Source: Bacteroidia bacterium (GTDB lineage Bacteria; Bacteroidota; Bacteroidia; J057). From it: a stretch of DNA of 64,000 nucleotides. A model generated the notes under the pieces. The model did not search any database, was not told where the DNA came from, and saw only the letters and a list, made by a program, of their open reading frames with translations. The number at the start of each line of letters is the position of its first letter. The first letter of the stretch is position 1. The DNA lies in NCBI GenBank assembly GCA_030430575.1, contig JAUIKF010000004.1:124001-188000 (forward strand). The letters are read 5' to 3'. The translations under genes and the position numbers were made by a program. This document shows, piece by piece, positions 1-64,000 of this stretch.

Positions 1-80
1 AAGGAGCAGCAGTCAAGAAAAGAGAAGATACCCATCGTATGGCAGAAGCCAATAAAGCGTTCTCTCACTTTAGGTTTTAA
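1..80 (+). CDS. rpsG: 30S ribosomal protein S7, 3' end (partial)
   Basis: The reading frame from base 3 to the TAA at 78-80 gives 25 residues containing KREDTHRMAEAN and ending SHFRF, the conserved C-terminus of S7. S7 nucleates assembly of the 30S head. The gene is cut by the window edge; its position 47 bases before fusA matches the standard str operon (rpsL-rpsG-fusA). Confidence 0.93.
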   Translation, partial: GAAVKKREDTHRMAEANKAFSHFRF

Positions 81-127
81 GAAAAATTAATATAAACAAA
101 GCAGCCTAAGCGAAAGGATTTTTTTCC

Positions 128-2236
128 ATGAAAAAAGTAGATCTAAAACATACGCGCAACCTCGGCATCATGGCTCACATTGATGCAGGGAAGACGACTA
201 CCACGGAGCGTATTCTCTATTATACTGGGATTACCCATAAAATTGGAGAAGTACACGACGGGGCAGCTACGATGGACTGGATGGAGCAAGAGCAAGAGCG
301 TGGTATCACCATTACCTCTGCGGCTACCACTGCCTATTGGCCATACAATGGCAAAGAACATCGTATCAATATCATTGACACGCCTGGTCACGTGGACTTC
401 ACAGTAGAAGTAGAGCGTTCACTTCGCGTGCTTGATGGGGCGGTAGCTGTTTTCTGTTCAGTAGGTGGTGTAGAGCCACAGTCTGAGACAGTTTGGCGCC
501 AAGCGGATAAGTACAAAGTGCCACGTATGGGCTTTGTCAATAAAATGGACCGTAGGGGCGCAGACTTTTTTGAAGTTGTAAAGCAGATCAAAGAGATGCT
601 TTCTGCAAACCCTGTCCCTATTCAGGTACCTATTGGTTCTGAAGAGAATTTCCGTGGCGTTGTTGACCTTTTGGACAAAAAAGCCATCATCTGGAATGAA
701 CATGACATGGGCATGACCTATGAAGAAGTTGAAATTCCAGCAGATCTAGTAGAAACTGTAGATAAGTATAGAAATGAACTGATTGAGGCAGTAGCGGAGT
801 ATGATGAAGTATTACTTGAAAAATACTTTGAAGACGAGGACTCAATCACACGTGAAGAGGTATTAGAGGCATTGCGCAAGGCGACTCTCGATATGGCTAT
901 CACACCTATGATGTGTGGCTCTGCCTTCAAAAACAAAGGAGTCCAGGCGATGCTTGATACGGTTTGTGCGTTGTTGCCTTCTCCACTGGATGTACCACCT
1001 GTAGAAGGGATCAATCCATATACTGAGAAAACCGAAATACGCTCAGCGTCAGAAGAAGAGCCATTTGCAGCGTTGGCATTTAAGATCATGACTGATCCTT
1101 ATGTTGGGCGTTTGGCATTCTTCCGTGTCTATTCTGGAAAAATTGATGGCGGATCTTATGTACTCAATAATCGTTCTGGGAAAAAAGAGCGCTTGAGCCG
1201 TATCCTCCAGATGCACTCAAATAAGCAAGAACAGATTCCAGCTATTGGAGCAGGTAATATCGCTGCAGGTATTGGATTTAAGAACATCCGTACTGGGGAT
1301 ACCCTCACGGATGTCGATCATCCACTCAATTTGGAAACCATTACCTTCCCTGATCCTGTGATCCAGAAGGCAGTAGAGCCAAAAACACAGTCGGACGAGG
1401 AGAAACTTACTACCGGCCTAGTGAAATTGGCGGAAGAAGATCCTACTTTCAAAGTCCATACAGATGAAGAGTCAGGTCAGACCATTATCTCTGGTATGGG
1501 CGAACTTCACCTGGAGATCATCATTGACCGCTTGAAGCGTGAGTTTAAAGTAGAAGTAAACGAAGGAGAACCTCAGGTATCTTATCGTGAAGCGATTACA
1601 GGAAATGTGACACACCGTGAAGTATACAAGAAGCAGACTGGTGGTCGTGGTAAATTCGCAGATGTCCAGATTGAATTCTCTCCACTCCCAGAAGATTCTG
1701 AAGTGGAATTCGAATTCGAGAATGCGATTAAAGGAGGAAATATTCCTAAAGAATTTATCCCTTCTGTAGAAAAAGGAATCAAAGGAGCCTTGTCTGAAGG
1801 AGTTCTTGCAGGTTATCCATTGAGTGGGGTCAAAGCAAGGCTATTTGACGGTAGCTTCCACGCAGTAGACTCAGATCAGCTTTCTTTTGAATTGGCAGGT
1901 CGTCTGGCATTTAAACATGCTGGAGCGAAAGCTAAGCCAGTTCTGAAAGAACCTATCATGGCAGTAGAAGTAGTTACCCCAGAGGAGTATATGGGAGCTA
2001 TTGTCGGGGACTTGAACCGTAGGAGAGGTCAAATCGAAGGAATGAATCCTCGCGGAAATGCCCAGGTAATCAAAGCAAAAGTGCCGCTTTCTGAACTCTT
2101 CGGCTATGTAACTGCGCTAAGGACTGTTTCTTCGGGAAGGGCTGTATCTACTATGCAGTTTGACTCTTACAAACAAGCAACCAATGCTATCCAAGAAGAA
2201 GTGGTAGCAAAAGTAAAAGGATTATCAAAAGTATAA
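128..2236 (+). CDS. fusA: translation elongation factor G
   Basis: This 702-residue protein is the normal length for EF-G, the GTPase that drives ribosomal translocation. The G1 motif AHIDAGKT lies at residues 16-23, followed by RGITI (G2), DTPGHVDF (G3), NKMD (G4) and GSAF (G5). The C-terminal part carries the usual domain IV/V signature around [16 protein letters not shown]. The ATG at 128 follows an A/T-rich stretch with no Shine-Dalgarno sequence. A strong hairpin terminator follows the stop, so fusA appears to close the str operon. Confidence 0.98.
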
Positions 2237-2243
2237 TATATAG

Positions 2244-2275
2244 TGAGTGAAGGTGATTTCCTTCACTCATTTTTT
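2244..2275 (+). terminator. Rho-independent terminator or attenuator between fusA and rpsJ
   Basis: A perfect 10-bp stem, TGAGTGAAGG (2244-2253) with CCTTCACTCA (2260-2269), encloses a six-base loop and is followed by six T residues. It lies eight bases after the fusA stop and 45 bases before rpsJ. It would separate the str operon from the S10 operon, or act as an attenuator if transcription continues through. Confidence 0.85.
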
Positions 2276-2319
2276 ATTGAATATTTGTCAGGTCGTTCTC
2301 TCAATCAAGACGCTAAACA

Positions 2320-2625
2320 ATGACGCAGAAAATCAGAATCAAACTGAAGTCTTACGACCACAATTTGGTAGATAAGTCGGCAGAAAAAATTGTTCGCACG
2401 GTCAAGGGTACAGGTGCTGTTGTCAGCGGTCCTATTCCATTGCCTACCGAACGTCAGGTGGTGACAGTCAACAGGTCTCCTCACGTCAATAAAAAATCTC
2501 GTGAGCAATTTGAAATTAGTTCTTATAAGCGCCTGATTGACATCTTCAGCTCTAGCTCCAAAACAGTAGATGTACTCATGAAGCTAGAACTTCCAAGTGG
2601 AGTCGACGTCGAGATCAAAGTGTAA
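2320..2625 (+). CDS. rpsJ: 30S ribosomal protein S10
   Basis: This is a 101-residue S10 ([11 protein letters not shown] at the N-terminus, [20 protein letters not shown] in the middle). S10 sits in the 30S head and is also the NusE partner in antitermination complexes. It opens the S10 operon. Because a terminator lies just upstream, a promoter is expected within 2276-2319; AATATTTG at 2281-2288 is one mismatch from the Bacteroidota -7 box, but I see no clear -33 partner. Confidence 0.98.
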
Positions 2626-2651
2626 TTAATCAAATTCGTTCATCCATTTAT

Positions 2652-2669
2652 GTTGTCCATATAGACAAC
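2652..2669 (+). promoter_or_regulatory. hairpin in the rpsJ-rplC gap (possible leader structure)
   Basis: GTTGTC (2652-2657) pairs perfectly with GACAAC (2664-2669) across a six-base loop, in the 63-base gap ahead of rplC. Most other gaps in this operon are 1-33 bases. Lack of a following T tract argues against a terminator. A translational control element for L3 is inference. Confidence 0.35.
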
Positions 2670-2688
2670 CGCTAATTGAAACACTGTT

Positions 2689-3312
2689 ATGGCAGGAATT
2701 ATTGGAAAAAAATTAGGGATGACAAGTGTCTTTGACGAAAATCGCGTCAATAAGGCATGTACCCTGATTCTAGTGGAGCCAAACGTCGTCACCCAAGTCA
2801 AGTCTGAAGAAACAGATGGCTATGCCGCTGTTCAGTTGGCGACAGGTGAGACAAAGGCCAAAAACACCTCAAAAGCGCTTCAAGGGCATTTTGACAAAGC
2901 AAATACTTCTCCTAAGCATAAGCTGGTAGAATTTGACTTTTCTGGAACTGATATGGACCTCAATCTCGGGGATGAGGTATCAGTTGAGCTTTTTGAAGAA
3001 GGTGAGTTTGTTGATGTGATTGGAACATCAAAAGGAAAAGGCTTTCAAGGTGTTGTAAAACGCCATGGCTTTAGAGGGGTCGGCGGTCGTACACACGGTC
3101 AGCATAATCGCGAGCGCGCACCAGGTTCTTTGGGACCAGGTTCTACCCCTTCTCGTGTTTTCAAAGGAATGCGAATGGCAGGGAAAATGGGTAATAGCCG
3201 TGTAAATGTGCAAAACCTACAAGTATTGAAGGTCATCCCTGAAAAAAAGCTTTTAGTAGTTTCCGGTGCTATTCCTGGTGCCAAAGGTTCATATGTCATA
3301 GTAGAGAAATAA
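2689..3312 (+). CDS. rplC: 50S ribosomal protein L3
   Basis: This 207-residue protein contains the L3 loop signature ([16 protein letters not shown], then [16 protein letters not shown]) that reaches towards the peptidyl-transferase centre. The GQ context of the usual methylated glutamine is present (HGQHN). The stop codon TAA shares its last base with the rplD start (TAATG), which suggests translational coupling. Confidence 0.98.
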
Positions 3313-3944
3313 TGGAAGCAGCAGTTTACAATATAGAAGGACAAACAACAGGTAGATCTGTAGAATTGTCTGAAAGCATATTCGGGATTGAAAATCCAAA
3401 CGATCATGCAATCTACCAAGATGTACGCCTGATTCTGGCTAACCGCCGTCAAGGGACGCACAAAGCTAAAGAAAGAGGTGAAATATCAGGTAGTAACAAA
3501 AAACCTTACCGCCAAAAAGGAACCGGTAACGCTCGTGCTGGACATAAGCGTTCTCCTTTGAGAAGACACGGTGGAACCATCTTTGGCCCTCGTCCACGTG
3601 ACTACAGCTTTAAGCTTAATAAAAAGCAAAGAGTTCTGGCGCGTTTGGGAGCCTTGACTTACAAGGCAAGAGAAGAAGGCATTGTTGTTTTAGAGAATTT
3701 CGAGTTTGAAAACCCTAAGACAAAAGAGTTTTTGGCCATCCTCAATAACTTTGAATTGGCAAACACCAAAATATTGATGGTCCTTTCAGAGCCTAGCGAA
3801 AATCTAATGCTTTCTGGTCGCAACCTTAAGAATGCAAAAGTGATGGAAGCGCGAGACCTGAATACCTACGATATTCTTAATGCAGAAAAACTTCTCATAC
3901 AAGAAGGAGCTGTCAATATCATCAATGAACAATTAGCAAAATAG
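3312..3944 (+). CDS. rplD: 50S ribosomal protein L4
   Basis: This 210-residue L4 has the extended loop region QGTHKAKERGEISGSNKKPY followed by KGTGNARAGHKRSPLRRHGG, the part that lines the exit tunnel. In E. coli L4 is also the repressor of its own operon. Whether that holds here cannot be told from sequence. It starts on the last base of the rplC stop. Confidence 0.98.
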   Translation: MEAAVYNIEGQTTGRSVELSESIFGIENPNDHAIYQDVRLILANRRQGTHKAKERGEISGSNKKPYRQKGTGNARAGHKRSPLRRHGGTIFGPRPRDYSFKLNKKQRVLARLGALTYKAREEGIVVLENFEFENPKTKEFLAILNNFELANTKILMVLSEPSENLMLSGRNLKNAKVMEARDLNTYDILNAEKLLIQEGAVNIINEQLAK

Positions 3945-3948
3945 AGCT

Positions 3949-4242
3949 ATGAGTATCTTGAAGAGACCGATCATAACTGAAAAAACTGCTTCATTGATGG
4001 AGCAAGGAACCCCTCAATATGGATTTGAGGTAGCAATGGGAGCTTCGAAAGCAGACGTCAAAAAAGAAATTGAACGCGTCTACGAAGTAGAAGTCGTGAA
4101 TGTGAATACCATGATAGTAAATGGAAAGCGTCGTCAGCGTTTCTCCAAGCGGGGAGTTGTCCATGGCAAATCTCCCAACTATAAAAAGGCAATTATTACC
4201 CTGAAAGATGGGCATGAGATAGATTTCTATAAGCATATTTAA
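3949..4242 (+). CDS. rplW: 50S ribosomal protein L23
   Basis: A 97-residue L23 ([16 protein letters not shown] at the N-terminus, [17 protein letters not shown] in the loop). L23 lies at the tunnel exit and docks trigger factor, SRP and SecY. The ATG follows the rplD stop by four bases. Confidence 0.97.
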
Positions 4243-4259
4243 TCAGAAACAAAGTACTC

Positions 4260-5084
4260 ATGGGTGTAAGAAAATTAAAGCCAACCACTCCGGGACAGAG
4301 ACGTAGATCTGTTTCTGATTTCGATACGGTCACGAAGTCCACGCCAGAGAAGGCTTTGACAAATTCTGTCAAGCGCAGTGGTGGACGTAATGCAAAAGGG
4401 CGTATGACAGTCCGCTATCGCGGCGGAGGTCACAAGCGTCGCTATAGAGTTGTAGACTTTAAAAGGGATAAATTTGGTGTTCCTGCTACAGTCAAAGCAA
4501 TAGAATATGATCCAAACCGCACGGCGCGTATTGCATTGTTATTCTATGCAGATGGTGAAAAGCGATATATCATCGCTCCAGCCAAACTCGAAGTTGGATC
4601 CACGGTAGTTTCTGGAGAGAAAGTGGAGCCAGTTGTTGGGAATGCCATGAAATTAAAGAATATCCCACTAGGTACCTTTGTGCATAACATAGAGCTTCGC
4701 CCTGGTGCTGGAGGAGAGATGGCGAGAAGTGCTGGTACTTTTGCTCAGCTCAGCAGTAAAGATGGCAAGTATGCCATTTTGAAGCTACCTTCTGGTGAGA
4801 CTCGGATGGTGATGTTGGAATGTATGGCCACTGTTGGAACAGTTGGTAATGCAGAACACCAAAACATTATCCTAGGTAAGGCAGGTCGCAAGCGTTGGTT
4901 GGGCCGTAGACCACGGACTAGAGGAGTTGCGATGAACCCTGTCGATCACCCAATGGGAGGTGGTGAAGGTCGCGCTTCAGGTGGTCACCCACGTAGCCGG
5001 AACGGTGTTCCTGCCAAGGGGTATAAAACCAGAAGCAAAAAGAAAGCTACCAATCGTTTTATTATTAGTAGGAAAAAGAAATAA
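4260..5084 (+). CDS. rplB: 50S ribosomal protein L2
   Basis: A 274-residue L2 of standard length. The RNA-binding block [17 protein letters not shown] and the C-terminal block [20 protein letters not shown] are intact; the latter holds the conserved histidine near the peptidyl-transferase centre. The highly basic tail ([18 protein letters not shown]) is typical. Confidence 0.98.
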
Positions 5085-5100
5085 TTAACCTGAATATAAG

Positions 5101-5379
5101 ATGGCCAGATCGCTTAAAAAAGGTCCATTTATTGACCCCAAACTCGAAAGGAAAATCTTTCGAATGAATGATCGCGGCGAAAAACGCCTCGTCAAAACTT
5201 GGGCACGTCGGTCGATGATTTCCCCAGATTTTGTAAGCCATACCATTGCGGTGCATAATGGGAATAAATTTATTCCTGTATACATCTCTGAGAATATGGT
5301 AGGACATAAACTCGGCGAATTTGCACCCACAAGGACCTTCCGGGGTCATGCTGGTAGCCGTAAGGATAAAAGGAGGTAA
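5101..5379 (+). CDS. rpsS: 30S ribosomal protein S19
   Basis: A 92-residue S19 ([32 protein letters not shown]). It lies in the 30S head and contacts tRNA through its C-terminal tail. Its final Arg codons (KDKRR) create an AGGAGG run at 5371-5376 directly ahead of the rplV start. The stop overlaps the first possible rplV ATG by one base. Confidence 0.98.
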
Positions 5380-5849
5380 TGATGGCAGAACAAGTTAAAA
5401 TGACCCGCAAAGAAAAAATTGAAGCAGGCATTCCTAAGCCTCCCAAGCGGAAAAAGACTTCCGCCGATGAGCTGAAAGCCTACAAAGAAGACACCTGTAA
5501 GGTGACGCTTCAAAATTACCGATCCTCAGCACGCAAGATGCGTTTGATTGTAGATCAAATTCGTGGAATGGAAGTATTTCAAGCACTGAGCGTGCTGAAG
5601 TTCACGCCAAAAGCGGCCGCACCTGCCGTGGAACGACTTCTTCGTTCTGCTGTGGCAAGCTGGGAAGAAAAGTTTGATGAGCGTGTAGACGTTGGGACTC
5701 ATTATGTCAGCGAAGTGTTTGTAGATAGCGCGCGTATGCTGAAACGATTGAGACCGGCACCACAAGGACGTGCTCATTTGATCCGAAAACGCTACTGCCA
5801 TGTTACTTTGGTGCTAGACGAAATAATAGAAGAAGAAGCTGAAGATTAA
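5379..5849 (+). CDS. rplV: 50S ribosomal protein L22, N-terminally extended
   Basis: The L22 core is clear ([34 protein letters not shown]). The protein is 156 residues against about 110 in E. coli, because of a Lys-rich N-terminal extension of about 35-40 residues ([20 protein letters not shown]). Two adjacent ATGs exist (5379 and 5382). AGGAGG at 5371-5376 is five bases from the second, a good Shine-Dalgarno spacing, so initiation at 5382 is possible. The extension resembles what is usual in this phylum. Confidence 0.96.
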
Positions 5850-5878
5850 GCGAACCATCAACTCAAAAATCAAGCAAA

Positions 5879-6574
5879 TTGGGACAGAAAACACATCCAA
5901 TAGGCCTTAGACTGGGCATCATCAAAGGTTGGGAATCCAACTGGTTTGGTGGGAAAAACTTCGCCGACAAGCTAGTCGAAGACGATCAGATTCGTACATA
6001 TCTGGTTGCTCGTATCCCGAAAGGGGGCATCTCAAAAATTGTGATTGAGCGTACGCTGAAGAAAATCACAATTACCATTCACACCTCCCGACCAGGAATT
6101 GTGATTGGAAAGGGCGGTAAAGAAGTCGATAAGCTTCGTGAAGAGATCAAAAAGATCACAAACAAAGATGTGCAGATCAACATCTTCGAAATAAAGCGTC
6201 CAGAACTCGATGCGACACTTGTGGGGCAGCAAATCGCTCAGCAATTAGAAGCGCGTATTTCTTTTCGTAGAGCGATGAAAATGTCTTTGGCAGCGACGAT
6301 GCGTGCTGGTGCTCAAGGATGCAAAATCATGTGCTCAGGACGACTTGGTGGAGCGGAAATGGCTCGTACAGAGCAATACAAAGATGGACGTATTCCACTT
6401 CAGACGCTGAGAGCAGACATAGATTATGCACTGGTTGAAGCCAAAACGATCTACGGAATCATCGGGGTAAAGGTCTGGATTTTCAAAAACGAGATTTTCG
6501 GAAAAGTTGACCTCTCACCAAATCCAAAAAGTGATCGCAAAGGTGGCGGTGGCGGCCGTAAGCGTAGGAGATAG
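5879..6574 (+). CDS. rpsC: 30S ribosomal protein S3 (TTG start)
   Basis: This 231-residue S3 begins at TTG 5879: the conserved [14 protein letters not shown] starts exactly there and no in-frame ATG precedes it. The KH RNA-binding loop [15 protein letters not shown] is intact, as is the C-terminal mRNA-entry region ([23 protein letters not shown], key residues R, G, E). The tail is Gly/Arg-rich. The non-ATG start may tune expression. Confidence 0.96.
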
Positions 6575-6604
6575 AAATAGATTGGTTAATTAAGCTATAA
6601 ACAA

Positions 6605-7030
6605 ATGTTACAGCCAAAAAAGACTAAATATAGAAGGGTTCAGAAAGGTAAGGGCAAGATGGAAGGAAACGCCCATCGTGGGACCTCCGTAGCCTTTGGC
6701 TCTTATGGGTTGAAAGCACTTGAGCGTGCCTGGATCAATTCTCGCCAAATAGAAGCAGCTCGTATTACGATATCGCGTGCAATGAAGCGTGAAGGTAAGT
6801 TTTGGATCCGCATTTTCCCAGACAAGCCTATTACCAAGAAGCCTGCTGAAGTACGAATGGGTAAAGGTAAAGGCTCGCCAGAATATTGGGCTGCAGTTGT
6901 ATTGCCTGGCCGAATTATGTTCGAACTAGATGGCGTTTCTGAAGAAGTAGCAAAAGAAGCACTTCGTTTGGCTTCTAATAAACTTCCTATTAAGACCAAA
7001 TTTGTTTACCGTAGAGATTTGCAATCATAA
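6605..7030 (+). CDS. rplP: 50S ribosomal protein L16
   Basis: A 141-residue L16 ([52 protein letters not shown]). L16 organises the A-site side of the 50S subunit. Thirty bases separate it from rpsC. Confidence 0.98.
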
Positions 7031-7051
7031 CCGCATTATCCCTTTCCTGCT

Positions 7052-7258
7052 ATGAAAGCTAGCGAAATAAGAGACTTAACCACAGAAGAGATTGTTGCTC
7101 GTCTCAAGGATGAGACAGAGAAACTCCTACGCTTGAAACTTAATCATGCTGTATCGGCGGTAGAACGTCCTTCTGATATCCTGAATACCCGCAGAAATGT
7201 TGCTCGTCTCAAGACAATCTTGACACAGCGATCTGCAGAGGCACAAACAACGAATTAA
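7052..7258 (+). CDS. rpmC: 50S ribosomal protein L29
   Basis: A 68-residue, two-helix L29 (MKASEIRDLTTEEI; NTRRNVARLKTILTQR). It lies at the tunnel exit beside L23. The length and its position between rplP and rpsQ are standard. Confidence 0.96.
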   Translation: MKASEIRDLTTEEIVARLKDETEKLLRLKLNHAVSAVERPSDILNTRRNVARLKTILTQRSAEAQTTN

Positions 7259-7270
7259 TTTTAGCGTGTC

Positions 7271-7540
7271 ATGAGCGAAAATACTCCTAAAAGGAATGAG
7301 CGTAAGACCCGTATTGGGGTCGTAAAGTCCAACAACATGGATAGATCCATCGTGGTTGTGACAGAACGGAAAGTGAATCACCCAGTTTACGGAAAAGTCC
7401 AGAAAAAGTCTTCGACCTTTATGGCCCATGATGAGAACAACGAATGCGGCGTAGGTGACACCGTCAAGATCATGGAAACACGTCCACTCAGTAAGCGTAA
7501 GCGCTGGCGCCTAGTGGAAATTATTGAAAAGGCTAAATAA
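7271..7540 (+). CDS. rpsQ: 30S ribosomal protein S17
   Basis: An 89-residue S17 with OB-fold motifs [34 protein letters not shown] and [18 protein letters not shown]. It is a primary 16S rRNA-binding protein. It follows rpmC by 12 bases. Confidence 0.98.
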
Positions 7541-7558
7541 TAAGAACCCAGTAATACC

Positions 7559-7927
7559 ATGATACAGCAAGAATCCAGACTAAAAGTCGCTGACAATAGC
7601 GGAGCAAAAGAAATCCTGTGTATTCGCGTTTTGGGCGGTACCAGGAAACGCTATGCCAGAATCGGTGACAGCATTGTATGTAGCGTGAAATCTGCTGACC
7701 CTAGGGCTAATGTCAAAAAAGGGGATGTAGTCAAAGCAGTAGTGGTAAGAACCAGGAAAGAAATACGAAGGAAAGATGGCTCATACATCAGGTTTGATGA
7801 TAATGCAGCTGTGCTACTTGCCACAGACGGTGGCCCCAGAGGTACGCGTATTTTTGGCCCAGTGGCACGTGAGTTACGTGACAAAGGCTACATGAAAATT
7901 GTATCACTTGCACCAGAAGTGCTTTAA
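7559..7927 (+). CDS. rplN: 50S ribosomal protein L14
   Basis: A 122-residue L14 of exact family length ([41 protein letters not shown]). It forms part of the intersubunit surface and opens the spc part of the cluster. Confidence 0.98.
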
Positions 7928-7939
7928 TTAAAACTAGCG

Positions 7940-8254
7940 ATGAAGAAATTGCATATTAAAAAAGGAGACACTGTCCGCGTGTTGTGTGGAAAAGACAGAG
8001 GTGCTACAGGGCGTGTGTTGCTTGTATTTCCTGACAAGTATCGTGCGATTGTTGAAGGGGTAAACATGGTGCGTAAACACGTAAAGCCCAACCAGCAAAG
8101 TCCTCAAGGTGGAATCGTAGAGCAAGAAGCCTCAATCCACCTATCAAATTTGATGTTGATGGAGGGTAATACTCCTACTCGGACAGGAAGAATGAAAAAT
8201 GAAGAGGGAAAAGGATGGGTTCGATATTCAAAAAATACAGGAAATCCAGTTTAA
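7940..8254 (+). CDS. rplX: 50S ribosomal protein L24
   Basis: A 104-residue L24 with an N-terminal KOW motif (KKGDTVRVLCGKDRGATGRV). L24 is an assembly initiator at the tunnel exit. The gap to rplN is 12 bases. Confidence 0.97.
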   Translation: MKKLHIKKGDTVRVLCGKDRGATGRVLLVFPDKYRAIVEGVNMVRKHVKPNQQSPQGGIVEQEASIHLSNLMLMEGNTPTRTGRMKNEEGKGWVRYSKNTGNPV

Positions 8255-8276
8255 GCGATTAATGTGATAAATTGTC

Positions 8277-8843
8277 ATGGCTAACGAAAACAGACTATTC
8301 AAGCAATATAAGGAAAAGGTAGTCCCTGCTTTAATAAAGGAATTCAATTATCATTCCGTTATGCAGGTCCCTAAACTACAGAAGATAGTCCTCAACCGTG
8401 GGGTTGGAGATGCAGTAGGAGACAAAAAACTCATTGATAATGCTGTGCAAGAGATTGGATTGATCTCAGGACAAAAAGCGATTGTGATCAATGCGAAAAA
8501 AAGTGTCTCAAACTTTAAACTTCGTGAAGGAATGCCGATCGGAGTGAAAGTGACCCTACGTTCTAATCACATGTATGAGTTTCTCGACCGCTTTATTAAT
8601 GTAGCACTTCCACGTGTGCGTGACTTTAAGGGGATTCCTCCAAAAGGATTTGATGGAAGAGGCAACTTCAGTATTGGGGTAAAGGAGCAAATTATCTTTC
8701 CTGAGATAGATGTAGATAAAATCAGTAAGATATCTGGACTTGATGTGACATTCGTCACCTCAGCGAAGACAGATGAAGAAGCCCTTGCTCTTTTTAGGGA
8801 GTTTGGGATGCCTTTCCAAGGACTTAAAAAAGTAAACGCATAA
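8277..8843 (+). CDS. rplE: 50S ribosomal protein L5
   Basis: A 188-residue L5 ([54 protein letters not shown]). It binds 5S rRNA and contacts the P-site tRNA. The stop is followed by ACT and then the rpsN ATG. Confidence 0.98.
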
Positions 8844-8846
8844 ACT

Positions 8847-9116
8847 ATGGCTAGGAAGTCGGCATTAGCGAGACAAAAAAAGCGAGAAAAACTCGTGGCG
8901 CAATACGCGGCGAAGCGTCAGGCGTTGAAGGAGGCTGGAGATTACCAAGCGCTTGCCTTATTACCCAAGAACTCATCTCCTGTAAGGTTGCATAATCGCT
9001 GCAAGCTTACTGGAAGACCTAGAGGTTATATCAGGAGATTTGGAATCTCTCGAATTAAATTCAGAGAGCTTGCGCTACAAGGAAAAATACCCGGAGTAAA
9101 GAAATCTAGTTGGTAA
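8847..9116 (+). CDS. rpsN: 30S ribosomal protein S14, zinc-free type
   Basis: An 89-residue S14 ([36 protein letters not shown]). It is the long form without the CxxC...CxxC zinc ribbon of the short S14; only one Cys is present. Gaps of three bases (ACT) lie on both sides, to rplE and rpsH. Confidence 0.97.
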
Positions 9117-9119
9117 ACT

Positions 9120-9518
9120 ATGTATACAGATCCAATAGCAGATTTTCTGACACGTATCAGAAATGCACAACAAGCAAAGCACAAGATTGTAGAAATCCCC
9201 GCTTCTAAGCTGAAGCAGGAGATTACCAAAGTGCTACATGACCAAGGCTACATTCGCCGCTATAAATTTGTAGATGCAAAGCCACAAGGGGTGATAAAAA
9301 TTGCCCTGAAATACAATAAGGAAAATAAGCGGCCAGCAATCTCAAAATTGCTTCGTTATAGTAAACCTGGTCTTCGGAAATATGCAAAGGCTTCCGAAAT
9401 GCCAAATGTTCTTAATGGGCTTGGTATTGCAATTGTCTCAACTCCACAAGGGGTAATGACAGGCAAAGAAGCCAAGGCGCAGAATGTAGGTGGCGAAGTA
9501 TTGTGTTTCATTCATTAG
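9120..9518 (+). CDS. rpsH: 30S ribosomal protein S8
   Basis: A 132-residue S8 (TDPIADFLTRIRNAQQAKH; GLGIAIVSTPQGVMTGKEA; GGEVLCFIH at the end). In E. coli S8 represses the spc operon by binding an mRNA site that mimics 16S rRNA. I did not find an equivalent site here by eye. Confidence 0.98.
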   Translation: MYTDPIADFLTRIRNAQQAKHKIVEIPASKLKQEITKVLHDQGYIRRYKFVDAKPQGVIKIALKYNKENKRPAISKLLRYSKPGLRKYAKASEMPNVLNGLGIAIVSTPQGVMTGKEAKAQNVGGEVLCFIH

Positions 9519-9531
9519 AGATATTAGAAAA

Positions 9532-10086
9532 ATGTCCAGAATAGGAAATAACCCAATCTCGATTCCCTCAGGAGTCACTATTAGTGTCGATAAAAGCAAT
9601 GTGGTCAAAGTAAAAGGGCCCAAAGGCGAATTGACGCAGGCAGTAAACTCTGATCTGGAAATTAAGATTGAAGACGGAACCTTGACCGTAGCCCGACCTA
9701 CGGACCAAAAACGCCATAGAGCAATGCATGGCCTCTATCGTACCTTGGTCAACAATATGGTCGAAGGAGTTACGAATGGGTATGAGAAAAAAATGCAGGT
9801 GGTAGGTGTAGGTTACAGAGCTGAAGCGCAGGGCAATAAGCTGACGCTGGCTTTAGGATTCTCCCACCCTGTTGTTATGTTTCTCCCTCAGGAGGTACAA
9901 GTAGAGACTGAGTCTGCGCGTGGTAAAGACCCTATCATTACCCTCAAAAGTATTGATAAGCAGCTTATCGGGCAGATCGCAGCAAAAATAAGAGGCCTCC
10001 GTCCACCAGAGCCCTATAAAGGCAAAGGAATTCGCTTTGTAGGCGAGGAGATTAGGAGAAAAGCTGGTAAAGCCGCTGGCAAGTAG
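9532..10086 (+). CDS. rplF: 50S ribosomal protein L6
   Basis: A 184-residue L6 starting at ATG 9532 ([15 protein letters not shown]), the family N-terminus. An upstream in-frame start at 9490 would add 14 residues from inside rpsH and is rejected. The C-terminal rRNA-binding motif [11 protein letters not shown] is intact. Confidence 0.97.
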
Positions 10087-10112
10087 ACGTTAACCCAATA
10101 ATCTTGAATATA

Positions 10113-10475
10113 ATGGGAAAGCCATCTAATAAAGTACTGAGCAGATCTCGGATTAGAAGAAGAATCCGGACCCAAATCAAGGGGTCCATGGAGAGACCGC
10201 GACTGTCAATTTTCAGAAGTAATCGTCAGATTTATGCCCAAATCATCGATGATGATCAAGGCATTACCTTGGCAAGTTGTTCTTCTCGGTTAAAAGACGT
10301 AAATTCGCAGCCGCTTTCCAAAACAGAGCAAAGCAAAATGGTCGGTCAAAAACTGGCTGAATTGGCAAAAACTAAAGGCATTGAAAAGGTAGTATTTGAC
10401 CGTGGTGGATATAAATATCATGGAAGAGTGAAAGCCTTAGCAGAAGGTGCTCGTGAAGGAGGGCTAATTTTCTAA
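10113..10475 (+). CDS. rplR: 50S ribosomal protein L18
   Basis: A 120-residue L18 ([56 protein letters not shown]). It binds 5S rRNA with L5. ATG 10113 is preferred; a TTG three codons upstream (10104) is an alternative. Confidence 0.96.
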
Positions 10476-10481
10476 ATTATC

Positions 10482-11009
10482 ATGAAGCAATCATTTCTCA
10501 GACCCGAGAATCGAGTCAAAAGCAGCGACACGGAACTACAAGAAAAGGTAGTGAAAATCAAACGCGTCGCAAAGGTTGTAAAAGGCGGCCGTAGGTTTAG
10601 CTTCAGTGCAATCGTAGTCGTAGGAGATGGCAATGGGACTGTGGGATACGGTCTTGGAAAGGCCAATGAGGTAACTGATGCAATTTCGAAAGGCGTTGAT
10701 GACGCAAAGAAGCATTTGGTTAAAGTACCTATTCGCAAGGGAACCATTCCTCACCCTACAGTTACCAAATTTGGCGCTGCAAAGATTATGCTTAAACCAG
10801 CTGCTCCTGGTACAGGTGTCTTGGCCGGAGGTGCTATGCGATCTGTATTGGAAAGTGCCGGAGTAAAAGATGTAATTGGGAAAGTATTAGGCTCATCTAA
10901 TCCTCATAACGTTGTCAAAGCTACCATTAAGGCTTTGGTTGAAATGCGAGATGCAAAGGCAGTTGCAGTTCAAAGAGGAATTGACCTTAAGAAAGTATAT
11001 CACGGTTAA
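10482..11009 (+). CDS. rpsE: 30S ribosomal protein S5
   Basis: A 175-residue S5 with the dsRBD-like block [20 protein letters not shown] and the C-terminal fold around [18 protein letters not shown]5 takes part in decoding fidelity and mRNA helicase activity. It lies six bases after rplR. Confidence 0.98.
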
Positions 11010-11020
11010 GAAATAATATC

Positions 11021-11206
11021 ATGTTGCCCAAGGTAAAAATCACCCAGGTAAGGAGTACGATCAATCGTCCCAAAGATCAAAAAGCAACCATTGCTGCGCT
11101 AGGTCTAGGTAAGATGAATCGTACCGTTGAAAAAGAAGTTAATCCCCAAATATTGGGCATGATTAAAAAGGTAAGCCATTTGGTTAAACTCGAAGAAGTA
11201 CAATAA
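11021..11206 (+). CDS. rpmD: 50S ribosomal protein L30
   Basis: A 61-residue L30 ([36 protein letters not shown]). One base separates its stop from the rplO start. Confidence 0.96.
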
Positions 11207-11207
11207 G

Positions 11208-11657
11208 ATGAAACTTCATACACTTAAGCCAGCAAAAGGTGCGACCAAGAACCGCAAAAGAGTAGGACGTGGTCAAGGATCTGGAAGAGGGGGCACCTCT
11301 ACACGTGGTCACAAAGGCCAGCAGTCTAGAAGTGGATACTCTCAAAGACCATGGTTTGAAGGTGGTCAGATGCCTTTGCAAAGAAGGGTCCCCAAATTTG
11401 GATTTAAAAACCCATTTAGGGTAGAATATAAAGCACTCAACCTTGACGCCATTCAGACCTTGATTGACGCCACAGGGGCTACAGAAATTAACCATGACTT
11501 CTTAGTCGAAAGAGGCATTATCTCTAATAACCAAAAACTTGTAAAAGTATTGGGAAGAGGAGAACTCACCTCAAAGGTGACCATCAAGCTGAATAAGTTC
11601 AGCCAAGCCGCAAAAGCTGCGATTGAAGCCGCAGGTAGTGAGGCGATAGAAATTTAA
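11208..11657 (+). CDS. rplO: 50S ribosomal protein L15
   Basis: A 149-residue L15 with the Gly/Arg-rich N-terminus (KRVGRGQGSGRGGTSTRGHK) and the C-terminal globular domain. The protein is a late 50S assembly component. Confidence 0.98.
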   Translation: MKLHTLKPAKGATKNRKRVGRGQGSGRGGTSTRGHKGQQSRSGYSQRPWFEGGQMPLQRRVPKFGFKNPFRVEYKALNLDAIQTLIDATGATEINHDFLVERGIISNNQKLVKVLGRGELTSKVTIKLNKFSQAAKAAIEAAGSEAIEI

Positions 11658-11690
11658 GATACGCAACTTGGACTCGTGAATCGATCATAG

Positions 11691-13046
11691 ATGAAATCTC
11701 TTATTCAGACAATTCAAAATATCCTCAGAATCCCTGAGCTCAGAGATCGGATTTTCTACACGATAATGCTCCTAGCCGTTTTCCGGTTGGGAACATTTGT
11801 TACATTACCTGGTATAGATTCAATTGCACTAGAACAAGCATTTAAATCAGGTGGTGGAGCAGGTGGGGGACTTCTTGATTTCTTTAACACCTTTCTTGGA
11901 GGAGCATTTGCCCGTGGATCCATCCTGGCACTGGGGATCATGCCGTATATCTCGGCATCAATTGTAGTCCAATTATTGGGTGCAGTAGTACCTGCATTCC
12001 AAAAACTCAGAAGAGAGGGGGATAGTGGGCAGAAAAAGATGAATCAAATAACACGTTATTTGACCATCGCAATTACATTAGGCCAATCCGTAAGTTACCT
12101 TTTTTACCTCAATAGCCAATACCCCAATGCGGTAGCAAGTCAAGGGACTGCAGAAGAATCTTTCTTCTGGATCACAAGTTTGATTATCCTTACTGCTGGT
12201 ACAATGTTCCTCGTATGGCTGGGTGAGCGAATCACAGATAATGGAATTGGAAATGGAGTTTCCTTGTTGATCATGATTGGAATCATCTCTGGATTCCCTG
12301 CTGCATTGATCAATGAGTTCCGTTCTAACTTACCAATGGTATTCTTTATTGAAATACTGGCATTGGGAGTTGTGACCATGGCAGTGGTTGCACTTACACA
12401 AGCTACTCGAAAGATACCGGTGAACTATGCCCGTCAGATGATGGGCAACAGAATAGGGCAGATGGGCCGCGGCACCGCAGCTCGCCAGTATATCCCTCTG
12501 AAAGTCAACTCGGCTGGGGTAATGCCTATTATCTTTGCACAAGCGATTATGTTTTTGCCTGCGGCATTGGTTGGGTTCTTGCCTGCTGAAAATGCGCAGA
12601 CATTAGCTGCCTCTTTGACCAACTGGACTGGGCTTGGCTATAACATTATCTTTTTTATTCTGATTATAGTCTTTACATATTTCTATACTGCGATCACCGT
12701 AAATCCTAATGAAATTGCCGACCAATTGAAGCGCAATGGTGGATTTATTCCTGGTGTAAAACCTGGTAAGAAAACAGCAGATTACATTGATAACATTCTT
12801 TCGAAGATCACATTGCCTGGATCTATTTTCCTTGCAATTGTTTCGGTTTTTCCTGCAGTTGCCTCCAGAATGGGCGTGACAGGAAGTTTTGCTCAATTCT
12901 TTGGAGGGACGACGTTGTTGATCATGATTGGTGTGACATTAGATACTCTGCAACAGATTGAAAGTTACTTATTGATGCGTCACTATGATGGTCTGATGAA
13001 ATCTGGTCGGGTAAAAGGGCGTCAAAGAGGAACAGTAGGTGCCTAG
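11691..13046 (+). CDS. secY: preprotein translocase subunit SecY
   Basis: A 451-residue SecY with about ten hydrophobic segments. The family signatures GIMPYISASIVVQLL (TM2) and the C-terminal cytoplasmic segment ESYLLMRHYDGLMKSGRVKG are present. SecY forms the protein-conducting channel in the inner membrane, through which T9SS cargo elsewhere in the window must first pass. The gene is followed by ACT and then the map ATG. Confidence 0.98.
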   Translation: MKSLIQTIQNILRIPELRDRIFYTIMLLAVFRLGTFVTLPGIDSIALEQAFKSGGGAGGGLLDFFNTFLGGAFARGSILALGIMPYISASIVVQLLGAVVPAFQKLRREGDSGQKKMNQITRYLTIAITLGQSVSYLFYLNSQYPNAVASQGTAEESFFWITSLIILTAGTMFLVWLGERITDNGIGNGVSLLIMIGIISGFPAALINEFRSNLPMVFFIEILALGVVTMAVVALTQATRKIPVNYARQMMGNRIGQMGRGTAARQYIPLKVNSAGVMPIIFAQAIMFLPAALVGFLPAENAQTLAASLTNWTGLGYNIIFFILIIVFTYFYTAITVNPNEIADQLKRNGGFIPGVKPGKKTADYIDNILSKITLPGSIFLAIVSVFPAVASRMGVTGSFAQFFGGTTLLIMIGVTLDTLQQIESYLLMRHYDGLMKSGRVKGRQRGTVGA

Positions 13047-13049
13047 ACT

Positions 13050-13841
13050 ATGGCAGATGTAATCACTTATAAAACTGACGAAGAAATTGCACTTTTGCGA
13101 GAAAGTGCACTTTTGGTTGGAAAGACATTAGGTGAAGTTGGGAAGCGTGTGGTACCAGGGGCAAGTACACTAGAGTTGGATAAAATTGCAGAAGCGTTTA
13201 TTAGAGATCATGGGGCCATTCCTGCTTTTAAGGATTATAAGCCCAAATTTGACGATAAACCTTTTCCATGTTCCTTGTGTGTTTCGTTGAATGAAGAAGT
13301 TGTTCATGGCTTAGCACTCGAAAACAAAATTCTTCAAGAAGGTGATATAGTGTCGATTGATTGTGGAGTTCTTAAAAATGGCTTTTATGGTGATTCTGCC
13401 TATACGTTTGCTGTTGGGGAAATTTCTTCCAAAAAGCGTCGCCTGTTGGATGTCACCAAGGAGTCACTTTACAAAGGAATTGCAAAGGCTGTATCTGGCA
13501 ATAGAATGGGAGAGGTATCAAACGCTATTCAGCGTCACGCGGAGATGTACGGTTACAGCATTGTAAAAGAGATGGTAGGACATGGGGTTGGAAGGCATTT
13601 ACATGAACCACCTGAAGTTCCGAACTATGGGAGGAGACGTTCTGGAATAAAACTGAAGACTGGCTTGGTCATTGCCATTGAGCCAATGATTAACATGGGG
13701 CGTAGAGGAATCAAAATTGCAGATGATGGATGGACGGTTTACGCAAGTGATAGACAACCGTCAGCCCACTTCGAACATATGATAGCCATACGTAACGGAA
13801 GTCCAGACATACTTACTACTTATGATTATATCGAAAACTAA
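13050..13841 (+). CDS. map: type I methionine aminopeptidase
   Basis: This 263-residue protein removes the N-terminal Met from nascent proteins. The metal-binding residues are in the expected blocks: SIDCGV and GDSAYTF (two Asp), [17 protein letters not shown] (His), IAIEPM (Glu) and HFEHMIAI (Glu). The substrate-side His is in EVVHGL. There is no N-terminal zinc-finger extension. Its place between secY and infA is standard. Confidence 0.98.
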
Positions 13842-13852
13842 TAATAAATATT

Positions 13853-14071
13853 TTGGCTAAACAAGCACCCATAAAAGTGGATGGAATAGTGAAAGAAGCA
13901 TTGCCTAATGCTACGTTCAAAGTTGAACTAGAAAATGGCCACGTAGTGCTTGCTCATATTGCAGGTAAAATGAGGATGTACTATATCAAGATCCTTCCCG
14001 GTGATAAAGTGGCCTTAGAAATTCCTCCTTATGACCTTTCAAAAGGGAGAATAGTTTATCGATATAAATAA
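13853..14071 (+). CDS. infA: translation initiation factor IF-1 (TTG start)
   Basis: A 72-residue IF-1 of exact family length. The conserved start MAKQ is encoded from TTG 13853; the first in-frame ATG comes too late to preserve the OB fold. Motifs: [16 protein letters not shown] and [20 protein letters not shown]. It is the second TTG-initiated gene in the cluster after rpsC. Confidence 0.96.
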
Positions 14072-14099
14072 TTATTGAAATTCTTTAACTACTAGAATA

Positions 14100-14216
14100 A
14101 TGAAAGTCAGAGCATCAGTTAAGAAGCGTTCTTCCGATGACATAATCATTCGCAGGAAGGGCAAAGTATATGTGATTAACAAGAAAAACCCACGTCACAA
14201 GCAAAGACAAGGATAA
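14100..14216 (+). CDS. rpmJ: 50S ribosomal protein L36, cysteine-free
   Basis: This 38-residue ORF begins [14 protein letters not shown] and ends NPRHKQRQG, so it is L36. The four zinc ligands of the classical C+ form are absent (no Cys at all), as expected for the zinc-independent type common in this phylum. It lies 28 bases after infA and 76 before rpsM. Confidence 0.95.
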
Positions 14217-14229
14217 CATGAATCTTGTT

Positions 14230-14257
14230 GATGGCAGGGAAATTTGTTTTCTCCATC
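14230..14257 (+). promoter_or_regulatory. hairpin ahead of rpsM (possible alpha-operon leader)
   Basis: GATGG (14230-14234) pairs with CCATC (14253-14257), and GGGAAA (14237-14242) pairs with TTTTCT (14247-14252) using two G-U pairs. The structure occupies the 76-base rpmJ-rpsM gap. The same GATGG/CCATC pair recurs in the rpsD leader. In E. coli S4 represses the alpha operon through a leader ahead of rpsM; a similar role here is inference. Confidence 0.35.
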
Positions 14258-14292
14258 CCAATGATAATTTTTCAAATCAATAATTAAAAAAC

Positions 14293-14670
14293 ATGGCACG
14301 TATATCAGGTGTTGATTTGCCTAAAAACAAGCGTGGCGTGATTGGCCTAACTTATATATTCGGCGTTGGTAAAACTTCTGCTGGTAAGATTTTAGACAAG
14401 GCCGGGATCGACCATAATAAGAAAGTGAATCAGTGGAACGACGATGAAATTGTCATGATCCGCCGAATAATTGCGGATGACTTTAAGGTAGAAGGAGCAC
14501 TACGAAGTGAAATCCAACTGAATATCAAACGCCTTATGGACATCGGATGTTATCGAGGACTGAGACATCGTAAAGGACTTCCCCTTCGTGGACAGCGGAC
14601 TAAAACTAATTCACGAACTCGTAAGGGTAAGCGTAAAACTGTTGCAGGTAAAAAGAAGGCACCTAAGTAA
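14293..14670 (+). CDS. rpsM: 30S ribosomal protein S13
   Basis: A 125-residue S13 ([38 protein letters not shown]) with the basic C-terminal tail that contacts P-site tRNA. It opens the alpha part of the cluster. Confidence 0.98.
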
Positions 14671-14684
14671 TCAGGATATAGAAA

Positions 14685-15068
14685 ATGGCAAAGTCATCAT
14701 CCAAAAAGAAAAAGAAAAAAGTCGATCCCGTCGGCCAGGTTCACATTACTTCATCTTTCAACAATATCATTGTTACCATCACTGATATGCAGGGGAATGT
14801 GATCTCATGGGCTTCGGCGGGAAAAATGGGCTTTAGAGGCTCTAAGAAAAACACCCCATATGCAGCACAGGTATCTGCTACTGACTGTGGGAAGAGAGCT
14901 TTTGACGCAGGCTTGCGCAAGGTTGAAGTTTATGTAAAAGGAACTGGATCTGGCCGTGAAGCTGCTATTCGTGCAATTGCTGCACTAGGCATTGACGTCA
15001 CTATCATAAAAGATATTACCCCACTTCCTCACAATGGATGTCGCCCTCCTAAACGTAGGAGAGTATAG
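14685..15068 (+). CDS. rpsK: 30S ribosomal protein S11
   Basis: A 127-residue S11 ([48 protein letters not shown]). The lysine-rich N-terminus ([15 protein letters not shown]) replaces the shorter one of E. coli. It contributes to the 30S platform. Confidence 0.98.
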
Positions 15069-15091
15069 TCAATTGCTGAGGAGCAGGTTAT

Positions 15092-15157
15092 TGATTATTT
15101 GGATCGATGGTTGTGGCAATATATGTAGGCCACATTAATATCCATCAGCAATAATCA
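15092..15157 (+). promoter_or_regulatory. nested three-tier hairpin leader of rpsD
   Basis: In the 124-base rpsK-rpsD gap, three perfect arms nest in order: TGATTATT (15092-15099) with AATAATCA (15150-15157), GATGG (15106-15110) with CCATC (15142-15146), and TGTGGC (15112-15117) with GCCACA (15129-15134). No T tract follows, so it is not a simple terminator. A position just upstream of S4, an autoregulator in other bacteria, fits a cis-regulatory mRNA structure (inference). Confidence 0.5.
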
Positions 15158-15192
15158 TTTAGAATTATTGACTAATAACCTTATTTTAACTA

Positions 15193-15792
15193 ATGGCAAG
15201 ATATAGAGGCCCAAAGGGCAAAATTTCACGAAGGTTCAAAGAACCAATTTTTGGCCCCAGTAAAGCGCTGGAGCGAAGAAAATACGGACCAGGTCAACAC
15301 GGCCGTGGTCGCAAAAGAAAAACCTCAGACTACAAAGTCCAACTAGAGGAGAAGCAAAAAGCAAAGTACCTCTATGGGGTGCTTGAAAAGCAGTTCCGCA
15401 ACACGTTTGATAAAGCAGCCCGGAAGCAAGGAGTTACAGGTGAAATATTCCTCCAACTGCTTGAGTCTCGTCTAGACAATGCCGTATACCGAATGGGGTA
15501 TGCACCTACGCGAAGAGCGGCTAGACAATTGGTCAATCACCAGCATGTTTTAGTCAATGGGAAGCGACTAGATGTCCCATCTTGTCTATTGAAGCCTGGA
15601 GACGTGGTCCAAATCAAAGAAAAAAGCCGTAAGATCGAATTAGTAAATCAAGCCATCGGAAGTGGCAAGCGTTTTGGATGGTTAGATATCAATACAGATG
15701 ACTATTCAGGGACTTTCCGCAATTACCCTGACAGGGAAGAAATTCCCGAAAATATCAAAGAGTCGCTGATAGTCGAGCTTTACTCTAAGTAA
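15193..15792 (+). CDS. rpsD: 30S ribosomal protein S4
   Basis: A 199-residue S4 (MARYRGPKGKISRRFKEP; GRGRKRKTSDYKVQLEEK) with an S4 RNA-binding domain at about residues 95-155 (ESRLDNAVYRMGYAPTRRAA). The N-terminal cysteine zinc site of some S4 proteins is absent. It initiates 16S assembly. It is preceded by a nested hairpin. Confidence 0.98.
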   Translation: MARYRGPKGKISRRFKEPIFGPSKALERRKYGPGQHGRGRKRKTSDYKVQLEEKQKAKYLYGVLEKQFRNTFDKAARKQGVTGEIFLQLLESRLDNAVYRMGYAPTRRAARQLVNHQHVLVNGKRLDVPSCLLKPGDVVQIKEKSRKIELVNQAIGSGKRFGWLDINTDDYSGTFRNYPDREEIPENIKESLIVELYSK

Positions 15793-15819
15793 AAATTTCC
15801 CTAAAGCACAAAATTTCAT

Positions 15820-16806
15820 ATGGCACTTTTTAATTTCCAAATGCCAGAGAAAGTTGTTCTGGAAAAGAACACAGATTTCTATGGCAAATTTCAACTCCGC
15901 CCTTTGGAAAGAGGGTATGGGATTACAGTTGGCAATGCGCTTCGTCGTGTGCTATTGTCATCTCTGGAAGGATATGCCATTACTTCGATTAAAGTGCCAG
16001 GTGTTGACCACGAGTTTTCAGTAGTCCCTGGCCTGATTGAAGATGTGACAGAAATCGTTCTTAATTTGAAAGGCGTCCGCCTTAAAAAAGTAGTCGATGG
16101 AGATTCCAAAATCTTCGTATCGATTCGAGGCAAGGAGCTCTTTACTGCTGGTGATATTTCAAATCATACCAATGCATTTGAAGTCACCAATCCCGATCAC
16201 GTGATTGCTCACTTAGATCCCAAAACTCAGTTTGATATTGAGTTAACTATTGGGAAAGGACGTGGCTACGTTCCTGCTGAGGAAAACAAACCGCAAAATG
16301 CGCCAATTGGGGAGATTCCGATCGACGCGATTTATACGCCTATCCGCAATGTGAAATACACGGTAGAGGACTATCGTATTGAGCAAAAGACAGACTACGA
16401 ACAGCTTGAGATCGAAGTTCAGACTGATGGAACTATTGATGCTGAAGCGGCTCTTAAAGAAGGTGCCAATATTTTGATTCGTCACCTCATGTTATTTTCT
16501 GATGAGAAAATAACCCTTAAGTCGGATGAGCCAGAGAAGAAGGATGAAGTGGATGAGAATTTCTTGCAAATGCGCAAACTTCTCAAAACCCCTCTTTCTG
16601 AGTTGGATTTATCTGTACGTGCGTATAACTGTCTAAAAGCTGCAGACATCAAGTCATTGGGAGATTTGGTAAGCTATAATATTGCTGACCTCCTAAAATT
16701 CAGAAACTTTGGTAAGAAGTCTTTGACAGAGTTAGAAGAATTAGTGGCGGAGAAAAATCTCAGCTTTGGAATGGACGTTGTCAAATACAGACTTGAAGAA
16801 GATTGA
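15820..16806 (+). CDS. rpoA: DNA-directed RNA polymerase subunit alpha
   Basis: A 328-residue alpha subunit. The dimerisation domain carries [20 protein letters not shown] (about residues 28-47). The C-terminal domain (about residues 255-328; [16 protein letters not shown], then [16 protein letters not shown]) is complete for UP-element and activator contacts. It sits between rpsD and rplQ as usual. Confidence 0.98.
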
Positions 16807-16840
16807 TAACCTATTTTTTAATCATTAACTCGCTCATTTC

Positions 16841-16878
16841 CCAAAGGATATGACCCACATATGGTGGAATGCCTTTGG
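16841..16878 (+). promoter_or_regulatory. nested hairpin in the rpoA-rplQ gap
   Basis: CCAAAGG (16841-16847) pairs perfectly with CCTTTGG (16872-16878), enclosing an inner stem CCAC (16855-16858) with GTGG (16864-16867). It ends 21 bases before the rplQ ATG, in a 93-base gap. It may control L17 translation; that is inference. Confidence 0.4.
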
Positions 16879-16899
16879 CCGAGTGGAAAAACTCCAAAA

Positions 16900-17472
16900 A
16901 TGAGACACGGAAAAAAAGTCAACCATTTAGGGCGTAAATCTGCCCACAGAAAGGCCATGCTTGCAAATATGGCCTGCTCCTTGATCGAGCACAAGCGAAT
17001 CAAAACAACTGTAGCAAAAGCTAAGGCATTGCGCAAGTATGTGGAACCATTGATCACAAAATCAAAGGATGATACAACACATAGCCGCCGTGTAGTTTTC
17101 TCTTATCTTAAGAATAAAGAAGCGATTAAAGAGCTTTTCGGGGATATCTCCAATAAAGTAGCTGACCGTCCTGGAGGTTATACGCGCATTTTAAAGATAG
17201 GAAATCGCTTGGGAGATAATGCAGAAATGGCGATCATTGAATTGGTCGATTATAACGAGTTTGCTCCAGGAAAAGCAGGAGAAAGTGGTAGTAAACGCCG
17301 CCGCCGCCGGAAGAAAAAGAGTGGTGGTGCAACTCCCGCTCCACAAGCTGCTGCTGTTGTAGAAGAAGTGGAAGAGGTAGTAGAGCAGACAGAAGATGCC
17401 GTAGATGAGGCGAGTGAAGCAGTTGAAGAGTCGGAAGAGGGGACTGAAGAGGAAGATTCAAAAGAGTCATAA
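16900..17472 (+). CDS. rplQ: 50S ribosomal protein L17 with acidic tail
   Basis: The L17 core runs from ATG 16900 ([20 protein letters not shown]) to about residue 130. A low-complexity tail of about 50 residues, Ala/Glu/Val-rich ([20 protein letters not shown]), follows a basic patch (KRRRRRKKK). The total is 190 residues against about 127 in E. coli. An upstream ATG (16861) would add 13 residues not found in the family and would lie in the hairpin, so it is rejected. Confidence 0.95.
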
Positions 17473-17490
17473 AAGCAATATTATTGCGAT

Positions 17491-17533
17491 AAAAAAAAGA
17501 GACTGTCTCTTCTGAGACAGTCTCTTTTTTTTT
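17491..17533. terminator. bidirectional Rho-independent terminator, rplQ / porV
   Basis: A long perfect stem, AGAGACTGTCTC with GAGACAGTCTCT around a TTCT loop, is flanked by A8 on the left and T9 on the right. It can therefore end transcription from both sides: rplQ on the plus strand and porV on the minus strand. Confidence 0.92.
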
Positions 17534-17554
17534 GTTAGAAGAAATAAAACTTTG

Positions 17555-18697
17555 TTACTCGTTACCAGTAGATTCAAAATCATAGGATAGGGTAACACGC
17601 AAAGTATTTTGTAATGGGTGGTTTTGCTCAAGTGGAGCGAGATATGAAACGTGGACGCCAAATACATTGAAGCGAGCTCCTGCGCCGAGGGTGATGAACT
17701 TGCGGTTTCCTTTTTGTGGATCTTCATAAAAGAACCCAATACGTGCCGCAAACACTTCTCTATACCAATATTCAAGCCCTACAGAAGTATTAATCTCTGA
17801 GATTTCTTCTCCAAATCCACCTTCTGCGTCCCCAAAACTTCCAAAAATACCCGAAAGCAATGGCTCGTCAGATCGGCCACCTTCGGAAGGGACAAGTAGT
17901 TTGTTGAAGTCATTGGTGAAAGTTACAGAGTTGTATTCGTCCACCTGGAATTCAAATGCATACCCCAGCCTTAAACTAATTGGGATAAAGTCCTTCTCAG
18001 CAGAAGCAGAAGTATATGATACTTTGGGGCCGATATTAGAAATATTGAGGCCGGCCTTGAAGTTTACGGGAAGATCCTGTCCACTACTTTTGATGGTGAA
18101 AGGCTTGGTATAATAAAAAGCCAAATCCCCAGCTACAGAATTCACTGGCTTCAGATCGGGACTGATATTACCACTAGAAACCAAGCGACTGTAGAAATAC
18201 CTCAAAGCTACAGCAGCACTAAGGTTTTCAGTAACTTTCAATGAATAAGCGACATCTAGTGCAAATTCATTGGGTTTGTCCTGACCAATAGAGTTGGCGG
18301 AGATGTCAGTGAACTCAATCGTACCTAAAGAGAAGTACCTCAAAGAAGCACCTACGGCACCATTTGGGCCTGTCTTATAATAGCCAGATAGATAGGCTAG
18401 ATTGATGTCAGGAATTCCTAAAGAACGAAGCCAGGGGGAGTAAGAGAGCGCAAATCCCATCTGTTGGTCTTCGAAAAACGCCAAGGCGGCGGGGTTCCAG
18501 TGCATGGCATTGGCGTCATCAGTGATGGCCACACCAGTTTCCCCCATACCTCCTGCACGTGAGTCAGGACCTACGGATAAGAAAGGAGCTGCGGTTGTGA
18601 TTACTTTGGTTCCGTCTCTTCCCGTTTGGGCATAAGACGATACGGAATATGCCAATAGTGCACTTGTGCAAATGGCAAAAAAGAGTGCTTTCCTCAT
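17555..18697 (-). CDS. porV: T9SS outer-membrane protein PorV (LptO) homologue
   Basis: This 380-residue protein has a signal peptide (to about residue 23, SSYAQ) and the family N-terminus VITTAAPFLSVGPDSRAGGMGETGVA, whose key features are FLxxxPDARAxGMG-like residues and the following NPAALAF. The rest alternates in beta strands as expected for a FadL-like barrel. PorV shuttles T9SS cargo from the translocon to the PorU sortase at the outer membrane. Three proteins in this window carry T9SS C-terminal domains, so the link is direct. It is convergent with rplQ across a shared terminator. PorU, SprA and the other machine genes are not in the window. Confidence 0.9.
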   Translation of the reverse strand: MRKALFFAICTSALLAYSVSSYAQTGRDGTKVITTAAPFLSVGPDSRAGGMGETGVAITDDANAMHWNPAALAFFEDQQMGFALSYSPWLRSLGIPDINLAYLSGYYKTGPNGAVGASLRYFSLGTIEFTDISANSIGQDKPNEFALDVAYSLKVTENLSAAVALRYFYSRLVSSGNISPDLKPVNSVAGDLAFYYTKPFTIKSSGQDLPVNFKAGLNISNIGPKVSYTSASAEKDFIPISLRLGYAFEFQVDEYNSVTFTNDFNKLLVPSEGGRSDEPLLSGIFGSFGDAEGGFGEEISEINTSVGLEYWYREVFAARIGFFYEDPQKGNRKFITLGAGARFNVFGVHVSYLAPLEQNHPLQNTLRVTLSYDFESTGNE

Positions 18698-18985
18698 TAG
18701 TTTAGCTACCTTAAGTTAATAAATTTAGTCGTCGAAAGTAGCAATCATATCATAGGCAGGCAACAAATTGGAGGGTTAGTAGAGAGAGGGGGTTGAAATT
18801 TTGTGGCTGATATATCCAATGCAACGATCTCTAGGTGAATAAGGCTGCTTTGGTATAATTTTTTAAATTAATTGAAAAAAGGCCCTACAAAGATATGGAT
18901 TATTGCATTACTATTAAAACTAAAACAAATGAACCCAAAAAATGGGAGAATGAAGGGGTAAAAAAAAGTACGCAATTTGCTAGAA
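18698..18985. other. 288-base intergenic region with no gene found
   Basis: This A/T-rich gap lies between the divergent side of porV and the end of the toxin gene. Apart from the possible porV promoter I see no ORF with coding character, repeat or strong hairpin. Confidence 0.6.
18733..18763 (-). promoter_or_regulatory. possible promoter of porV
   Basis: On the minus strand TACTTTCG (18733-18740) is one mismatch from TAnnTTTG, with a TTG about 20 bases upstream (18761-18763). The predicted start site leaves a leader of about 35 bases. Confidence 0.3.
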
Positions 18986-19291
18986 TTAGAAGGGGAGTTC
19001 ACTTTCATGCATGACCAAAAGGATGAGGACTTTGGAACGAAACACCTGGAAAATGACGCGATACCCTCCATAAAGCGAGCCTATTCGATAGTCACCAGAT
19101 CCTTTCCTCATCCCTTCGCAGATGGGAAACTGAGCAGGAAAGTGTTTGATTTCATCAAAGACGACATCTAAAAAATCATCCATGATAGCCTCTGCCTCAG
19201 ATTTTGAGGACATGCGTATTTCCGTATAAATTTCGGTAATTTGGGCCTGTGCGAGTTTGGTGAGGACAATTACCCTTGCTTCCGTTGCCAT
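18986..19291 (-). CDS. ParE/RelE-superfamily toxin
   Basis: This 101-residue protein has the type II toxin fold pattern: an N-terminal helix pair (AQITEIYTEIRMSSKSEAEA), then the strands IKHFPAQFPICEGM, GDYRIGSLYGGYRVIFQV and KVLILLVMHESEL. The pattern Y-R-I...Y-R-V-I-F and a terminal H match ParE/RelE members, which act on gyrase or on ribosome-bound mRNA; which one applies here cannot be told. It overlaps its upstream partner by 22 bases, so the two are co-translated. Confidence 0.8.
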   Translation of the reverse strand: MATEARVIVLTKLAQAQITEIYTEIRMSSKSEAEAIMDDFLDVVFDEIKHFPAQFPICEGMRKGSGDYRIGSLYGGYRVIFQVFRSKVLILLVMHESELPF

Positions 19292-19542
19292 TCAGGATTT
19301 TTTTGAAAAAATGCAGATTCAGATACTTCGCCACTTTGTTTTGCTTCGCGGACGAGTTTACGGAAGTCTTTTAAAGGCATTTGAGCTTTGGCACTCGTGG
19401 GAGTTGCCTGCTGCTCGCTTCGCGCATGAATGCTGATCAACCTTGAAATATCGGCAGCTAAAGCCGGGTGATCCATAACCGCGAGTCGAATTTCTTTGAG
19501 TTGCCCTGAATGATCTCTTATAAATTCTATTCCCTTCATCAT
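19270..19542 (-). CDS. putative antitoxin of the ParE/RelE pair
   Basis: This 90-residue protein precedes and overlaps the toxin by 22 bases, the usual antitoxin-first order. I do not recognise a standard DNA-binding N-terminus. The C-terminal half (KDFRKLVREAKQSGEVSESA) looks like a toxin-wrapping segment. Two start codons are adjacent (19542 and 19539). The function is inferred mainly from context. The pair diverges from the MORN lipoprotein gene 35 bases away. Confidence 0.65.
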   Translation of the reverse strand: MMKGIEFIRDHSGQLKEIRLAVMDHPALAADISRLISIHARSEQQATPTSAKAQMPLKDFRKLVREAKQSGEVSESAFFQKNPEWQRKQG

Positions 19543-19577
19543 AATATTAGAATTCTAAGTCTAAATATACACAAATC

Positions 19578-20153
19578 ATGAAAAATATCATGCTGAAGCA
19601 GTACTTAGTTTGGGGATTATTGATCCTTTTGTCCACTTCTTGTGGGTCCTTTGATCGAGAAGTTGAGTATTTTAAGACTGGAGAAAAGTATTATGAAGGG
19701 ACAGTATTAAATGGCGTGAGGCATGGAAAATGGACTTGGTGGTTTTCAAATGGAGATAAGGAATTTGAAGGATATTATAAACATGGAAAACAACATGGGC
19801 TATGGAAATATTTTAGTGGACTCGGATACCTTGACTATCAGACTTTTTATAAAAATGGCAAAAAACATGGAGAAACACGCCATTTTTATGAAGATGGAAC
19901 GCTTAAATTAACGTCTTACTATGTAAATGATGTATTGGAAGGCCCCTATATTAGCTACAGAGAAGATGGAACTCCTTACCAATCAGGGCACTACCTGACA
20001 GGAGATAAAGATGGCGTTTGGACCTTGTATTACGATACAGGTCAGAAGCGAAGAGAAGGTCGATTTAAATACGATGTTCAAGTTGGAGAATGGACTTGGT
20101 GGGATGAGGATGGGATCATCGCCAGGGTAGAGAACTATCAGGAGGTAGATTAG
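19578..20153 (+). CDS. MORN-repeat lipoprotein (YwqK-like)
   Basis: This 191-residue protein has a lipoprotein signal: a hydrophobic stretch then LLSTSC with Cys22. The mature part is made of about seven MORN-like repeats of the form GxxHGxWxxY (for example GVRHGKWTWW, GKQHGLWKYF, GDKDGVWTLY). Such repeats form elongated beta sheets. Families of this sort are often annotated as YwqK antitoxin component, but there is no toxin partner in the same direction here. The likely location is the periplasm or outer membrane; the role is unknown. Confidence 0.8.
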   Translation: MKNIMLKQYLVWGLLILLSTSCGSFDREVEYFKTGEKYYEGTVLNGVRHGKWTWWFSNGDKEFEGYYKHGKQHGLWKYFSGLGYLDYQTFYKNGKKHGETRHFYEDGTLKLTSYYVNDVLEGPYISYREDGTPYQSGHYLTGDKDGVWTLYYDTGQKRREGRFKYDVQVGEWTWWDEDGIIARVENYQEVD

Positions 20154-20161
20154 CCTGTTTT

Positions 20162-20192
20162 TTTGAAATGTTTGGGAAATTTTGTAACTTTA
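20162..20192 (+). promoter_or_regulatory. promoter of the cysteine-rich cargo operon
   Basis: TTTG (20162-20165), a 19-base spacer and TAACTTTA (20185-20192) match the Bacteroidota TTTG-N19-TAnnTTTG promoter with one mismatch at the last base. It would drive the three genes from 20296 to 23091 with a leader of about 100 bases. Confidence 0.45.
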
Positions 20193-20295
20193 TATTCCGA
20201 AAACAAGAAATAACGCTCTTATTTAACCAGATCTTTAGCCTCACTTTGTGCCTGATGGACCACTGTTTCAGTTGTATTTAACCCTAGCTCCCATC

Positions 20296-21462
20296 ATGAT
20301 ACAATTTTACTCCTACAGTAAAAAACCTGTTATCATACATCTCTTCTCATTGGTTTTCCTAGTTCTTCTAGGAACAACCCCTATTTCTTTATTAGGTCAG
20401 TGTGGTATTACGATTCCCAATGGGGAGCGCTGCGAAGCTCCTGGTGGGGATAATTGTGAATTCTATATTTGCGTGAGTGGTAACTGTGTTCCCTCTGGTC
20501 TTTTATATCCTCCAGGCACCAAATGTGGATGCTTTGGAGATGAATGTTATGAAGACTTTTGTGATGCTACAGGCAATTGTGCGTGTGGCTTTTTTGCTGC
20601 ATCACCCGCTGAAAAATGTGCTTCTGAGCAAAATATTTGTAACGGTGTAGAGAATTGTGATGGTATAAGCGGTGTCAACTGTAGTGGAGCGATATCTTAT
20701 CCCGCGGCAGTCTGTGATGATGGGGTGACCTGTACAGAAGATTGTAACCCTGTTGACGGATGTGTGCAATATCCTATCCATGACCGCTGTGATGATGGAG
20801 ATGTATGTACCAATGATGTCTGTGATACCACAGCTACTTCTGGTTGTATAAACGCATGCACAGGTGCGCCTGGGTGTGCAGGGAGCCCTAATTGTACGTC
20901 ATTTCCGATTGAATTAATGGACTTACGGGCTCGTGTCTACGGCATGGATCTCGTCATAGAGTGGATGACAGCGACTGAGACCAATAATTATGGATTTGAG
21001 GTAGAGTTGAGTACAGATGGTCTTGTGTTTGAAAAACAAGGGTTTGTGCGAGGTGCTGGAACAACCCGAGAAGCCCAATTTTATGAATTTAAAACGCAAA
21101 TTCTCAGATATGGCATAAATTATGTTCGTTTAAAACAGTTGGATGTTGATGGGGGGCATACATATACCCAAACATTGCAGGTGAAAACAGCGCTTTCTAC
21201 CCTTGTAAACCTCGACGCTGCATTTCCAAATCCCGTCAATGCCCAAACAACGATAAGGTTTTCGGCATCGCGAAATCTGCCCGTAGCCTTGAAACTTTTT
21301 GATCAGAATGGAAAAGAAGTGAAGGTGCTTTTTGAGGGGTTGGTGAAAGAAGGAAATATTTACACGATTGGACTGGATGTCCGAGATCTCAGTCCAGGTA
21401 TGTATCTCTACCAACTCTCAGGAAAGTTCGAAAGTATTACAAAGAAACTCACTGTATACTAG
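20296..21462 (+). CDS. cysteine-rich secreted protein with T9SS sorting domain (copy 1)
   Basis: This 388-residue protein starts at ATG 20296 (a GTG at 20248 would add 16 residues). It has a signal peptide ending near SLLGQ and a region of about 170 residues with 26 cysteines containing two CxDGxxCTxD-type motifs (CDDGVTCTEDC, CDDGDVCTNDVC). A fibronectin-like module follows (EWMTATETNNYGFEVELSTD to YVRLKQLDVDGG), typical of T9SS cargo, and then a type A sorting domain (FPNPVNAQTTI to SITKKLTVY). It is predicted to be exported and anchored at, or released from, the cell surface. The binding target is unknown. It is a tandem paralogue of the next gene. Confidence 0.88.
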   Translation: MIQFYSYSKKPVIIHLFSLVFLVLLGTTPISLLGQCGITIPNGERCEAPGGDNCEFYICVSGNCVPSGLLYPPGTKCGCFGDECYEDFCDATGNCACGFFAASPAEKCASEQNICNGVENCDGISGVNCSGAISYPAAVCDDGVTCTEDCNPVDGCVQYPIHDRCDDGDVCTNDVCDTTATSGCINACTGAPGCAGSPNCTSFPIELMDLRARVYGMDLVIEWMTATETNNYGFEVELSTDGLVFEKQGFVRGAGTTREAQFYEFKTQILRYGINYVRLKQLDVDGGHTYTQTLQVKTALSTLVNLDAAFPNPVNAQTTIRFSASRNLPVALKLFDQNGKEVKVLFEGLVKEGNIYTIGLDVRDLSPGMYLYQLSGKFESITKKLTVY

Positions 21463-21524
21463 CCTCCTATCACTAGCATTTTCCAATACACTGATCAAAG
21501 AACGCCCCAAACGAACAAAAGCCT

Positions 21525-22703
21525 ATGGCACCAGTGTATTTGATCTTTTGCCGCTTCATTGATGATTATATCCATCACACGTTGCTCTTAATTGCTTTGT
21601 TGGCAGTGCCAGCAATAAGCAATGGACAGTGCGGTATCACTATTCCTACTGGAGCACACTGCTCCCCCCCTGACACAATCGGGCTTCAAAATTGTTACTT
21701 TTTTGTATGTGACTCTTCAGGAGGATGCATTAATAGTGGCCTGCCAGTACCCCGAGGCACAAAGTGTGGATTGTTTGGAGATGAGTGTTTCGATGATTTT
21801 TGTGATGGTCAAGGGGCTTGCCTTTTTAGTTTCAATATAGCTCCTGCTAATCAAAAATGTGCATCTGATAACAATGTCTGTGATGGACTCTTGCATTGTG
21901 ATGGCCTTAGTGGACTTGGCTGTGCAGGTGATACGACCTATCCTGCTGCTGCTTGTGACGATGGGGTTTTCTGTACAGAAGATTGTAATCCGATTGACAC
22001 TTGTGTGACTTATCCCTTTCATGTGCGATGCGATGACTCAGACATATGTACAGTAGACATATGTGACACCACTGGAACACCTGGATGTGTCAATAATTGT
22101 ATTAGTTCTGCTTCTTGTGCCACAGGCTCTCCTTGTTTTTCATTCCCAGTCGAATTGCTGAATTTTTGGGCAAATGTTGAAGGAAAACATTTATACCTGG
22201 AATGGATGACTGCAGTAGAGGTAAATAATGAAGGATTTGAAATACAATTAAGCACAGACGCGGTTTCTTTCCAGTCTGTAGGATTTCTGGCTGGAGCTGG
22301 AACAGTCTCTGAAGCACAATTTTATCAATATTCGACCACGATATTGGCCTATGGGGTCAACTATATTCGCCTCAAACAAATCGATATTTCAGGCGATTTT
22401 ATTTATACAAAAGCGATTTCAGTTTTTGCAAAAGCGCCTAGGTATGTAGAGCTTTCGCAAGCATATCCTAATCCGACCAATAATCAAGCGACTATCAATT
22501 TTTCTGTGTATCAAAAGATGCATGTGGGCCTTGAATTATTTGATCAAAATGGGAAAATGGTTATCACCCTTTTCGAGGGAAAAGTCGAAGCTGACCAGCT
22601 CTATTCTGTGCGTGTCAATGTCGAAGATCTTACACCTGGGATGTATTTCTATCGCTTAGTAGGAGATATTCAAACGACTACCAAAAAACTTACTGTTTAT
22701 TGA
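21525..22703 (+). CDS. cysteine-rich secreted protein with T9SS sorting domain (copy 2)
   Basis: This 392-residue paralogue of the preceding gene has the same order: signal peptide (to AISNGQ), Cys-rich region, fibronectin-like module (EWMTAVEVNNEGFEIQLSTD) and type A sorting domain (YPNPTNNQATI to TTTKKLTVY). It has 24 cysteines. The two missing relative to copy 1 are in KCGLFGDEC (copy 1 KCGCFGDEC) and ACLFSF (copy 1 NCACGF), as if one disulphide had been lost or gained as a pair. The gap to copy 1 is 62 bases. The family is not one I can name. Confidence 0.87.
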   Translation: MAPVYLIFCRFIDDYIHHTLLLIALLAVPAISNGQCGITIPTGAHCSPPDTIGLQNCYFFVCDSSGGCINSGLPVPRGTKCGLFGDECFDDFCDGQGACLFSFNIAPANQKCASDNNVCDGLLHCDGLSGLGCAGDTTYPAAACDDGVFCTEDCNPIDTCVTYPFHVRCDDSDICTVDICDTTGTPGCVNNCISSASCATGSPCFSFPVELLNFWANVEGKHLYLEWMTAVEVNNEGFEIQLSTDAVSFQSVGFLAGAGTVSEAQFYQYSTTILAYGVNYIRLKQIDISGDFIYTKAISVFAKAPRYVELSQAYPNPTNNQATINFSVYQKMHVGLELFDQNGKMVITLFEGKVEADQLYSVRVNVEDLTPGMYFYRLVGDIQTTTKKLTVY

Positions 22704-22704
22704 T

Positions 22705-23091
22705 ATGAAAAAGCTATTCCTTATCATCTTTTTGTGTTTCGGGGCAATGTGTATTGCATTGGGCCAAACCAGTACATCAGACGAGTATGCCATAGACTAC
22801 AGCTCTCCAGAATATAAGGCTAGCCTGTTTACCAATAACCTTATCAAAGAATTAGGGCTTACAGGTGAACAAAGAGAAAAAGTCTATTGTGCTCGCCTGT
22901 CTTTCCTTCAAAAGAAGGGCGCGCTTATGGAAGCCCACAAAGCTAAAGGAGGGGATTCTATGGGGGCACGGATGCAATTGTATGAAATGCGGAAAACCTG
23001 TGATCGTACGATTCGAGAGGCACTTACCCCTACCCAAATAGAACGATATAATGCTTACTTGGCGGCCCAAGAGGCACTTTATGGACATTGA
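22705..23091 (+). CDS. Spy/CpxP-like small periplasmic protein
   Basis: This 128-residue protein has a signal peptide (to CIALGQ) and a helical mature part with two LTxxQ motifs (LTGEQREK, LTPTQIER), the hallmark of Spy/CpxP-like periplasmic chaperones. Its ATG follows the stop of cargo copy 2 by one base, so it is co-transcribed. A role in keeping the Cys-rich cargo soluble is inference from this pairing. Its stop lies one base from the stop of the convergent epimerase gene. Confidence 0.75.
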   Translation: MKKLFLIIFLCFGAMCIALGQTSTSDEYAIDYSSPEYKASLFTNNLIKELGLTGEQREKVYCARLSFLQKKGALMEAHKAKGGDSMGARMQLYEMRKTCDRTIREALTPTQIERYNAYLAAQEALYGH

Positions 23092-23092
23092 T

Positions 23093-23494
23093 TCATTCCC
23101 GAATTGTCTGACACAATTCCACCAAAACCCCATGACAATCTTTGGGGTGGACAAATGCAACCAGCTTATTGTCCGCTCCGAGCTTAGGTGTCTCGTTTAA
23201 AACGCGAAATCCCTCCCCTCTCAAACGGTTCATTTCTGCTTCAATATCAGCCACCTCAAAGGCAATGTGGTGGATGCCCTCTCCTCTTTTTTCAATATAC
23301 TTCGCAATAGCAGAGTCCTCTGCTGTAGCTTCCAACAACTCAATTTTAGTTTCTCCCAGTTGATAAAAACTGGTATTAACAGATTCACTCGCCACTTCTT
23401 CCAACTTATAGGGTTGCTGTTGGAAGAGGGTAGAAAATAATTTGTCAGCTTGGGCAATAGAGCGGACTGCAATGCCAATGTGTTCTACTTTCAT
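23093..23494 (-). CDS. mce: methylmalonyl-CoA epimerase
   Basis: This 133-residue glyoxalase-fold protein opens with VEHIGIAVRSI and has GIHHIAFEV in the second half. The metal ligands would be the His in VEHIG, the Glu/Gln in the LLEA strand, the His of HHIAF and the Glu in VLVELCQ. It converts (S)- to (R)-methylmalonyl-CoA in the propionate/succinate pathway. The mutase genes are not in the window. Confidence 0.92.
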   Translation of the reverse strand: MKVEHIGIAVRSIAQADKLFSTLFQQQPYKLEEVASESVNTSFYQLGETKIELLEATAEDSAIAKYIEKRGEGIHHIAFEVADIEAEMNRLRGEGFRVLNETPKLGADNKLVAFVHPKDCHGVLVELCQTIRE

Positions 23495-23567
23495 ACATAA
23501 AAGATTTAGGCCAGCAAATTACAAAATCAATAATCAATAATATATTAATTAATAACTGCTCCCTGCT

Positions 23568-23575
23568 TATATTTG
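23568..23575 (+). promoter_or_regulatory. -7 box right before psd (leaderless start?)
   Basis: TATATTTG matches TAnnTTTG exactly and ends four bases before the psd ATG at 23580. Transcription would start at or next to the A of the ATG, giving a leaderless mRNA. I do not see a TTTG at the -33 position, so confidence is limited. Confidence 0.4.
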
Positions 23576-23579
23576 CAGC

Positions 23580-24248
23580 ATGACAACTAAACTGCATCGA
23601 GAAGGCAATCGCATTATTCCTATTGCATTGCTACTCATCATAGGGATTGTAGCGGGAGCGTTTTGGTTCTTGAAAGACACCAATGTGGCATTTTTAGCCT
23701 ATTTATTGGCTGCTGGAGGGTTCGTGCTTTTTATGCTAATCCTCAATTTTTTTAGAAACCCCACCATTCCCGTAGTACCCAATGATGCACATGTCTTGGC
23801 ACCTTGTGATGGAAAAGTAGTCGTGATCGAAGAGGTACAAGATGATGTGTATTTTCATGATAAAGTCATTCAGATTAGCATCTTTATGTCGCCCTTGAAT
23901 GTCCACGTCAACCGAAACCCTATTCAGGGGGTCGTGAAGTTTGTGAAATATTTTAAAGGGAAATACCTAGTAGCCTTTCATCCAAAGTCTTCTAGTTTGA
24001 ATGAAAGAACTTATGTGGTAACAGAGAACGAAAAAGTAACGGTTGCTTATAAGCAAATAGCAGGGTATGTAGCGAGAAGGATTAAGTGGTATGTGAAAGA
24101 AGGGGACGTCGTAGAGCAAGGTGCCGAATACGGATTTATTAAATTTGGTTCGAGAATCGATGTCCTGCTCCCGCCGTCCTGTGACATACAGGTGAACCTG
24201 AATGATAAAGTAAAAGCTGGTATATCAGTACTAGCACAAGTGAGTTAA
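23580..24248 (+). CDS. psd: phosphatidylserine decarboxylase (proenzyme)
   Basis: This 222-residue protein belongs to the short PSD family. Two hydrophobic segments fill residues 13-58. The soluble part has DGKVVVIEE, IFMSPLNVHVNRNP and the self-cleavage site KFGSR with Ser191, which becomes the pyruvoyl group after G190-S191 cleavage. It makes phosphatidylethanolamine at the inner membrane. pheS follows after three bases. Confidence 0.93.
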   Translation: MTTKLHREGNRIIPIALLLIIGIVAGAFWFLKDTNVAFLAYLLAAGGFVLFMLILNFFRNPTIPVVPNDAHVLAPCDGKVVVIEEVQDDVYFHDKVIQISIFMSPLNVHVNRNPIQGVVKFVKYFKGKYLVAFHPKSSSLNERTYVVTENEKVTVAYKQIAGYVARRIKWYVKEGDVVEQGAEYGFIKFGSRIDVLLPPSCDIQVNLNDKVKAGISVLAQVS

Positions 24249-24251
24249 ATT

Positions 24252-25277
24252 ATGCAAGAAAAAATTGAGGCATTACTCAAAGAGATCAATGAAACTGTCG
24301 TTGAAAGTGCAGAAGCATTAGAGGCGTATCAGCGGCGCTTTACCAATAAGAAAGGCCTAATCAATGACCTATTTGCGGAGTTTCGGACCGTTCCAGGAGA
24401 TGTGAAACGCGTCGTAGGGAGACCGCTTAATGAGCTCAAAAAGCGTGCATACGACCGCTTACAGGAGTTTCAACAGCAGGCGAAGCGTGCAACGCAGTCA
24501 GCTGACCGCCCGCATGACCTGACGCTACCAGGTGACCCACATGTAGCTGGTGCTCGCCATCCCCTTTCGATAGTCCAAAACAAAATTATAAGCGTCTTTG
24601 AACGCATCGGTTTCACTGTGGCTGAAGGCCCAGAAGTAGAAGATGATTGGCACAACTTCGGCGCGCTCAATTTTCCCGACAATCACCCCGCGAGAGATAT
24701 GCAAGACACGTTCTTTGTAGAACGTGAACCAGATCATTTGCTGCGTACCCATACCTCATCTGTCCAGGTGCGTGTGATGGAAAATAATGACCCACCTATT
24801 CGGGTGCTTTCTCCAGGTCGTGTTTACCGTAATGAAGCTATCTCTGCGCGTGCGCACTGCTTTTTCCATCAAGTAGAAGGACTTGTCATCGACAAGGACG
24901 TGAGCTTTGCCGATATGAAACAGGCTTTGCAGTATTTCGCGATACAGATGTTTGGCAAAAAGGCTAAAATCAAACTCAGACCTTCCTATTTCCCTTTCAC
25001 CGAAATCAGTGCAGAAATGGACGTCTGGTGGGGCCTAGAGACCCAGGACGACTATCGCATGACTAAAGGCAGCGGCTGGGTGGAGATCATGGGCTGTGGA
25101 ATGGTAGATCCCAATGTCCTGGCCAATTGTGGCATCGATCCTGACGTATATTCTGGCTATGCCTTTGGCATGGGGGTAGAGCGTATTGCACAGCTACTCT
25201 ATCGAGTACCTGATTTGCGACTCTATTCTCAGAATGACTTGCGCTTCCTGAAGCAATTTGCCAAGATGGGAGGATAA
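24252..25277 (+). CDS. pheS: phenylalanine--tRNA ligase alpha subunit
   Basis: A 341-residue class II synthetase subunit. A coiled-coil N-terminal arm (about residues 1-90) precedes the catalytic core: HPLSIVQNKI; FPDNHPARDMQDTFF; LRTHTSSVQVR (motif 2 region); RPSYFPFTEISAEMDV; and motif 3 GYAFGMGVERIAQLLY with its Arg. PheT is not adjacent. A terminator follows. Confidence 0.97.
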   Translation: MQEKIEALLKEINETVVESAEALEAYQRRFTNKKGLINDLFAEFRTVPGDVKRVVGRPLNELKKRAYDRLQEFQQQAKRATQSADRPHDLTLPGDPHVAGARHPLSIVQNKIISVFERIGFTVAEGPEVEDDWHNFGALNFPDNHPARDMQDTFFVEREPDHLLRTHTSSVQVRVMENNDPPIRVLSPGRVYRNEAISARAHCFFHQVEGLVIDKDVSFADMKQALQYFAIQMFGKKAKIKLRPSYFPFTEISAEMDVWWGLETQDDYRMTKGSGWVEIMGCGMVDPNVLANCGIDPDVYSGYAFGMGVERIAQLLYRVPDLRLYSQNDLRFLKQFAKMGG

Positions 25278-25312
25278 GAAATGAGAAAATAGAAATAAAA
25301 AAAGGATGAAAT

Positions 25313-25346
25313 AAAAAAGCCAGCTCATTTTTGAGCTGGCTTTTTT
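25313..25346. terminator. bidirectional terminator, pheS / DUF2723 gene
   Basis: AGCCAGCTCA pairs with TGAGCTGGCT across a T-rich loop, with A6 to the left and T6 to the right. It serves the convergent genes on both sides. Confidence 0.9.
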
Positions 25347-25361
25347 GTGTATGACGATTGC

Positions 25362-28300
25362 TTATCTGAACTTATTCAGTGCAGCACTAAGCTTCTGGTA
25401 TTCAGTCATGGTGGCCTGTGCTTCTTCAGCCCTACCTTTTGTGTTATAATGGTTTGCAAGGAATTGAAGTGCTAGGAGATAGGTATCTACTTTGGAGAAA
25501 TATTGATCTTCCTTTGCATAATATTGGAGGGTCTCTAAAGCAATGCGTTTTCCCGCATTTAAGTATTCCTCCGACTTCTCAGTCATGCCCAATCGTTCAA
25601 ACACAATCCCGCTTCGCACGAGCATATAAGGATCTGGCGTCGCTACAGTATAAGGGAATTTCTCATCCGCGAACATCATTACCTCTTTGGCGCGTGCGCG
25701 CAAATCAGCAGGGCTGGCTGCGCCCAGCTCTTGAGGAATGCTCAATGAGTCCTGAGCCGCCTTCTCCAAGTCTTCTGCTTCGCCCAAATAATAACTAGCC
25801 AGTTGATAGAATACCCCGTGGTAGTTGCCGATCATCCGATTGATGTTTTCGTCATAATAAACACTAGGATCATCTAAATTGCGGTAACGGCCTTTTTCTA
25901 CCAAGTTTGTATACATACGGTCAGCATCTATACCGCCTTGATAAGGATTCATGGGATCATTATTGCGCGGGTATTTGACAGGCAATACGCGATAGGCCAG
26001 ACCTTCTAGACGGATATTGTTGCGTAGGCCGATGAAGGAATTAGGGGCTACGGTATTGGCAAAATACACAGGGCGTTCCCAACCGCCTTTAGCCACATTT
26101 TCCAGCAAATTGACAATCAGCATATCCTTCAATTCTAGGTAGCGGCGCTCCCCTCCACCACGAGTAGGAATGGTCCAATCCATGACATTTCCATTGATCA
26201 ATTCTGCTTCTTTTTCTGAAATAACCCCCTGACTGATGAGTTCTTGGGTGTTGACAGGTAGCCTCAAATTGAGTTTCGTTTGGTCTTGGCGGAAATACGA
26301 TGCTTGCTTTTCCATGCCCGTGTAGTCACGTTTTTTCATGGAAATTGGTAATGGGGCAGACTGGTTCACCTGATGCTTCATCTGATCGATATACCAGTCT
26401 GTATTCACATAGCTGAGGCAGAGAACACGCACATCTGGGCGCTCGTTTTCTACTTCCTGGATATACCATAGCGGGAAGGTGTCATTGTCCCCATTGGTGA
26501 AGAGAATGGCATTTTTTTCGAGAGAATTCAGCAAATTATAAGCAGAATCAGGGGCTACATAACGGCCGTGGCGCGAGTGATCATCCCAGCCTTCAACAGC
26601 CATGAGAATGGGCGCAATCATGCACAAAGCGCCAGCCACATAGGCAGCATTATCCTTCAAATACTTTTTCCCCCAATCATATAAGGCAATCACCGCAAGT
26701 CCTATCCATATCGCAAAGGTCTGGAACGACCCTGCAAAGGAATAATCCCGTTCACGCGGCTGCATGGGATACTGGTTGAGGTAGAGGATAATGGCAAAGC
26801 CCGTGAAGAAAAAGAGCAGCCCGATGACAGTGGCATCTTTGTTTCGCCTCGAGATCTGATAAGCCAGACCGATAATCCCCAGAAGGAAAGGAATCATGTA
26901 AAAATGGTTCTTCCCTTTATTATTTCTTACCTCATCGGTCATTCGGGCAGTTTTTGAGAAATTCAGCCCACTCTCCCAAGCACAATCCTGGAAGTCGTTT
27001 TCCCGCCCAGCAAAGTTCCACATAAAGTAGCGCCAATACATGTGGACAATCTGGTATTGGACAAAATAGTTCATGTCCTCGCCCTTGGTCGGTCGGTCAT
27101 CGTAGGGCGTATTGGGTTGGCCGGTATTTCGGACATACTTGGTATAAGCATGGGGCCCCATATTGTAGCGGCCTGGCTCGTACATGCGCGGAAAGAGTTT
27201 TTTCTTGTTGTCAGGGTATTTTGGGGTCACGCGTGTCCCCACCTGGGTATAATTGTCTGCACCATCTTCCAGGATATAATCGGGCGTCCGATCATAACCA
27301 ATAGGTTGGACATTGTATAGGGGCCCATAAACCAGCGGACGATTCCCATATTGCTCACGCTTCATATAACTAAGAAATGTAAGCGTATTTTCTGGGTTGT
27401 TCTCATCAATCGGTGGATTGGCATTGGAACGAATCGGAATCATGAGATAGGAGGCAAATCCTACATAGACCACGATGATGCCCAAAGCTACCGTATTCCA
27501 CATGACCAGGTTTTTCTTGTGCGTGTACCAGACAGCTGTAGCCAAGCCCCCAAACAATAAGATCATAGACAACATTACCCCTGTGCCTATAGGGAGGCCC
27601 ATACCACTACTTGTACTCCCAGAAGCGCTTTGTACGCCAACCATTGCTTTCTCAAAGGCCCAGGCGAGATCAAAAGTCCAAAGAATAATGCCTGTTTGAA
27701 TAACACCAAGAATGGCAACAGATACGGCGCCTGTTGCAATAAAACCTCCCCAAGAGAAATCGTATTTTTTGAAATAATAGACAAATGCTAAAGCGGGAAT
27801 GGTCAGGAGGTTCAGCAAGTGAACACCAATGGAGCATCCCATGAGGTACATGATGAGCAGGAGCCAGCGTTGGTGTCCTGGTTCGTCGGCACGGGCTTCC
27901 CATTTGAACATTAGCCAAACAACAACCGCCGTGAAAAAAGAGCTCATCGCATAAACTTCTGCTTCTACTGCATTGAACCAGAAAGAATCAGCAAAAGTAC
28001 AGGCAAAAGCAGCGACAACTCCTGCCGCCATGATCGCAAATGTCTGTGACTGATTAGGCTTTTCCTCTTTGCTCAGTAGGAGCCTTTTCGCCAGGATAGT
28101 TGTAATCCAAAAAGTAAAGAGAACCGTAAAGGCCGCCGACATGGCACTTTGGATATTTAGCATTAAGGGGACGACAGTTCCGTCACCAAAGGCAAAAATG
28201 GCAAAAATACGGCCGATTAGCAGGAAAAATGGGGCACCTGGAGGGTGAGGTACTTCCAACTCATTTGAACAAGCGATGAACTCACCACAATCCCAAAAAC

Positions 28301-28391
28301 TGGCTGTAGGCGCCATTGTCATGAAATACACCAATAAGGTAATCCCAAATACCACCCATCCGGTGATGTCATTAATCTTTTTATAACTCAT
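25362..28391 (-). CDS. DUF2723 multi-pass membrane protein (GT-C-like)
   Basis: This 1009-residue protein has about 11-12 hydrophobic segments in its first 600 residues and a soluble C-terminal region. The DUF2723 signature is near the start: MAPTASFWDCGEFIACSNEL followed by HPPGAPFFLLIGR. The soluble part contains FTNGDNDTFPLWYIQEVE. The family is abundant in Bacteroidota and is thought to resemble GT-C glycosyltransferases acting on lipid-linked sugars; the exact substrate is unknown. It ends at a terminator shared with pheS. Confidence 0.88.
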   Translation of the reverse strand: MSYKKINDITGWVVFGITLLVYFMTMAPTASFWDCGEFIACSNELEVPHPPGAPFFLLIGRIFAIFAFGDGTVVPLMLNIQSAMSAAFTVLFTFWITTILAKRLLLSKEEKPNQSQTFAIMAAGVVAAFACTFADSFWFNAVEAEVYAMSSFFTAVVVWLMFKWEARADEPGHQRWLLLIMYLMGCSIGVHLLNLLTIPALAFVYYFKKYDFSWGGFIATGAVSVAILGVIQTGIILWTFDLAWAFEKAMVGVQSASGSTSSGMGLPIGTGVMLSMILLFGGLATAVWYTHKKNLVMWNTVALGIIVVYVGFASYLMIPIRSNANPPIDENNPENTLTFLSYMKREQYGNRPLVYGPLYNVQPIGYDRTPDYILEDGADNYTQVGTRVTPKYPDNKKKLFPRMYEPGRYNMGPHAYTKYVRNTGQPNTPYDDRPTKGEDMNYFVQYQIVHMYWRYFMWNFAGRENDFQDCAWESGLNFSKTARMTDEVRNNKGKNHFYMIPFLLGIIGLAYQISRRNKDATVIGLLFFFTGFAIILYLNQYPMQPRERDYSFAGSFQTFAIWIGLAVIALYDWGKKYLKDNAAYVAGALCMIAPILMAVEGWDDHSRHGRYVAPDSAYNLLNSLEKNAILFTNGDNDTFPLWYIQEVENERPDVRVLCLSYVNTDWYIDQMKHQVNQSAPLPISMKKRDYTGMEKQASYFRQDQTKLNLRLPVNTQELISQGVISEKEAELINGNVMDWTIPTRGGGERRYLELKDMLIVNLLENVAKGGWERPVYFANTVAPNSFIGLRNNIRLEGLAYRVLPVKYPRNNDPMNPYQGGIDADRMYTNLVEKGRYRNLDDPSVYYDENINRMIGNYHGVFYQLASYYLGEAEDLEKAAQDSLSIPQELGAASPADLRARAKEVMMFADEKFPYTVATPDPYMLVRSGIVFERLGMTEKSEEYLNAGKRIALETLQYYAKEDQYFSKVDTYLLALQFLANHYNTKGRAEEAQATMTEYQKLSAALNKFR

Positions 28392-28433
28392 GGATTCGAA
28401 GTTTCAATTAACAGGGCTTGAAATTTAAAGGTT

Positions 28434-28441
28434 CAAATCTA
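28434..28441 (-). promoter_or_regulatory. -7 box of the DUF2723 gene
   Basis: On the minus strand TAGATTTG is an exact TAnnTTTG, giving a leader of about 36-38 bases before the ATG at 28391. No clear TTTG at -33. Confidence 0.35.
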
Positions 28442-28546
28442 GTTAATTATGTTGAAAGGACATATAGGAAAGGTGTTAAGGGATAAATGAAAGTCAAAAT
28501 GAAAATGAAAATTAAAATATGAGTTGACGATCCTTTATTTTGAGGG

Positions 28547-29242
28547 ATGCAATCACCGATTATTACCAAAACGTCACGACTTTACCTGCGCGAATTTATG
28601 CCTGATGATGCGCCGCATTTCTTTGCGCTGAATAATGACCCCGAGGTCATTCGCTACACGGGGGATGCCCCTTTCGCTAACGAAGCCGCTGCGCGCGCTT
28701 TTCTGGAAGCCTATGATGCGTATGCACGACATGGGATGGGACGTTGGGCGGTGATCCGCAAGGAGGATGAAGCGTATTTGGGATGGTGTGGACTAAAGTA
28801 TTCCCCTGACTTGGATGAGGTAGATATCGGTTTTCGGTTTTTTCGGAAGTACTGGGGCCGAGGCTACGCCACTGAAGCCGCCCAGGCATGCTTAGCGTAT
28901 GGGTTGGAGACCTTGGGTCTCAAAGAGATTGTGGGTCGCGCCATGAAAGCTAATCATGCGTCTATGCGTGTGTTGGAGAAGTTAGGGATGCAATTTTGGA
29001 AAGAAATTGATTTTGACGGAGAAGAAGGCGTAAAGACCGTTCGCTGCGCTCACTGTCAGAGAAGAGACCGCTCGACTCGAAGACTCCTCTCGCTGTCAGA
29101 TTGTTCGCTTTGCTCACTGTCAGACCAAGGCATGTCCCTTTGTCTTTTGTCTGAAAGCGAGTCTTCGAGCGGTCTGACAGTGAGGGGCTTAAGCCCCGAA
29201 CGATCTCGCAGCGAGCCCAAAGGGCGAGCGGTCTCGCAGTGA
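28547..29242 (+). CDS. GNAT N-acetyltransferase (RimJ/RimL-like) with repeat-encoded tail
   Basis: Residues 1 to about 163 are a GNAT domain: TSRLYLREFMPDDAPHFFAL, WAVIRKEDEAYLGWCGL, the acetyl-CoA loop RKYWGRGYATEA (about residues 100-110) and MRVLEKLGMQFWKEI. From residue 164 the frame runs into the palindromic element at 29035-29264, adding a Ser/Arg-rich tail of 68 residues (for example SSSGLTVRGLSPERSR) and ending in the element. The native C-terminus, normally a final beta strand, appears to be lost. The protein may be impaired. Its substrate is unknown. Confidence 0.8.
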   Translation: MQSPIITKTSRLYLREFMPDDAPHFFALNNDPEVIRYTGDAPFANEAAARAFLEAYDAYARHGMGRWAVIRKEDEAYLGWCGLKYSPDLDEVDIGFRFFRKYWGRGYATEAAQACLAYGLETLGLKEIVGRAMKANHASMRVLEKLGMQFWKEIDFDGEEGVKTVRCAHCQRRDRSTRRLLSLSDCSLCSLSDQGMSLCLLSESESSSGLTVRGLSPERSRSEPKGRAVSQ

Positions 29243-29264
29243 GGAGCGAACGCGACGAACGGTC
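29035..29264. repeat. BIME-like mosaic palindromic element, copy R1
   Basis: This 230-base element is bounded by GACCGTTCG / CGAACGGTC. Its right half holds cores of the form GARCGRTCTSRCAGYGAG at 29167-29184, 29198-29215 and 29226-29243 plus a partial one at 29257-29266. They are separated by short, often palindromic linkers (GGGCTTAAGCCCC, CCCAAAGGGC, GAGCGAACGCGAC). The left half carries the same cores in inverse orientation. It lies between convergent genes, encodes the GNAT tail and stops directly before the gpsA stop codon (29265-29267). A second copy is at 43831-44049. Confidence 0.85.
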
Positions 29265-30314
29265 TCAAATAAACTCCACATCTTCCGTAAATGGATACTC
29301 CATCAGCAATCGCAACCCACGTTGTATGTCCATCCCTTCAAATAAGACACGATAGACTGCTTGAGTTATGGGAGCAGGTAGTTTGTAGCGATTGGCCAAT
29401 GCACGCATGATGCAAGTCGTATTGACGCCTTCGGCTACCTCATCCATACTCTCGATGATCTGGGCGAGGGTCTCGCCTTTGGCGAGTCGGTGGCCTACCG
29501 TGAAGTTTCGACTGTGAGAACTAGAGCAGGTGGCGACGAGGTCCCCTATACCTGCCAGGCCCAAGAAGGCCTTCGGATCGGCGCCTAGCCCTTTCCCCAA
29601 ATGAATGATCTCCGCCATCCCTCTCGCAATCAGGAGTGAACGCGTATTATGTCCATAGCCCAGCCCTTCCAAAATACCTGCGGAAATCGCCATGATATTT
29701 TTGAGCACACCGGCCAATTCTATCCCGATCAGGTGATGATTGGCATGTACGCGAAAGCGTCGAGACCGCAAGACGGCACTTCCTTCTCGTATGACTTCGT
29801 CGAAGTGACTGGCCACTACTGTAGCGGCGGGCTGTCCATCAAATATCTCAAAGGAGAGATTGGGGCCTGCCATACAGCCCACCCGCCGGACAACCGTCTC
29901 TTCAACGATCAACTCACTCATCGTCTTGACTTCCTCTTTTTCCAAAGTCTCTACCTCATGAATGACTTTTCCCTCAGGCAGCCGTACATCTAGGCCTTTG
30001 GTACCGTGGATAAGGATATGGTAAGGGTGTAAATAAGGAGACAACTGCTGGAGCATATTGCGGAAGGCAGCTGCAGGAACGATGGGAAAGATAAGGCCAC
30101 AGGAAGATGCCAATTCTTCATGAGAAGTAGTCACATGAATATTCTCATGCATCTTGCGCCCTTTGAGGGTGCGGGTAGTATGAATTTGATCGGCAATTTC
30201 CTGGCGACGTGCCAAGAGGAGCACCTTGCCATTCTCAGCCATGATATTGGCGATAGCAGTTCCGAAGCTTCCTGCACCGATAACGCCTGCGATATAATCA
30301 GATGTGGTTTTCAA
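29265..30314 (-). CDS. gpsA: NAD(P)H-dependent glycerol-3-phosphate dehydrogenase
   Basis: This 349-residue enzyme reduces dihydroxyacetone phosphate to sn-glycerol-3-phosphate for phospholipid synthesis. The Rossmann motif is GVIGAGSFGTAIANIMAENG (residues 10-29). The catalytic-lysine regions are HGTKGLD and GVLKNIMAISAGILEGLGYG. The start overlaps the end of the acyltransferase gene by 17 bases, consistent with coupled supply of glycerol-3-phosphate to acylation. The stop codon abuts repeat element R1. Confidence 0.95.
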   Translation of the reverse strand: MKTTSDYIAGVIGAGSFGTAIANIMAENGKVLLLARRQEIADQIHTTRTLKGRKMHENIHVTTSHEELASSCGLIFPIVPAAAFRNMLQQLSPYLHPYHILIHGTKGLDVRLPEGKVIHEVETLEKEEVKTMSELIVEETVVRRVGCMAGPNLSFEIFDGQPAATVVASHFDEVIREGSAVLRSRRFRVHANHHLIGIELAGVLKNIMAISAGILEGLGYGHNTRSLLIARGMAEIIHLGKGLGADPKAFLGLAGIGDLVATCSSSHSRNFTVGHRLAKGETLAQIIESMDEVAEGVNTTCIMRALANRYKLPAPITQAVYRVLFEGMDIQRGLRLLMEYPFTEDVEFI

Positions 30315-32004
30315 GTCCGTAGCCTTCTAGGCGGTTGCGATAGTAATACAACAAATTCATGTCCTCAGAGGCCAGTGTCTGGGGATTCTGGAAAGTAAGG
30401 GGCCTTTTGCTGTGATATAAGCCTAGGTTCTTCACCCCATGCTCTATGATGCTCATGGTATTGGTCTCTAGGTGAGGAGAGAGCATGACCTTGCTCCGGT
30501 CTCTCAGGTTTTTGAGAACCTGCATAATGCGATCTACCGTCGCCAGGTACTCCTTCAATCCCAATACGCGATCTTCCTCAGAGAGCCTCAGTAAGGCATA
30601 TAAGTCAAAATCAGGGAATCGACGCTTTAGCATTTCAAACGCCACAAAAGCGACGATATGGCTCGAAAATACATGGTTCTCAGCGTGATAGCGGTCTACG
30701 ATCCGCTCACCAAGCATGCGGGTGTACTCTCCATCACGTTGAACATCTTCGCGAATCTCTCCCCGAGTCATAAAGTATTCTTTCACATCGATATCCCGAC
30801 CATGTTGTCCGATACTCACTCCTGCTTCGTCCACGAAATTCCCAAAGATATCCATCGGCTTCCCAAAGTTGAGCGTGATATCTGATGTTTTCCCAAACGT
30901 TTTCCAAATAAACTGGATGAATTTTCGATAGCTAGCAAATTCATCATTGATGATATAGTATTGCTCTTGCCCTGTCCGCTTGAGATGCTGATTGATAAGC
31001 GATTTGGCTTCTAGGACAAAATGATAGCTCATGACGACAGGTACCACAAAAATCTTCTTTTGACTTCCATTGTCAAGGAAATTGCGGCGCTGAGCTTCCA
31101 CAGCGGTCCCCAATAACCCCAATTTGAGGTGCTTTTCAATCATACCTGTCCGTGACCGAGTTCCTCCAGGGAAAAATAAACTGTGGCAGTTTTTCTCAAT
31201 GGCTAGGGTCGAATAAGCGTCAAGGGTGGTGCGATAAATAGGATTTCTCTTCCTTCTATCCACCCGATAAGCGCCTGCCCGGCTCATGAAGTGGGCGAGG
31301 ATTTTATTGTTAAACAAATTCAGCCCGGCTCCATAGATAAAAGCAGGCAATCCGAGCGCATGAAGGCTCCATCCTACGATGATCGAATCGACATTGCTGA
31401 TATGGGTGGGGACCAGGACGATAGTCCCTTTAGCTGCGAGTGTACGTAAAGCGTCTATTTCTCCACGTAAGTGTACTTTTTCCTGTAAGCCAATTCGGTG
31501 ATTGATGACCGATTTGATGGTTTTGCCAGCAGAGGCATTGAGGAGAGTAGAAAAAATAAAGGGCAATACACGCTTGGCAAAATGGTAAGTAGAAGGCTTA
31601 AAGGTGCTCGAAATCTCATTGGCATAAACCGAGACAATGCTTTCAAGCATTTCTTCACTTTTTGCTGAAAATGCTGCGGGATCGTTCTCTAATTGTTCGT
31701 TTTGTACCAATTGGTGCTTGATCTCCTTCCAGAATTTGCGCTCATCTTTTGGGTCAATTTTCCAGGGGTCTTCGACCATTCGCAAGTGCTCGCGATGCAT
31801 AGTAGTCGCGATCAGATCGTGCAGGTCTTTGCCTTCCCTCGCCGCATGTTTATGCAATTGCGTTAACGTCTCTGCTTGGACCAGCTTCACAAAGTCCTTG
31901 TTCTTCCGCAACAGTTTGGCTATTGGCCAATCCTTTATCTGAGGGATTACCGGCGGCAGCAGAATGCCCTCGTTTTGGTAAGCAAGTTTGGCGGGTTTAG
32001 CCAT
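30298..32004 (-). CDS. glycerol-3-phosphate acyltransferase family protein (PlsB-like)
   Basis: This 568-residue protein has the acyltransferase blocks HISNVD (HX4D, about residue 197) and FPGGTRSRTG, plus YRVDRRKRN. It is longer than PlsC (about 250 residues) and fits the PlsB-like group. It transfers acyl groups to glycerol-3-phosphate at the inner membrane. It overlaps gpsA by 17 bases downstream, which supports this assignment. The choice between PlsB and a lysophospholipid acyltransferase rests on this context. Confidence 0.85.
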   Translation of the reverse strand: MAKPAKLAYQNEGILLPPVIPQIKDWPIAKLLRKNKDFVKLVQAETLTQLHKHAAREGKDLHDLIATTMHREHLRMVEDPWKIDPKDERKFWKEIKHQLVQNEQLENDPAAFSAKSEEMLESIVSVYANEISSTFKPSTYHFAKRVLPFIFSTLLNASAGKTIKSVINHRIGLQEKVHLRGEIDALRTLAAKGTIVLVPTHISNVDSIIVGWSLHALGLPAFIYGAGLNLFNNKILAHFMSRAGAYRVDRRKRNPIYRTTLDAYSTLAIEKNCHSLFFPGGTRSRTGMIEKHLKLGLLGTAVEAQRRNFLDNGSQKKIFVVPVVMSYHFVLEAKSLINQHLKRTGQEQYYIINDEFASYRKFIQFIWKTFGKTSDITLNFGKPMDIFGNFVDEAGVSIGQHGRDIDVKEYFMTRGEIREDVQRDGEYTRMLGERIVDRYHAENHVFSSHIVAFVAFEMLKRRFPDFDLYALLRLSEEDRVLGLKEYLATVDRIMQVLKNLRDRSKVMLSPHLETNTMSIIEHGVKNLGLYHSKRPLTFQNPQTLASEDMNLLYYYRNRLEGYGLENHI

Positions 32005-32030
32005 GGGGGAAATTAGGAATTAAGAATTAC

Positions 32031-33518
32031 TCATTTTATCATTTGCCGTGTCTGCCGTATCAGCTCCCAGTAGGGAGGTAAATACCCCTCCTTTGTTTGA
32101 AAGTTTTGGGCACTTTCTAACACTTGGGCCTTGATCTCGGCATGGCGTTCTGAAAACCGCTGAATTTTTAAGGCTGTCACGGCATTCATCCCCTCTGGGA
32201 CAGGTCCCACGCCGCCAAATTGATTCACGATCCAGCTATACGCTTTTGCAAGCCTGACCAAGGGCAAAGTCAGGTGCGCATATTCCAGTTCATCTCCGGC
32301 ATCTGCTCCTTCGAGCATCAGGTCAATCACTGCATTGTCCACGTGATCATCAAATAGCGTCTCTAAATTACGCCATTCGGCCACTACCGTCAGTTGGGGA
32401 TCATACTCCAGATCTGCTGGTTCATGGGTTTCGAAATTTGTCACACCAATGGCTGACAGCCAGTTCACCAACCCCTCCGAAGAAATCGTCGAAATACCCA
32501 TCCACAGATCTAGCCCTTTCTGATGATAGGCATCATAAGCCACTTCCGAGCAGAATTTGGCATGTGGGTCTTTGAAGTCCATAGCAAAATCATAAGGAAT
32601 ATGTCGATTATTGGCTTCTTCGAGGGCATAGGTGGCTGCTTTATGGGGAAGCATGGGGTCTGACTGGATAGCAGGCAGATCAGCCCTGGGGCGCAGGACG
32701 AGAACGCGAAGCTTTTTGTCCTCCAAATATTGATTCAAATCCGCAATGGCCACCCCCAGCTCTATATGCGCTTCAATGATAGACGGCGCCTGGGTTTGTT
32801 CATCGATATGTACCAAAGCGACATGGGAGAAATTACCAGGAAAATCATTTCCCCGGGAGATCAGGGCAGAAGCTGCCGCACCGCCACGTGACACGAGGAT
32901 GTCTCCGCTATGGATGTCTACGCCATGAATATGGGCCATTGGGGTAGCTGAAGGCTCGTTTTTGCCCGGCGTCAAGGCATCCCAGTTTTCTGGACTTACC
33001 TGAAGCATAACTTCTTCTGCGGCAGCACGTCCCCCATACAAGAGGCGATAAAGCGTCTCCCGCGCCTCTCGTGAGTTCATGTCCCATTGCTGAGACTGAG
33101 ATTTGGTGGTCTCGCGGAGTTTGCTGTATAACTGCAAATAATACCCCAAGCCATCTTCACAAGCTCCGATCATCGGCGCCAACCCAAAAAATTGCTGCTC
33201 CAGGTCGCGGAAACGCTGATCGGTAGGCGGCAATTGAAGAGAATCTATTTCTTGTAAGAGGGTGAGGGTGAAGGCCATACGCGCCTCCAGGTCACTCTCC
33301 AAACTCTCGCATCCGGCCGCCCTCGCTGCCAGAAATTGCTTCTCATAAGCTTCCCAGCGGGCATCTTGGTCCCAGACAAAAGGCCGCTCTCCAGGCGATT
33401 CAGGCACAGGAGGACTGCCTCCTGGAATGAGTAGTAATAGATAAGCACCTATCATGATCAGCCCGATACGTAACAGTCGCTTAGGCCACTTGCGAGGAAG
33501 AGGAGGGGATTCACTCAT
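32031..33518 (-). CDS. YiiX-like permuted NlpC/P60 cysteine hydrolase
   Basis: This 495-residue protein has one N-terminal membrane segment (about residues 14-31, GLIMIGAYLLLLIPGG). The catalytic domain has GDILVSRG and NFSHVALVH (His232) before AKFCSEVAYDAY (Cys323), the circularly permuted order of the YiiX/YebB family. Such enzymes act on lipid or peptide amide/ester bonds. It is probably tethered to the inner membrane facing the periplasm. The C-terminal 130 residues are not recognisable. Confidence 0.75.
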   Translation of the reverse strand: MSESPPLPRKWPKRLLRIGLIMIGAYLLLLIPGGSPPVPESPGERPFVWDQDARWEAYEKQFLAARAAGCESLESDLEARMAFTLTLLQEIDSLQLPPTDQRFRDLEQQFFGLAPMIGACEDGLGYYLQLYSKLRETTKSQSQQWDMNSREARETLYRLLYGGRAAAEEVMLQVSPENWDALTPGKNEPSATPMAHIHGVDIHSGDILVSRGGAAASALISRGNDFPGNFSHVALVHIDEQTQAPSIIEAHIELGVAIADLNQYLEDKKLRVLVLRPRADLPAIQSDPMLPHKAATYALEEANNRHIPYDFAMDFKDPHAKFCSEVAYDAYHQKGLDLWMGISTISSEGLVNWLSAIGVTNFETHEPADLEYDPQLTVVAEWRNLETLFDDHVDNAVIDLMLEGADAGDELEYAHLTLPLVRLAKAYSWIVNQFGGVGPVPEGMNAVTALKIQRFSERHAEIKAQVLESAQNFQTKEGYLPPYWELIRQTRQMIK

Positions 33519-33605
33519 AACTATAGGAGATTATTAATTATGGTTAATCGATAACTTTAGGATGGAAGGTTAGGTCAAAGATTACCAATACTGTTAAGTG
33601 AAAAT

Positions 33606-33650
33606 AATAAACAAGAAACAAGGTATATCCTGAGTCTCGTCGAAGGAAAG
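33606..33650. repeat. dispersed repeat with CCTGAG-GTCGAAGG core, copy 1
   Basis: An AATAAACAA...AAGG stretch followed by ATCCTGAG, a variable few bases and GTCGAAGGAAA. It matches 50216-50255 at most positions. It lies in the 193-base gap between folD and the YiiX-like gene; no gene is seen in that gap. Confidence 0.6.
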
Positions 33651-33711
33651 TAAAAAGGGAGGCATGTCTTTTGACCTAACTTTTAACTTTGTAAATCCTT
33701 GTTAATTATTC

Positions 33712-34602
33712 TTACTTGTTGTTAATCTTATTCTGGTACGCCTTTAGCGTATTTTTCATCAGCATACTGACAGTCATAGGGCCTACTCCACCTGGGACAG
33801 GGGTGATGTAGCTGCACTTGGGAGCTACAGAGTCAAAATGCACATCTCCTGCTAGTCGGTAGCCTGATTTTCTTGTGCTGTCAGGTACCCGCGTGATGCC
33901 CACGTCAATGACAATCGCTCCTTCTTTGACCATTTCGCCCTTCAGGAATTCAGGCCTACCAAGTGCTACAACAATGATATCTGCTTGTTGACAAAAAGCC
34001 TCTAATTCGGCTGAAGGGGTACGGCTGTGACAGATCGTCACGGTGCAGTTGCCTGGTTTTCCCTTGCCAGAAAGCAGAATGGACATGGGGCGCCCCACGA
34101 TATTTGATCGTCCAAGGACGACACAATGTTTGCCAGAGGTATCTATGTCATAGCGTTTGAGCATTTCCATGATTCCGGCAGGTGTAGCGGGCAGCAATGT
34201 CGGTAGCCCAAGGGTCATCTTGCCTACATTGACAGGGTGGAACCCGTCAGCGTCTTTTTCGGGTTGGATGGCGTGGATGACCGCGTCTGGGTCTATTTGT
34301 TTGGGTAATGGAAGCTGTACAATCATGCCGTCTACGCCGTCATCGGCGTTAAGCGCAGCTACCTCAGCCAAGAGTTCTTCTTGGCTGATGGAAGCGGGAA
34401 ACCGCTTCAGGGTAGAGCGAAATCCGACATAGCCGCAGGCTTTGATCTTGTGATTGACATAGGTCTGGGAAGCCCCGTCTTCCCCTACCAGCACCGCGAC
34501 AAGGTGAGGGGGGCGTTTTCCTGTAGCAGTAAGCTCAGAAACTGCTACTTTAAGTTCATCTTTAAGAGTTTGAGAAAGCTGTTTGCCGTTCAGAAGTTCC
34601 AT
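33712..34602 (-). CDS. folD: methylenetetrahydrofolate dehydrogenase / cyclohydrolase
   Basis: This 296-residue bifunctional enzyme interconverts methylene-, methenyl- and formyl-tetrahydrofolate. The active-site Tyr-Lys pair is in [16 protein letters not shown]. The substrate motif [13 protein letters not shown] is present, as are the Rossmann region [14 protein letters not shown] and the C-terminal [11 protein letters not shown]. An exact -7 box, TAATTTTG, lies on the minus strand at 34617-34624, suggesting a leader of only about 10 bases. Confidence 0.97.
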
Positions 34603-34616
34603 ATGGGAATAAAAAT

Positions 34617-34624
34617 CAAAATTA
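34617..34624 (-). promoter_or_regulatory. -7 box of folD
   Basis: TAATTTTG on the minus strand matches TAnnTTTG exactly, 15 bases upstream of the ATG. There is no clear -33 element. Confidence 0.3.
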
Positions 34625-34673
34625 ACAGTAAAAGGAAGTGAGTTTCATAGGAGTAATTTTGAATGGTTTTTTT

Positions 34674-34712
34674 ATTCAACATTCAATCATTCAAAATTCA
34701 ACATTCATTCAA
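34674..34712. repeat. ATTCAA-rich intergenic repeat, copy 1
   Basis: Successive ATTCAACATTCAATCATTCA-like units run into the 3' end of the pseudouridine synthase gene. Similar tracts lie at 35528-35556 and 61968-62000. Confidence 0.5.
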
Positions 34713-35449
34713 CCCTCATCATATTTCCCCAATTGGCGAAGGACCACAGAGAAGTTTTTGGGATAAGGAGAAGTAAAAGTCATTTCTTCGTCCGATATAG
34801 GATGTCGAAATGTCAAGCTCATGGAATGTAATAGGTACCCCTGGTTGAGTGGACGTTCTTCGCGCCGTCCATTGGGCTTATAGCGTCGTTTCAAGGACGA
34901 AAGATAAAGGTCCTCTCCGCCATAAAGGGCATCTCCCACGATTGGGCAGCCCAAGGCCGTCATATGCGCGCGTATCTGGTGCGTACGCCCCGTGATGGGT
35001 TGACATCTCACCAAGGTGAAATTGCGAAATCGCTTTTCAGCTGTTACAATCGTAGTGGCTTTTTTGCCATCATTTTTGTGAGGAACCACCCGCTTATTGG
35101 TCGTGACCAAGAGGGGCAGGTCCACGATCTGCTCATCAAAATGATGCACGCCTTTGACCAGGGTCATATAGGTCTTAGAGACTTCCCTTCGCTGAAACTG
35201 AAGGGCAATCGTCCGATAGTTTTCTTTACCTTTGGCAATCAAAAGAATGCCAGAAGTCATTTTGTCAAGACGATGACAGAGCTGCGCTTCGGGGTGGTAT
35301 ATCTTGGCGAGATGATTGAGGTTGCGATTGCTTTTGTCATCAAGGCTCGCCATCGCAAGTGGTTTGTTGACCAATATGATGGCCTCATCTTCAAATAGAA
35401 TGAGGTCCTCAAAGCGAACAAACTTGGGTTTGAATTCAGGGTTGGACAT
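34709..35449 (-). CDS. RluA-family pseudouridine synthase
   Basis: This 246-residue protein has the RluA signature CHRLDKMTSGILL with catalytic Asp62, the YMTLVKG strand and GRTHQIRAHMTALGCPIVGD. There is no N-terminal S4 domain. The RNA target (rRNA or tRNA position) cannot be told from sequence. Confidence 0.9.
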   Translation of the reverse strand: MSNPEFKPKFVRFEDLILFEDEAIILVNKPLAMASLDDKSNRNLNHLAKIYHPEAQLCHRLDKMTSGILLIAKGKENYRTIALQFQRREVSKTYMTLVKGVHHFDEQIVDLPLLVTTNKRVVPHKNDGKKATTIVTAEKRFRNFTLVRCQPITGRTHQIRAHMTALGCPIVGDALYGGEDLYLSSLKRRYKPNGRREERPLNQGYLLHSMSLTFRHPISDEEMTFTSPYPKNFSVVLRQLGKYDEG

Positions 35450-35527
35450 GTCTTAAAAATGTAATAGGAAAATCAGAAAAATAAATGGAACCATTTGAAT
35501 TTGTAAATGCATGATTTCCAAATTGTT

Positions 35528-35556
35528 ATTCAAAATTAGTCATTCATTCAAAATTA
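35528..35556. repeat. ATTCAA-rich intergenic repeat, copy 2
   Basis: ATTCAAAATTAGTCATTCAT followed by TCAAAATTA. The minus strand reads TAATTTTG twice, so the repeat happens to carry -7-like boxes pointing towards the pseudouridine synthase gene. Confidence 0.5.
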
Positions 35557-35603
35557 TTTCCTTAACTCGTCTAGACAAATATACCCGAAAAATATCGATT
35601 CTC

Positions 35604-36251
35604 ATGCGTACTTCAAGTACTACTAACAAAATAGAATGGGGCTTAGCCGCCTTTTGCCTGATAAGTATTGGGTTACGTACATTATCAGCCAGCATTTTCG
35701 ACAGCATTTTTGTGTTTGCCGCCTTTTCGCTGATCCTATACTATTCCTTGCGCATGTATTTAGGCTTCAAACATTGGCAAAAGGAAAAGTGGCTAGCGGT
35801 CGCCAGCACCCTATTGTTTTTGGGACTGGTCGCTCTATTGGTGAGTTGGACCATGTTGTTGCTCTTCCGACCTGAAAGTGATGAGGTATTGAAAATGGTG
35901 CTGATAGGCAGCTCGACCTTAATTCTGGGCGTTGGAATCTTTTACGTTCTGATCCGAAAAACCATCCAGCCTACCTACCTCAAAGCGTGGGCAAAAGGGC
36001 ATCTGATCCGATGGGCTGTGATTTTACCCATAATCCTTATCACCTACCTGATTGGCTGGCAAGGGCTTTTCCGCACCTTTTACCCTGAACAATACAACCA
36101 GCCCCAGCCCTTTACTTCCTATCACGCCAATGGAGCAAAACAAGTAGAAGGCTTTTACCTAAATGGAAAACCAGATAGCACGTGGGCGTATTATGACCAG
36201 ATGGGCGATACGGTGGAGGTGAAAGATTTACGAATATCGATTGATGAATAA
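35604..36251 (+). CDS. four-helix membrane protein with C-terminal MORN repeat
   Basis: From ATG 35604 the protein is 215 residues. An upstream ATG at 35511 would translate the A/T-rich repeat and is rejected. About five hydrophobic segments (for example FAAFSLILYYSLRMYLG and HLIRWAVILPIILITYLIGW) are followed by a single MORN-like motif near the end (YHANGAKQVEGFYLNGKPDS). I do not recognise a named family. Confidence 0.65.
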   Translation: MRTSSTTNKIEWGLAAFCLISIGLRTLSASIFDSIFVFAAFSLILYYSLRMYLGFKHWQKEKWLAVASTLLFLGLVALLVSWTMLLLFRPESDEVLKMVLIGSSTLILGVGIFYVLIRKTIQPTYLKAWAKGHLIRWAVILPIILITYLIGWQGLFRTFYPEQYNQPQPFTSYHANGAKQVEGFYLNGKPDSTWAYYDQMGDTVEVKDLRISIDE

Positions 36252-36328
36252 GGATTTCAGAAGGGTTTATTTGCCTTTTTCTTCAAAAATCAACAATCCT
36301 TGTTCAATATTCTGAAATCAGCTCCCTC

Positions 36329-37321
36329 CTAAACCACCCCAATTCCCCTAAGCGTCTCCCGAATCTGATCTTTCGAGAGCAACTCCATATTATTGGAATT
36401 GTAGTTCTGGAACTGGGCGTTGTCGTCAGGAGGAAAGTTGTCAAAGGGCGAATTTCGGAGGACGAACATGTCGTCTGTCTCGGTGATGTGGGGACGCTCC
36501 TCATCTGTGAAAAGGGCTTCATAGAGCTTCTCCCCAGGCCGTACGCCGATGACGTCAATACCGATGTCTTCAGGCTTATGGCCAAACCTAGGGGCCAATT
36601 CTTCTATCATCACTTGGGCCAGATCGGGAATCCTTAACCCAAACATTTTTAAGACAAATATCTCGCGGCCCTTCATGGTTCGGGCAGACTGTAAGATGAG
36701 ATTAGCTGCTTGGGGAATGGTCATGAAGAAGCGCGTCATCTCTTCTGAAGTAATGGTCACAGGACCCCCTTGCTCAATCTGATGGCGAAAAATGGGGATA
36801 ACGGATCCTACCGAGTTCAGCACATTGCCAAATCGCACACAAGCAAATTTTGCCCCAGATTCGCCTACAGGTGCATTGATAATGACCTTCTCGCTGAGCA
36901 GCTTAGTCGCTCCCATGGTGTTGAATGGACTTGCTGCCTTATCTGTCGAAATACCTACCATCGTCTGCACCCCTTTTTCTATGGCAGCTTCCACGACATG
37001 TTTGGTACCAATAACATTGGTATAGACGGCTTCGAAAGGGTTGTACTCACAAAAGGGGACGTGCTTCAACGCTGCAGCATGGAATATGATGTCTGCTCCT
37101 TCGGCTGCGCGCATGATGCGATCGCGGTCGCGGATATCACCCAGTAAATTCCGGATGACGGGGGATTTGAGCTTTTGATTCAGGAAAAAATGACCAGCCT
37201 CGTGGTTGTCAAATACCCGAATACGCTTGGGACCCAATTCCACCAACTGACTGACAATCTCTGAACCGATGGACCCACAGCCTCCTGTCACTAATATGTC
37301 TTTATTTTCGAAAAAATTCAT
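36329..37321 (-). CDS. NDP-sugar 4,6-dehydratase (LegB/PseB/FlaA1 type)
   Basis: This 330-residue extended SDR has the cofactor loop ILVTGGCGSIGSEIVSQL (about residues 9-26), D-x-R-D in LGDIRDRDR and the catalytic block ISTDKAASPFNTMGATK. Met takes the place of the usual SDR Tyr, as in the FlaA1/PseB group. It removes water from a nucleotide-activated GlcNAc to give a 4-keto-6-deoxy sugar. With the next three upstream genes it makes a coherent legionaminic-acid-type route. The substrate nucleotide (UDP or GDP) is not determinable. Confidence 0.85.
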   Translation of the reverse strand: MNFFENKDILVTGGCGSIGSEIVSQLVELGPKRIRVFDNHEAGHFFLNQKLKSPVIRNLLGDIRDRDRIMRAAEGADIIFHAAALKHVPFCEYNPFEAVYTNVIGTKHVVEAAIEKGVQTMVGISTDKAASPFNTMGATKLLSEKVIINAPVGESGAKFACVRFGNVLNSVGSVIPIFRHQIEQGGPVTITSEEMTRFFMTIPQAANLILQSARTMKGREIFVLKMFGLRIPDLAQVMIEELAPRFGHKPEDIGIDVIGVRPGEKLYEALFTDEERPHITETDDMFVLRNSPFDNFPPDDNAQFQNYNSNNMELLSKDQIRETLRGIGVV

Positions 37322-37385
37322 TCGCTACTTTCGTTTTTGTTAAGCACAGTGTATACTAAGACTATCTACACTTTCAACAGTTCTG

Positions 37386-37511
37386 CTGTCATTTCGAATC
37401 CCCTAGAGGCTTTGCGAAAGGGGATGAGAAATCTAGCAAGCTGGTCTAGTGGCATGTTTGAACCCAGGACAAAATAGGTGGTTAGATTTCTCCCGATGGT
37501 CGAAATGACAG
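37386..37511. repeat. nested palindromic dispersed repeat (TGTCATTTCGA...GAGAAATCT type)
   Basis: The outer arms CTGTCATTTCGA (37386-37397) and TCGAAATGACAG (37500-37511) are perfect, as are the inner arms GAGAAATCT (37426-37434) and AGATTTCTC (37484-37492). The element fills the gap between the dehydratase and aminotransferase genes. I recall similar palindromes as common dispersed repeats in Bacteroidota genomes. No ORF lies in 37322-37564. Confidence 0.75.
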
Positions 37512-37564
37512 TATTGCTGTTGGGTTTTCTGTAAGAAATTTAATTTACAGCGTACAAACTACGC

Positions 37565-38704
37565 CTATAGGGTTTTTCCCTCAATTCCTACCTGCTTCAA
37601 TTGCGCCATCTCCTCCTTAAGAACCTTCACCACATATTGCTGCTCTGCTTCCGATATTTGGGTAAAAAAGGGTAAAACGAGCATTTCATGACTGATTTGC
37701 TCCGCAATCGGATAATCACCTTCCTTATAGCCAAAGTCTTCCCGATAGAAGTCCTGTAAGTGAATACAAGGAGAGAAATACGCCTTGGACTGAACGCCCC
37801 GAGCGTTGAGACGCTCAAGCAGGTCGCCTCGCACCCTTGCGTCTACGCGCACCCCATATACAAACCACGAATGGTCATTCCCTTCTTCAATCGTCAATAA
37901 CCGAATACCTTCCACATCCTGGAGCAATTCATTGTATCGATTGGCAACGGCTCTGCGCTTCTCTATGATCTCAGGTAGTTTCTGGGTTTGTACCACGCCC
38001 AATGCAGCTGTCAATTCACTGATTCGGTAATTATAGCCCAATCGCGCATGGGAGAGCCATTGAAGGCTGTCACCACGACCTTGGTTACGCATGCTTTTGC
38101 AGAGGCGATAGATATTGTCATCATCGGTGATGATCATGCCGCCTTCGCCCGTCGTCATCTGCTTATTAGGGTAAAACCCATAAACTGCCAAATCGCCAAA
38201 CGTACCCGCCATCTGACCATTATGACGGGCCATGATACTCTCACAAGCATCTTCGATGACATAGAGGTTGTGGCGCTTGGCGATATCCATGATCGCCGTC
38301 ATATTGGCACTTTGCCCAAAGACGTGTACCGGGATAATGGCCTTGGTATTGGGGGTAATGGCAGCCTCTATTTTTGCAGGATCAATGTTGAGACTTTCAT
38401 CCTCCACATCCACAAAAACAGGCGTAGCCCCTTCAAAGAGCACACAATTGGAAGAAGCTATGAAGGAAAACGGGGTGGTAATCACTTCGTCGCCTGCCTT
38501 CAAGCCCAGTGCCCGCACCGCAAGGTGGAGGCCAGAAGTACCAGAATTGATGGCGATGGCATATTTGCTGCCAAGGGTCTTGGCAAAGAGGTCCTCAAAA
38601 GCGTCGGTCTGTGGGCCGATGCTGAGGCGAGACGAGCGTAGGACGTCCGTTACGGCCTGAATTTCAGCTTCGTCTAGGTAAGGTTGGGACAAAGGGACAT
38701 TCAT
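37565..38704 (-). CDS. DegT/DnrJ/EryC1 aminotransferase (LegC-like)
   Basis: From ATG 38704 the protein is 379 residues (MNVPLSQPYLDEAEI). The PLP lysine is Lys181 in FYPNKQMTTGEGG, after the VIEDACES aspartate. It would aminate the 4-keto group made by the neighbouring dehydratase. The ATG overlaps the stop of the epimerase gene by one base, so the two are translationally coupled. A longer reading from 38809 lies wholly inside the epimerase gene and is rejected. Confidence 0.88.
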   Translation of the reverse strand: MNVPLSQPYLDEAEIQAVTDVLRSSRLSIGPQTDAFEDLFAKTLGSKYAIAINSGTSGLHLAVRALGLKAGDEVITTPFSFIASSNCVLFEGATPVFVDVEDESLNIDPAKIEAAITPNTKAIIPVHVFGQSANMTAIMDIAKRHNLYVIEDACESIMARHNGQMAGTFGDLAVYGFYPNKQMTTGEGGMIITDDDNIYRLCKSMRNQGRGDSLQWLSHARLGYNYRISELTAALGVVQTQKLPEIIEKRRAVANRYNELLQDVEGIRLLTIEEGNDHSWFVYGVRVDARVRGDLLERLNARGVQSKAYFSPCIHLQDFYREDFGYKEGDYPIAEQISHEMLVLPFFTQISEAEQQYVVKVLKEEMAQLKQVGIEGKTL

Positions 38705-39843
38705 CAGTAGGTCATCTGTTTTTGAAGTAATGAAGGGCCAATCGCTACTTCGGAGAGGTGGTGAACGATGCGCTCGGCGGCTCGACCATCTCCGTAGGGA
38801 TTGGTGCAAGATGGCAATTTCGATAGAAATTGTGTGTCATGCAAGGCCGTATGTACAGCATTGCCTATGGCCTGGGCATCATAGGTCGCATCCAATACAT
38901 TTGCAGCGCGCTGGCGTCCCTCCTGGCGCGTCCCGATGTTTATGACTGGGGTGTGAAACGATGCTGCTTCGATGATGCCCGAACTAGAATTCCCCACCAT
39001 CACGGATGCGTATTTCATCAAACCGAGGTAAGCATCGCGTGGAATATGTTGATGAATGCTAAAGGAAGAATTTATCCTAAATTCTTCTATTACTTCAATC
39101 ATCTTTCGTCCCCCAGCATCTGCATTGGGATAGGCGACAATTGCTTCTAATCCAGCTGCCTGGACGGCTTCCAGCGTAGCTCGCATCTGTATGCCTGCTT
39201 GCTCAAGTTCCTCACTTACAGGGTGTTGTACCACTAGCGCAAATGCCCCTTTGGGACTGAGACCATATTGGGAGCGTAGTTGATTTTCGGGTAAAAGGCC
39301 CTCCGTGATGCCATCCAAGCCTGGACCGCCAGTGACCCAGACATGGTTCGGGTCTTCGCCCAAGCGAAGAATGCGTTCACGGCTTTCGGCCGTGGCGGGG
39401 AAGTGAAGATGCGACAATTTCGTGATGGCGTGGCGGGCGGCTTCATCTACCGTGGAGGTGACTTCCCCTCCGTGGATATGCGCGGCAGGAATGCCCATAT
39501 AAGTGGCAACGGTCGCCCCTGCCAGCATTTCTCCACGATCTCCTAATAGCAAGATAATGTCTGGCTTTATTTGCCTACATAATGTGGTCAATTGGATCAA
39601 TAGTTCTCCAATAAAGTGTGCCATAGCTGCTCGATCGTCCCCTTCGAAGATGACTGGCAGTTCATGCAAATCGAATTCCTCTGCCCGCAGTTCGTCTATC
39701 GTCATGCCGTGATCGGCCATGAGGTGCATACCGGTCGCAGCTACACTAAGGTGCAATTGAGGATGTGCATGGATAGCGCGCAAGGTATGGCGCATCAGCC
39801 CAAAATCGGCTCGTGTACCACTGATGTATAGGATGTGCTGCAT
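38704..39843 (-). CDS. neuC: UDP-GlcNAc 2-epimerase, hydrolysing (NeuC/LegG type)
   Basis: This 379-residue protein starts ILYISGTRADFGLM and has LLLGDRGEMLAGA, HIHGGEVTSTVDEAARHAI and VGNSSSGIIEAASFHTPVINIG, the signature of the hydrolysing 2-epimerase group. It releases the nucleotide while inverting C2 to give a free ManNAc-like sugar for the synthase. Which sugar is used (GlcNAc or a 2,4-diamino sugar) is inferred from the neighbours to be the latter. Confidence 0.9.
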   Translation of the reverse strand: MQHILYISGTRADFGLMRHTLRAIHAHPQLHLSVAATGMHLMADHGMTIDELRAEEFDLHELPVIFEGDDRAAMAHFIGELLIQLTTLCRQIKPDIILLLGDRGEMLAGATVATYMGIPAAHIHGGEVTSTVDEAARHAITKLSHLHFPATAESRERILRLGEDPNHVWVTGGPGLDGITEGLLPENQLRSQYGLSPKGAFALVVQHPVSEELEQAGIQMRATLEAVQAAGLEAIVAYPNADAGGRKMIEVIEEFRINSSFSIHQHIPRDAYLGLMKYASVMVGNSSSGIIEAASFHTPVINIGTRQEGRQRAANVLDATYDAQAIGNAVHTALHDTQFLSKLPSCTNPYGDGRAAERIVHHLSEVAIGPSLLQKQMTY

Positions 39844-39855
39844 GGGGGTTCAATA

Positions 39856-39941
39856 AAAATGAAAATTTAAATAAAAATGAAAGTAGGAGATATTCCTGCT
39901 CAAATTCTGGCGTATTTTCTTTTGATTTTAATTTTCATTTT
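39856..39941. repeat. A/T inverted repeat in the neuB-neuC gap
   Basis: AAAATGAAAATT (39856-39867) is perfectly inverted at 39930-39941, overlapping the neuB stop codon. The 17-base word at 39925-39941 also occurs, inverted, at 28502-28518 upstream of the GNAT gene. Confidence 0.5.
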
Positions 39942-41034
39942 AACTTTGATTTCTTCCCCCCACATCTTCCCATTGAATCAACGAATCTTTCGAGATAGGC
40001 CGCTGGCTGACTTTTCCGATCAGGTCGAAGAGATGGGAAGGCGCAATGCCATCGCCAGGGCGCTTGATGCCGAGGTGAGTTTCGGTCAATGTTGTACCAA
40101 TAGGGATGTCTTGAATCGCCACGACACTCTTTCGGGCGACCGCCGCAATTTCTAATTCTGCCTTTGTGGGAATTTTTACCCCTGACCCCATGATCTTTTC
40201 TACTTGACGGATCTGTCTAACCATCTCCTTCAATTCATCAGGCTCCAGGGAGGCCTTATGATCTGGACCGGCCATGGTTCGGTCTAGCGTATAGTGTTTT
40301 TCAATGACATGGGCACCCATCGCGACGGCCAATACAGGAATCAAAATGCCTTCTGTATGATCAGAGTAGCCTATGATGCACCCTGTCGCCTCATGCATGG
40401 TCTTCATGGCGCTCAAGTTTGCATCTTCATGCGGACAGGGGTAATTCGTGGTGCAATGCAGTACCACAAGCTGTTCATTATCAGTGGACTTGATCGCAGA
40501 TATAGCTTCGTGTACTTCCCCCATCACGGCCATGCCTGTGGAGATAATTAAAGGCATGCCCTTGGCAGCCATGCGCTTAAGATAGGGGATATTGGTCAAT
40601 TCGCCCGAACCCGCTTTGAAGACCTTTACCCCCAACTCATACAAGAAGTCTATGGCCTCTTCGTCAAATGGCGTGGACATAAAGACCAAGCCCAATTCCT
40701 CCGCATAGGCTTTCAGCTCGGCATGTGCTTCATAAGGCAATTCGAGGCGTTTAAGCATCTCGTATTGTGATTCCTCATGGCCAGTATTTTGGGTCTGGTA
40801 GCTCGCTTGTTGTGCCTTTTTGGTGACGAGCTTATCCGCTTGAAAGGTTTGAAATTTCACCGCGTCCACACCCGCATCATGCGCGGCTTCAATCAACTGA
40901 CGAGCCAAGGCCAAGTCGCCGTTATGATTGACGCCTGCTTCGGCGATGATGAAGCAGGGATGGCCAGGGCCTATGGCGTGGCGGTTACTAATCTTAATTG
41001 AATCCAATGTTCTATCTGTCGGTTGTTTTCCCAT
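39940..41034 (-). CDS. neuB: N-acetylneuraminate/legionaminate synthase family protein
   Basis: This 364-residue protein has the NeuB barrel (HPCFIIAEAGVNHNGD; AVKFQTFQADKL; FMSTPFDEEAIDFL; HCTTNYPCP; GYSDHT) and a C-terminal SAF/antifreeze-like domain from about residue 300 (RKSVVAIQDIPIGTTL). It condenses phosphoenolpyruvate with a hexosamine to form a nonulosonic acid. Repeat element A lies seven bases upstream of its ATG. No CMP-transferase gene is in the window. Confidence 0.92.
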   Translation of the reverse strand: MGKQPTDRTLDSIKISNRHAIGPGHPCFIIAEAGVNHNGDLALARQLIEAAHDAGVDAVKFQTFQADKLVTKKAQQASYQTQNTGHEESQYEMLKRLELPYEAHAELKAYAEELGLVFMSTPFDEEAIDFLYELGVKVFKAGSGELTNIPYLKRMAAKGMPLIISTGMAVMGEVHEAISAIKSTDNEQLVVLHCTTNYPCPHEDANLSAMKTMHEATGCIIGYSDHTEGILIPVLAVAMGAHVIEKHYTLDRTMAGPDHKASLEPDELKEMVRQIRQVEKIMGSGVKIPTKAELEIAAVARKSVVAIQDIPIGTTLTETHLGIKRPGDGIAPSHLFDLIGKVSQRPISKDSLIQWEDVGGRNQS

Positions 41035-41040
41035 TGTGTT

Positions 41041-41190
41041 GTTACTTTTTTTAGAAAAAAGTAACCAAAAAATCGAAACGGGCCAACCAAGGCCATCGCT
41101 TCTATCCGTCCGCCCACGCCCGTTTACTCAGAATCTGTCTATCTTTGAAGGCTTTCGTGAGGGCTTCGCCGTTCATCCCAGCCGCACAAT
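41041..41190 (-). repeat. two-hairpin intergenic element, copy A
   Basis: Hairpin 1 (41041-41065) has perfect 11-base arms GTTACTTTTTT / AAAAAAGTAAC with a three-base loop. Hairpin 2 has arms AAACGGGC (41076-41083) and GCCCGTTT (41118-41125) around a conserved loop containing CCAAGGCCATC and TTCTATCCGTCC. Both base pairs that differ from copies B and C are changed on both arms. About 48 extra bases (about 41126-41174) precede the conserved end CCCAGCCGCACAAT. Seven bases upstream of neuB, 24 after the YfhO gene. Confidence 0.85.
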
Positions 41191-41213
41191 GACGAAGCAT
41201 AACCATCAGACGA

Positions 41214-43766
41214 TCAGGCATTCGGACGTTCAGACGTAGCTTTTTTCCATTCTAAAAACCCTACCCCTGCTGCTGCGAGCAGGAGGATGATCGAGAATAT
41301 GAGCGAAAGCATCTCGCCTGTTTTATAACTTTGGGGTTCCATTTTGAACTCCACGGTATATTGTCCTGCGGGGAGCTTCATGCCGCGCAAGACGTAGTTG
41401 GCGCGGAAGTGAGGAACTTTTTCTCCCTTGACATAGGCGTTCCAGCCTTTGTCACTGTTGTAATAGATTTCGGAGAAAATAGCCAGCTGATCGCTCGTGG
41501 CATTGACCTCGTAGGTCAGGTGATTAGGCTTATAATCGGTCAAGCGAATACTTGAGGTAGGATCTACCTGAGGGGTGAAGCCCGCCAGTTGGTCTTTGAA
41601 CTGCTCATCAATGACCGCTTTCCTTGCAGGATCAAACCCTTGAAGCGCTGCAATCTCCTCATCAGGTCCATTGACCCATTGTAATTCAGAGACAAACCAG
41701 GCGTTGCCCAGCGCAGAGGAATTGGCATGGGGAGCTGATTTGTCGGAGAAAATGAGGTATTTGGTATTGAGCATATTGATGACGGGGCTGCGCCCTACAG
41801 CAAGTCTGATGGTAGAGTCAGTTGGGTTCGCACGCAATACATTCAAAATGCTGATCATTTCTGGCTGGATATTGCGTGAAATCAAGTCTTGGTAGCGACG
41901 TAGCTTCGCAGCGTGATAACCTCCCACATTCTTATGGAAATACGAGGTCGCAGAGCTGTTGAAAGTGGTGCCTATATTGCCTTCGTGGAAGTGCAGCACA
42001 CGGTAATTGGGGTCTTGATCTCTAAGGATAAGGTTATCTACCTGGTTGGGTTTAGGTGCTTGCACTACTCGTTTAGATTGGAAGTCCTCATCGTCGAGAT
42101 AGCGTTTGTTGATGGTCCACATATCGATGAGGGTCAAAGCTAAAATTCCCCCGATGACCACTGTCCACTTAAGGCTGTTGCGGAGGTACATCCACAGCAG
42201 ACCAGCACTTACGGCGATCAGTCCAACGGCACGCCATGCATCGCTGGTAAACATGTCCATACGTAAGTCCATGAGGATGCTCAGTACTTCTGGTTGATAA
42301 TCTTTGTCATTGATAGGATTGGTGAAGTCAAGGACACTCGTACCCAACAATGCCCAGAATAAGGCAATCCCCCCTGCAACCCCTGCGGCGATATAGAGAC
42401 CTGTTTGTACATTTTTGAGATCAAGTCCTTCTTCCTTGTACCGAACGAGCTTATAAAGCCCTAACATACCCAATAAGGGCATCGTGAATTCAGGAATGAC
42501 CAGCATCATAGCAGGTGCACGGAACTTGCTGTAGAGGGGGATATAATTGAAGAAAAACTCTGAAAGCCCCGGTAAGAAACGCCCCCAGGAAAGCATCATA
42601 AACAGCAAGGTAGAAGCTGCTAGCCACCACATGATGGGCCCTTCAACCAGTACCAATCCCAACACAAATAAGAAGCAAATAATGGCGCCGACATATACTG
42701 GGCCTTCGGTAAAGGGTTGATCTCCCCAGTAGGTAGGCAAGCGCTCCTGACGCAGTTTTTGGTAGGCTTCAGAGGATCTGGAGACGGTAGTTGCCGAGGC
42801 TCCACCATGAAAATTGGGGATCATCAGCGTAAAAGTCTCCATTTTTCCATAACTCCATCGCCAGGCATATTCTGTATCTAATCCATCAGAAGCGACTTCT
42901 CCTTCATCCGTTTGGGTCAGCGTTGGATTGCCACGGATCGTCTCTTTGGCGTATTCATTGGTGGTCCAGAGGAGGCTGGTGCTCGGGCCGACGGCAAGGC
43001 CAGCCGCCAGAATAAGGGCACCAGATGCGATAGCAAATTCCTTGAGGGTATTCTTCATGATCGCATCGACTCCAAAAGCAATCCCCAGAATGATTAAGGA
43101 CAACCCAAGGTAATAAGTCATCTGAACGTGATTGGCACAGATCTGAAGGGCCAATGCCACTGCGGCGATGACACTTCCCAGCAAAATATTGCCTCGATAA
43201 GCTGTCAATACGCCTGCCACTATAGGTGCCATATAGGCGATCGCAAGGGCCTTTGAGGTATGCCCTGCAGGCATGATGATGAAGAAATAGGAGGAAAACG
43301 TAAAGGCAAATGCCCCTAAGGCGCTTATCCAGGGACCTGTTTTGAACGTCAGAAGGAGGAAGTAAAACCCTACAAACATCAAGAAGAAAAACTTGATAGG
43401 GTTGGGCAAGCCAAAAAGCAGAAAGGCTTTGACCTTCATGAAAAGGTTGTTGGGGTAATGAATCCCCATTTGATAGGTTGGCATTCCGCCAAACTGAGAA
43501 TTACTCCAGGCTGACCACTCACCAGTCTCTTCATGAAAGTCACGGACTTCCTGAGCCATGCCTTCATATTGCTTGATATCACTTTGGCGAAGCACTTTGC
43601 CAGACATGACAGGGCTGAAATAAGTGAACAACAAAGCCGTGAATCCCACGATGATGCCCAAGTGGGTAAGCCATGGGCGGAAACGATCAAGAGGGGAGGG
43701 CGATTTTGCTTTTTTAGGAGGGGAAGCAGGAGCCTTGCTAGCCGCTGCGCGCTTCTTTTTTGCCAT
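41214..43766 (-). CDS. YfhO-family multi-pass membrane protein
   Basis: This 850-residue protein has a Lys/Ala/Pro-rich N-terminus (KKKRAAASKAPASPPKKAKS) and about 12-13 hydrophobic segments. A soluble C-terminal domain contains NPTDSTIRLAVGRSPVINML and NYVLRGMKLPAGQYTVEFKM, with one final membrane segment. YfhO proteins are GT-C-like and linked to glycosylation of cell-wall polymers in Gram-positive bacteria. In Bacteroidota large versions often lie in sugar clusters, as here. The substrate is unknown. Confidence 0.87.
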   Translation of the reverse strand: MAKKKRAAASKAPASPPKKAKSPSPLDRFRPWLTHLGIIVGFTALLFTYFSPVMSGKVLRQSDIKQYEGMAQEVRDFHEETGEWSAWSNSQFGGMPTYQMGIHYPNNLFMKVKAFLLFGLPNPIKFFFLMFVGFYFLLLTFKTGPWISALGAFAFTFSSYFFIIMPAGHTSKALAIAYMAPIVAGVLTAYRGNILLGSVIAAVALALQICANHVQMTYYLGLSLIILGIAFGVDAIMKNTLKEFAIASGALILAAGLAVGPSTSLLWTTNEYAKETIRGNPTLTQTDEGEVASDGLDTEYAWRWSYGKMETFTLMIPNFHGGASATTVSRSSEAYQKLRQERLPTYWGDQPFTEGPVYVGAIICFLFVLGLVLVEGPIMWWLAASTLLFMMLSWGRFLPGLSEFFFNYIPLYSKFRAPAMMLVIPEFTMPLLGMLGLYKLVRYKEEGLDLKNVQTGLYIAAGVAGGIALFWALLGTSVLDFTNPINDKDYQPEVLSILMDLRMDMFTSDAWRAVGLIAVSAGLLWMYLRNSLKWTVVIGGILALTLIDMWTINKRYLDDEDFQSKRVVQAPKPNQVDNLILRDQDPNYRVLHFHEGNIGTTFNSSATSYFHKNVGGYHAAKLRRYQDLISRNIQPEMISILNVLRANPTDSTIRLAVGRSPVINMLNTKYLIFSDKSAPHANSSALGNAWFVSELQWVNGPDEEIAALQGFDPARKAVIDEQFKDQLAGFTPQVDPTSSIRLTDYKPNHLTYEVNATSDQLAIFSEIYYNSDKGWNAYVKGEKVPHFRANYVLRGMKLPAGQYTVEFKMEPQSYKTGEMLSLIFSIILLLAAAGVGFLEWKKATSERPNA

Positions 43767-43794
43767 GATAGTGAATAGTTGGGGTTAAGCCGTC

Positions 43795-43826
43795 CAAAAC
43801 TAACACCCTGCTGTTCAATTAACAAA
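43795..43826 (-). promoter_or_regulatory. promoter of the YfhO gene
   Basis: On the minus strand TTTG (43823-43826), a 20-base spacer and TAGTTTTG (43795-43802) match TTTG-N19-21-TAnnTTTG with no mismatch. The predicted start is about 25 bases before the ATG at 43766. It begins four bases from repeat element R2. Confidence 0.7.
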
Positions 43827-43830
43827 TGTA

Positions 43831-44049
43831 GACCGCTCGCCCTTCGGACTCGCTGCGAGAGGCGAGATCGTTCAGGGCTATAGCCCTTCACTGCGAGACC
43901 GCTCGAAGACTCGCTAAGAGACAAGAGAAATTGCCTTTAAGTCTCGTAGCGAAGGCGAGTCTTCGAGCCGAGCGGTCTCGCAGTGAGTCGTAAAGCGACG
44001 AACGGTCTCGGTTCTCGCAGCGAGGACGAGTCTTCGAGTCCGAGCGGTC
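43831..44049. repeat. BIME-like mosaic palindromic element, copy R2
   Basis: This 219-base element is bounded by GACCGCTCG / CGAGCGGTC. Its right half has the core GAGCGGTCTCGCAGTGAG (43970-43987), a linker TCGTAAAGCGAC, a variant core with a seven-base insert (44000-44024), a linker with the self-complementary run GAGTCTTCGAGTC-like, and a last partial core (44042-44049). The left half repeats the cores inverted, with the linker GGGCTATAGCCCT. It ends one base before the rfbA stop codon (44051-44053) and starts next to the YfhO promoter. Confidence 0.85.
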
Positions 44050-44050
44050 C

Positions 44051-44923
44051 CTACCCGATCACCTTCATCAAATAATCGCCATAGCCACTCTTCAGCAAAG
44101 GCTTGGCAATCGCCGCTAACTGATCGGCGTCGATATAGCCCATCCGGTAGGCGACTTCTTCGATGCAGCCGATTTTGAGGCCCTGACGGGCCTCGATGAT
44201 ATGGACAAACTCACCGGCTTGCATGAGGGATTCATGCGTGCCTGTATCAAGCCAGGCGGTGCCTGTGCCTAAGATCGAAACACGCAGGTTGCCTGCTTCG
44301 AGGTATAGCTTATTGATATCGGTTATTTCTAATTCACCTCGGGGAGAAGGCTTGAGGTTTTGAGCCATTTTAACCACTTCATTATCATAAAAATAGACCC
44401 CTGGCACAGCATAAGAAGACTTCGGATTTTCAGGCTTTTCTTCTATACTAATGGCTTTTTGGTGCTCGTCAAACTCAACCACTCCATAACGCTCCGGGTC
44501 AGAGACGTGGTAAGCAAATACCATCCCGCCGCCTTGCTCACCCACGAGCGTGCCTGCGTCAGCAAGCGTTTCACCAATGGTCGCACCATAAAAGATATTG
44601 TCGCCGAGAATCAGCGCAGCATCGTCATCACCGACAAAGTCAGCGCCGATGATAAAGGCCTGTGCGAGGCCCTCAGGATTGGGCTGGACAGCGTAGCTAA
44701 ACTTCATTCCCAAGCGCGTGCCGTCGCCAAGCAATTGTTCAAAAAGTGGCAAATCCTGAGGGGTAGAGATGATCAGAACTTCGCGGATACCCGCCATCAT
44801 GAGGGTAGACAAGGGATAATAGATCATCGGCTTGTCGTAGATGGGCATGAGTTGTTTACTGACTGTGATGGTCAGGGGGTAAAGTCGCGTGCCAGAGCCT
44901 CCGGCGAGGATGATTCCTTTCAT
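44051..44923 (-). CDS. rfbA: glucose-1-phosphate thymidylyltransferase
   Basis: This 290-residue enzyme makes dTDP-glucose. The nucleotide-binding motif [11 protein letters not shown] is at residues 8-18, followed by [31 protein letters not shown] and [20 protein letters not shown]. The length is standard. Only rfbC of its pathway partners is nearby; rfbB and rfbD are absent from the window. The stop codon is one base from repeat R2 and the start is 33 bases from repeat B. Confidence 0.95.
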
Positions 44924-44955
44924 GAGTAGTTAATGTTGTTTTTATCCTTTGTGTT

Positions 44956-45057
44956 GTTACTTTTTTTAGAAAAAAGTAACCAAAAAATCGAAGCGAGCCA
45001 ACCAAGGCCATCCCTTCTATCCGTCCCCCCACGCTCGCTTCACCCCAGCCGCACAAT
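44956..45057 (-). repeat. two-hairpin intergenic element, copy B
   Basis: Hairpin 1 is at 44956-44980 (same 11-base arms as copy A). Hairpin 2 has arms GAAGCGAGC (44990-44998) and GCTCGCTTC (45033-45041). The element ends CAGCCGCACAAT. It lies 33 bases upstream of the rfbA start and 33 bases after the rfbC stop, in the same orientation as copies A and C. Confidence 0.85.
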
Positions 45058-45089
45058 TTATTTATCTCACTTTAATTGGGAAAAAACAC

Positions 45090-45641
45090 CTAAAATGGCG
45101 TCTTAAACGCTGCTAACGGTGGTAGTGCCTGATCTTTGGCAGATACCAAAGGTGGAATGTCATGCCATTGAATGCCCAGGTTAGGGTCATTCCACAGGAT
45201 GCCTCCGTCTGAAGGTTTATGGTAAATATTGGTGCATTTATAGGAAAATAAGCATTGGTCGGAAAGGACTTGGAAGCCGTGTGCAAATCCTTCAGGGATG
45301 TAAACCAAGGTGAGTTCGTCGGCACTTAACTCTATTTGGAAATGCTTTCCATAGGTCGGCGAATCTTTTCGGATATCCACGGCGACGTCCAGCACGCGTC
45401 CTTGCAGGACGGTGATGAGTTTGCCTTGTGCATAGGGCGCTTCCTGGAAGTGAAGGCCACGGATGATGCCTTTTGAGGAGGAGGACAGGTTGTCCTGAAC
45501 AAAGTTCAAGTGGCCCAGCCCTATGGCTTCAAACGCTTGCTGGTTGTAGAGTTCTGTAAAGAAGCCCCGAGCATCACCAAAGACGTCGGGGCGTATGATG
45601 TAAAGTCCTTCAAATTCGGTCTCAGACCTGTGGAACGCCAT
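45090..45641 (-). CDS. rfbC: dTDP-4-dehydrorhamnose 3,5-epimerase
   Basis: A 183-residue cupin enzyme of standard length. The catalytic His64 is in [14 protein letters not shown], with [17 protein letters not shown] and the C-terminal [10 protein letters not shown] and SYKCTNIY. It overlaps the upstream UDP-xylose synthase gene by 20 bases. Confidence 0.95.
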
Positions 45642-46581
45642 AAATTTCTGATTTGAAATATGCTAAAGTGCGCTTAAGCCCTTCTGTACGAGACACTTGA
45701 GGTTCCCAGTTGAGAATAGATTTTGCGCGGTCTATATTGGGACGACGTACCTTGGGGTCGTCTTTGGGTAAATCTTTGTAAATGATTTTGCTATCGGAGC
45801 CTGTGAGGGCGATGACCTCTTTGGCAAAATCCAGAATGGAAATTTCGGCTGGGTTGCCGATGTTGACAGGCATTGTCTCTGCACTCATCAATAGACGATA
45901 GATACCTTCCACCAGGTCATCGACATAGCAGAAGCTGCGCGTCTGACTGCCATCCCCAAATACAGTGATGTCTTCTCCTCGCAGGGCTTGGCCCATGAAG
46001 GCAGGCAATGCGCGTCCGTCATCCAGACGCATACGCGGCCCGTAGGTATTGAAAATGCGGATAATCCGCGTTTCGACGCCATGATAGCGGTGATAAGCCA
46101 TGGTCATAGCTTCCATGAAGCGTTTGGCTTCGTCGTAGACGCCACGGTATCCGATAGGATTTACATTGCCCCAATAATCCTCTGTCTGTGGATGGATAAG
46201 CGGGTCTCCATAGACTTCAGAAGTACTGGCGATAAGCACCCTTGCACCCTTTTCCTTGGCAAGTCCCAAAATCTTATGAGTTCCCATAGCGCCTACTTTG
46301 AGGGTCTGGATGGGAAGTTTTAGGTAATCAATAGGGCTAGCAGGGGAGGCGAAATGAAGAATATAGTCAAGGTGTCCTTCTACAAAGGTGTAATTGGTGA
46401 CGTCATGTTTAACAAATGTAAAACCGTCTTTTCCAAATAAGTGTTGGATGTTCTTCAGGTTACCCGTGATCAGGTTGTCCATTACTACAACTTCGAACCC
46501 TTCTGCAAGAAAACGGTCACATAAGTGAGAACCGAGAAAACCGGCTCCACCTGTGATCAAAACTTTCTGTTTTTTACTCAT
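45622..46581 (-). CDS. UDP-glucuronate decarboxylase (UDP-xylose synthase)
   Basis: This 319-residue SDR has [16 protein letters not shown] (residues 7-22), [11 protein letters not shown] (the signature of UXS), STSEVYGDP, the catalytic pair in YDEAKR and [16 protein letters not shown]. It converts UDP-glucuronate to UDP-xylose. The upstream ugd gene supplies UDP-glucuronate, so the two form a short pathway. Confidence 0.92.
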
Positions 46582-46660
46582 ATCAAAATAAAAAAATGTT
46601 TCGGTGAAATGTATTAAAGGGCAATCTGTGCAAGGGCCGTGCCAGCGAGGGAAGAAACCT

Positions 46661-46735
46661 CAAGTTCAAACTCAAACTCAAATACAAAATTCTTCCTCTT
46701 ATTGAACTTGAACTTGAGTTTGTATTTGAATTTTT
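46661..46735. repeat. TTCAAA/TCAAG imperfect inverted repeat
   Basis: In the 155-base gap between ugd and the UXS gene, a tract of CAAGTTCAAACTCAAACTCA-type sequence (46661-46692) is mirrored imperfectly at 46703-46735. It could fold into a long weak hairpin. It shares its vocabulary with the ilvE terminator. Confidence 0.4.
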
Positions 46736-46736
46736 C

Positions 46737-48068
46737 TTACCCCTCCACTTTCACACTACTCCGAACGGCTTGTCTTCCGATAGAGTAATAAGAGAATCCC
46801 ATCCCTTCCATTGTATCTAGGTCATAGAGGTTGCGTCCGTCAAAAATGACAGGGTGCTTCAACATACCTTTGATTTTCTCAAAATTGGGGGTGCGGAACT
46901 CGTTCCACTCTGTGACGATGACCAAGGCATCGGCCCCATCCAATGCTTTATACTGACTTTCAGCAAAGGTCATTTCAAGGTCAGTATATGCTTTGACAGA
47001 AGGGATGGCTTCAGGGTCAAATGCTTGGATCGTCGCGCCCAATGCCTGCAATTCCTTGATGATCACGAGGGAAGGCGCTTCGCGGATGTCATCCGTATTG
47101 GGCTTAAAGGCAAGGCCCCATAGGCCGATTGTAATCCCACTCAGGTCAGCACCGAAGTGACCTTTTATTTTTTCTACTATCAACTCCTTTTGACGCCTAT
47201 TGACATCCATGACCGCATCGAGGATTTTAAAGTTGTAGTCGTATTCTTGAGATGTCTTGAAGAGGGCTGAGACGTCTTTTGGAAAACAAGACCCTCCATA
47301 TCCCACGCCTGGGAAAAGGAAGCGTTTGCCAATCCGACTATCCGTTCCTATGCCCTTGCGGACGTCATCTACGTTTGCCTCTACGCGTTCGCATAGATTG
47401 GCAATTTCATTCATAAATGAAATTTTGGTAGCGAGGAAGGCATTCGCAGCGTATTTGGTGATCTCCGCACTGCGGCGATCCATGAAGATGACGGGGTTTC
47501 CGGACATGACATAGGGCTTATACAAGCGTGTCATGAGCTTGATCGCATCTTCTGACTGTGTGCCTACGACAATCCGCTCTGGCTTCATAAAATCCTCTAC
47601 GGCAAATCCTTCCCGCAGAAATTCGGGATTAGATACGACATCAAAGGGGACATCTGTCTGTGACCCGATGGCGTGTTCTACTTTATCCCCTGTACCCACG
47701 GGGACTGTACTTTTGGTGACCACGACTTTATAGTCAGAGATCAGGGCACCGATTTGTTTAGCTACGCCAAGGACGTATTTGAGGTCGGCAGAGCCATCTT
47801 CCATAGGGGGCGTAGGCAAGGCCAAGAAAATAATGTCAGCAAAAGCTACCGCATCAGCTAGGGAATCTGTAAAGGACAGGCGCTCTTCTTCTGTATTGCG
47901 CTTAAACAGGGTTTCAAGCCCTGGCTCATAGATAGGAACAACTCCATTGCGAAGCTTTTGGAGCTTCTCCTGGTTGTTGTCTACACATATTACTTCATTA
48001 CCTGATTCAGCAAAGCAAGTACCTGTGACAAGGCCTACATAACCTGTCCCGATGACGGCGATCTTCAT
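46737..48068 (-). CDS. ugd: UDP-glucose 6-dehydrogenase
   Basis: This 443-residue enzyme oxidises UDP-glucose twice to UDP-glucuronate. It has the Rossmann motif GTGYVGLVTGTCFAESG (residues 7-23), TVPVGTGDKV, Lys205 in EITKYAANAFLATK and catalytic Cys261 in GYGGSCFPKD. It lies 15 bases after the aminotransferase gene and precedes UXS. Confidence 0.97.
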   Translation of the reverse strand: MKIAVIGTGYVGLVTGTCFAESGNEVICVDNNQEKLQKLRNGVVPIYEPGLETLFKRNTEEERLSFTDSLADAVAFADIIFLALPTPPMEDGSADLKYVLGVAKQIGALISDYKVVVTKSTVPVGTGDKVEHAIGSQTDVPFDVVSNPEFLREGFAVEDFMKPERIVVGTQSEDAIKLMTRLYKPYVMSGNPVIFMDRRSAEITKYAANAFLATKISFMNEIANLCERVEANVDDVRKGIGTDSRIGKRFLFPGVGYGGSCFPKDVSALFKTSQEYDYNFKILDAVMDVNRRQKELIVEKIKGHFGADLSGITIGLWGLAFKPNTDDIREAPSLVIIKELQALGATIQAFDPEAIPSVKAYTDLEMTFAESQYKALDGADALVIVTEWNEFRTPNFEKIKGMLKHPVIFDGRNLYDLDTMEGMGFSYYSIGRQAVRSSVKVEG

Positions 48069-48083
48069 AGAAATACTGTTTTT

Positions 48084-49229
48084 TTAAGAAAGTGCTTTCT
48101 TTAAGTGACTAGAAATATAAATAATTTGTTCTCTTGTAAGTTCCGAATGCATAGGGAGGCTTATCACCTCCGCAGTCAACTGTTCCGTGCCTGGCAGGTC
48201 GCCCATTTGATAGCCATAGTGGCGATAAGCTTCTTGCAGGTGGCAAGGGATGGGATAATATATCATACTGGGAATGCCTGCCTCATCCATGAAGGCTTTG
48301 ACCTTGTCACGCGTCTCACGCCCTGCGGTAAGCCTAAGGGTATATTGATGAAAAACATGGTGGGCATAGCTAGCCTCTGAAGGGCAAATCAGCCCTTCTA
48401 TATCTGACAACAATTCTGTGTACTGTCTCGCAGCCGAACGGCGGGCCTCATTGTATTGGTCGAGTCTTCGAAGTTTGATCTCTAGGATAGCAGCCTGGAT
48501 AGCGTCCAGTCGGCTATTGACACCCACGATTTCGTGAAGGTATCGCTGGTGTGAACCGTGTTGGCAAATGGTTTTTAGGCGATCAGCGAGCGCTGCATCC
48601 CGGGTGAAAATAGCCCCGCCATCTCCATAAGCCCCCAGGTTTTTGCTGGGATAGAAAGAGGTGCAACCGATCGTCCCCATCGTTCCTGCTTTCATGGTGC
48701 GCCCGTCAGGAAAGCGATAGCTCCCCCCAATAGCCTGAGCCGCATCCTCAATGACATACAGGCCATGGGCTTCAGCAAATTGTAGGATAGGGGCCATCTC
48801 TGCCACGTGCCCATAAAGATGGACTGGAAGGATCGCCTTGGTCTTTGGCGAAAGTGCTTTGGAAAGGTGAGTGGGATCGAGGTTGAAAGTAAGCATGTCT
48901 ACTTCCACAAAAACAGGCTTGAGCTGAAGCAATGCAAGTACCTCTACCGTTGCTACAAAGGTGAATGAGGGCACAATGACTTCATCCCCTGGCTTTAGGT
49001 CCAGGGCCATCAGGGCTATCTGCAAGGCGTCCGTGCCGTTGGCACAAGGGATCACATGGGTGTCATCGAGGTAGGCACCGAGTTGTTCTGCAAACCGGTT
49101 GACTACAGGTCCATTGATATACATTCCTGATCGGATGACAGCTTGGACGGCAGTGTCTACTTCTTCCTGAATGGCACTATATTGCCCCAGGGTATCCACC
49201 ATTCGAATATTCATTGGTTCAGAGACCAT
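48084..49229 (-). CDS. DegT/DnrJ/EryC1 sugar aminotransferase (WbpE/WlbC-like)
   Basis: This 381-residue PLP enzyme has ANGTDALQIALMAL, VPSFTFVATVEVL, VIEDAAQAIG and Lys196 in FYPSKNLGAYGDGG. It resembles the WbpE/WlbC group that aminates 3-keto-UDP-GlcNAcA. The partner oxidase (WbpB type) and acetyltransferase (WbpD type) are not in the window. A Met at residue 6 is an alternative start. It heads a run with ugd and UXS. Confidence 0.9.
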   Translation of the reverse strand: MVSEPMNIRMVDTLGQYSAIQEEVDTAVQAVIRSGMYINGPVVNRFAEQLGAYLDDTHVIPCANGTDALQIALMALDLKPGDEVIVPSFTFVATVEVLALLQLKPVFVEVDMLTFNLDPTHLSKALSPKTKAILPVHLYGHVAEMAPILQFAEAHGLYVIEDAAQAIGGSYRFPDGRTMKAGTMGTIGCTSFYPSKNLGAYGDGGAIFTRDAALADRLKTICQHGSHQRYLHEIVGVNSRLDAIQAAILEIKLRRLDQYNEARRSAARQYTELLSDIEGLICPSEASYAHHVFHQYTLRLTAGRETRDKVKAFMDEAGIPSMIYYPIPCHLQEAYRHYGYQMGDLPGTEQLTAEVISLPMHSELTREQIIYISSHLKKALS

Positions 49230-49440
49230 TAAATACAGTCAATTTAATTAACTACTAGATTTACTAGAGGTGAGGTGTATTAGCGGAAAAAATTTGATAT
49301 ATGGCACGTCAAATGGGTCACAAAACTACTATTTTAATTTGTACTTTTGGCGGAAAACGCCTGTTTTTTGGGGCAGCTTTCTTATTGTAGGCCGCGTCTG
49401 AGAAATAAGCGGAAAATCCAATTGATTAATTTTTACCCCC
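49230..49440. promoter_or_regulatory. divergent promoter region, aminotransferase / outer-membrane protein
   Basis: This 211-base gap has an exact -7 box on each strand: TAGTTTTG on the minus strand at 49321-49328, and TACTTTTG on the plus strand at 49342-49349. Neither has a clear TTTG at -33. No other feature is seen. Confidence 0.35.
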
Positions 49441-50199
49441 ATGCGCATTCTTTTTCTTTTTTTTATAGGAATAATCACGTTTTCAGGTACGATCCAGGCC
49501 CAGCAAAGCATCGCTGATTCTAGTATTCACTTTGCGTCTCTCAACCTCGTGTATAGAGGCCAAGTGCCTGGAGGGGACTTTGCCGATAGGTTTGGTTTTA
49601 CCTCCATCTTAGGATTTGAAGCAGGCTATAAGTTTGATTCTAATTGGTATGTACAGGGCGGATTTAGCTTTATGCTAAATAGTCCTTCGAGAGAAGATAG
49701 TATCCTCACGAGTCTCCTCACGCCTGGAGGCTTCATCATCAATGATGGCGGTTCACCAACAGAAGTCCGACAATTTCAGCAAGGATTTATTGTCCCCATT
49801 TCCATAGGGCGTATTTTTTCTGTAATCCCTTCTCATAATCCCAATAGTGGTTTTTTTGTGGAGGTTGGCGCTCAGTTTATCCAGCACAAAATTCAATTCA
49901 GGCCGCTTGATGGCCCGGTCTCCTTTCTTTCTGAACGAAACAAAAAAGGGTATGACCGCCTCACCAATGGATTCGGCCTACGCCAGGCATTTGGCTATAA
50001 ATACTATAGCAACAATGGCTACTTCAACTTCACGTTGGGTTTTGACTTCAGTGAAAATTTTACCCAAAATCGCCGCCTCATCAATATCGACACGGGACTT
50101 AGAGACGATCGCCAGCGCTTCGATTTTTTGGGAGGATTTACGGCGTCGTGGACGTTGTTGATCTATGATAAAGCACCGGCGGTTCATTATTATAATTAG
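49441..50199 (+). CDS. outer-membrane beta-barrel protein
   Basis: This 252-residue protein has a signal peptide (to TIQAQ) and alternating amphipathic strands with aromatic ends (for example NWYVQGGFSFML and GYFNFTLGFDFSENF). It resembles the small OmpA-like or porin-family barrels common in this phylum; it has no peptidoglycan-binding domain. The function is unknown. Confidence 0.75.
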   Translation: MRILFLFFIGIITFSGTIQAQQSIADSSIHFASLNLVYRGQVPGGDFADRFGFTSILGFEAGYKFDSNWYVQGGFSFMLNSPSREDSILTSLLTPGGFIINDGGSPTEVRQFQQGFIVPISIGRIFSVIPSHNPNSGFFVEVGAQFIQHKIQFRPLDGPVSFLSERNKKGYDRLTNGFGLRQAFGYKYYSNNGYFNFTLGFDFSENFTQNRRLINIDTGLRDDRQRFDFLGGFTASWTLLIYDKAPAVHYYN

Positions 50200-50215
50200 G
50201 CGAAGAGAAAGTAAA

Positions 50216-50255
50216 AATAAACAACAAGGCATGTCCTGAGCGCAGTCGAAGGAAA
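50216..50255. repeat. dispersed repeat with CCTGAG-GTCGAAGG core, copy 2
   Basis: AATAAACAACAAGGCATGTC followed by CTGAGCGCAGTCGAAGGAAA, between the barrel gene and waaA. It matches 33606-33650. Confidence 0.6.
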
Positions 50256-50300
50256 CAAGGAAGTGAAAAGGAAGAATTTCTTGAGCCACGATCTCATACT

Positions 50301-51551
50301 TTGCTAAAACTATTCTACAACTTCGGTCTTCGTGCATACCACATGATGCTCTATGTGGCAGCTCTTTTTTATCCAAAAGCGAAGCTTTGGGTGCATGGAC
50401 GTCGTAACTGGAAAGCACAGCTTGCTGCTGCGATCAGTGATCGGGGGCCATGGATATGGTTTCATGTAGCGTCGCTAGGGGAGTTTGAGCAAGGGAGAAA
50501 TTTGCTTGAAGCGATGAAGACGCACCGCCCAGATGTGCACATCCTGTTGACGTTCTTTTCGCCCTCAGGCTATGAAGTCCGAAAAAACTACGCCTTGGCG
50601 AGTCATGTCGCTTATTTGCCGCTAGACCATCCGCGAACGGCGCAGGCCTTTGTGGAGATCGTCCAACCCGTGTTCACCGTGTTTGTCAAATATGAGCTGT
50701 GGCTCAATTACCTCAGCGAATTGCGACGCCGTCAACTTCCTGCCATCCTGATCTCGGCCAGTGTCACGCCTGACAGCAAATTTTTTACAAGCCCCCTGGC
50801 GCGCTTATACAAAGACGCATTTTTAGCCTTTGAAGCCATATTTACGCAAGAAGAGGCTTCGGTCAAATTGCTGCGTGATTTTTCCCAACATCCACAAGTG
50901 ATCTCCAGCTCTGATACGCGCTATGACCGGGTTTTGGACACGCGGGAGCGGTTTGAACCCTTGCCCGAGATTGAGCGGTTTGTGCGAGGCCGGCCTTGCC
51001 TGATAGGAGGCAGTACCTGGCCTGTAGGGGAAAAGTTGCTGCTAGATATGTTTGAAAAAATTGGGCAAGAGACGGACTTTTGCATGATTTTGGCACCTCA
51101 CGAAATCTCTGCTAGCAGAATTCAACAAGGCATGGATAGATACCCTCATGAGAGCTTGACATACAGCCAGTTAGCGGAATTGAAGGACGCTCATCGCATC
51201 TTGTGGATTGACAATATCGGCCTGCTGTCACGCATCTACTATTATGGTGATTTGGCCTATATTGGGGGAGGATTCAAAGGGGGACTGCACAATGTGCTGG
51301 AAGCGGTAGCGTTTGGTTGCCCAGTGAGTTTTGGGCCGCGATTTGCCAATAGGCCAGAAGCCGAATTACTTATTGCCAATGGCGGGGCAGTCGCGCATGA
51401 AACTGCGGATACATTCGCTCAATGGGTGCTCGATTGGTATAAGAGCAAGCCGCATCAGGCAAGGCTGCGTGCAACTAATCGGCGTTTTGTGGAGGAGCGG
51501 GCAGGTGCGACGGAGCAGATTTTGCAATATTGGTTATCAAAACACAATTGA
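50301..51551 (+). CDS. waaA: 3-deoxy-D-manno-octulosonic acid (Kdo) transferase
   Basis: This 416-residue enzyme attaches Kdo to lipid A at the inner membrane. The N-terminus LKLFYNFGLRAYHMMLYVAA fits the family membrane anchor and requires the TTG start at 50301. The catalytic Glu block is HVASLGEFEQGRNLL; then PLDHPRTAQAF, VFVKYELWLNY and YYYGDLAYIGGGFKGGLHNV, LEAVAFGCPVSFGP. A start at ATG 50343 would cut into the anchor. Confidence 0.93.
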   Translation: MLKLFYNFGLRAYHMMLYVAALFYPKAKLWVHGRRNWKAQLAAAISDRGPWIWFHVASLGEFEQGRNLLEAMKTHRPDVHILLTFFSPSGYEVRKNYALASHVAYLPLDHPRTAQAFVEIVQPVFTVFVKYELWLNYLSELRRRQLPAILISASVTPDSKFFTSPLARLYKDAFLAFEAIFTQEEASVKLLRDFSQHPQVISSSDTRYDRVLDTRERFEPLPEIERFVRGRPCLIGGSTWPVGEKLLLDMFEKIGQETDFCMILAPHEISASRIQQGMDRYPHESLTYSQLAELKDAHRILWIDNIGLLSRIYYYGDLAYIGGGFKGGLHNVLEAVAFGCPVSFGPRFANRPEAELLIANGGAVAHETADTFAQWVLDWYKSKPHQARLRATNRRFVEERAGATEQILQYWLSKHN

Positions 51552-51579
51552 TTCATTTTTCTTCGTTATTTTTACCATT

Positions 51580-51909
51580 ATGAAAACCCTATTAATTGCG
51601 ATCCTCATCACGCTGGGAAGTTTGGGCCCTATCATCGCCCAGAATGCACCGCCAAGGCTTTATATCAATTCTACTCGCGTTTCAGCGACTGTAGTAGAGA
51701 TTGATTATGATATCACTTATGGTGGATTTGTGGAAATACATTTGTTTGATCAAGATGGGAAAAAGGTCTGGATCAAAGGGGTCGTCAATCAAAAACTGGG
51801 AAGCTTTACCTTTCGCATACCTGCCAGGCCATTGAAGCCTGGAGATCGCTACACCTATTTCTTCCGCTACAAAGGATCGGAGTATAATGGGAGCTTTTAT
51901 GCAACCTGA
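51580..51909 (+). CDS. small secreted protein, unknown function
   Basis: This 109-residue protein has a signal peptide (MKTLLIAILITLGSLG, cleavage near IIAQ) and a short beta-rich mature part (VEIDYDITYGGFVEIHLFDQ; GDRYTYFFRYKGSEY). I do not recognise a family. It lies 28 bases after waaA and has no T9SS tail. Confidence 0.7.
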   Translation: MKTLLIAILITLGSLGPIIAQNAPPRLYINSTRVSATVVEIDYDITYGGFVEIHLFDQDGKKVWIKGVVNQKLGSFTFRIPARPLKPGDRYTYFFRYKGSEYNGSFYAT

Positions 51910-52004
51910 GAATTAGCGATAAGTAATTGATTGATTATTAATTGGTTAGTTCGTTTCGTCTAGGGGAATCCGCCGAGGGCATGGCAAGTTTTCATTTTTT
52001 GGCG

Positions 52005-52012
52005 TAAATTTG
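52005..52012 (+). promoter_or_regulatory. -7 box of the FKBP gene
   Basis: TAAATTTG matches TAnnTTTG exactly, predicting a leader of about 40 bases before ATG 52057. The -33 region is only T-rich (GTTTTC). Confidence 0.4.
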
Positions 52013-52056
52013 TGGGTTCGTTTCACCAAATTTGAAACCCACAATTGAAAAACCCT

Positions 52057-52803
52057 ATGATGAAGTACCTACTGGTTCTCACCAGTTTTTTTGTATGGGC
52101 GACCGCCGCCCTTGGACAGGATGAATGTGAATGTCCTGTCACAGAAGGTTTCGAAGCCGATTTTTGTTATACCTCAACCACTATAACTGGGAAATGTGCC
52201 CAGTTTTCTGTCAAAGCTGACTATTTTTTCTTTCATCCCAAGACAGAAAAAAAAGGAAAAAAACTTTCTCTTACCAGTCAGCCTGCGAAGGAGCAGCTTA
52301 TCGCATGGGCAGAAAATAAGAAGAATAAACTTAATGCATTGGACATTCTTTTCCTTCAGGAAGCCTTAATGGCTTGGAAAAAGAAAGTCGTCGTCGACCA
52401 GGTCAAGGTAGGCCAGGCAATAGCCTCCAAAAAGCTGTATACAGCCGAAGAATTAGCTGCTATTGAATTTGAGCAGCAAGATACAGGCCTCGGTATCCAT
52501 ATCCTCCAGCAAGGCATGGGACCTATGCCCGAAAAGGGCGTTCAAGTCAAGGTACAATACAGAGGATACCTCACCAATGGGACTGTTTTTGACGCTTCTT
52601 ATAACCGTGGGCAGCCTTTTCAGTTTAAGTTAGGCGTAGGGCAAGTGATCAAAGGATGGGACATCGGTATCCTGCAATTGCCGGTAGGGTCTAGGGCGCT
52701 GATCAAGCTCCCACCAGAGATCGCCTACGGCTCTCGTGACATGGGCACAATTCCAGCGAATTCTACGCTGATTTTCGATGTGCTGGTTATGTCAACTGAC
52801 TGA
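52057..52803 (+). CDS. FKBP-type peptidyl-prolyl cis-trans isomerase, secreted
   Basis: This 248-residue protein (from ATG 52057; a TTG at 52045 is in frame) has a signal peptide (to AALGQ). An N-terminal region of about 120 residues with three CxC-like cysteines (DECECP) is not recognised. The C-terminal FKBP domain is clear: VKVQYRGYLTNGTVFDASY, QVIKGWDIGILQLPVGSRA and PPEIAYGSRDMGTIPANSTL. It is predicted to assist folding in the periplasm. Confidence 0.88.
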   Translation: MMKYLLVLTSFFVWATAALGQDECECPVTEGFEADFCYTSTTITGKCAQFSVKADYFFFHPKTEKKGKKLSLTSQPAKEQLIAWAENKKNKLNALDILFLQEALMAWKKKVVVDQVKVGQAIASKKLYTAEELAAIEFEQQDTGLGIHILQQGMGPMPEKGVQVKVQYRGYLTNGTVFDASYNRGQPFQFKLGVGQVIKGWDIGILQLPVGSRALIKLPPEIAYGSRDMGTIPANSTLIFDVLVMSTD

Positions 52804-52936
52804 CAATCAGCCTTTTTTCAAAACATTCAGTTGCTTTTTTAGGTAAAAATGCATATTTTCTACCTATTTATACTTGTGTATAAAACGCTTGTAATTTCAC
52901 CTCATTTCTATTGACGCTTTAAACATATATCTCCCT

Positions 52937-54022
52937 ATGAACACAATTTTAGATACGCCTCAATCCCTGAACGGTATCAGTATAACAGGTGTGACGAATT
53001 CACGCCTTTCGACCATCGATATGGACAATATTCCTTTTGGTCGTATTTTCAGTGATCACATGCTGGTTGCAGACTGCATAGATGGAGAGTGGCAGGCTCC
53101 CGAGATCGTCCCTTATGGGGCCCTGAATTTCACCCCCGCCATGTCAGCCCTGAACTATGGGCAGTCGATTTTTGAAGGGATGAAAGCCTATAAGCGTCCG
53201 GATGGCGCGCCTGTTTTCTTTCGCATCATGGACAACCACAAGCGGATGAATCTATCGGCTACACGCATGTGCATGCCCCAAATACCTGAAAGCATTTTCA
53301 TCAATGGGATCAAAACGTTGATCGAATTAGATCGCCAATGGCTTCCTTCTGGCGACCAAGGCGCTTTGTATGTGCGGCCACTCCTATTTGCGACAGATGA
53401 TTATATCGGGGTAAAAAGCTCTGATAATTACAAATTTGTCGTCTTTACCTGTCCAGTAGGTGCTTATTATACCAAGCCAGTCAACTTGCTGGCTACCAAG
53501 GAGTTTGTCCGTGCTTCAGTCGGTGGGACAGGAGCTGCCAAAGCAGCAGGAAACTACGCTGCAGCCATGATGCCAGACAAAATGGCCAAATCAAAAGGAT
53601 ATAATAACATTCTGTGGCTAGATGGGAAAGATCACCAGTACATTGAGGAATGTGGAACGATGAATGTCTTTTTTGTCATTGGAGATACGGTCCTCACGCC
53701 GCGCCTGACAGGAACGATCCTCCAAGGAATTACCCGCAATAGTGTCTTGAGACTTCTCAAAGACAATGGCTATAAGGTCGAAGAGCGCCCCATATCCATC
53801 TATGAGATTGAAGCTGCCTACAACGAAGGGATGTTAAGGGATGCTTTTGGGACAGGCACGGCTGCTAGTATTGCCCCTATTAATAAGATTGGATTTGCTG
53901 GAAAAGACATGCAGCTACCTGATGTAGCTGACAGAAAGGTATCTACCTGGCTCAGTGATACCCTCAATGGGATCAAGTATGGTCAGATCACCGATCCTTA
54001 TGGCTGGATGTCTGAGGCGTAG
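52937..54022 (+). CDS. ilvE: branched-chain amino acid aminotransferase
   Basis: This 361-residue fold-type IV PLP enzyme has GQSIFEGMKAYKRPDG, YVRPLLFATDD, the PLP Lys202 in VGGTGAAKAAGNYA, WLDGKDHQYIEECGTMNVFF and GTGTAASIAPI. It performs the last step of Leu/Ile/Val synthesis or the first of their breakdown. It is followed by a hairpin terminator. Confidence 0.96.
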   Translation: MNTILDTPQSLNGISITGVTNSRLSTIDMDNIPFGRIFSDHMLVADCIDGEWQAPEIVPYGALNFTPAMSALNYGQSIFEGMKAYKRPDGAPVFFRIMDNHKRMNLSATRMCMPQIPESIFINGIKTLIELDRQWLPSGDQGALYVRPLLFATDDYIGVKSSDNYKFVVFTCPVGAYYTKPVNLLATKEFVRASVGGTGAAKAAGNYAAAMMPDKMAKSKGYNNILWLDGKDHQYIEECGTMNVFFVIGDTVLTPRLTGTILQGITRNSVLRLLKDNGYKVEERPISIYEIEAAYNEGMLRDAFGTGTAASIAPINKIGFAGKDMQLPDVADRKVSTWLSDTLNGIKYGQITDPYGWMSEA

Positions 54023-54046
54023 GGAAAGGATAAATTACGTGTCAAG

Positions 54047-54090
54047 CGCAAGTTCAAATTCAATAAAAACAAGATTTGAACTTGCGTTTT
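54047..54090 (+). terminator. terminator after ilvE
   Basis: Perfect 13-base arms CGCAAGTTCAAAT (54047-54059) and ATTTGAACTTGCG (54074-54086), a 14-base loop, then TTTT. The T run is short; on the minus strand there is none. Confidence 0.7.
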
Positions 54091-54097
54091 ACTTTAT

Positions 54098-57000
54098 CTA
54101 CCGACGAACCACCAATTTTTCAGCCTTTCCTGCTACTTCCAGTAAATAAGTTCCGACACCCAGGGGAGAAATGCTTATTTCATTTTTCCCTGCAAATAAT
54201 GACTGGCGAAGGACTTCTTGTCCTTTGAGGTTAAAAAAGCGAATGGTTGCTGGAGCAGAAAGGTCGACCCATACTTTTTCGGCAGTTGGATTCGGATAAA
54301 TTGCTATTTGGGCAAAATGATTGGTTAAGTTGATGGTAGGCGAAAAGGTCTCATGACCATCCAGATCTACCTGGCGAAGCCGATAAAGATTAGTGCCAGG
54401 AAAAGGGTGTGTATCCGTAAACGTATAAGCGTGTCCATTTTGTGAATTGCCTTTACTCTCTACAAATCCAAGCATTTCAAAATCTTGCCCATCGGCAGAC
54501 CGCTGAAGCTCAAAACCGTGATTTTGCCATTCAGTCAATGTCTCCCATTGAAGTAGCGCATCTGCCCCTGTCCATTCACCGCTTAGTTCGCTTATCTCTA
54601 CAGGTAATATATAGTCATCCAATTCCACCTCATCGATGGCAAAGCCCGGGTTTGTGACGGCATCATCTGACCGGAAGACAAATCGAAAGGCAACCGACGG
54701 TTGGCCCGCCAGGAAGGTCAAGTCGATATAGTATTCATCAAAGGTAGTGCTGCGATCTCCCGTGAAAAAAGGCTCATTGGATGGAAAGGCCGTCTGACTG
54801 GTTCCCAAATAGTTGTACCAATTGGCTTGCACGTCTCCCAGGCGCGTCCAGGAATCTCCTTTATTCAACGAATACTCCACCTGGAGTCCATCAAAATCGC
54901 TTTCTGTACGGAACCGTCCTCTGAACCTAAAGGTATATCCCCCAAAAGTCGTCAGGTCATAACTCGGCGTATATAGCATAGAATGCGATTTATTGGCATA
55001 ATTTCCATTTAGTCCTGTGACCCATGCCTTGATCCCACTAAATGTCCCATGCTTGCCAAAAATCCCTGAAATACCTCTTTCGAAGGCTGTTCCCGTCAGG
55101 TTCTCTGCCGCAAAATCATTGGGATTGACTTCAAAATTTCCTCCATCAGTTCCGGAATAAGGGACCCCACGGTCTGGCAAGACAGCCACATATGACTTTT
55201 CCTCGTGGCTAAAAGCACCTCCATTGATGGTCAGGGAGACAGTATAAACACCAGGGCTGGCATAGGTGTGGGTAGGATGCTGAGCTGTCGAAGTCTGAGA
55301 ATCTCCAAAATCCCATAGCCAGGAAGTCGCTTTGGAAGAGAGACTCCTAAACTGGACAGTTTTGGTGAGGTAAGTGACCTTGCGATCGACCTCAAAAGTG
55401 GCGTCAGGGTCTTGAAAAATGTCGCTGGTAAATAACCCTCGACCATGCGTAGCCGCTAGGACTTGCCCGTCAGATTCTCTGACTTGGAGCATGTCCACTC
55501 GAGTATTGGCGAGGCCCGTCATAGAAGGCCCCCAATTGGTAGCACCGCCATTTAGGTTGTCTGTAGACCAAACGCCGAGTTCTGTAGCAAGTATGGCCTG
55601 ACTGGCATTGTTGGGGTTAAAAAGGACAGAGCGGACAGGCATATTGGGTAAATTGCCCTCTACCGAAGTCCAGCTAGTGCCGCCATTGGTGGTTTCCCAC
55701 ACAGAGTTCACGCCATAGTTTGAATAGGTCACTAGCAGGTGATCGGTATCTCCATCTTCTACTGCAATACAGGAGATATAATTTCCTGGCATGCCTGCCC
55801 CGCTGTTGATATAAGATGCTGTAGGCAGGACGGTATTGGCTCCGTCCACCCGATAGACTCTGCCATTGCCGATGCCAAAATAGACACGGTGGGCGACATT
55901 AGGATCACAAGTGACTGCTGAGACTTTTGCGCCAAAGCCTAGATCAATATTGGTGGTTGAGTTGCCTGAAGTAGGGTTATTCCACCGTAAATATTGTCCG
56001 CTATTGTAGGCTGAATAGAAAATCTGGGCATCATTGTCATAGTCTGACGGATTGATGAACCGCCCATTATTAGAGGAGATAGCGAAGTTGAAACTGCTGC
56101 CTCCATTAGTGGAACGATAAAGGTTATTGTAGACATAAGAGGTGAACTGATAGGAAGGATTATTCTGATCTATATGGCAAAATGCGCCATCTCCTCCGCT
56201 GACTTCAATGCCACTTGTAAGGCCGGGATTTGATAATTTTTGACTTCCGTTATCTTGCGACCCCGCCAAATAATAATCTTCAGCCGAGTCGGGGTGCATG
56301 GCACAACCATAGAATTGAAAAGTTCGGTAATTCGATCCCTTGTCCGAAAGGATAGGCACTACAGAGGTGCCATCCGTGGTACGATAGATCCCCCCATCAT
56401 TTCCTACATAGAATACAGCGGAATTCCCCGGTTCAAAAATGATCTCATGCTGGTCAGCATGGACATATTGAAAACTGCTGCCATGGTACCACATGCTGAG
56501 CTGGTTCCACGAATTGCCTCCATTGGAAGATTTGAACAAATTGATACCCCCTACATAGACAACGTCTCTGTCGTTGGGGTCAGCAGCTATGCAGAGGTTA
56601 TACCAGCCCTGGTTACGGCTGAAGTCGCCTGCAATAATGCCGCCATCGGCGTCATTGGGTTCTGTACGCGTCTGCCAGGAAGCGCCAGCGTCTGTACTGC
56701 GAAGAATGGCTTGCACTTGATTGCCATTTTCGACCAATGCATAGATATAATTATTGTCAGCTGGCGAAGCCGATAATTCGATGCGTTCAGCAGATACGGG
56801 GATGGTCAGAGCACTGAAACTCTGCCCTCGGTTGGTAGACTTGTGGATGCCCCCGTTTACACTGACATAAAGCGATCCATCGACCCCTTCTTCTATGTCA
56901 TAAATGGTATTTGAAACACCACTTCCCCCGAGCACTTTACTCCATGTAGTGCCTCCATTGACCGACCTTCTCAAGCCTGAACGGGTAGCTACCAAGACCG

Positions 57001-57658
57001 TGTCGGGTCCGAGGGTTTTTATTCTATAACAATAATAAAAAGTGCTGTTTTGAGTGGAGGCGAGCGGAAGCCAGGTCTGGCCACCGTCTGTGCTTTTCCA
57101 TACCCCCAATCCGCGTTGTGCATCAGTATTGAAATATCCTTCACCCGTCCCAAAGTACATCGTATCCGGCATTTGGGCATCATAAGCCAGGCTTGAGATG
57201 GCTATATTATCAAAAAAGTCATCAACCGGCTCCCAGTCAGGGGTGCCGACATCGATATTGGTAGTCTTCCAGAGACCGCCGCCTACGCCTGCCGCCCAGA
57301 CTGTATGACCCGTCGGGTCATTGGGATCTACCATGATGGCTCGTGTACGTCCCCCCTGATGGTTGGGACCTCTTTCGCGCCAGACGACATTGCTCAGCGC
57401 TGCCCGTGTTCCAGGGTCTTTGCGGAGACGCTCCGCATAGCGATATGCTTCCCAAAGCTGTTCTTTGGGCACATATCCCAAAAACGGGTCACGGGTCATC
57501 TCGACCTCCTGGGCCATGGCCAGGTCGATGCGATCACGCTTGGTGAGCTTTATATCAGAAGTCGAAGGGCGAGGAGTGGAGTCAGAAGAAGGGAGAAAAA
57601 GCAGGCCGAGGCTAGAGAGCATCACGGCCACGATGGTAAGTAGGTGTTGCCGCTTCAT
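54098..57658 (-). CDS. BNR/sortilin-like repeat protein with PKD and T9SS sorting domain
   Basis: This 1186-residue secreted protein has a signal peptide (residues 1-25). Asp-box repeats of a beta-propeller follow over about residues 100-750 (for example STDGGQTWLP, SVNGGTTWSK, STDAGASWQT, SSNGGNSWNQ, TTNGGTSWTS). Next come a PKD domain (WLWDFGDSQTSTAQHPTHTY), a jelly-roll-like region, a fibronectin-like module (LQWETLTEWQNHGFELQRSA) and a type A sorting domain (YPNPTAEKVWV to KAEKLVVRR). No sialidase catalytic residues could be confirmed. It is a likely surface or released T9SS cargo. Confidence 0.88.
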   Translation of the reverse strand: MKRQHLLTIVAVMLSSLGLLFLPSSDSTPRPSTSDIKLTKRDRIDLAMAQEVEMTRDPFLGYVPKEQLWEAYRYAERLRKDPGTRAALSNVVWRERGPNHQGGRTRAIMVDPNDPTGHTVWAAGVGGGLWKTTNIDVGTPDWEPVDDFFDNIAISSLAYDAQMPDTMYFGTGEGYFNTDAQRGLGVWKSTDGGQTWLPLASTQNSTFYYCYRIKTLGPDTVLVATRSGLRRSVNGGTTWSKVLGGSGVSNTIYDIEEGVDGSLYVSVNGGIHKSTNRGQSFSALTIPVSAERIELSASPADNNYIYALVENGNQVQAILRSTDAGASWQTRTEPNDADGGIIAGDFSRNQGWYNLCIAADPNDRDVVYVGGINLFKSSNGGNSWNQLSMWYHGSSFQYVHADQHEIIFEPGNSAVFYVGNDGGIYRTTDGTSVVPILSDKGSNYRTFQFYGCAMHPDSAEDYYLAGSQDNGSQKLSNPGLTSGIEVSGGDGAFCHIDQNNPSYQFTSYVYNNLYRSTNGGSSFNFAISSNNGRFINPSDYDNDAQIFYSAYNSGQYLRWNNPTSGNSTTNIDLGFGAKVSAVTCDPNVAHRVYFGIGNGRVYRVDGANTVLPTASYINSGAGMPGNYISCIAVEDGDTDHLLVTYSNYGVNSVWETTNGGTSWTSVEGNLPNMPVRSVLFNPNNASQAILATELGVWSTDNLNGGATNWGPSMTGLANTRVDMLQVRESDGQVLAATHGRGLFTSDIFQDPDATFEVDRKVTYLTKTVQFRSLSSKATSWLWDFGDSQTSTAQHPTHTYASPGVYTVSLTINGGAFSHEEKSYVAVLPDRGVPYSGTDGGNFEVNPNDFAAENLTGTAFERGISGIFGKHGTFSGIKAWVTGLNGNYANKSHSMLYTPSYDLTTFGGYTFRFRGRFRTESDFDGLQVEYSLNKGDSWTRLGDVQANWYNYLGTSQTAFPSNEPFFTGDRSTTFDEYYIDLTFLAGQPSVAFRFVFRSDDAVTNPGFAIDEVELDDYILPVEISELSGEWTGADALLQWETLTEWQNHGFELQRSADGQDFEMLGFVESKGNSQNGHAYTFTDTHPFPGTNLYRLRQVDLDGHETFSPTINLTNHFAQIAIYPNPTAEKVWVDLSAPATIRFFNLKGQEVLRQSLFAGKNEISISPLGVGTYLLEVAGKAEKLVVRR

Positions 57659-57699
57659 CGTTCAAGAGGATTATTGATTACTTGATTGTTTCTTGTTCT

Positions 57700-57801
57700 G
57701 TTACTTTTTTTAGAAAAAAGTAACCAAAAATTCGAAGCGAGCCAACCAATCCCAACCCTTCTATCCGTCCGCGCGCGCTCGCTTCACCCCAGCCGCACCA
57801 T
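57700..57801 (-). repeat. two-hairpin intergenic element, copy C
   Basis: Hairpin 1 is at 57700-57724; hairpin 2 arms are GAAGCGAGC (57734-57742) and GCTCGCTTC (57777-57785). The loop differs from A and B in its first half (CCAATCCCAACC) but keeps TTCTATCCGTCC. It lies 42 bases upstream of the BNR gene start and 13 bases after the AAA-ATPase stop. Confidence 0.85.
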
Positions 57802-57813
57802 CTTTCAATATTA

Positions 57814-59385
57814 TCACACCCAGACAGCAAAAATCTTTTTTCCTTGAAAAGAGATCGTTTCCGTTTTATAAGTCTTATTTTTTCTAAAGTCAAAGATCAG
57901 CAAAAATCCTTGAGTTAAAGAATAGCTATCTAAGTAATCACTGAGTTGAGCGAGTCCCTTTTGGTGATATGCCTCTCCTTCCCATCGCTTCAGCTCGACT
58001 ACGTTTCGCTGATTATTGTAGGTGACCACAACGTCCATTCGGCGCTCTTCGGCAATACTTGGTTCTTTGAAATCAAATCCACGTCCATTGATGATGGGTT
58101 TCAGATAGGATAGGAATAACAACCGCCCTTCCCGTTCAAGGAATTTGCTATCCTTTTGGGCGTAATTTTCTTTCATAAATTGCTGAAAACCAGAAAGAAC
58201 GGCCTGTAAATCTAATTGCCCGTGATTAAAAAAACGACTAGGGGATACACCTACGAGCAGGTCTGCTTTTCGGTTTTGTTTGGAAAGGATATAAGCATAA
58301 ATCTTTTGCTCGAATATCCGATTGTGAATATGGCACCGTCCTTCTTTTTGGTCCAAAATCCCATACAATACCCCCAAGTTGATAACCGGGTCTAAGACAT
58401 TAAATGCGGGCGTTTTCCCATTAAAACTGATATCAAACACCAACTGGTAAAGATCTGAGTTATTCTCTAGGTTTTTGACCAAATCATCAAATAAGGTTGT
58501 GGTATATCCTTCATCTACCAAATACCTAAAAGCAAGGTCAATCAGGTTTGGATGCCAGTTTGTGGGTTCACCATTCTGGTCTAGGTCTTCATCTGCAACT
58601 TTACAGATTTTACTCACCAAATAAGGATAACCAGCTGTGTAATAATAGATTTTCTCAGCAACCAGTGCTGTGTCCATCTCCACATTGCGCGCTTTTGTAT
58701 AATCGATGAGCATCGCCTCAATTTCCCTTGGGTTAAAGCGCATATCGATGTTGAAGTCAATGGCGATATTCCAAGGACTGTTTAATTTTCCTTCTGCGCC
58801 TGGCGCGATTTTGAGTTTGAGGGATTTGATGTCATGAACGCCGGCTAGGATGACAGATTGGAAAGAGGAATGAAGATTCCGATTGGCATCAAGGTATTTA
58901 TCCCTTAACATTCCCAAAAAAGACAAAAAGAGTTGATTGTTGCTGGATTTGTCAATCTCATCTACAAGCAAAACAACTTTCTCCGAGCAATGATCCACAA
59001 ACCGCGTAATGGTTCGGGATAATTGTTTTAAAGAATTGGTTTTTCCTACCTGTTCCTGAAGGAATTCCGCATATGAAGGGTGTGTTTTTTCTAATCGATA
59101 AGCCAGTTCATCAATAAAATGATGGCAAAATACGGCTTCATTTTCAAAGATGGCATCGCCAATGCCTTCTAGGCTGATCTGAATGGCTAAATAGTCTGGG
59201 CGTTGGTTGAGTGCGATAAAGAGGCTATGAATGCTGGTAGTCTTCCCATATTGTCGAGGGCGACTGATGGTAAAATAAGCACCGTCCTCAACCAGTTCAA
59301 TGAGCTGAGCCATCTTTTCAGAAGTATCAGCCATAAAGTGCCTTTCTGCAATGCAGACACCTGTATCATTGAATCTTTTTCGCAT
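57814..59385 (-). CDS. AAA-ATPase with C-terminal PD-(D/E)XK nuclease-like domain
   Basis: The AAA-ATPase_like family start MRKRFNDTGVCIAERHFMAD is at 59385, giving 523 residues (a start six codons earlier is possible). The Walker A variant is RPRQYGKTTSI and Walker B is VVLLVDEIDKS. The C-terminal nuclease-like motif is RRMDVVVTYNNQRNVVELKR with D...E-x-K. Such genes are strongly multiplied in Bacteroidota; their function is not established. The region looks more A/T-rich than the flanking genes, so transfer is possible. Confidence 0.85.
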   Translation of the reverse strand: MRKRFNDTGVCIAERHFMADTSEKMAQLIELVEDGAYFTISRPRQYGKTTSIHSLFIALNQRPDYLAIQISLEGIGDAIFENEAVFCHHFIDELAYRLEKTHPSYAEFLQEQVGKTNSLKQLSRTITRFVDHCSEKVVLLVDEIDKSSNNQLFLSFLGMLRDKYLDANRNLHSSFQSVILAGVHDIKSLKLKIAPGAEGKLNSPWNIAIDFNIDMRFNPREIEAMLIDYTKARNVEMDTALVAEKIYYYTAGYPYLVSKICKVADEDLDQNGEPTNWHPNLIDLAFRYLVDEGYTTTLFDDLVKNLENNSDLYQLVFDISFNGKTPAFNVLDPVINLGVLYGILDQKEGRCHIHNRIFEQKIYAYILSKQNRKADLLVGVSPSRFFNHGQLDLQAVLSGFQQFMKENYAQKDSKFLEREGRLLFLSYLKPIINGRGFDFKEPSIAEERRMDVVVTYNNQRNVVELKRWEGEAYHQKGLAQLSDYLDSYSLTQGFLLIFDFRKNKTYKTETISFQGKKIFAVWV

Positions 59386-59444
59386 GAAAATTTCTTTACC
59401 CAAAAGTAAGAAATTCCAGAGGCTTAGGAAAAGAAACCTTTGTT

Positions 59445-61889
59445 TTACTCATCCTTCAACGCCTCCACCGGATTCACATGAGCGGCCCGGATGGCCTGCA
59501 CACTCACAGTAGCCACCGCAATAGCCAAGGCTCCAACGGCTGCCAACACAAAGATCCACATGCTTAGGTCTATGCGATAGGCAAACCCATCCAGCCATTG
59601 GCTGAGGAGCCACCAGGCAAGTGGAATAGCAAGCACACAGGCAATCAGGACCATCAGCGCAAAATTGCGCGAAAGCATGAGGACGATGTCCTTGACGGAA
59701 GCGCCCAGCACTTTGCGGATGCCGATTTCGCGTGTGCGACGCTGCGCGGTGAAAGCTGCCAGTCCAAATAGCCCCAAGCAGGCGATGAGAATCGCTAAAG
59801 CGGTAAAGTACGTCACAATTGTGGTCGTGCTGATTTCCGTGCGGTACATTTTGTCATAATTATCATCGAGGAAAAAGAAGTCGAAAGGGACAGAAGGTAC
59901 CACGGAAGCCCAAGTAGAAGCCAACTGGTCAAGGGTTGCTGACATGTTATCACTTTGGAGCTTGACACTGAGGAAAGAATAGTGTTGAGGCCAGACATGC
60001 ATCATCAGCGGTTCTACTTCGGTATGAAGGGATGCATAATGGAAGTCTTTGACGATGCCTACAATCGTGCCGACCTTGGGCGTGTCAAGTCCATACGTGT
60101 ATTCAAAAGGCTGGCCGACAGGGTCTTCTAGCCCGTATTCGCGGACGGCGGCTTCATTGAGGAGGAATCCTGCGCGGTTGTCTGTGACAAAGTCTTTGGA
60201 AAGCCCTCGTCCATCTACGATTTCAAATCCAAAAGTCTCTTCGACTTCTTCATCTACCGATATGATGCGCATGCCTCGGCCGCCTCTGTCCCCTTCTTCC
60301 CCTGGTGCCAAGTCTTCTGCCAGCGCAGGGATACGGACGCCCATGATGTGGACACGTTTGCCGGGAATCGTGGAGGTCGGCGTGCTGCTGATCGCTTCGG
60401 GGATTTTTTCGATAGCTTCTTCCAATACGGCTAATTTTTCTGTCACGGCACGCCCAGCAAGGGGGATGACGGCTACTTGGGTTTTGGAGAATCCTAGCTG
60501 TTTGTGTTGGATAAAGTGAAGCTGACGCGAAACGGTAAGGGCGCCGATGATAAGGGCGATGGAAAAGAAAAATTGTGCAACGACTAAGGAACGTCTGAGC
60601 CAGATGGCCGAACCCTTATTTTTGCCTTGGGATTGGTTGGATTTAAGGACGGTCAGCGGGCTAAAACTAGAAAGAAATAGGGCTGGATAGGCGCCTGAAA
60701 AAAGCCCAATCATTACCCAAATCAATCCAATCATAGCCAATAAGGAAACATTCCCCAATAAATTCAACTCCAAACTTTTTCCCACCAATTCATTGAACAT
60801 GGGCAATATGCCCTTGACCGCCAATAAGGCCAGCCCCATCGCTACAAAGGTCATCATAAGTGACTCCGCCATAAATTGGGCAAATAATTGCCCGCGATGC
60901 GCGCCTAGCACCTTGCGTACGCCCACTTCGCGGGCGCGACTCATAGACCGGGCAGTCGCCAGGTTCATATAGTTGAAACTGGCGATCAGCAAGACGAGCA
61001 TAGCGATGATGGAGAAAATATAAATATTCGTCTTTTCATTGTTCGCCTCCCACTCCTTTTCGGCATTTCCTCCCAAGTGAATGTCGCGGATATTGTGAAA
61101 AAATAGCTCAGCCCGGAAATCTTCTGGCTCTGTCTGGCCCTCTTCCAGTTCTATCCCCATGATCTCATAATAGTCCGTTTTTAGGCGCTCTTGGACACCC
61201 GCCAATGAAGCGGGGTCATTGAGTTTGACATAGGAGTAAAAGGTAGATGGGCCATCTTCATCGAGGTTAGGCCAGCGCTGGCGCAGGTCATCCATGGAGG
61301 CCACCAGGTCGAAATGGAAATGGGCATTTGGGAGGGGGTTTTTGATGACCCCTTTGATCATAAAATCAGAATAATCAGAGGTGAAAACCTTGCCCACGAC
61401 ATCAGTATCCCCAAAATACCTGCGAGCTACGTCTTCTGTAATGACAATTTTATTGGGGCCTGCAAGTGCGCCATCTGGCGACCCATGAAGCCATTCAAAG
61501 CTGAAAATGTCGAAGAAAGCAGAATCTGCAAAGATGAACCCTTCTTCATTAAATTGCTTCTCATCATAGCGCAGCACGATGGGCTGGCGCAGGGGCATCA
61601 CCTTGGCGCCTGCAGCGATGGCAGGGTAGCGGCGCGTCACTTCAGGGATGATGTGCCCTTGGGAGGCTGCCCAGTGGTCTAGGCCGCGCGTCGTATGATA
61701 ACGCCCTTCTAGCCGATAGACGCGATCTCCTTCCTCAAAATGCTGGTCATAGCTCTGTTCATCTTGAATAAATAAAAAAATGAGTAGACAAGTCGCCAGG
61801 CCTGCTGCAAGTCCCAAGACATTGATCAGGGTGAAACCTCTGTGTTTCCAGAAACTGCGAAGGGCGATCTTGAAAAAATTACTCAGCAT
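59445..61889 (-). CDS. ABC transporter permease (MacB/FtsX type)
   Basis: From ATG 61889 the protein is 814 residues (MLSNFFKIALRSFWKHRGFT); an in-frame start 28 codons upstream is in noncoding A/T-rich sequence. It has one N-terminal membrane segment, a MacB periplasmic domain, three segments, then a second such unit. Each FtsX half carries the coupling motif REVGVRKVLGAHRGQL or REIGIRKVLGASVKDI. No ATPase gene is adjacent. The substrate is unknown; such permeases often export peptides or lipoproteins. Confidence 0.9.
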   Translation of the reverse strand: MLSNFFKIALRSFWKHRGFTLINVLGLAAGLATCLLIFLFIQDEQSYDQHFEEGDRVYRLEGRYHTTRGLDHWAASQGHIIPEVTRRYPAIAAGAKVMPLRQPIVLRYDEKQFNEEGFIFADSAFFDIFSFEWLHGSPDGALAGPNKIVITEDVARRYFGDTDVVGKVFTSDYSDFMIKGVIKNPLPNAHFHFDLVASMDDLRQRWPNLDEDGPSTFYSYVKLNDPASLAGVQERLKTDYYEIMGIELEEGQTEPEDFRAELFFHNIRDIHLGGNAEKEWEANNEKTNIYIFSIIAMLVLLIASFNYMNLATARSMSRAREVGVRKVLGAHRGQLFAQFMAESLMMTFVAMGLALLAVKGILPMFNELVGKSLELNLLGNVSLLAMIGLIWVMIGLFSGAYPALFLSSFSPLTVLKSNQSQGKNKGSAIWLRRSLVVAQFFFSIALIIGALTVSRQLHFIQHKQLGFSKTQVAVIPLAGRAVTEKLAVLEEAIEKIPEAISSTPTSTIPGKRVHIMGVRIPALAEDLAPGEEGDRGGRGMRIISVDEEVEETFGFEIVDGRGLSKDFVTDNRAGFLLNEAAVREYGLEDPVGQPFEYTYGLDTPKVGTIVGIVKDFHYASLHTEVEPLMMHVWPQHYSFLSVKLQSDNMSATLDQLASTWASVVPSVPFDFFFLDDNYDKMYRTEISTTTIVTYFTALAILIACLGLFGLAAFTAQRRTREIGIRKVLGASVKDIVLMLSRNFALMVLIACVLAIPLAWWLLSQWLDGFAYRIDLSMWIFVLAAVGALAIAVATVSVQAIRAAHVNPVEALKDE

Positions 61890-61967
61890 AATGGAGGAGA
61901 ATGAAGAATTAAAAATGGAGAATGAAACCAGATGAATATCGGAGTGATAAACCTCCAAGTTTTTTTT

Positions 61968-62000
61968 ATTCAAAATTCATCATTCAATCATTCAAAATTA
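61968..62000. repeat. ATTCAA-rich intergenic repeat, copy 3
   Basis: ATTCAAAATTCATCATTCAA followed by TCATTCAAAATTA, upstream of both divergent genes. It shares long words with 34674-34712 and 35528-35556. Confidence 0.5.
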
Positions 62001-62014
62001 TCTGTCTATCTTTG
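61993..62014. promoter_or_regulatory. divergent promoter pair, ABC permease / M61 peptidase
   Basis: TATCTTTG (62007-62014, plus) and TAATTTTG (61993-62000, minus) are both exact TAnnTTTG boxes, six bases apart and pointing outwards. The plus one predicts a 42-base leader for the peptidase gene. Clear -33 elements are lacking. Confidence 0.4.
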
Positions 62015-62060
62015 AAAAGACACAGCAAATTATAAAAGGAAACACCCTTTTTCGAAAATC

Positions 62061-63899
62061 ATGAAATTATTCCCCATGAAACTCCTACTCTCCCTTTCCC
62101 TAATCCTCCTTTTTCCCATATTGCTCTCAGCCCAATCCTATAGCTACCACCTCACCTGGGGCGCGCCTAATGAGCATACCTATTATGTGACCTTAGAAGT
62201 ACGAGGAAATGACGCGGGGCTTACGGGTTCTGAGCATACTGCCTTCACCGATTTCAAAGTTCCCGCCTGGCGTCCAGGACGTTATTACCTACAGAACTAT
62301 GCCGCATCGATCTCACATTTTGAGGCTAAAAACGCTCAAGACCAGCCCTTGAAGTGGCACAAGGTAGACAAAGACACTTGGCGTGTCATGCACACACCGC
62401 TGGAAAATATCGCGATCAGCTATCGCGCTTTTGCGGCGAACTTCGATGCGGGATCGAGTTATGTGGGAAAAGATCAGGCTTATTTCAATCCCGTGAATTT
62501 CTTCATGTACATCCCTGGAAGGCTGGATCAGCCTGTGGAGCTAGTGGTGCCAGACTTGCCCAGGGATTGGAAAGTCGCGACTGCTCTTTCTCAAGAATCG
62601 GATGCTTACAATCGCTTCTATGCGGATTCTTATCATGAATTGGTGGATTCCCCAACCGTCCTTGCCAAGGACATCAAACGCCTGACATTTAAAGACGATG
62701 GCGTGATTTTCTGCATTTATTTTCAGGGAAATTATATGGGGGACAAAAGTGTAGAGGAGGCTGCAGTAAAAAATATAAAGAAGATCTGCCAGGCGCAAAA
62801 AAGCATTTTTGGCAGTTACCCTTTTGACGAATTCCATTTTATCTATCGACTGCTTCCCTACGACATGAGTCATGCCGTAGAACATGAAACCTCCGTCAGT
62901 TTTGCTATATCTGCCCAAAATACAGCCTCTCCCAAGGCCTTCAGCCGCAAATATGGGCTCACCGCCCATGAGTTCTGGCACGCCTGGAATGTAAAGCGCA
63001 TCCGCCCTGCGGCCCTATGGCCCTATGATTATTCACAATCTCAATACACCAGTTTACACTGGTTCACTGAAGGCGTGACAGACTACTACGCTTTGCTCAC
63101 GCTTGTGCGAACGGATTTGACCTCTCGTACACACTTTTACCGCAGACTAGGCGGCATGATGGCTGGTATTGCCAATAGCTCAGCCACCCAAGTGGTCTCC
63201 CCCTCTCAATCCAGTTTCGACAGTTGGTTGAATGGCTCAGACTATGCCCACCCCAACCATGCGACCTCCTATTATGGCTTGGGGAGCCATATCGGCTTTG
63301 TCTTTGACCTGATGCTCCGCAAAGAAAGCAAAGGGAATGTCACCCTGGACCACGTCTTTCAGCACCTCTATGTCACCTACTATGAGCAAGGAAAGGGAGT
63401 GCCAGAAGATGGCATTCAACTAGCCGCTGAGAAGCTTACAGGAAAATCATGGCAGACGTTTTTTGATCAGCATATACATGGCACAGCGCCGATCAACTAT
63501 CAGGCGCTTTTTGCGCCTTTTGGGCTGAAAGTCCATAAGGACACGGACGACAAAGTAGGCATACGCCGCTTGGGAATCCTCCGTGTACAGGATGTGGGGC
63601 AAGGCTTGCTGGTCAAGCGCATCCACACAGATGGCGACGCCTACCGGGATGGTCTCGGCCTCGAAGACATGATCTTGAGTATTGATGGACAGAAGGCGAC
63701 AGCTGTGGAACTGGATGAATATTTCAACGGCCTCAAAAAAGGCCAAACCGTCAACCTGGAAGTCTTCAGCGATATGCAAATTCGGCAAATCGCCGTACGC
63801 TTTCAGGGAGACTGGATGCCTGTGGTGTATGAAGTAGAGGAGAAGGGCAATTTGTCGGAAAAGGAGGAGGCTATGTTGAATAACTGGTTGGGGCAATAA
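62061..63899 (+). CDS. M61-family metallopeptidase with PDZ domain
   Basis: This 612-residue protein has a signal peptide (to LLSAQ). The N-terminal beta domain is followed by the M61 zinc site AHEFWHAWN (His303, Glu304, His307) and the third ligand Glu337 in WFTEGVTDYY. A PDZ domain occupies about residues 505-590 (DAYRDGLGLEDMILSIDGQK). It is a glycyl-aminopeptidase-like enzyme, predicted periplasmic or exported. It lacks a T9SS tail. Confidence 0.92.
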   Translation: MKLFPMKLLLSLSLILLFPILLSAQSYSYHLTWGAPNEHTYYVTLEVRGNDAGLTGSEHTAFTDFKVPAWRPGRYYLQNYAASISHFEAKNAQDQPLKWHKVDKDTWRVMHTPLENIAISYRAFAANFDAGSSYVGKDQAYFNPVNFFMYIPGRLDQPVELVVPDLPRDWKVATALSQESDAYNRFYADSYHELVDSPTVLAKDIKRLTFKDDGVIFCIYFQGNYMGDKSVEEAAVKNIKKICQAQKSIFGSYPFDEFHFIYRLLPYDMSHAVEHETSVSFAISAQNTASPKAFSRKYGLTAHEFWHAWNVKRIRPAALWPYDYSQSQYTSLHWFTEGVTDYYALLTLVRTDLTSRTHFYRRLGGMMAGIANSSATQVVSPSQSSFDSWLNGSDYAHPNHATSYYGLGSHIGFVFDLMLRKESKGNVTLDHVFQHLYVTYYEQGKGVPEDGIQLAAEKLTGKSWQTFFDQHIHGTAPINYQALFAPFGLKVHKDTDDKVGIRRLGILRVQDVGQGLLVKRIHTDGDAYRDGLGLEDMILSIDGQKATAVELDEYFNGLKKGQTVNLEVFSDMQIRQIAVRFQGDWMPVVYEVEEKGNLSEKEEAMLNNWLGQ

Positions 63900-63931
63900 G
63901 GCGGGTCTATTTGGTGCAATTTATTCTAAAT

Positions 63932-64000
63932 ATGATGAAATATTTGATCTGCATTGCCATACTTACTCTATCCATATCGGCATTTGGACAGACGGATAAA
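63932..64000 (+). CDS. secreted protein, 5' end only (partial)
   Basis: The 23 visible codons read as a signal peptide (MMKYLICIAILTLSISAFGQ) followed by TDK. The gene starts 32 bases after the M61 gene and runs off the window. Product unknown. Confidence 0.65.
   Translation, partial: MMKYLICIAILTLSISAFGQTDK

Follow-up and report, generated by a model that had tools for sequence, protein, structure and literature searches.

In the window, i.e., the whole stretch of 64,000 nucleotides that was analysed, three genes on the same strand (here called A, B and C) raise the question of whether a pair of cysteine-rich proteins destined for the type IX secretion system (T9SS) is encoded together with a periplasmic partner of its own. 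The initial annotation had proposed that the first two are paralogous T9SS cargo proteins that share a promoter with a dedicated Spy-like chaperone. Little is known about how T9SS cargo is kept ready for export in the periplasm, and A-B-C offers a simple case in which to test it; in the literature searched, we found no cargo-specific chaperone for the T9SS, and nothing on the T9SS with cysteine-rich cargo or on LTXXQ proteins in Bacteroidetes. We computed the gene structure, the domains, the secretion signals, the conservation of the gene order, the predicted fold of C and the uniqueness of its cysteine pair.

Layout of the locus and a putative promoter

The three genes follow one another closely (Table 1), with the start codon of C only 1 nt past the stop codon of B. 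The putative promoter upstream of A has a counterpart in the only congener compared (genome G001, contig JAUIGE010000003.1, region L022), where the same gap holds a match with the same spacing, also with one mismatch (L022 positions 5812-5842), and a scan of the interval from A to C gave no match as good as the one upstream of A. These matches support a single transcript for A-B-C, but only moderately, since shuffling either gap yields a comparable site in about 6% of cases. The shared promoter that had been suggested for the three genes thus agrees with a site that recurs in both genomes and has no equal between A and C, which falls short of proof. A scan for sigma-70 promoters and terminators was uninformative, no Rfam family was found at 17-26 kb and the window contains no tRNA.

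Table 1. Features of the locus (positions are counted from the first nucleotide of the window).
Feature	Position	Strand	Description
PorV, T9SS type A carrier	17555-18697	-	equivalog NF033710, 428 bits
ParE-type toxin (PF05016) and likely antitoxin	18986-19542	-	between porV and the MORN protein; kept in the congener
Putative Bacteroidota-type promoter	20162-20192	+	TTTG-N19-TAACTTTA, 5′ of A, one mismatch
Gene A	20296-21462	+	388-aa T9SS type A cargo
Cysteine domain of A	20401-20895	+	residues 36-200; 26 Cys (all of those in A); net charge about -21
Gene B	21525-22703	+	392-aa paralogue of A
Cysteine domain of B	21630-22136	+	residues 36-204; 24 of the 25 Cys in B
Gene C	22705-23091	+	128-aa secreted LTxxQ/Spy-like protein

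A and B are paralogues predicted to be T9SS cargo

A and B are 53% identical over 379 residues and have the same architecture: behind a hydrophobic leader come the cysteine domain, a beta-rich linker domain and, at the C terminus, the sorting domain. In both proteins, this last domain (residues 310-387 in A and 314-391 in B) scores above the curated cut-offs of both models, with 39.2 bits for A and 47.6 bits for B against PF18962 (cut-off 27) and 38.8 and 40.2 bits, respectively, against TIGR04183 (cut-off 23). The signal peptide of A is predicted to be cleaved before Q35, and a hydrophobic leader followed by QCG can be read by eye in A, B and both of their orthologues; Q35-C36 agrees with the Q-rule described for signal peptidase I in Bacteroidetes (PMC10653852). 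With type A sorting domains above the curated cut-offs and a leader in place, the assignment of A and B as T9SS cargo was upheld, and both proteins would be exported and located at the cell surface. The host has the T9SS, as judged from PorV; the genome also matches A at about 70 places, which hardly ever involve the cysteine domain. A and B therefore resemble other type A cargo (PF18962/TIGR04183) in their Q-site signal peptide, beta-rich linker domain and high-scoring sorting domain, but differ from it in their passenger, a domain with 24-26 cysteines that is confined to the genus in the genomes searched. Taken together with the gene layout, A-B-C is best read as one operon that makes and exports two surface proteins.

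Within the genome, A and B match at 54% over 80 aa in their sorting domains (positions 21225-21459 and 22466-22700), compared to 43-44% with the orthologues. The cysteine domains behave in the opposite way and are closer to the orthologues than to each other. Gene conversion at the 3′ ends of A and B is possible.

The cysteine domain consists largely of tandem four-cysteine units

The cysteine-dense paralogues were confirmed in their coordinates and counts (26 and 24 cysteines over a stretch of about 165-170 residues), the 25th cysteine of B being C9, inside the signal peptide. This density is not a chance effect, because the next most cysteine-rich frame in the window has only 12 cysteines per 170 aa. 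Across A, B and the two orthologues, 24 cysteine columns are invariant, and 20 of these form five tandem four-cysteine units with the spacing C-x(5-10)-C-x(3-5)-C-x(4-9)-C, with one further cysteine before the units and three after them. The cysteine domains are strongly acidic (net charge -15 to -21) and are the best-kept part of the proteins, with 74% and 64% identity between orthologues compared to 45-48% for the remainder; dS between orthologues is saturated, and dN/dS was uninformative beyond indicating a strong constraint.

Units 4 and 5 (CDDGVTCTEDCNPVDGC and CDDGDVCTNDVCDTTATSGC) resemble the four-cysteine repeat of Dictyostelium extracellular matrix proteins (Dicty_CTDC, PF00526), with which A and B have in common CDDGxxCTxDxCDxxxGC-type units in tandem, but the units of A and B vary more in their spacing. 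A was not filed in this family, given its score of 10-14 bits (10.3-14.4; best match E = 0.0079), which lies under the gathering cut-off of 27. A 45-residue profile of units 4-5 gave weak matches only, one of them to a real adhesin with CTDC repeats. In a genome of another Bacteroidota family (G654), a large secreted protein (L082, positions 1-2589, minus strand) carries PF00526 repeats that score 79 bits, together with SprB repeats.

Searches through 395 genomes from the phylum, through the 22 from the order and through plasmids did not find the cysteine domain outside the genus. The contig search outside the genus likewise returned only matches to other parts of the proteins, i.e., one from residue 165 on that contains no cysteines (L023) and one to the sorting domain only (L024). 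No solved structure matched the cysteine domain, and AlphaFold2 run with the four sequences gave a pLDDT below 50 for residues 24-203 and, hence, no usable model or disulphide map of this domain. About twelve disulphides most likely lock the cysteine domain in its final state.

C is a secreted protein with a Spy-like predicted fold

The third gene had been described as encoding an LTxxQ periplasmic protein, and C does carry two such motifs (LTGEQ at residues 52-56 and LTPTQ at 107-111; LTGDQ and LNPTQ in the orthologue) behind a signal peptide with a Q-rule site. Its scores lie under the gathering thresholds of the related Pfam families (14.7 bits against DUF4890, cut-off 29.7, and, for the orthologue, 12.9 bits against LTXXQ, cut-off 24.3), and we therefore call C Spy-like rather than filing it in one of these families. 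Among 29 relatives of C, 18 match DUF4890 at E < 0.01 and 11 match LTXXQ. When a profile of these relatives was compared with the sequences in the PDB, Spy was the only protein found at E < 1, with a best match (3oeo, E = 0.0026) that is weak but exclusive.

AlphaFold2 predicts four helices for C with a mean pLDDT of 87. Foldseek alone gave no significant match, and a structural second look placed CnrX, Spy, CpxP and NccX among the best rows, with Z scores of up to 7.5 for Spy, 7.8 for CnrX and 9.3 for STV, in a range (Z 6-9) that helical bundles can reach by chance. On the strength of the profile and the model, C most likely has a Spy-like fold. It shares with the Spy/CpxP/CnrX superfamily (PF07813, PF16231, PF13801) the secretion signal, a mature length of about 100 residues, the LTxxQ motifs and the four-helix prediction, and differs from it in its scores below the Pfam cut-offs, its two conserved cysteines, its position behind T9SS cargo and the absence of an adjoining stress regulator. 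A chaperone role is not settled by such a fold, because the superfamily also holds CnrX, a metal sensor, and CpxP, a stress adaptor. Of the dedicated Spy-like chaperone put forward in the initial annotation, the Spy-like part is supported by the superfamily profile and the four-helix prediction, and its place in the operon by the gene order kept in the congener, whereas the function is not fixed by the fold.

Charge attraction to its clients is known for Spy (PMC8144458). Mature C is near neutral (+1), as opposed to the strongly acidic cysteine domain of A and B, so an attraction of this type is not evident for C overall.

The cassette is conserved in a congener

In the two genomes of the genus that were compared, the same genes occur in the same order and orientation, namely porV, the ParE-type pair, a MORN-repeat lipoprotein, A-B-C, the methylmalonyl-CoA epimerase gene and psd. 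The three-gene order is thus kept in the congener, with a B-C gap of 1 and 2 nt in the two species, and so are the genes that flank it. The porV gene keeps its place in both genomes, at a distance of three genes from the cassette; in the congener, this place is the end of a ribosomal protein block. Beyond the genus, the 20 further genomes of the order showed no cysteine domain of the A/B type, no close orthologue of C was found in the remaining genomes searched of the family, and the family members inspected have no A-B-C-type genes at the epimerase-psd site. Judged from these sequences, the cassette appears to be restricted to the genus in the genomes searched. Since only one congener was compared, the co-conservation of A, B and C counts as one evolutionary event.

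A cysteine pair in C and the redox setting of the host

C has two cysteines, C62 and C99, which the model places on neighbouring helices and which are both kept in the congener, as is H78. Of the 96 distinct LTxxQ domains in the survey, 89 are free of cysteine and five contain a single one, at other positions; two cysteines occur in C and its orthologue alone. The sole surveyed LTxxQ protein that is encoded with a 24-cysteine cargo is therefore also the sole one with a cysteine pair, and this within one lineage. Nothing else in the data hints as strongly at a thiol-based link between C and its cargo.

Neither DsbB (PF02600) nor VKOR (PF07884) was detected in the host genome (G000, 99% complete), in searches whose controls worked. 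Because of this result, it cannot be taken for granted that the cargo folds oxidatively in the periplasm: either the cysteines of A and B would be oxidised by other means, or late, or some of them would be metal-bound. In Flavobacterium, conserved twin cysteines link parts of the T9SS and of the gliding machinery by disulphides, and T9SS parts work via disulphide exchange (PMC12635249), which implies that thiol exchange in the periplasm would not be unusual here.

The lack of a detectable DsbB or VKOR, the conservation of C62, C99 and H78, and structural-comparison scores that are as high for CnrX as for Spy would all fit another explanation, in which C responds to metal or redox state much as CnrX or ZraP does, the cysteines of A and B bind metal, and the operon serves as a metal or thiol stress response. 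We consider this quite unlikely, however, as no sigma factor or two-component gene adjoins C, none of the metal-binding families searched matched, and 24 cysteines, an even number with a repeat spacing, fit disulphide-knotted extracellular repeats.

Proposed role of C in the export of A and B

C is best read as a Spy-fold periplasmic partner that is adapted to cysteine-rich cargo. In what we propose, where we infer the disulphide state, the binding of C to A and B, its chaperone or thiol activity, the dependence on the T9SS and the surface location, A and B would reach the periplasm via Sec and lose their signal peptides at the Q-rule site. C, translated right behind B, would most likely bind A and B in transit through the periplasm and keep them from aggregation or wrong cross-linking, and C62 and C99 may hold or exchange thiols with them. 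Their C-terminal sorting domains would finally take A and B across the outer membrane via the T9SS. Taken as a whole, the proposal of one A-B-C operon in which C binds and guards A and B in the periplasm before T9SS export has, in our estimate, a little less than an even chance of being correct. A further-reaching version is improbable: a Spy-fold protein that gained a cysteine pair would have become a thiol-active chaperone, making or guarding disulphides in a bacterium without DsbB or VKOR, and LTxxQ proteins encoded behind T9SS cargo would be cargo-specific escorts.

Type IX export already offers a precedent for the use of a periplasmic chaperone scaffold: the Skp homologue SkpA is part of the extended T9SS translocon (PMC10994853). 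SkpA differs from C in that it has the Skp rather than the Spy scaffold, belongs to the translocon and has an operon to itself instead of sharing one with a single cargo pair.

LTxxQ genes behind T9SS cargo in other lineages

LTxxQ genes occur in 138 of the 295 genomes of the class, and most of them are not beside T9SS cargo. Being so widespread, and with C the only clear LTxxQ protein in its own genome and thus able to do a general job, such proteins could be taken as ordinary envelope-stress proteins that serve the whole periplasm, in which case C would stand behind B by chance. This explanation is a serious one but on balance unlikely, since the gap of 1-2 nt between B and C is kept in two species, C shares its gene order with a genus-restricted cargo pair, and its cysteine pair is found in none of the other LTxxQ relatives surveyed (96 including C and its orthologue).

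The association of LTxxQ genes with T9SS cargo was surveyed in 100 regions, in which genes were called and sorting domains marked with an iterated profile. An LTxxQ gene lies directly behind a same-strand T9SS cargo gene in 8 of 96 cases, compared to 15 of 911 for other genes (Fisher P of about 0.0008), and when the genus with A-B-C is left out, in 6 of 94 cases (one-sided P of about 0.01), an enrichment that comes from few independent lineages. Three further lineages show this arrangement, with an M14 carboxypeptidase as the cargo in one family and PKD-domain cargo in two others. In the former (family f97), the M14 carboxypeptidase with its sorting domain is followed by a same-strand LTxxQ gene in five genomes (L109, L111, L112, L123 and L131). 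In another genus of the family to which the window's own genome belongs (G003), a check by hand showed a cargo of at least 1913 codons with PKD domains and a sorting domain, followed by an LTxxQ gene (L116, positions 5938-12303, minus strand). Upstream (5′) of the M14 cargo gene of f97, there is a peptidase-like gene in at least three genomes.

None of the cargo proteins ahead of the LTxxQ genes in these lineages is cysteine-rich like A and B, and the pairing of LTxxQ genes with cargo is therefore wider than disulphides. This limits the cysteine link between cargo and C, for which the C62/C99 pair, absent from 94 other LTxxQ proteins, still speaks. It also makes C conceivable as an accessory of the T9SS that acts in export, as SkpA does, and delivers cargo whatever its cysteine content, with the position of the cassette near porV pointing the same way. 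This explanation is nevertheless very unlikely in our view: most LTxxQ genes are not beside cargo, most of the T9SS cargo genes of the genome are not beside an LTxxQ gene, and the porV neighbourhood amounts to shared synteny in two genomes only. A separation of the Spy-like gene from cargo genes in relatives, which the initial annotation had named as evidence against its proposal, is seen in the wider LTxxQ family but not for the genus-level orthologue of C.

With C read as the partner of A and B, the recurrence of LTxxQ genes behind cargo points to further candidate pairs. By eye, LTxxQ genes are also seen beside folding-type genes, with a cyclophilin-like gene upstream in one region (L043) and a thioredoxin-like gene downstream in another (L050).
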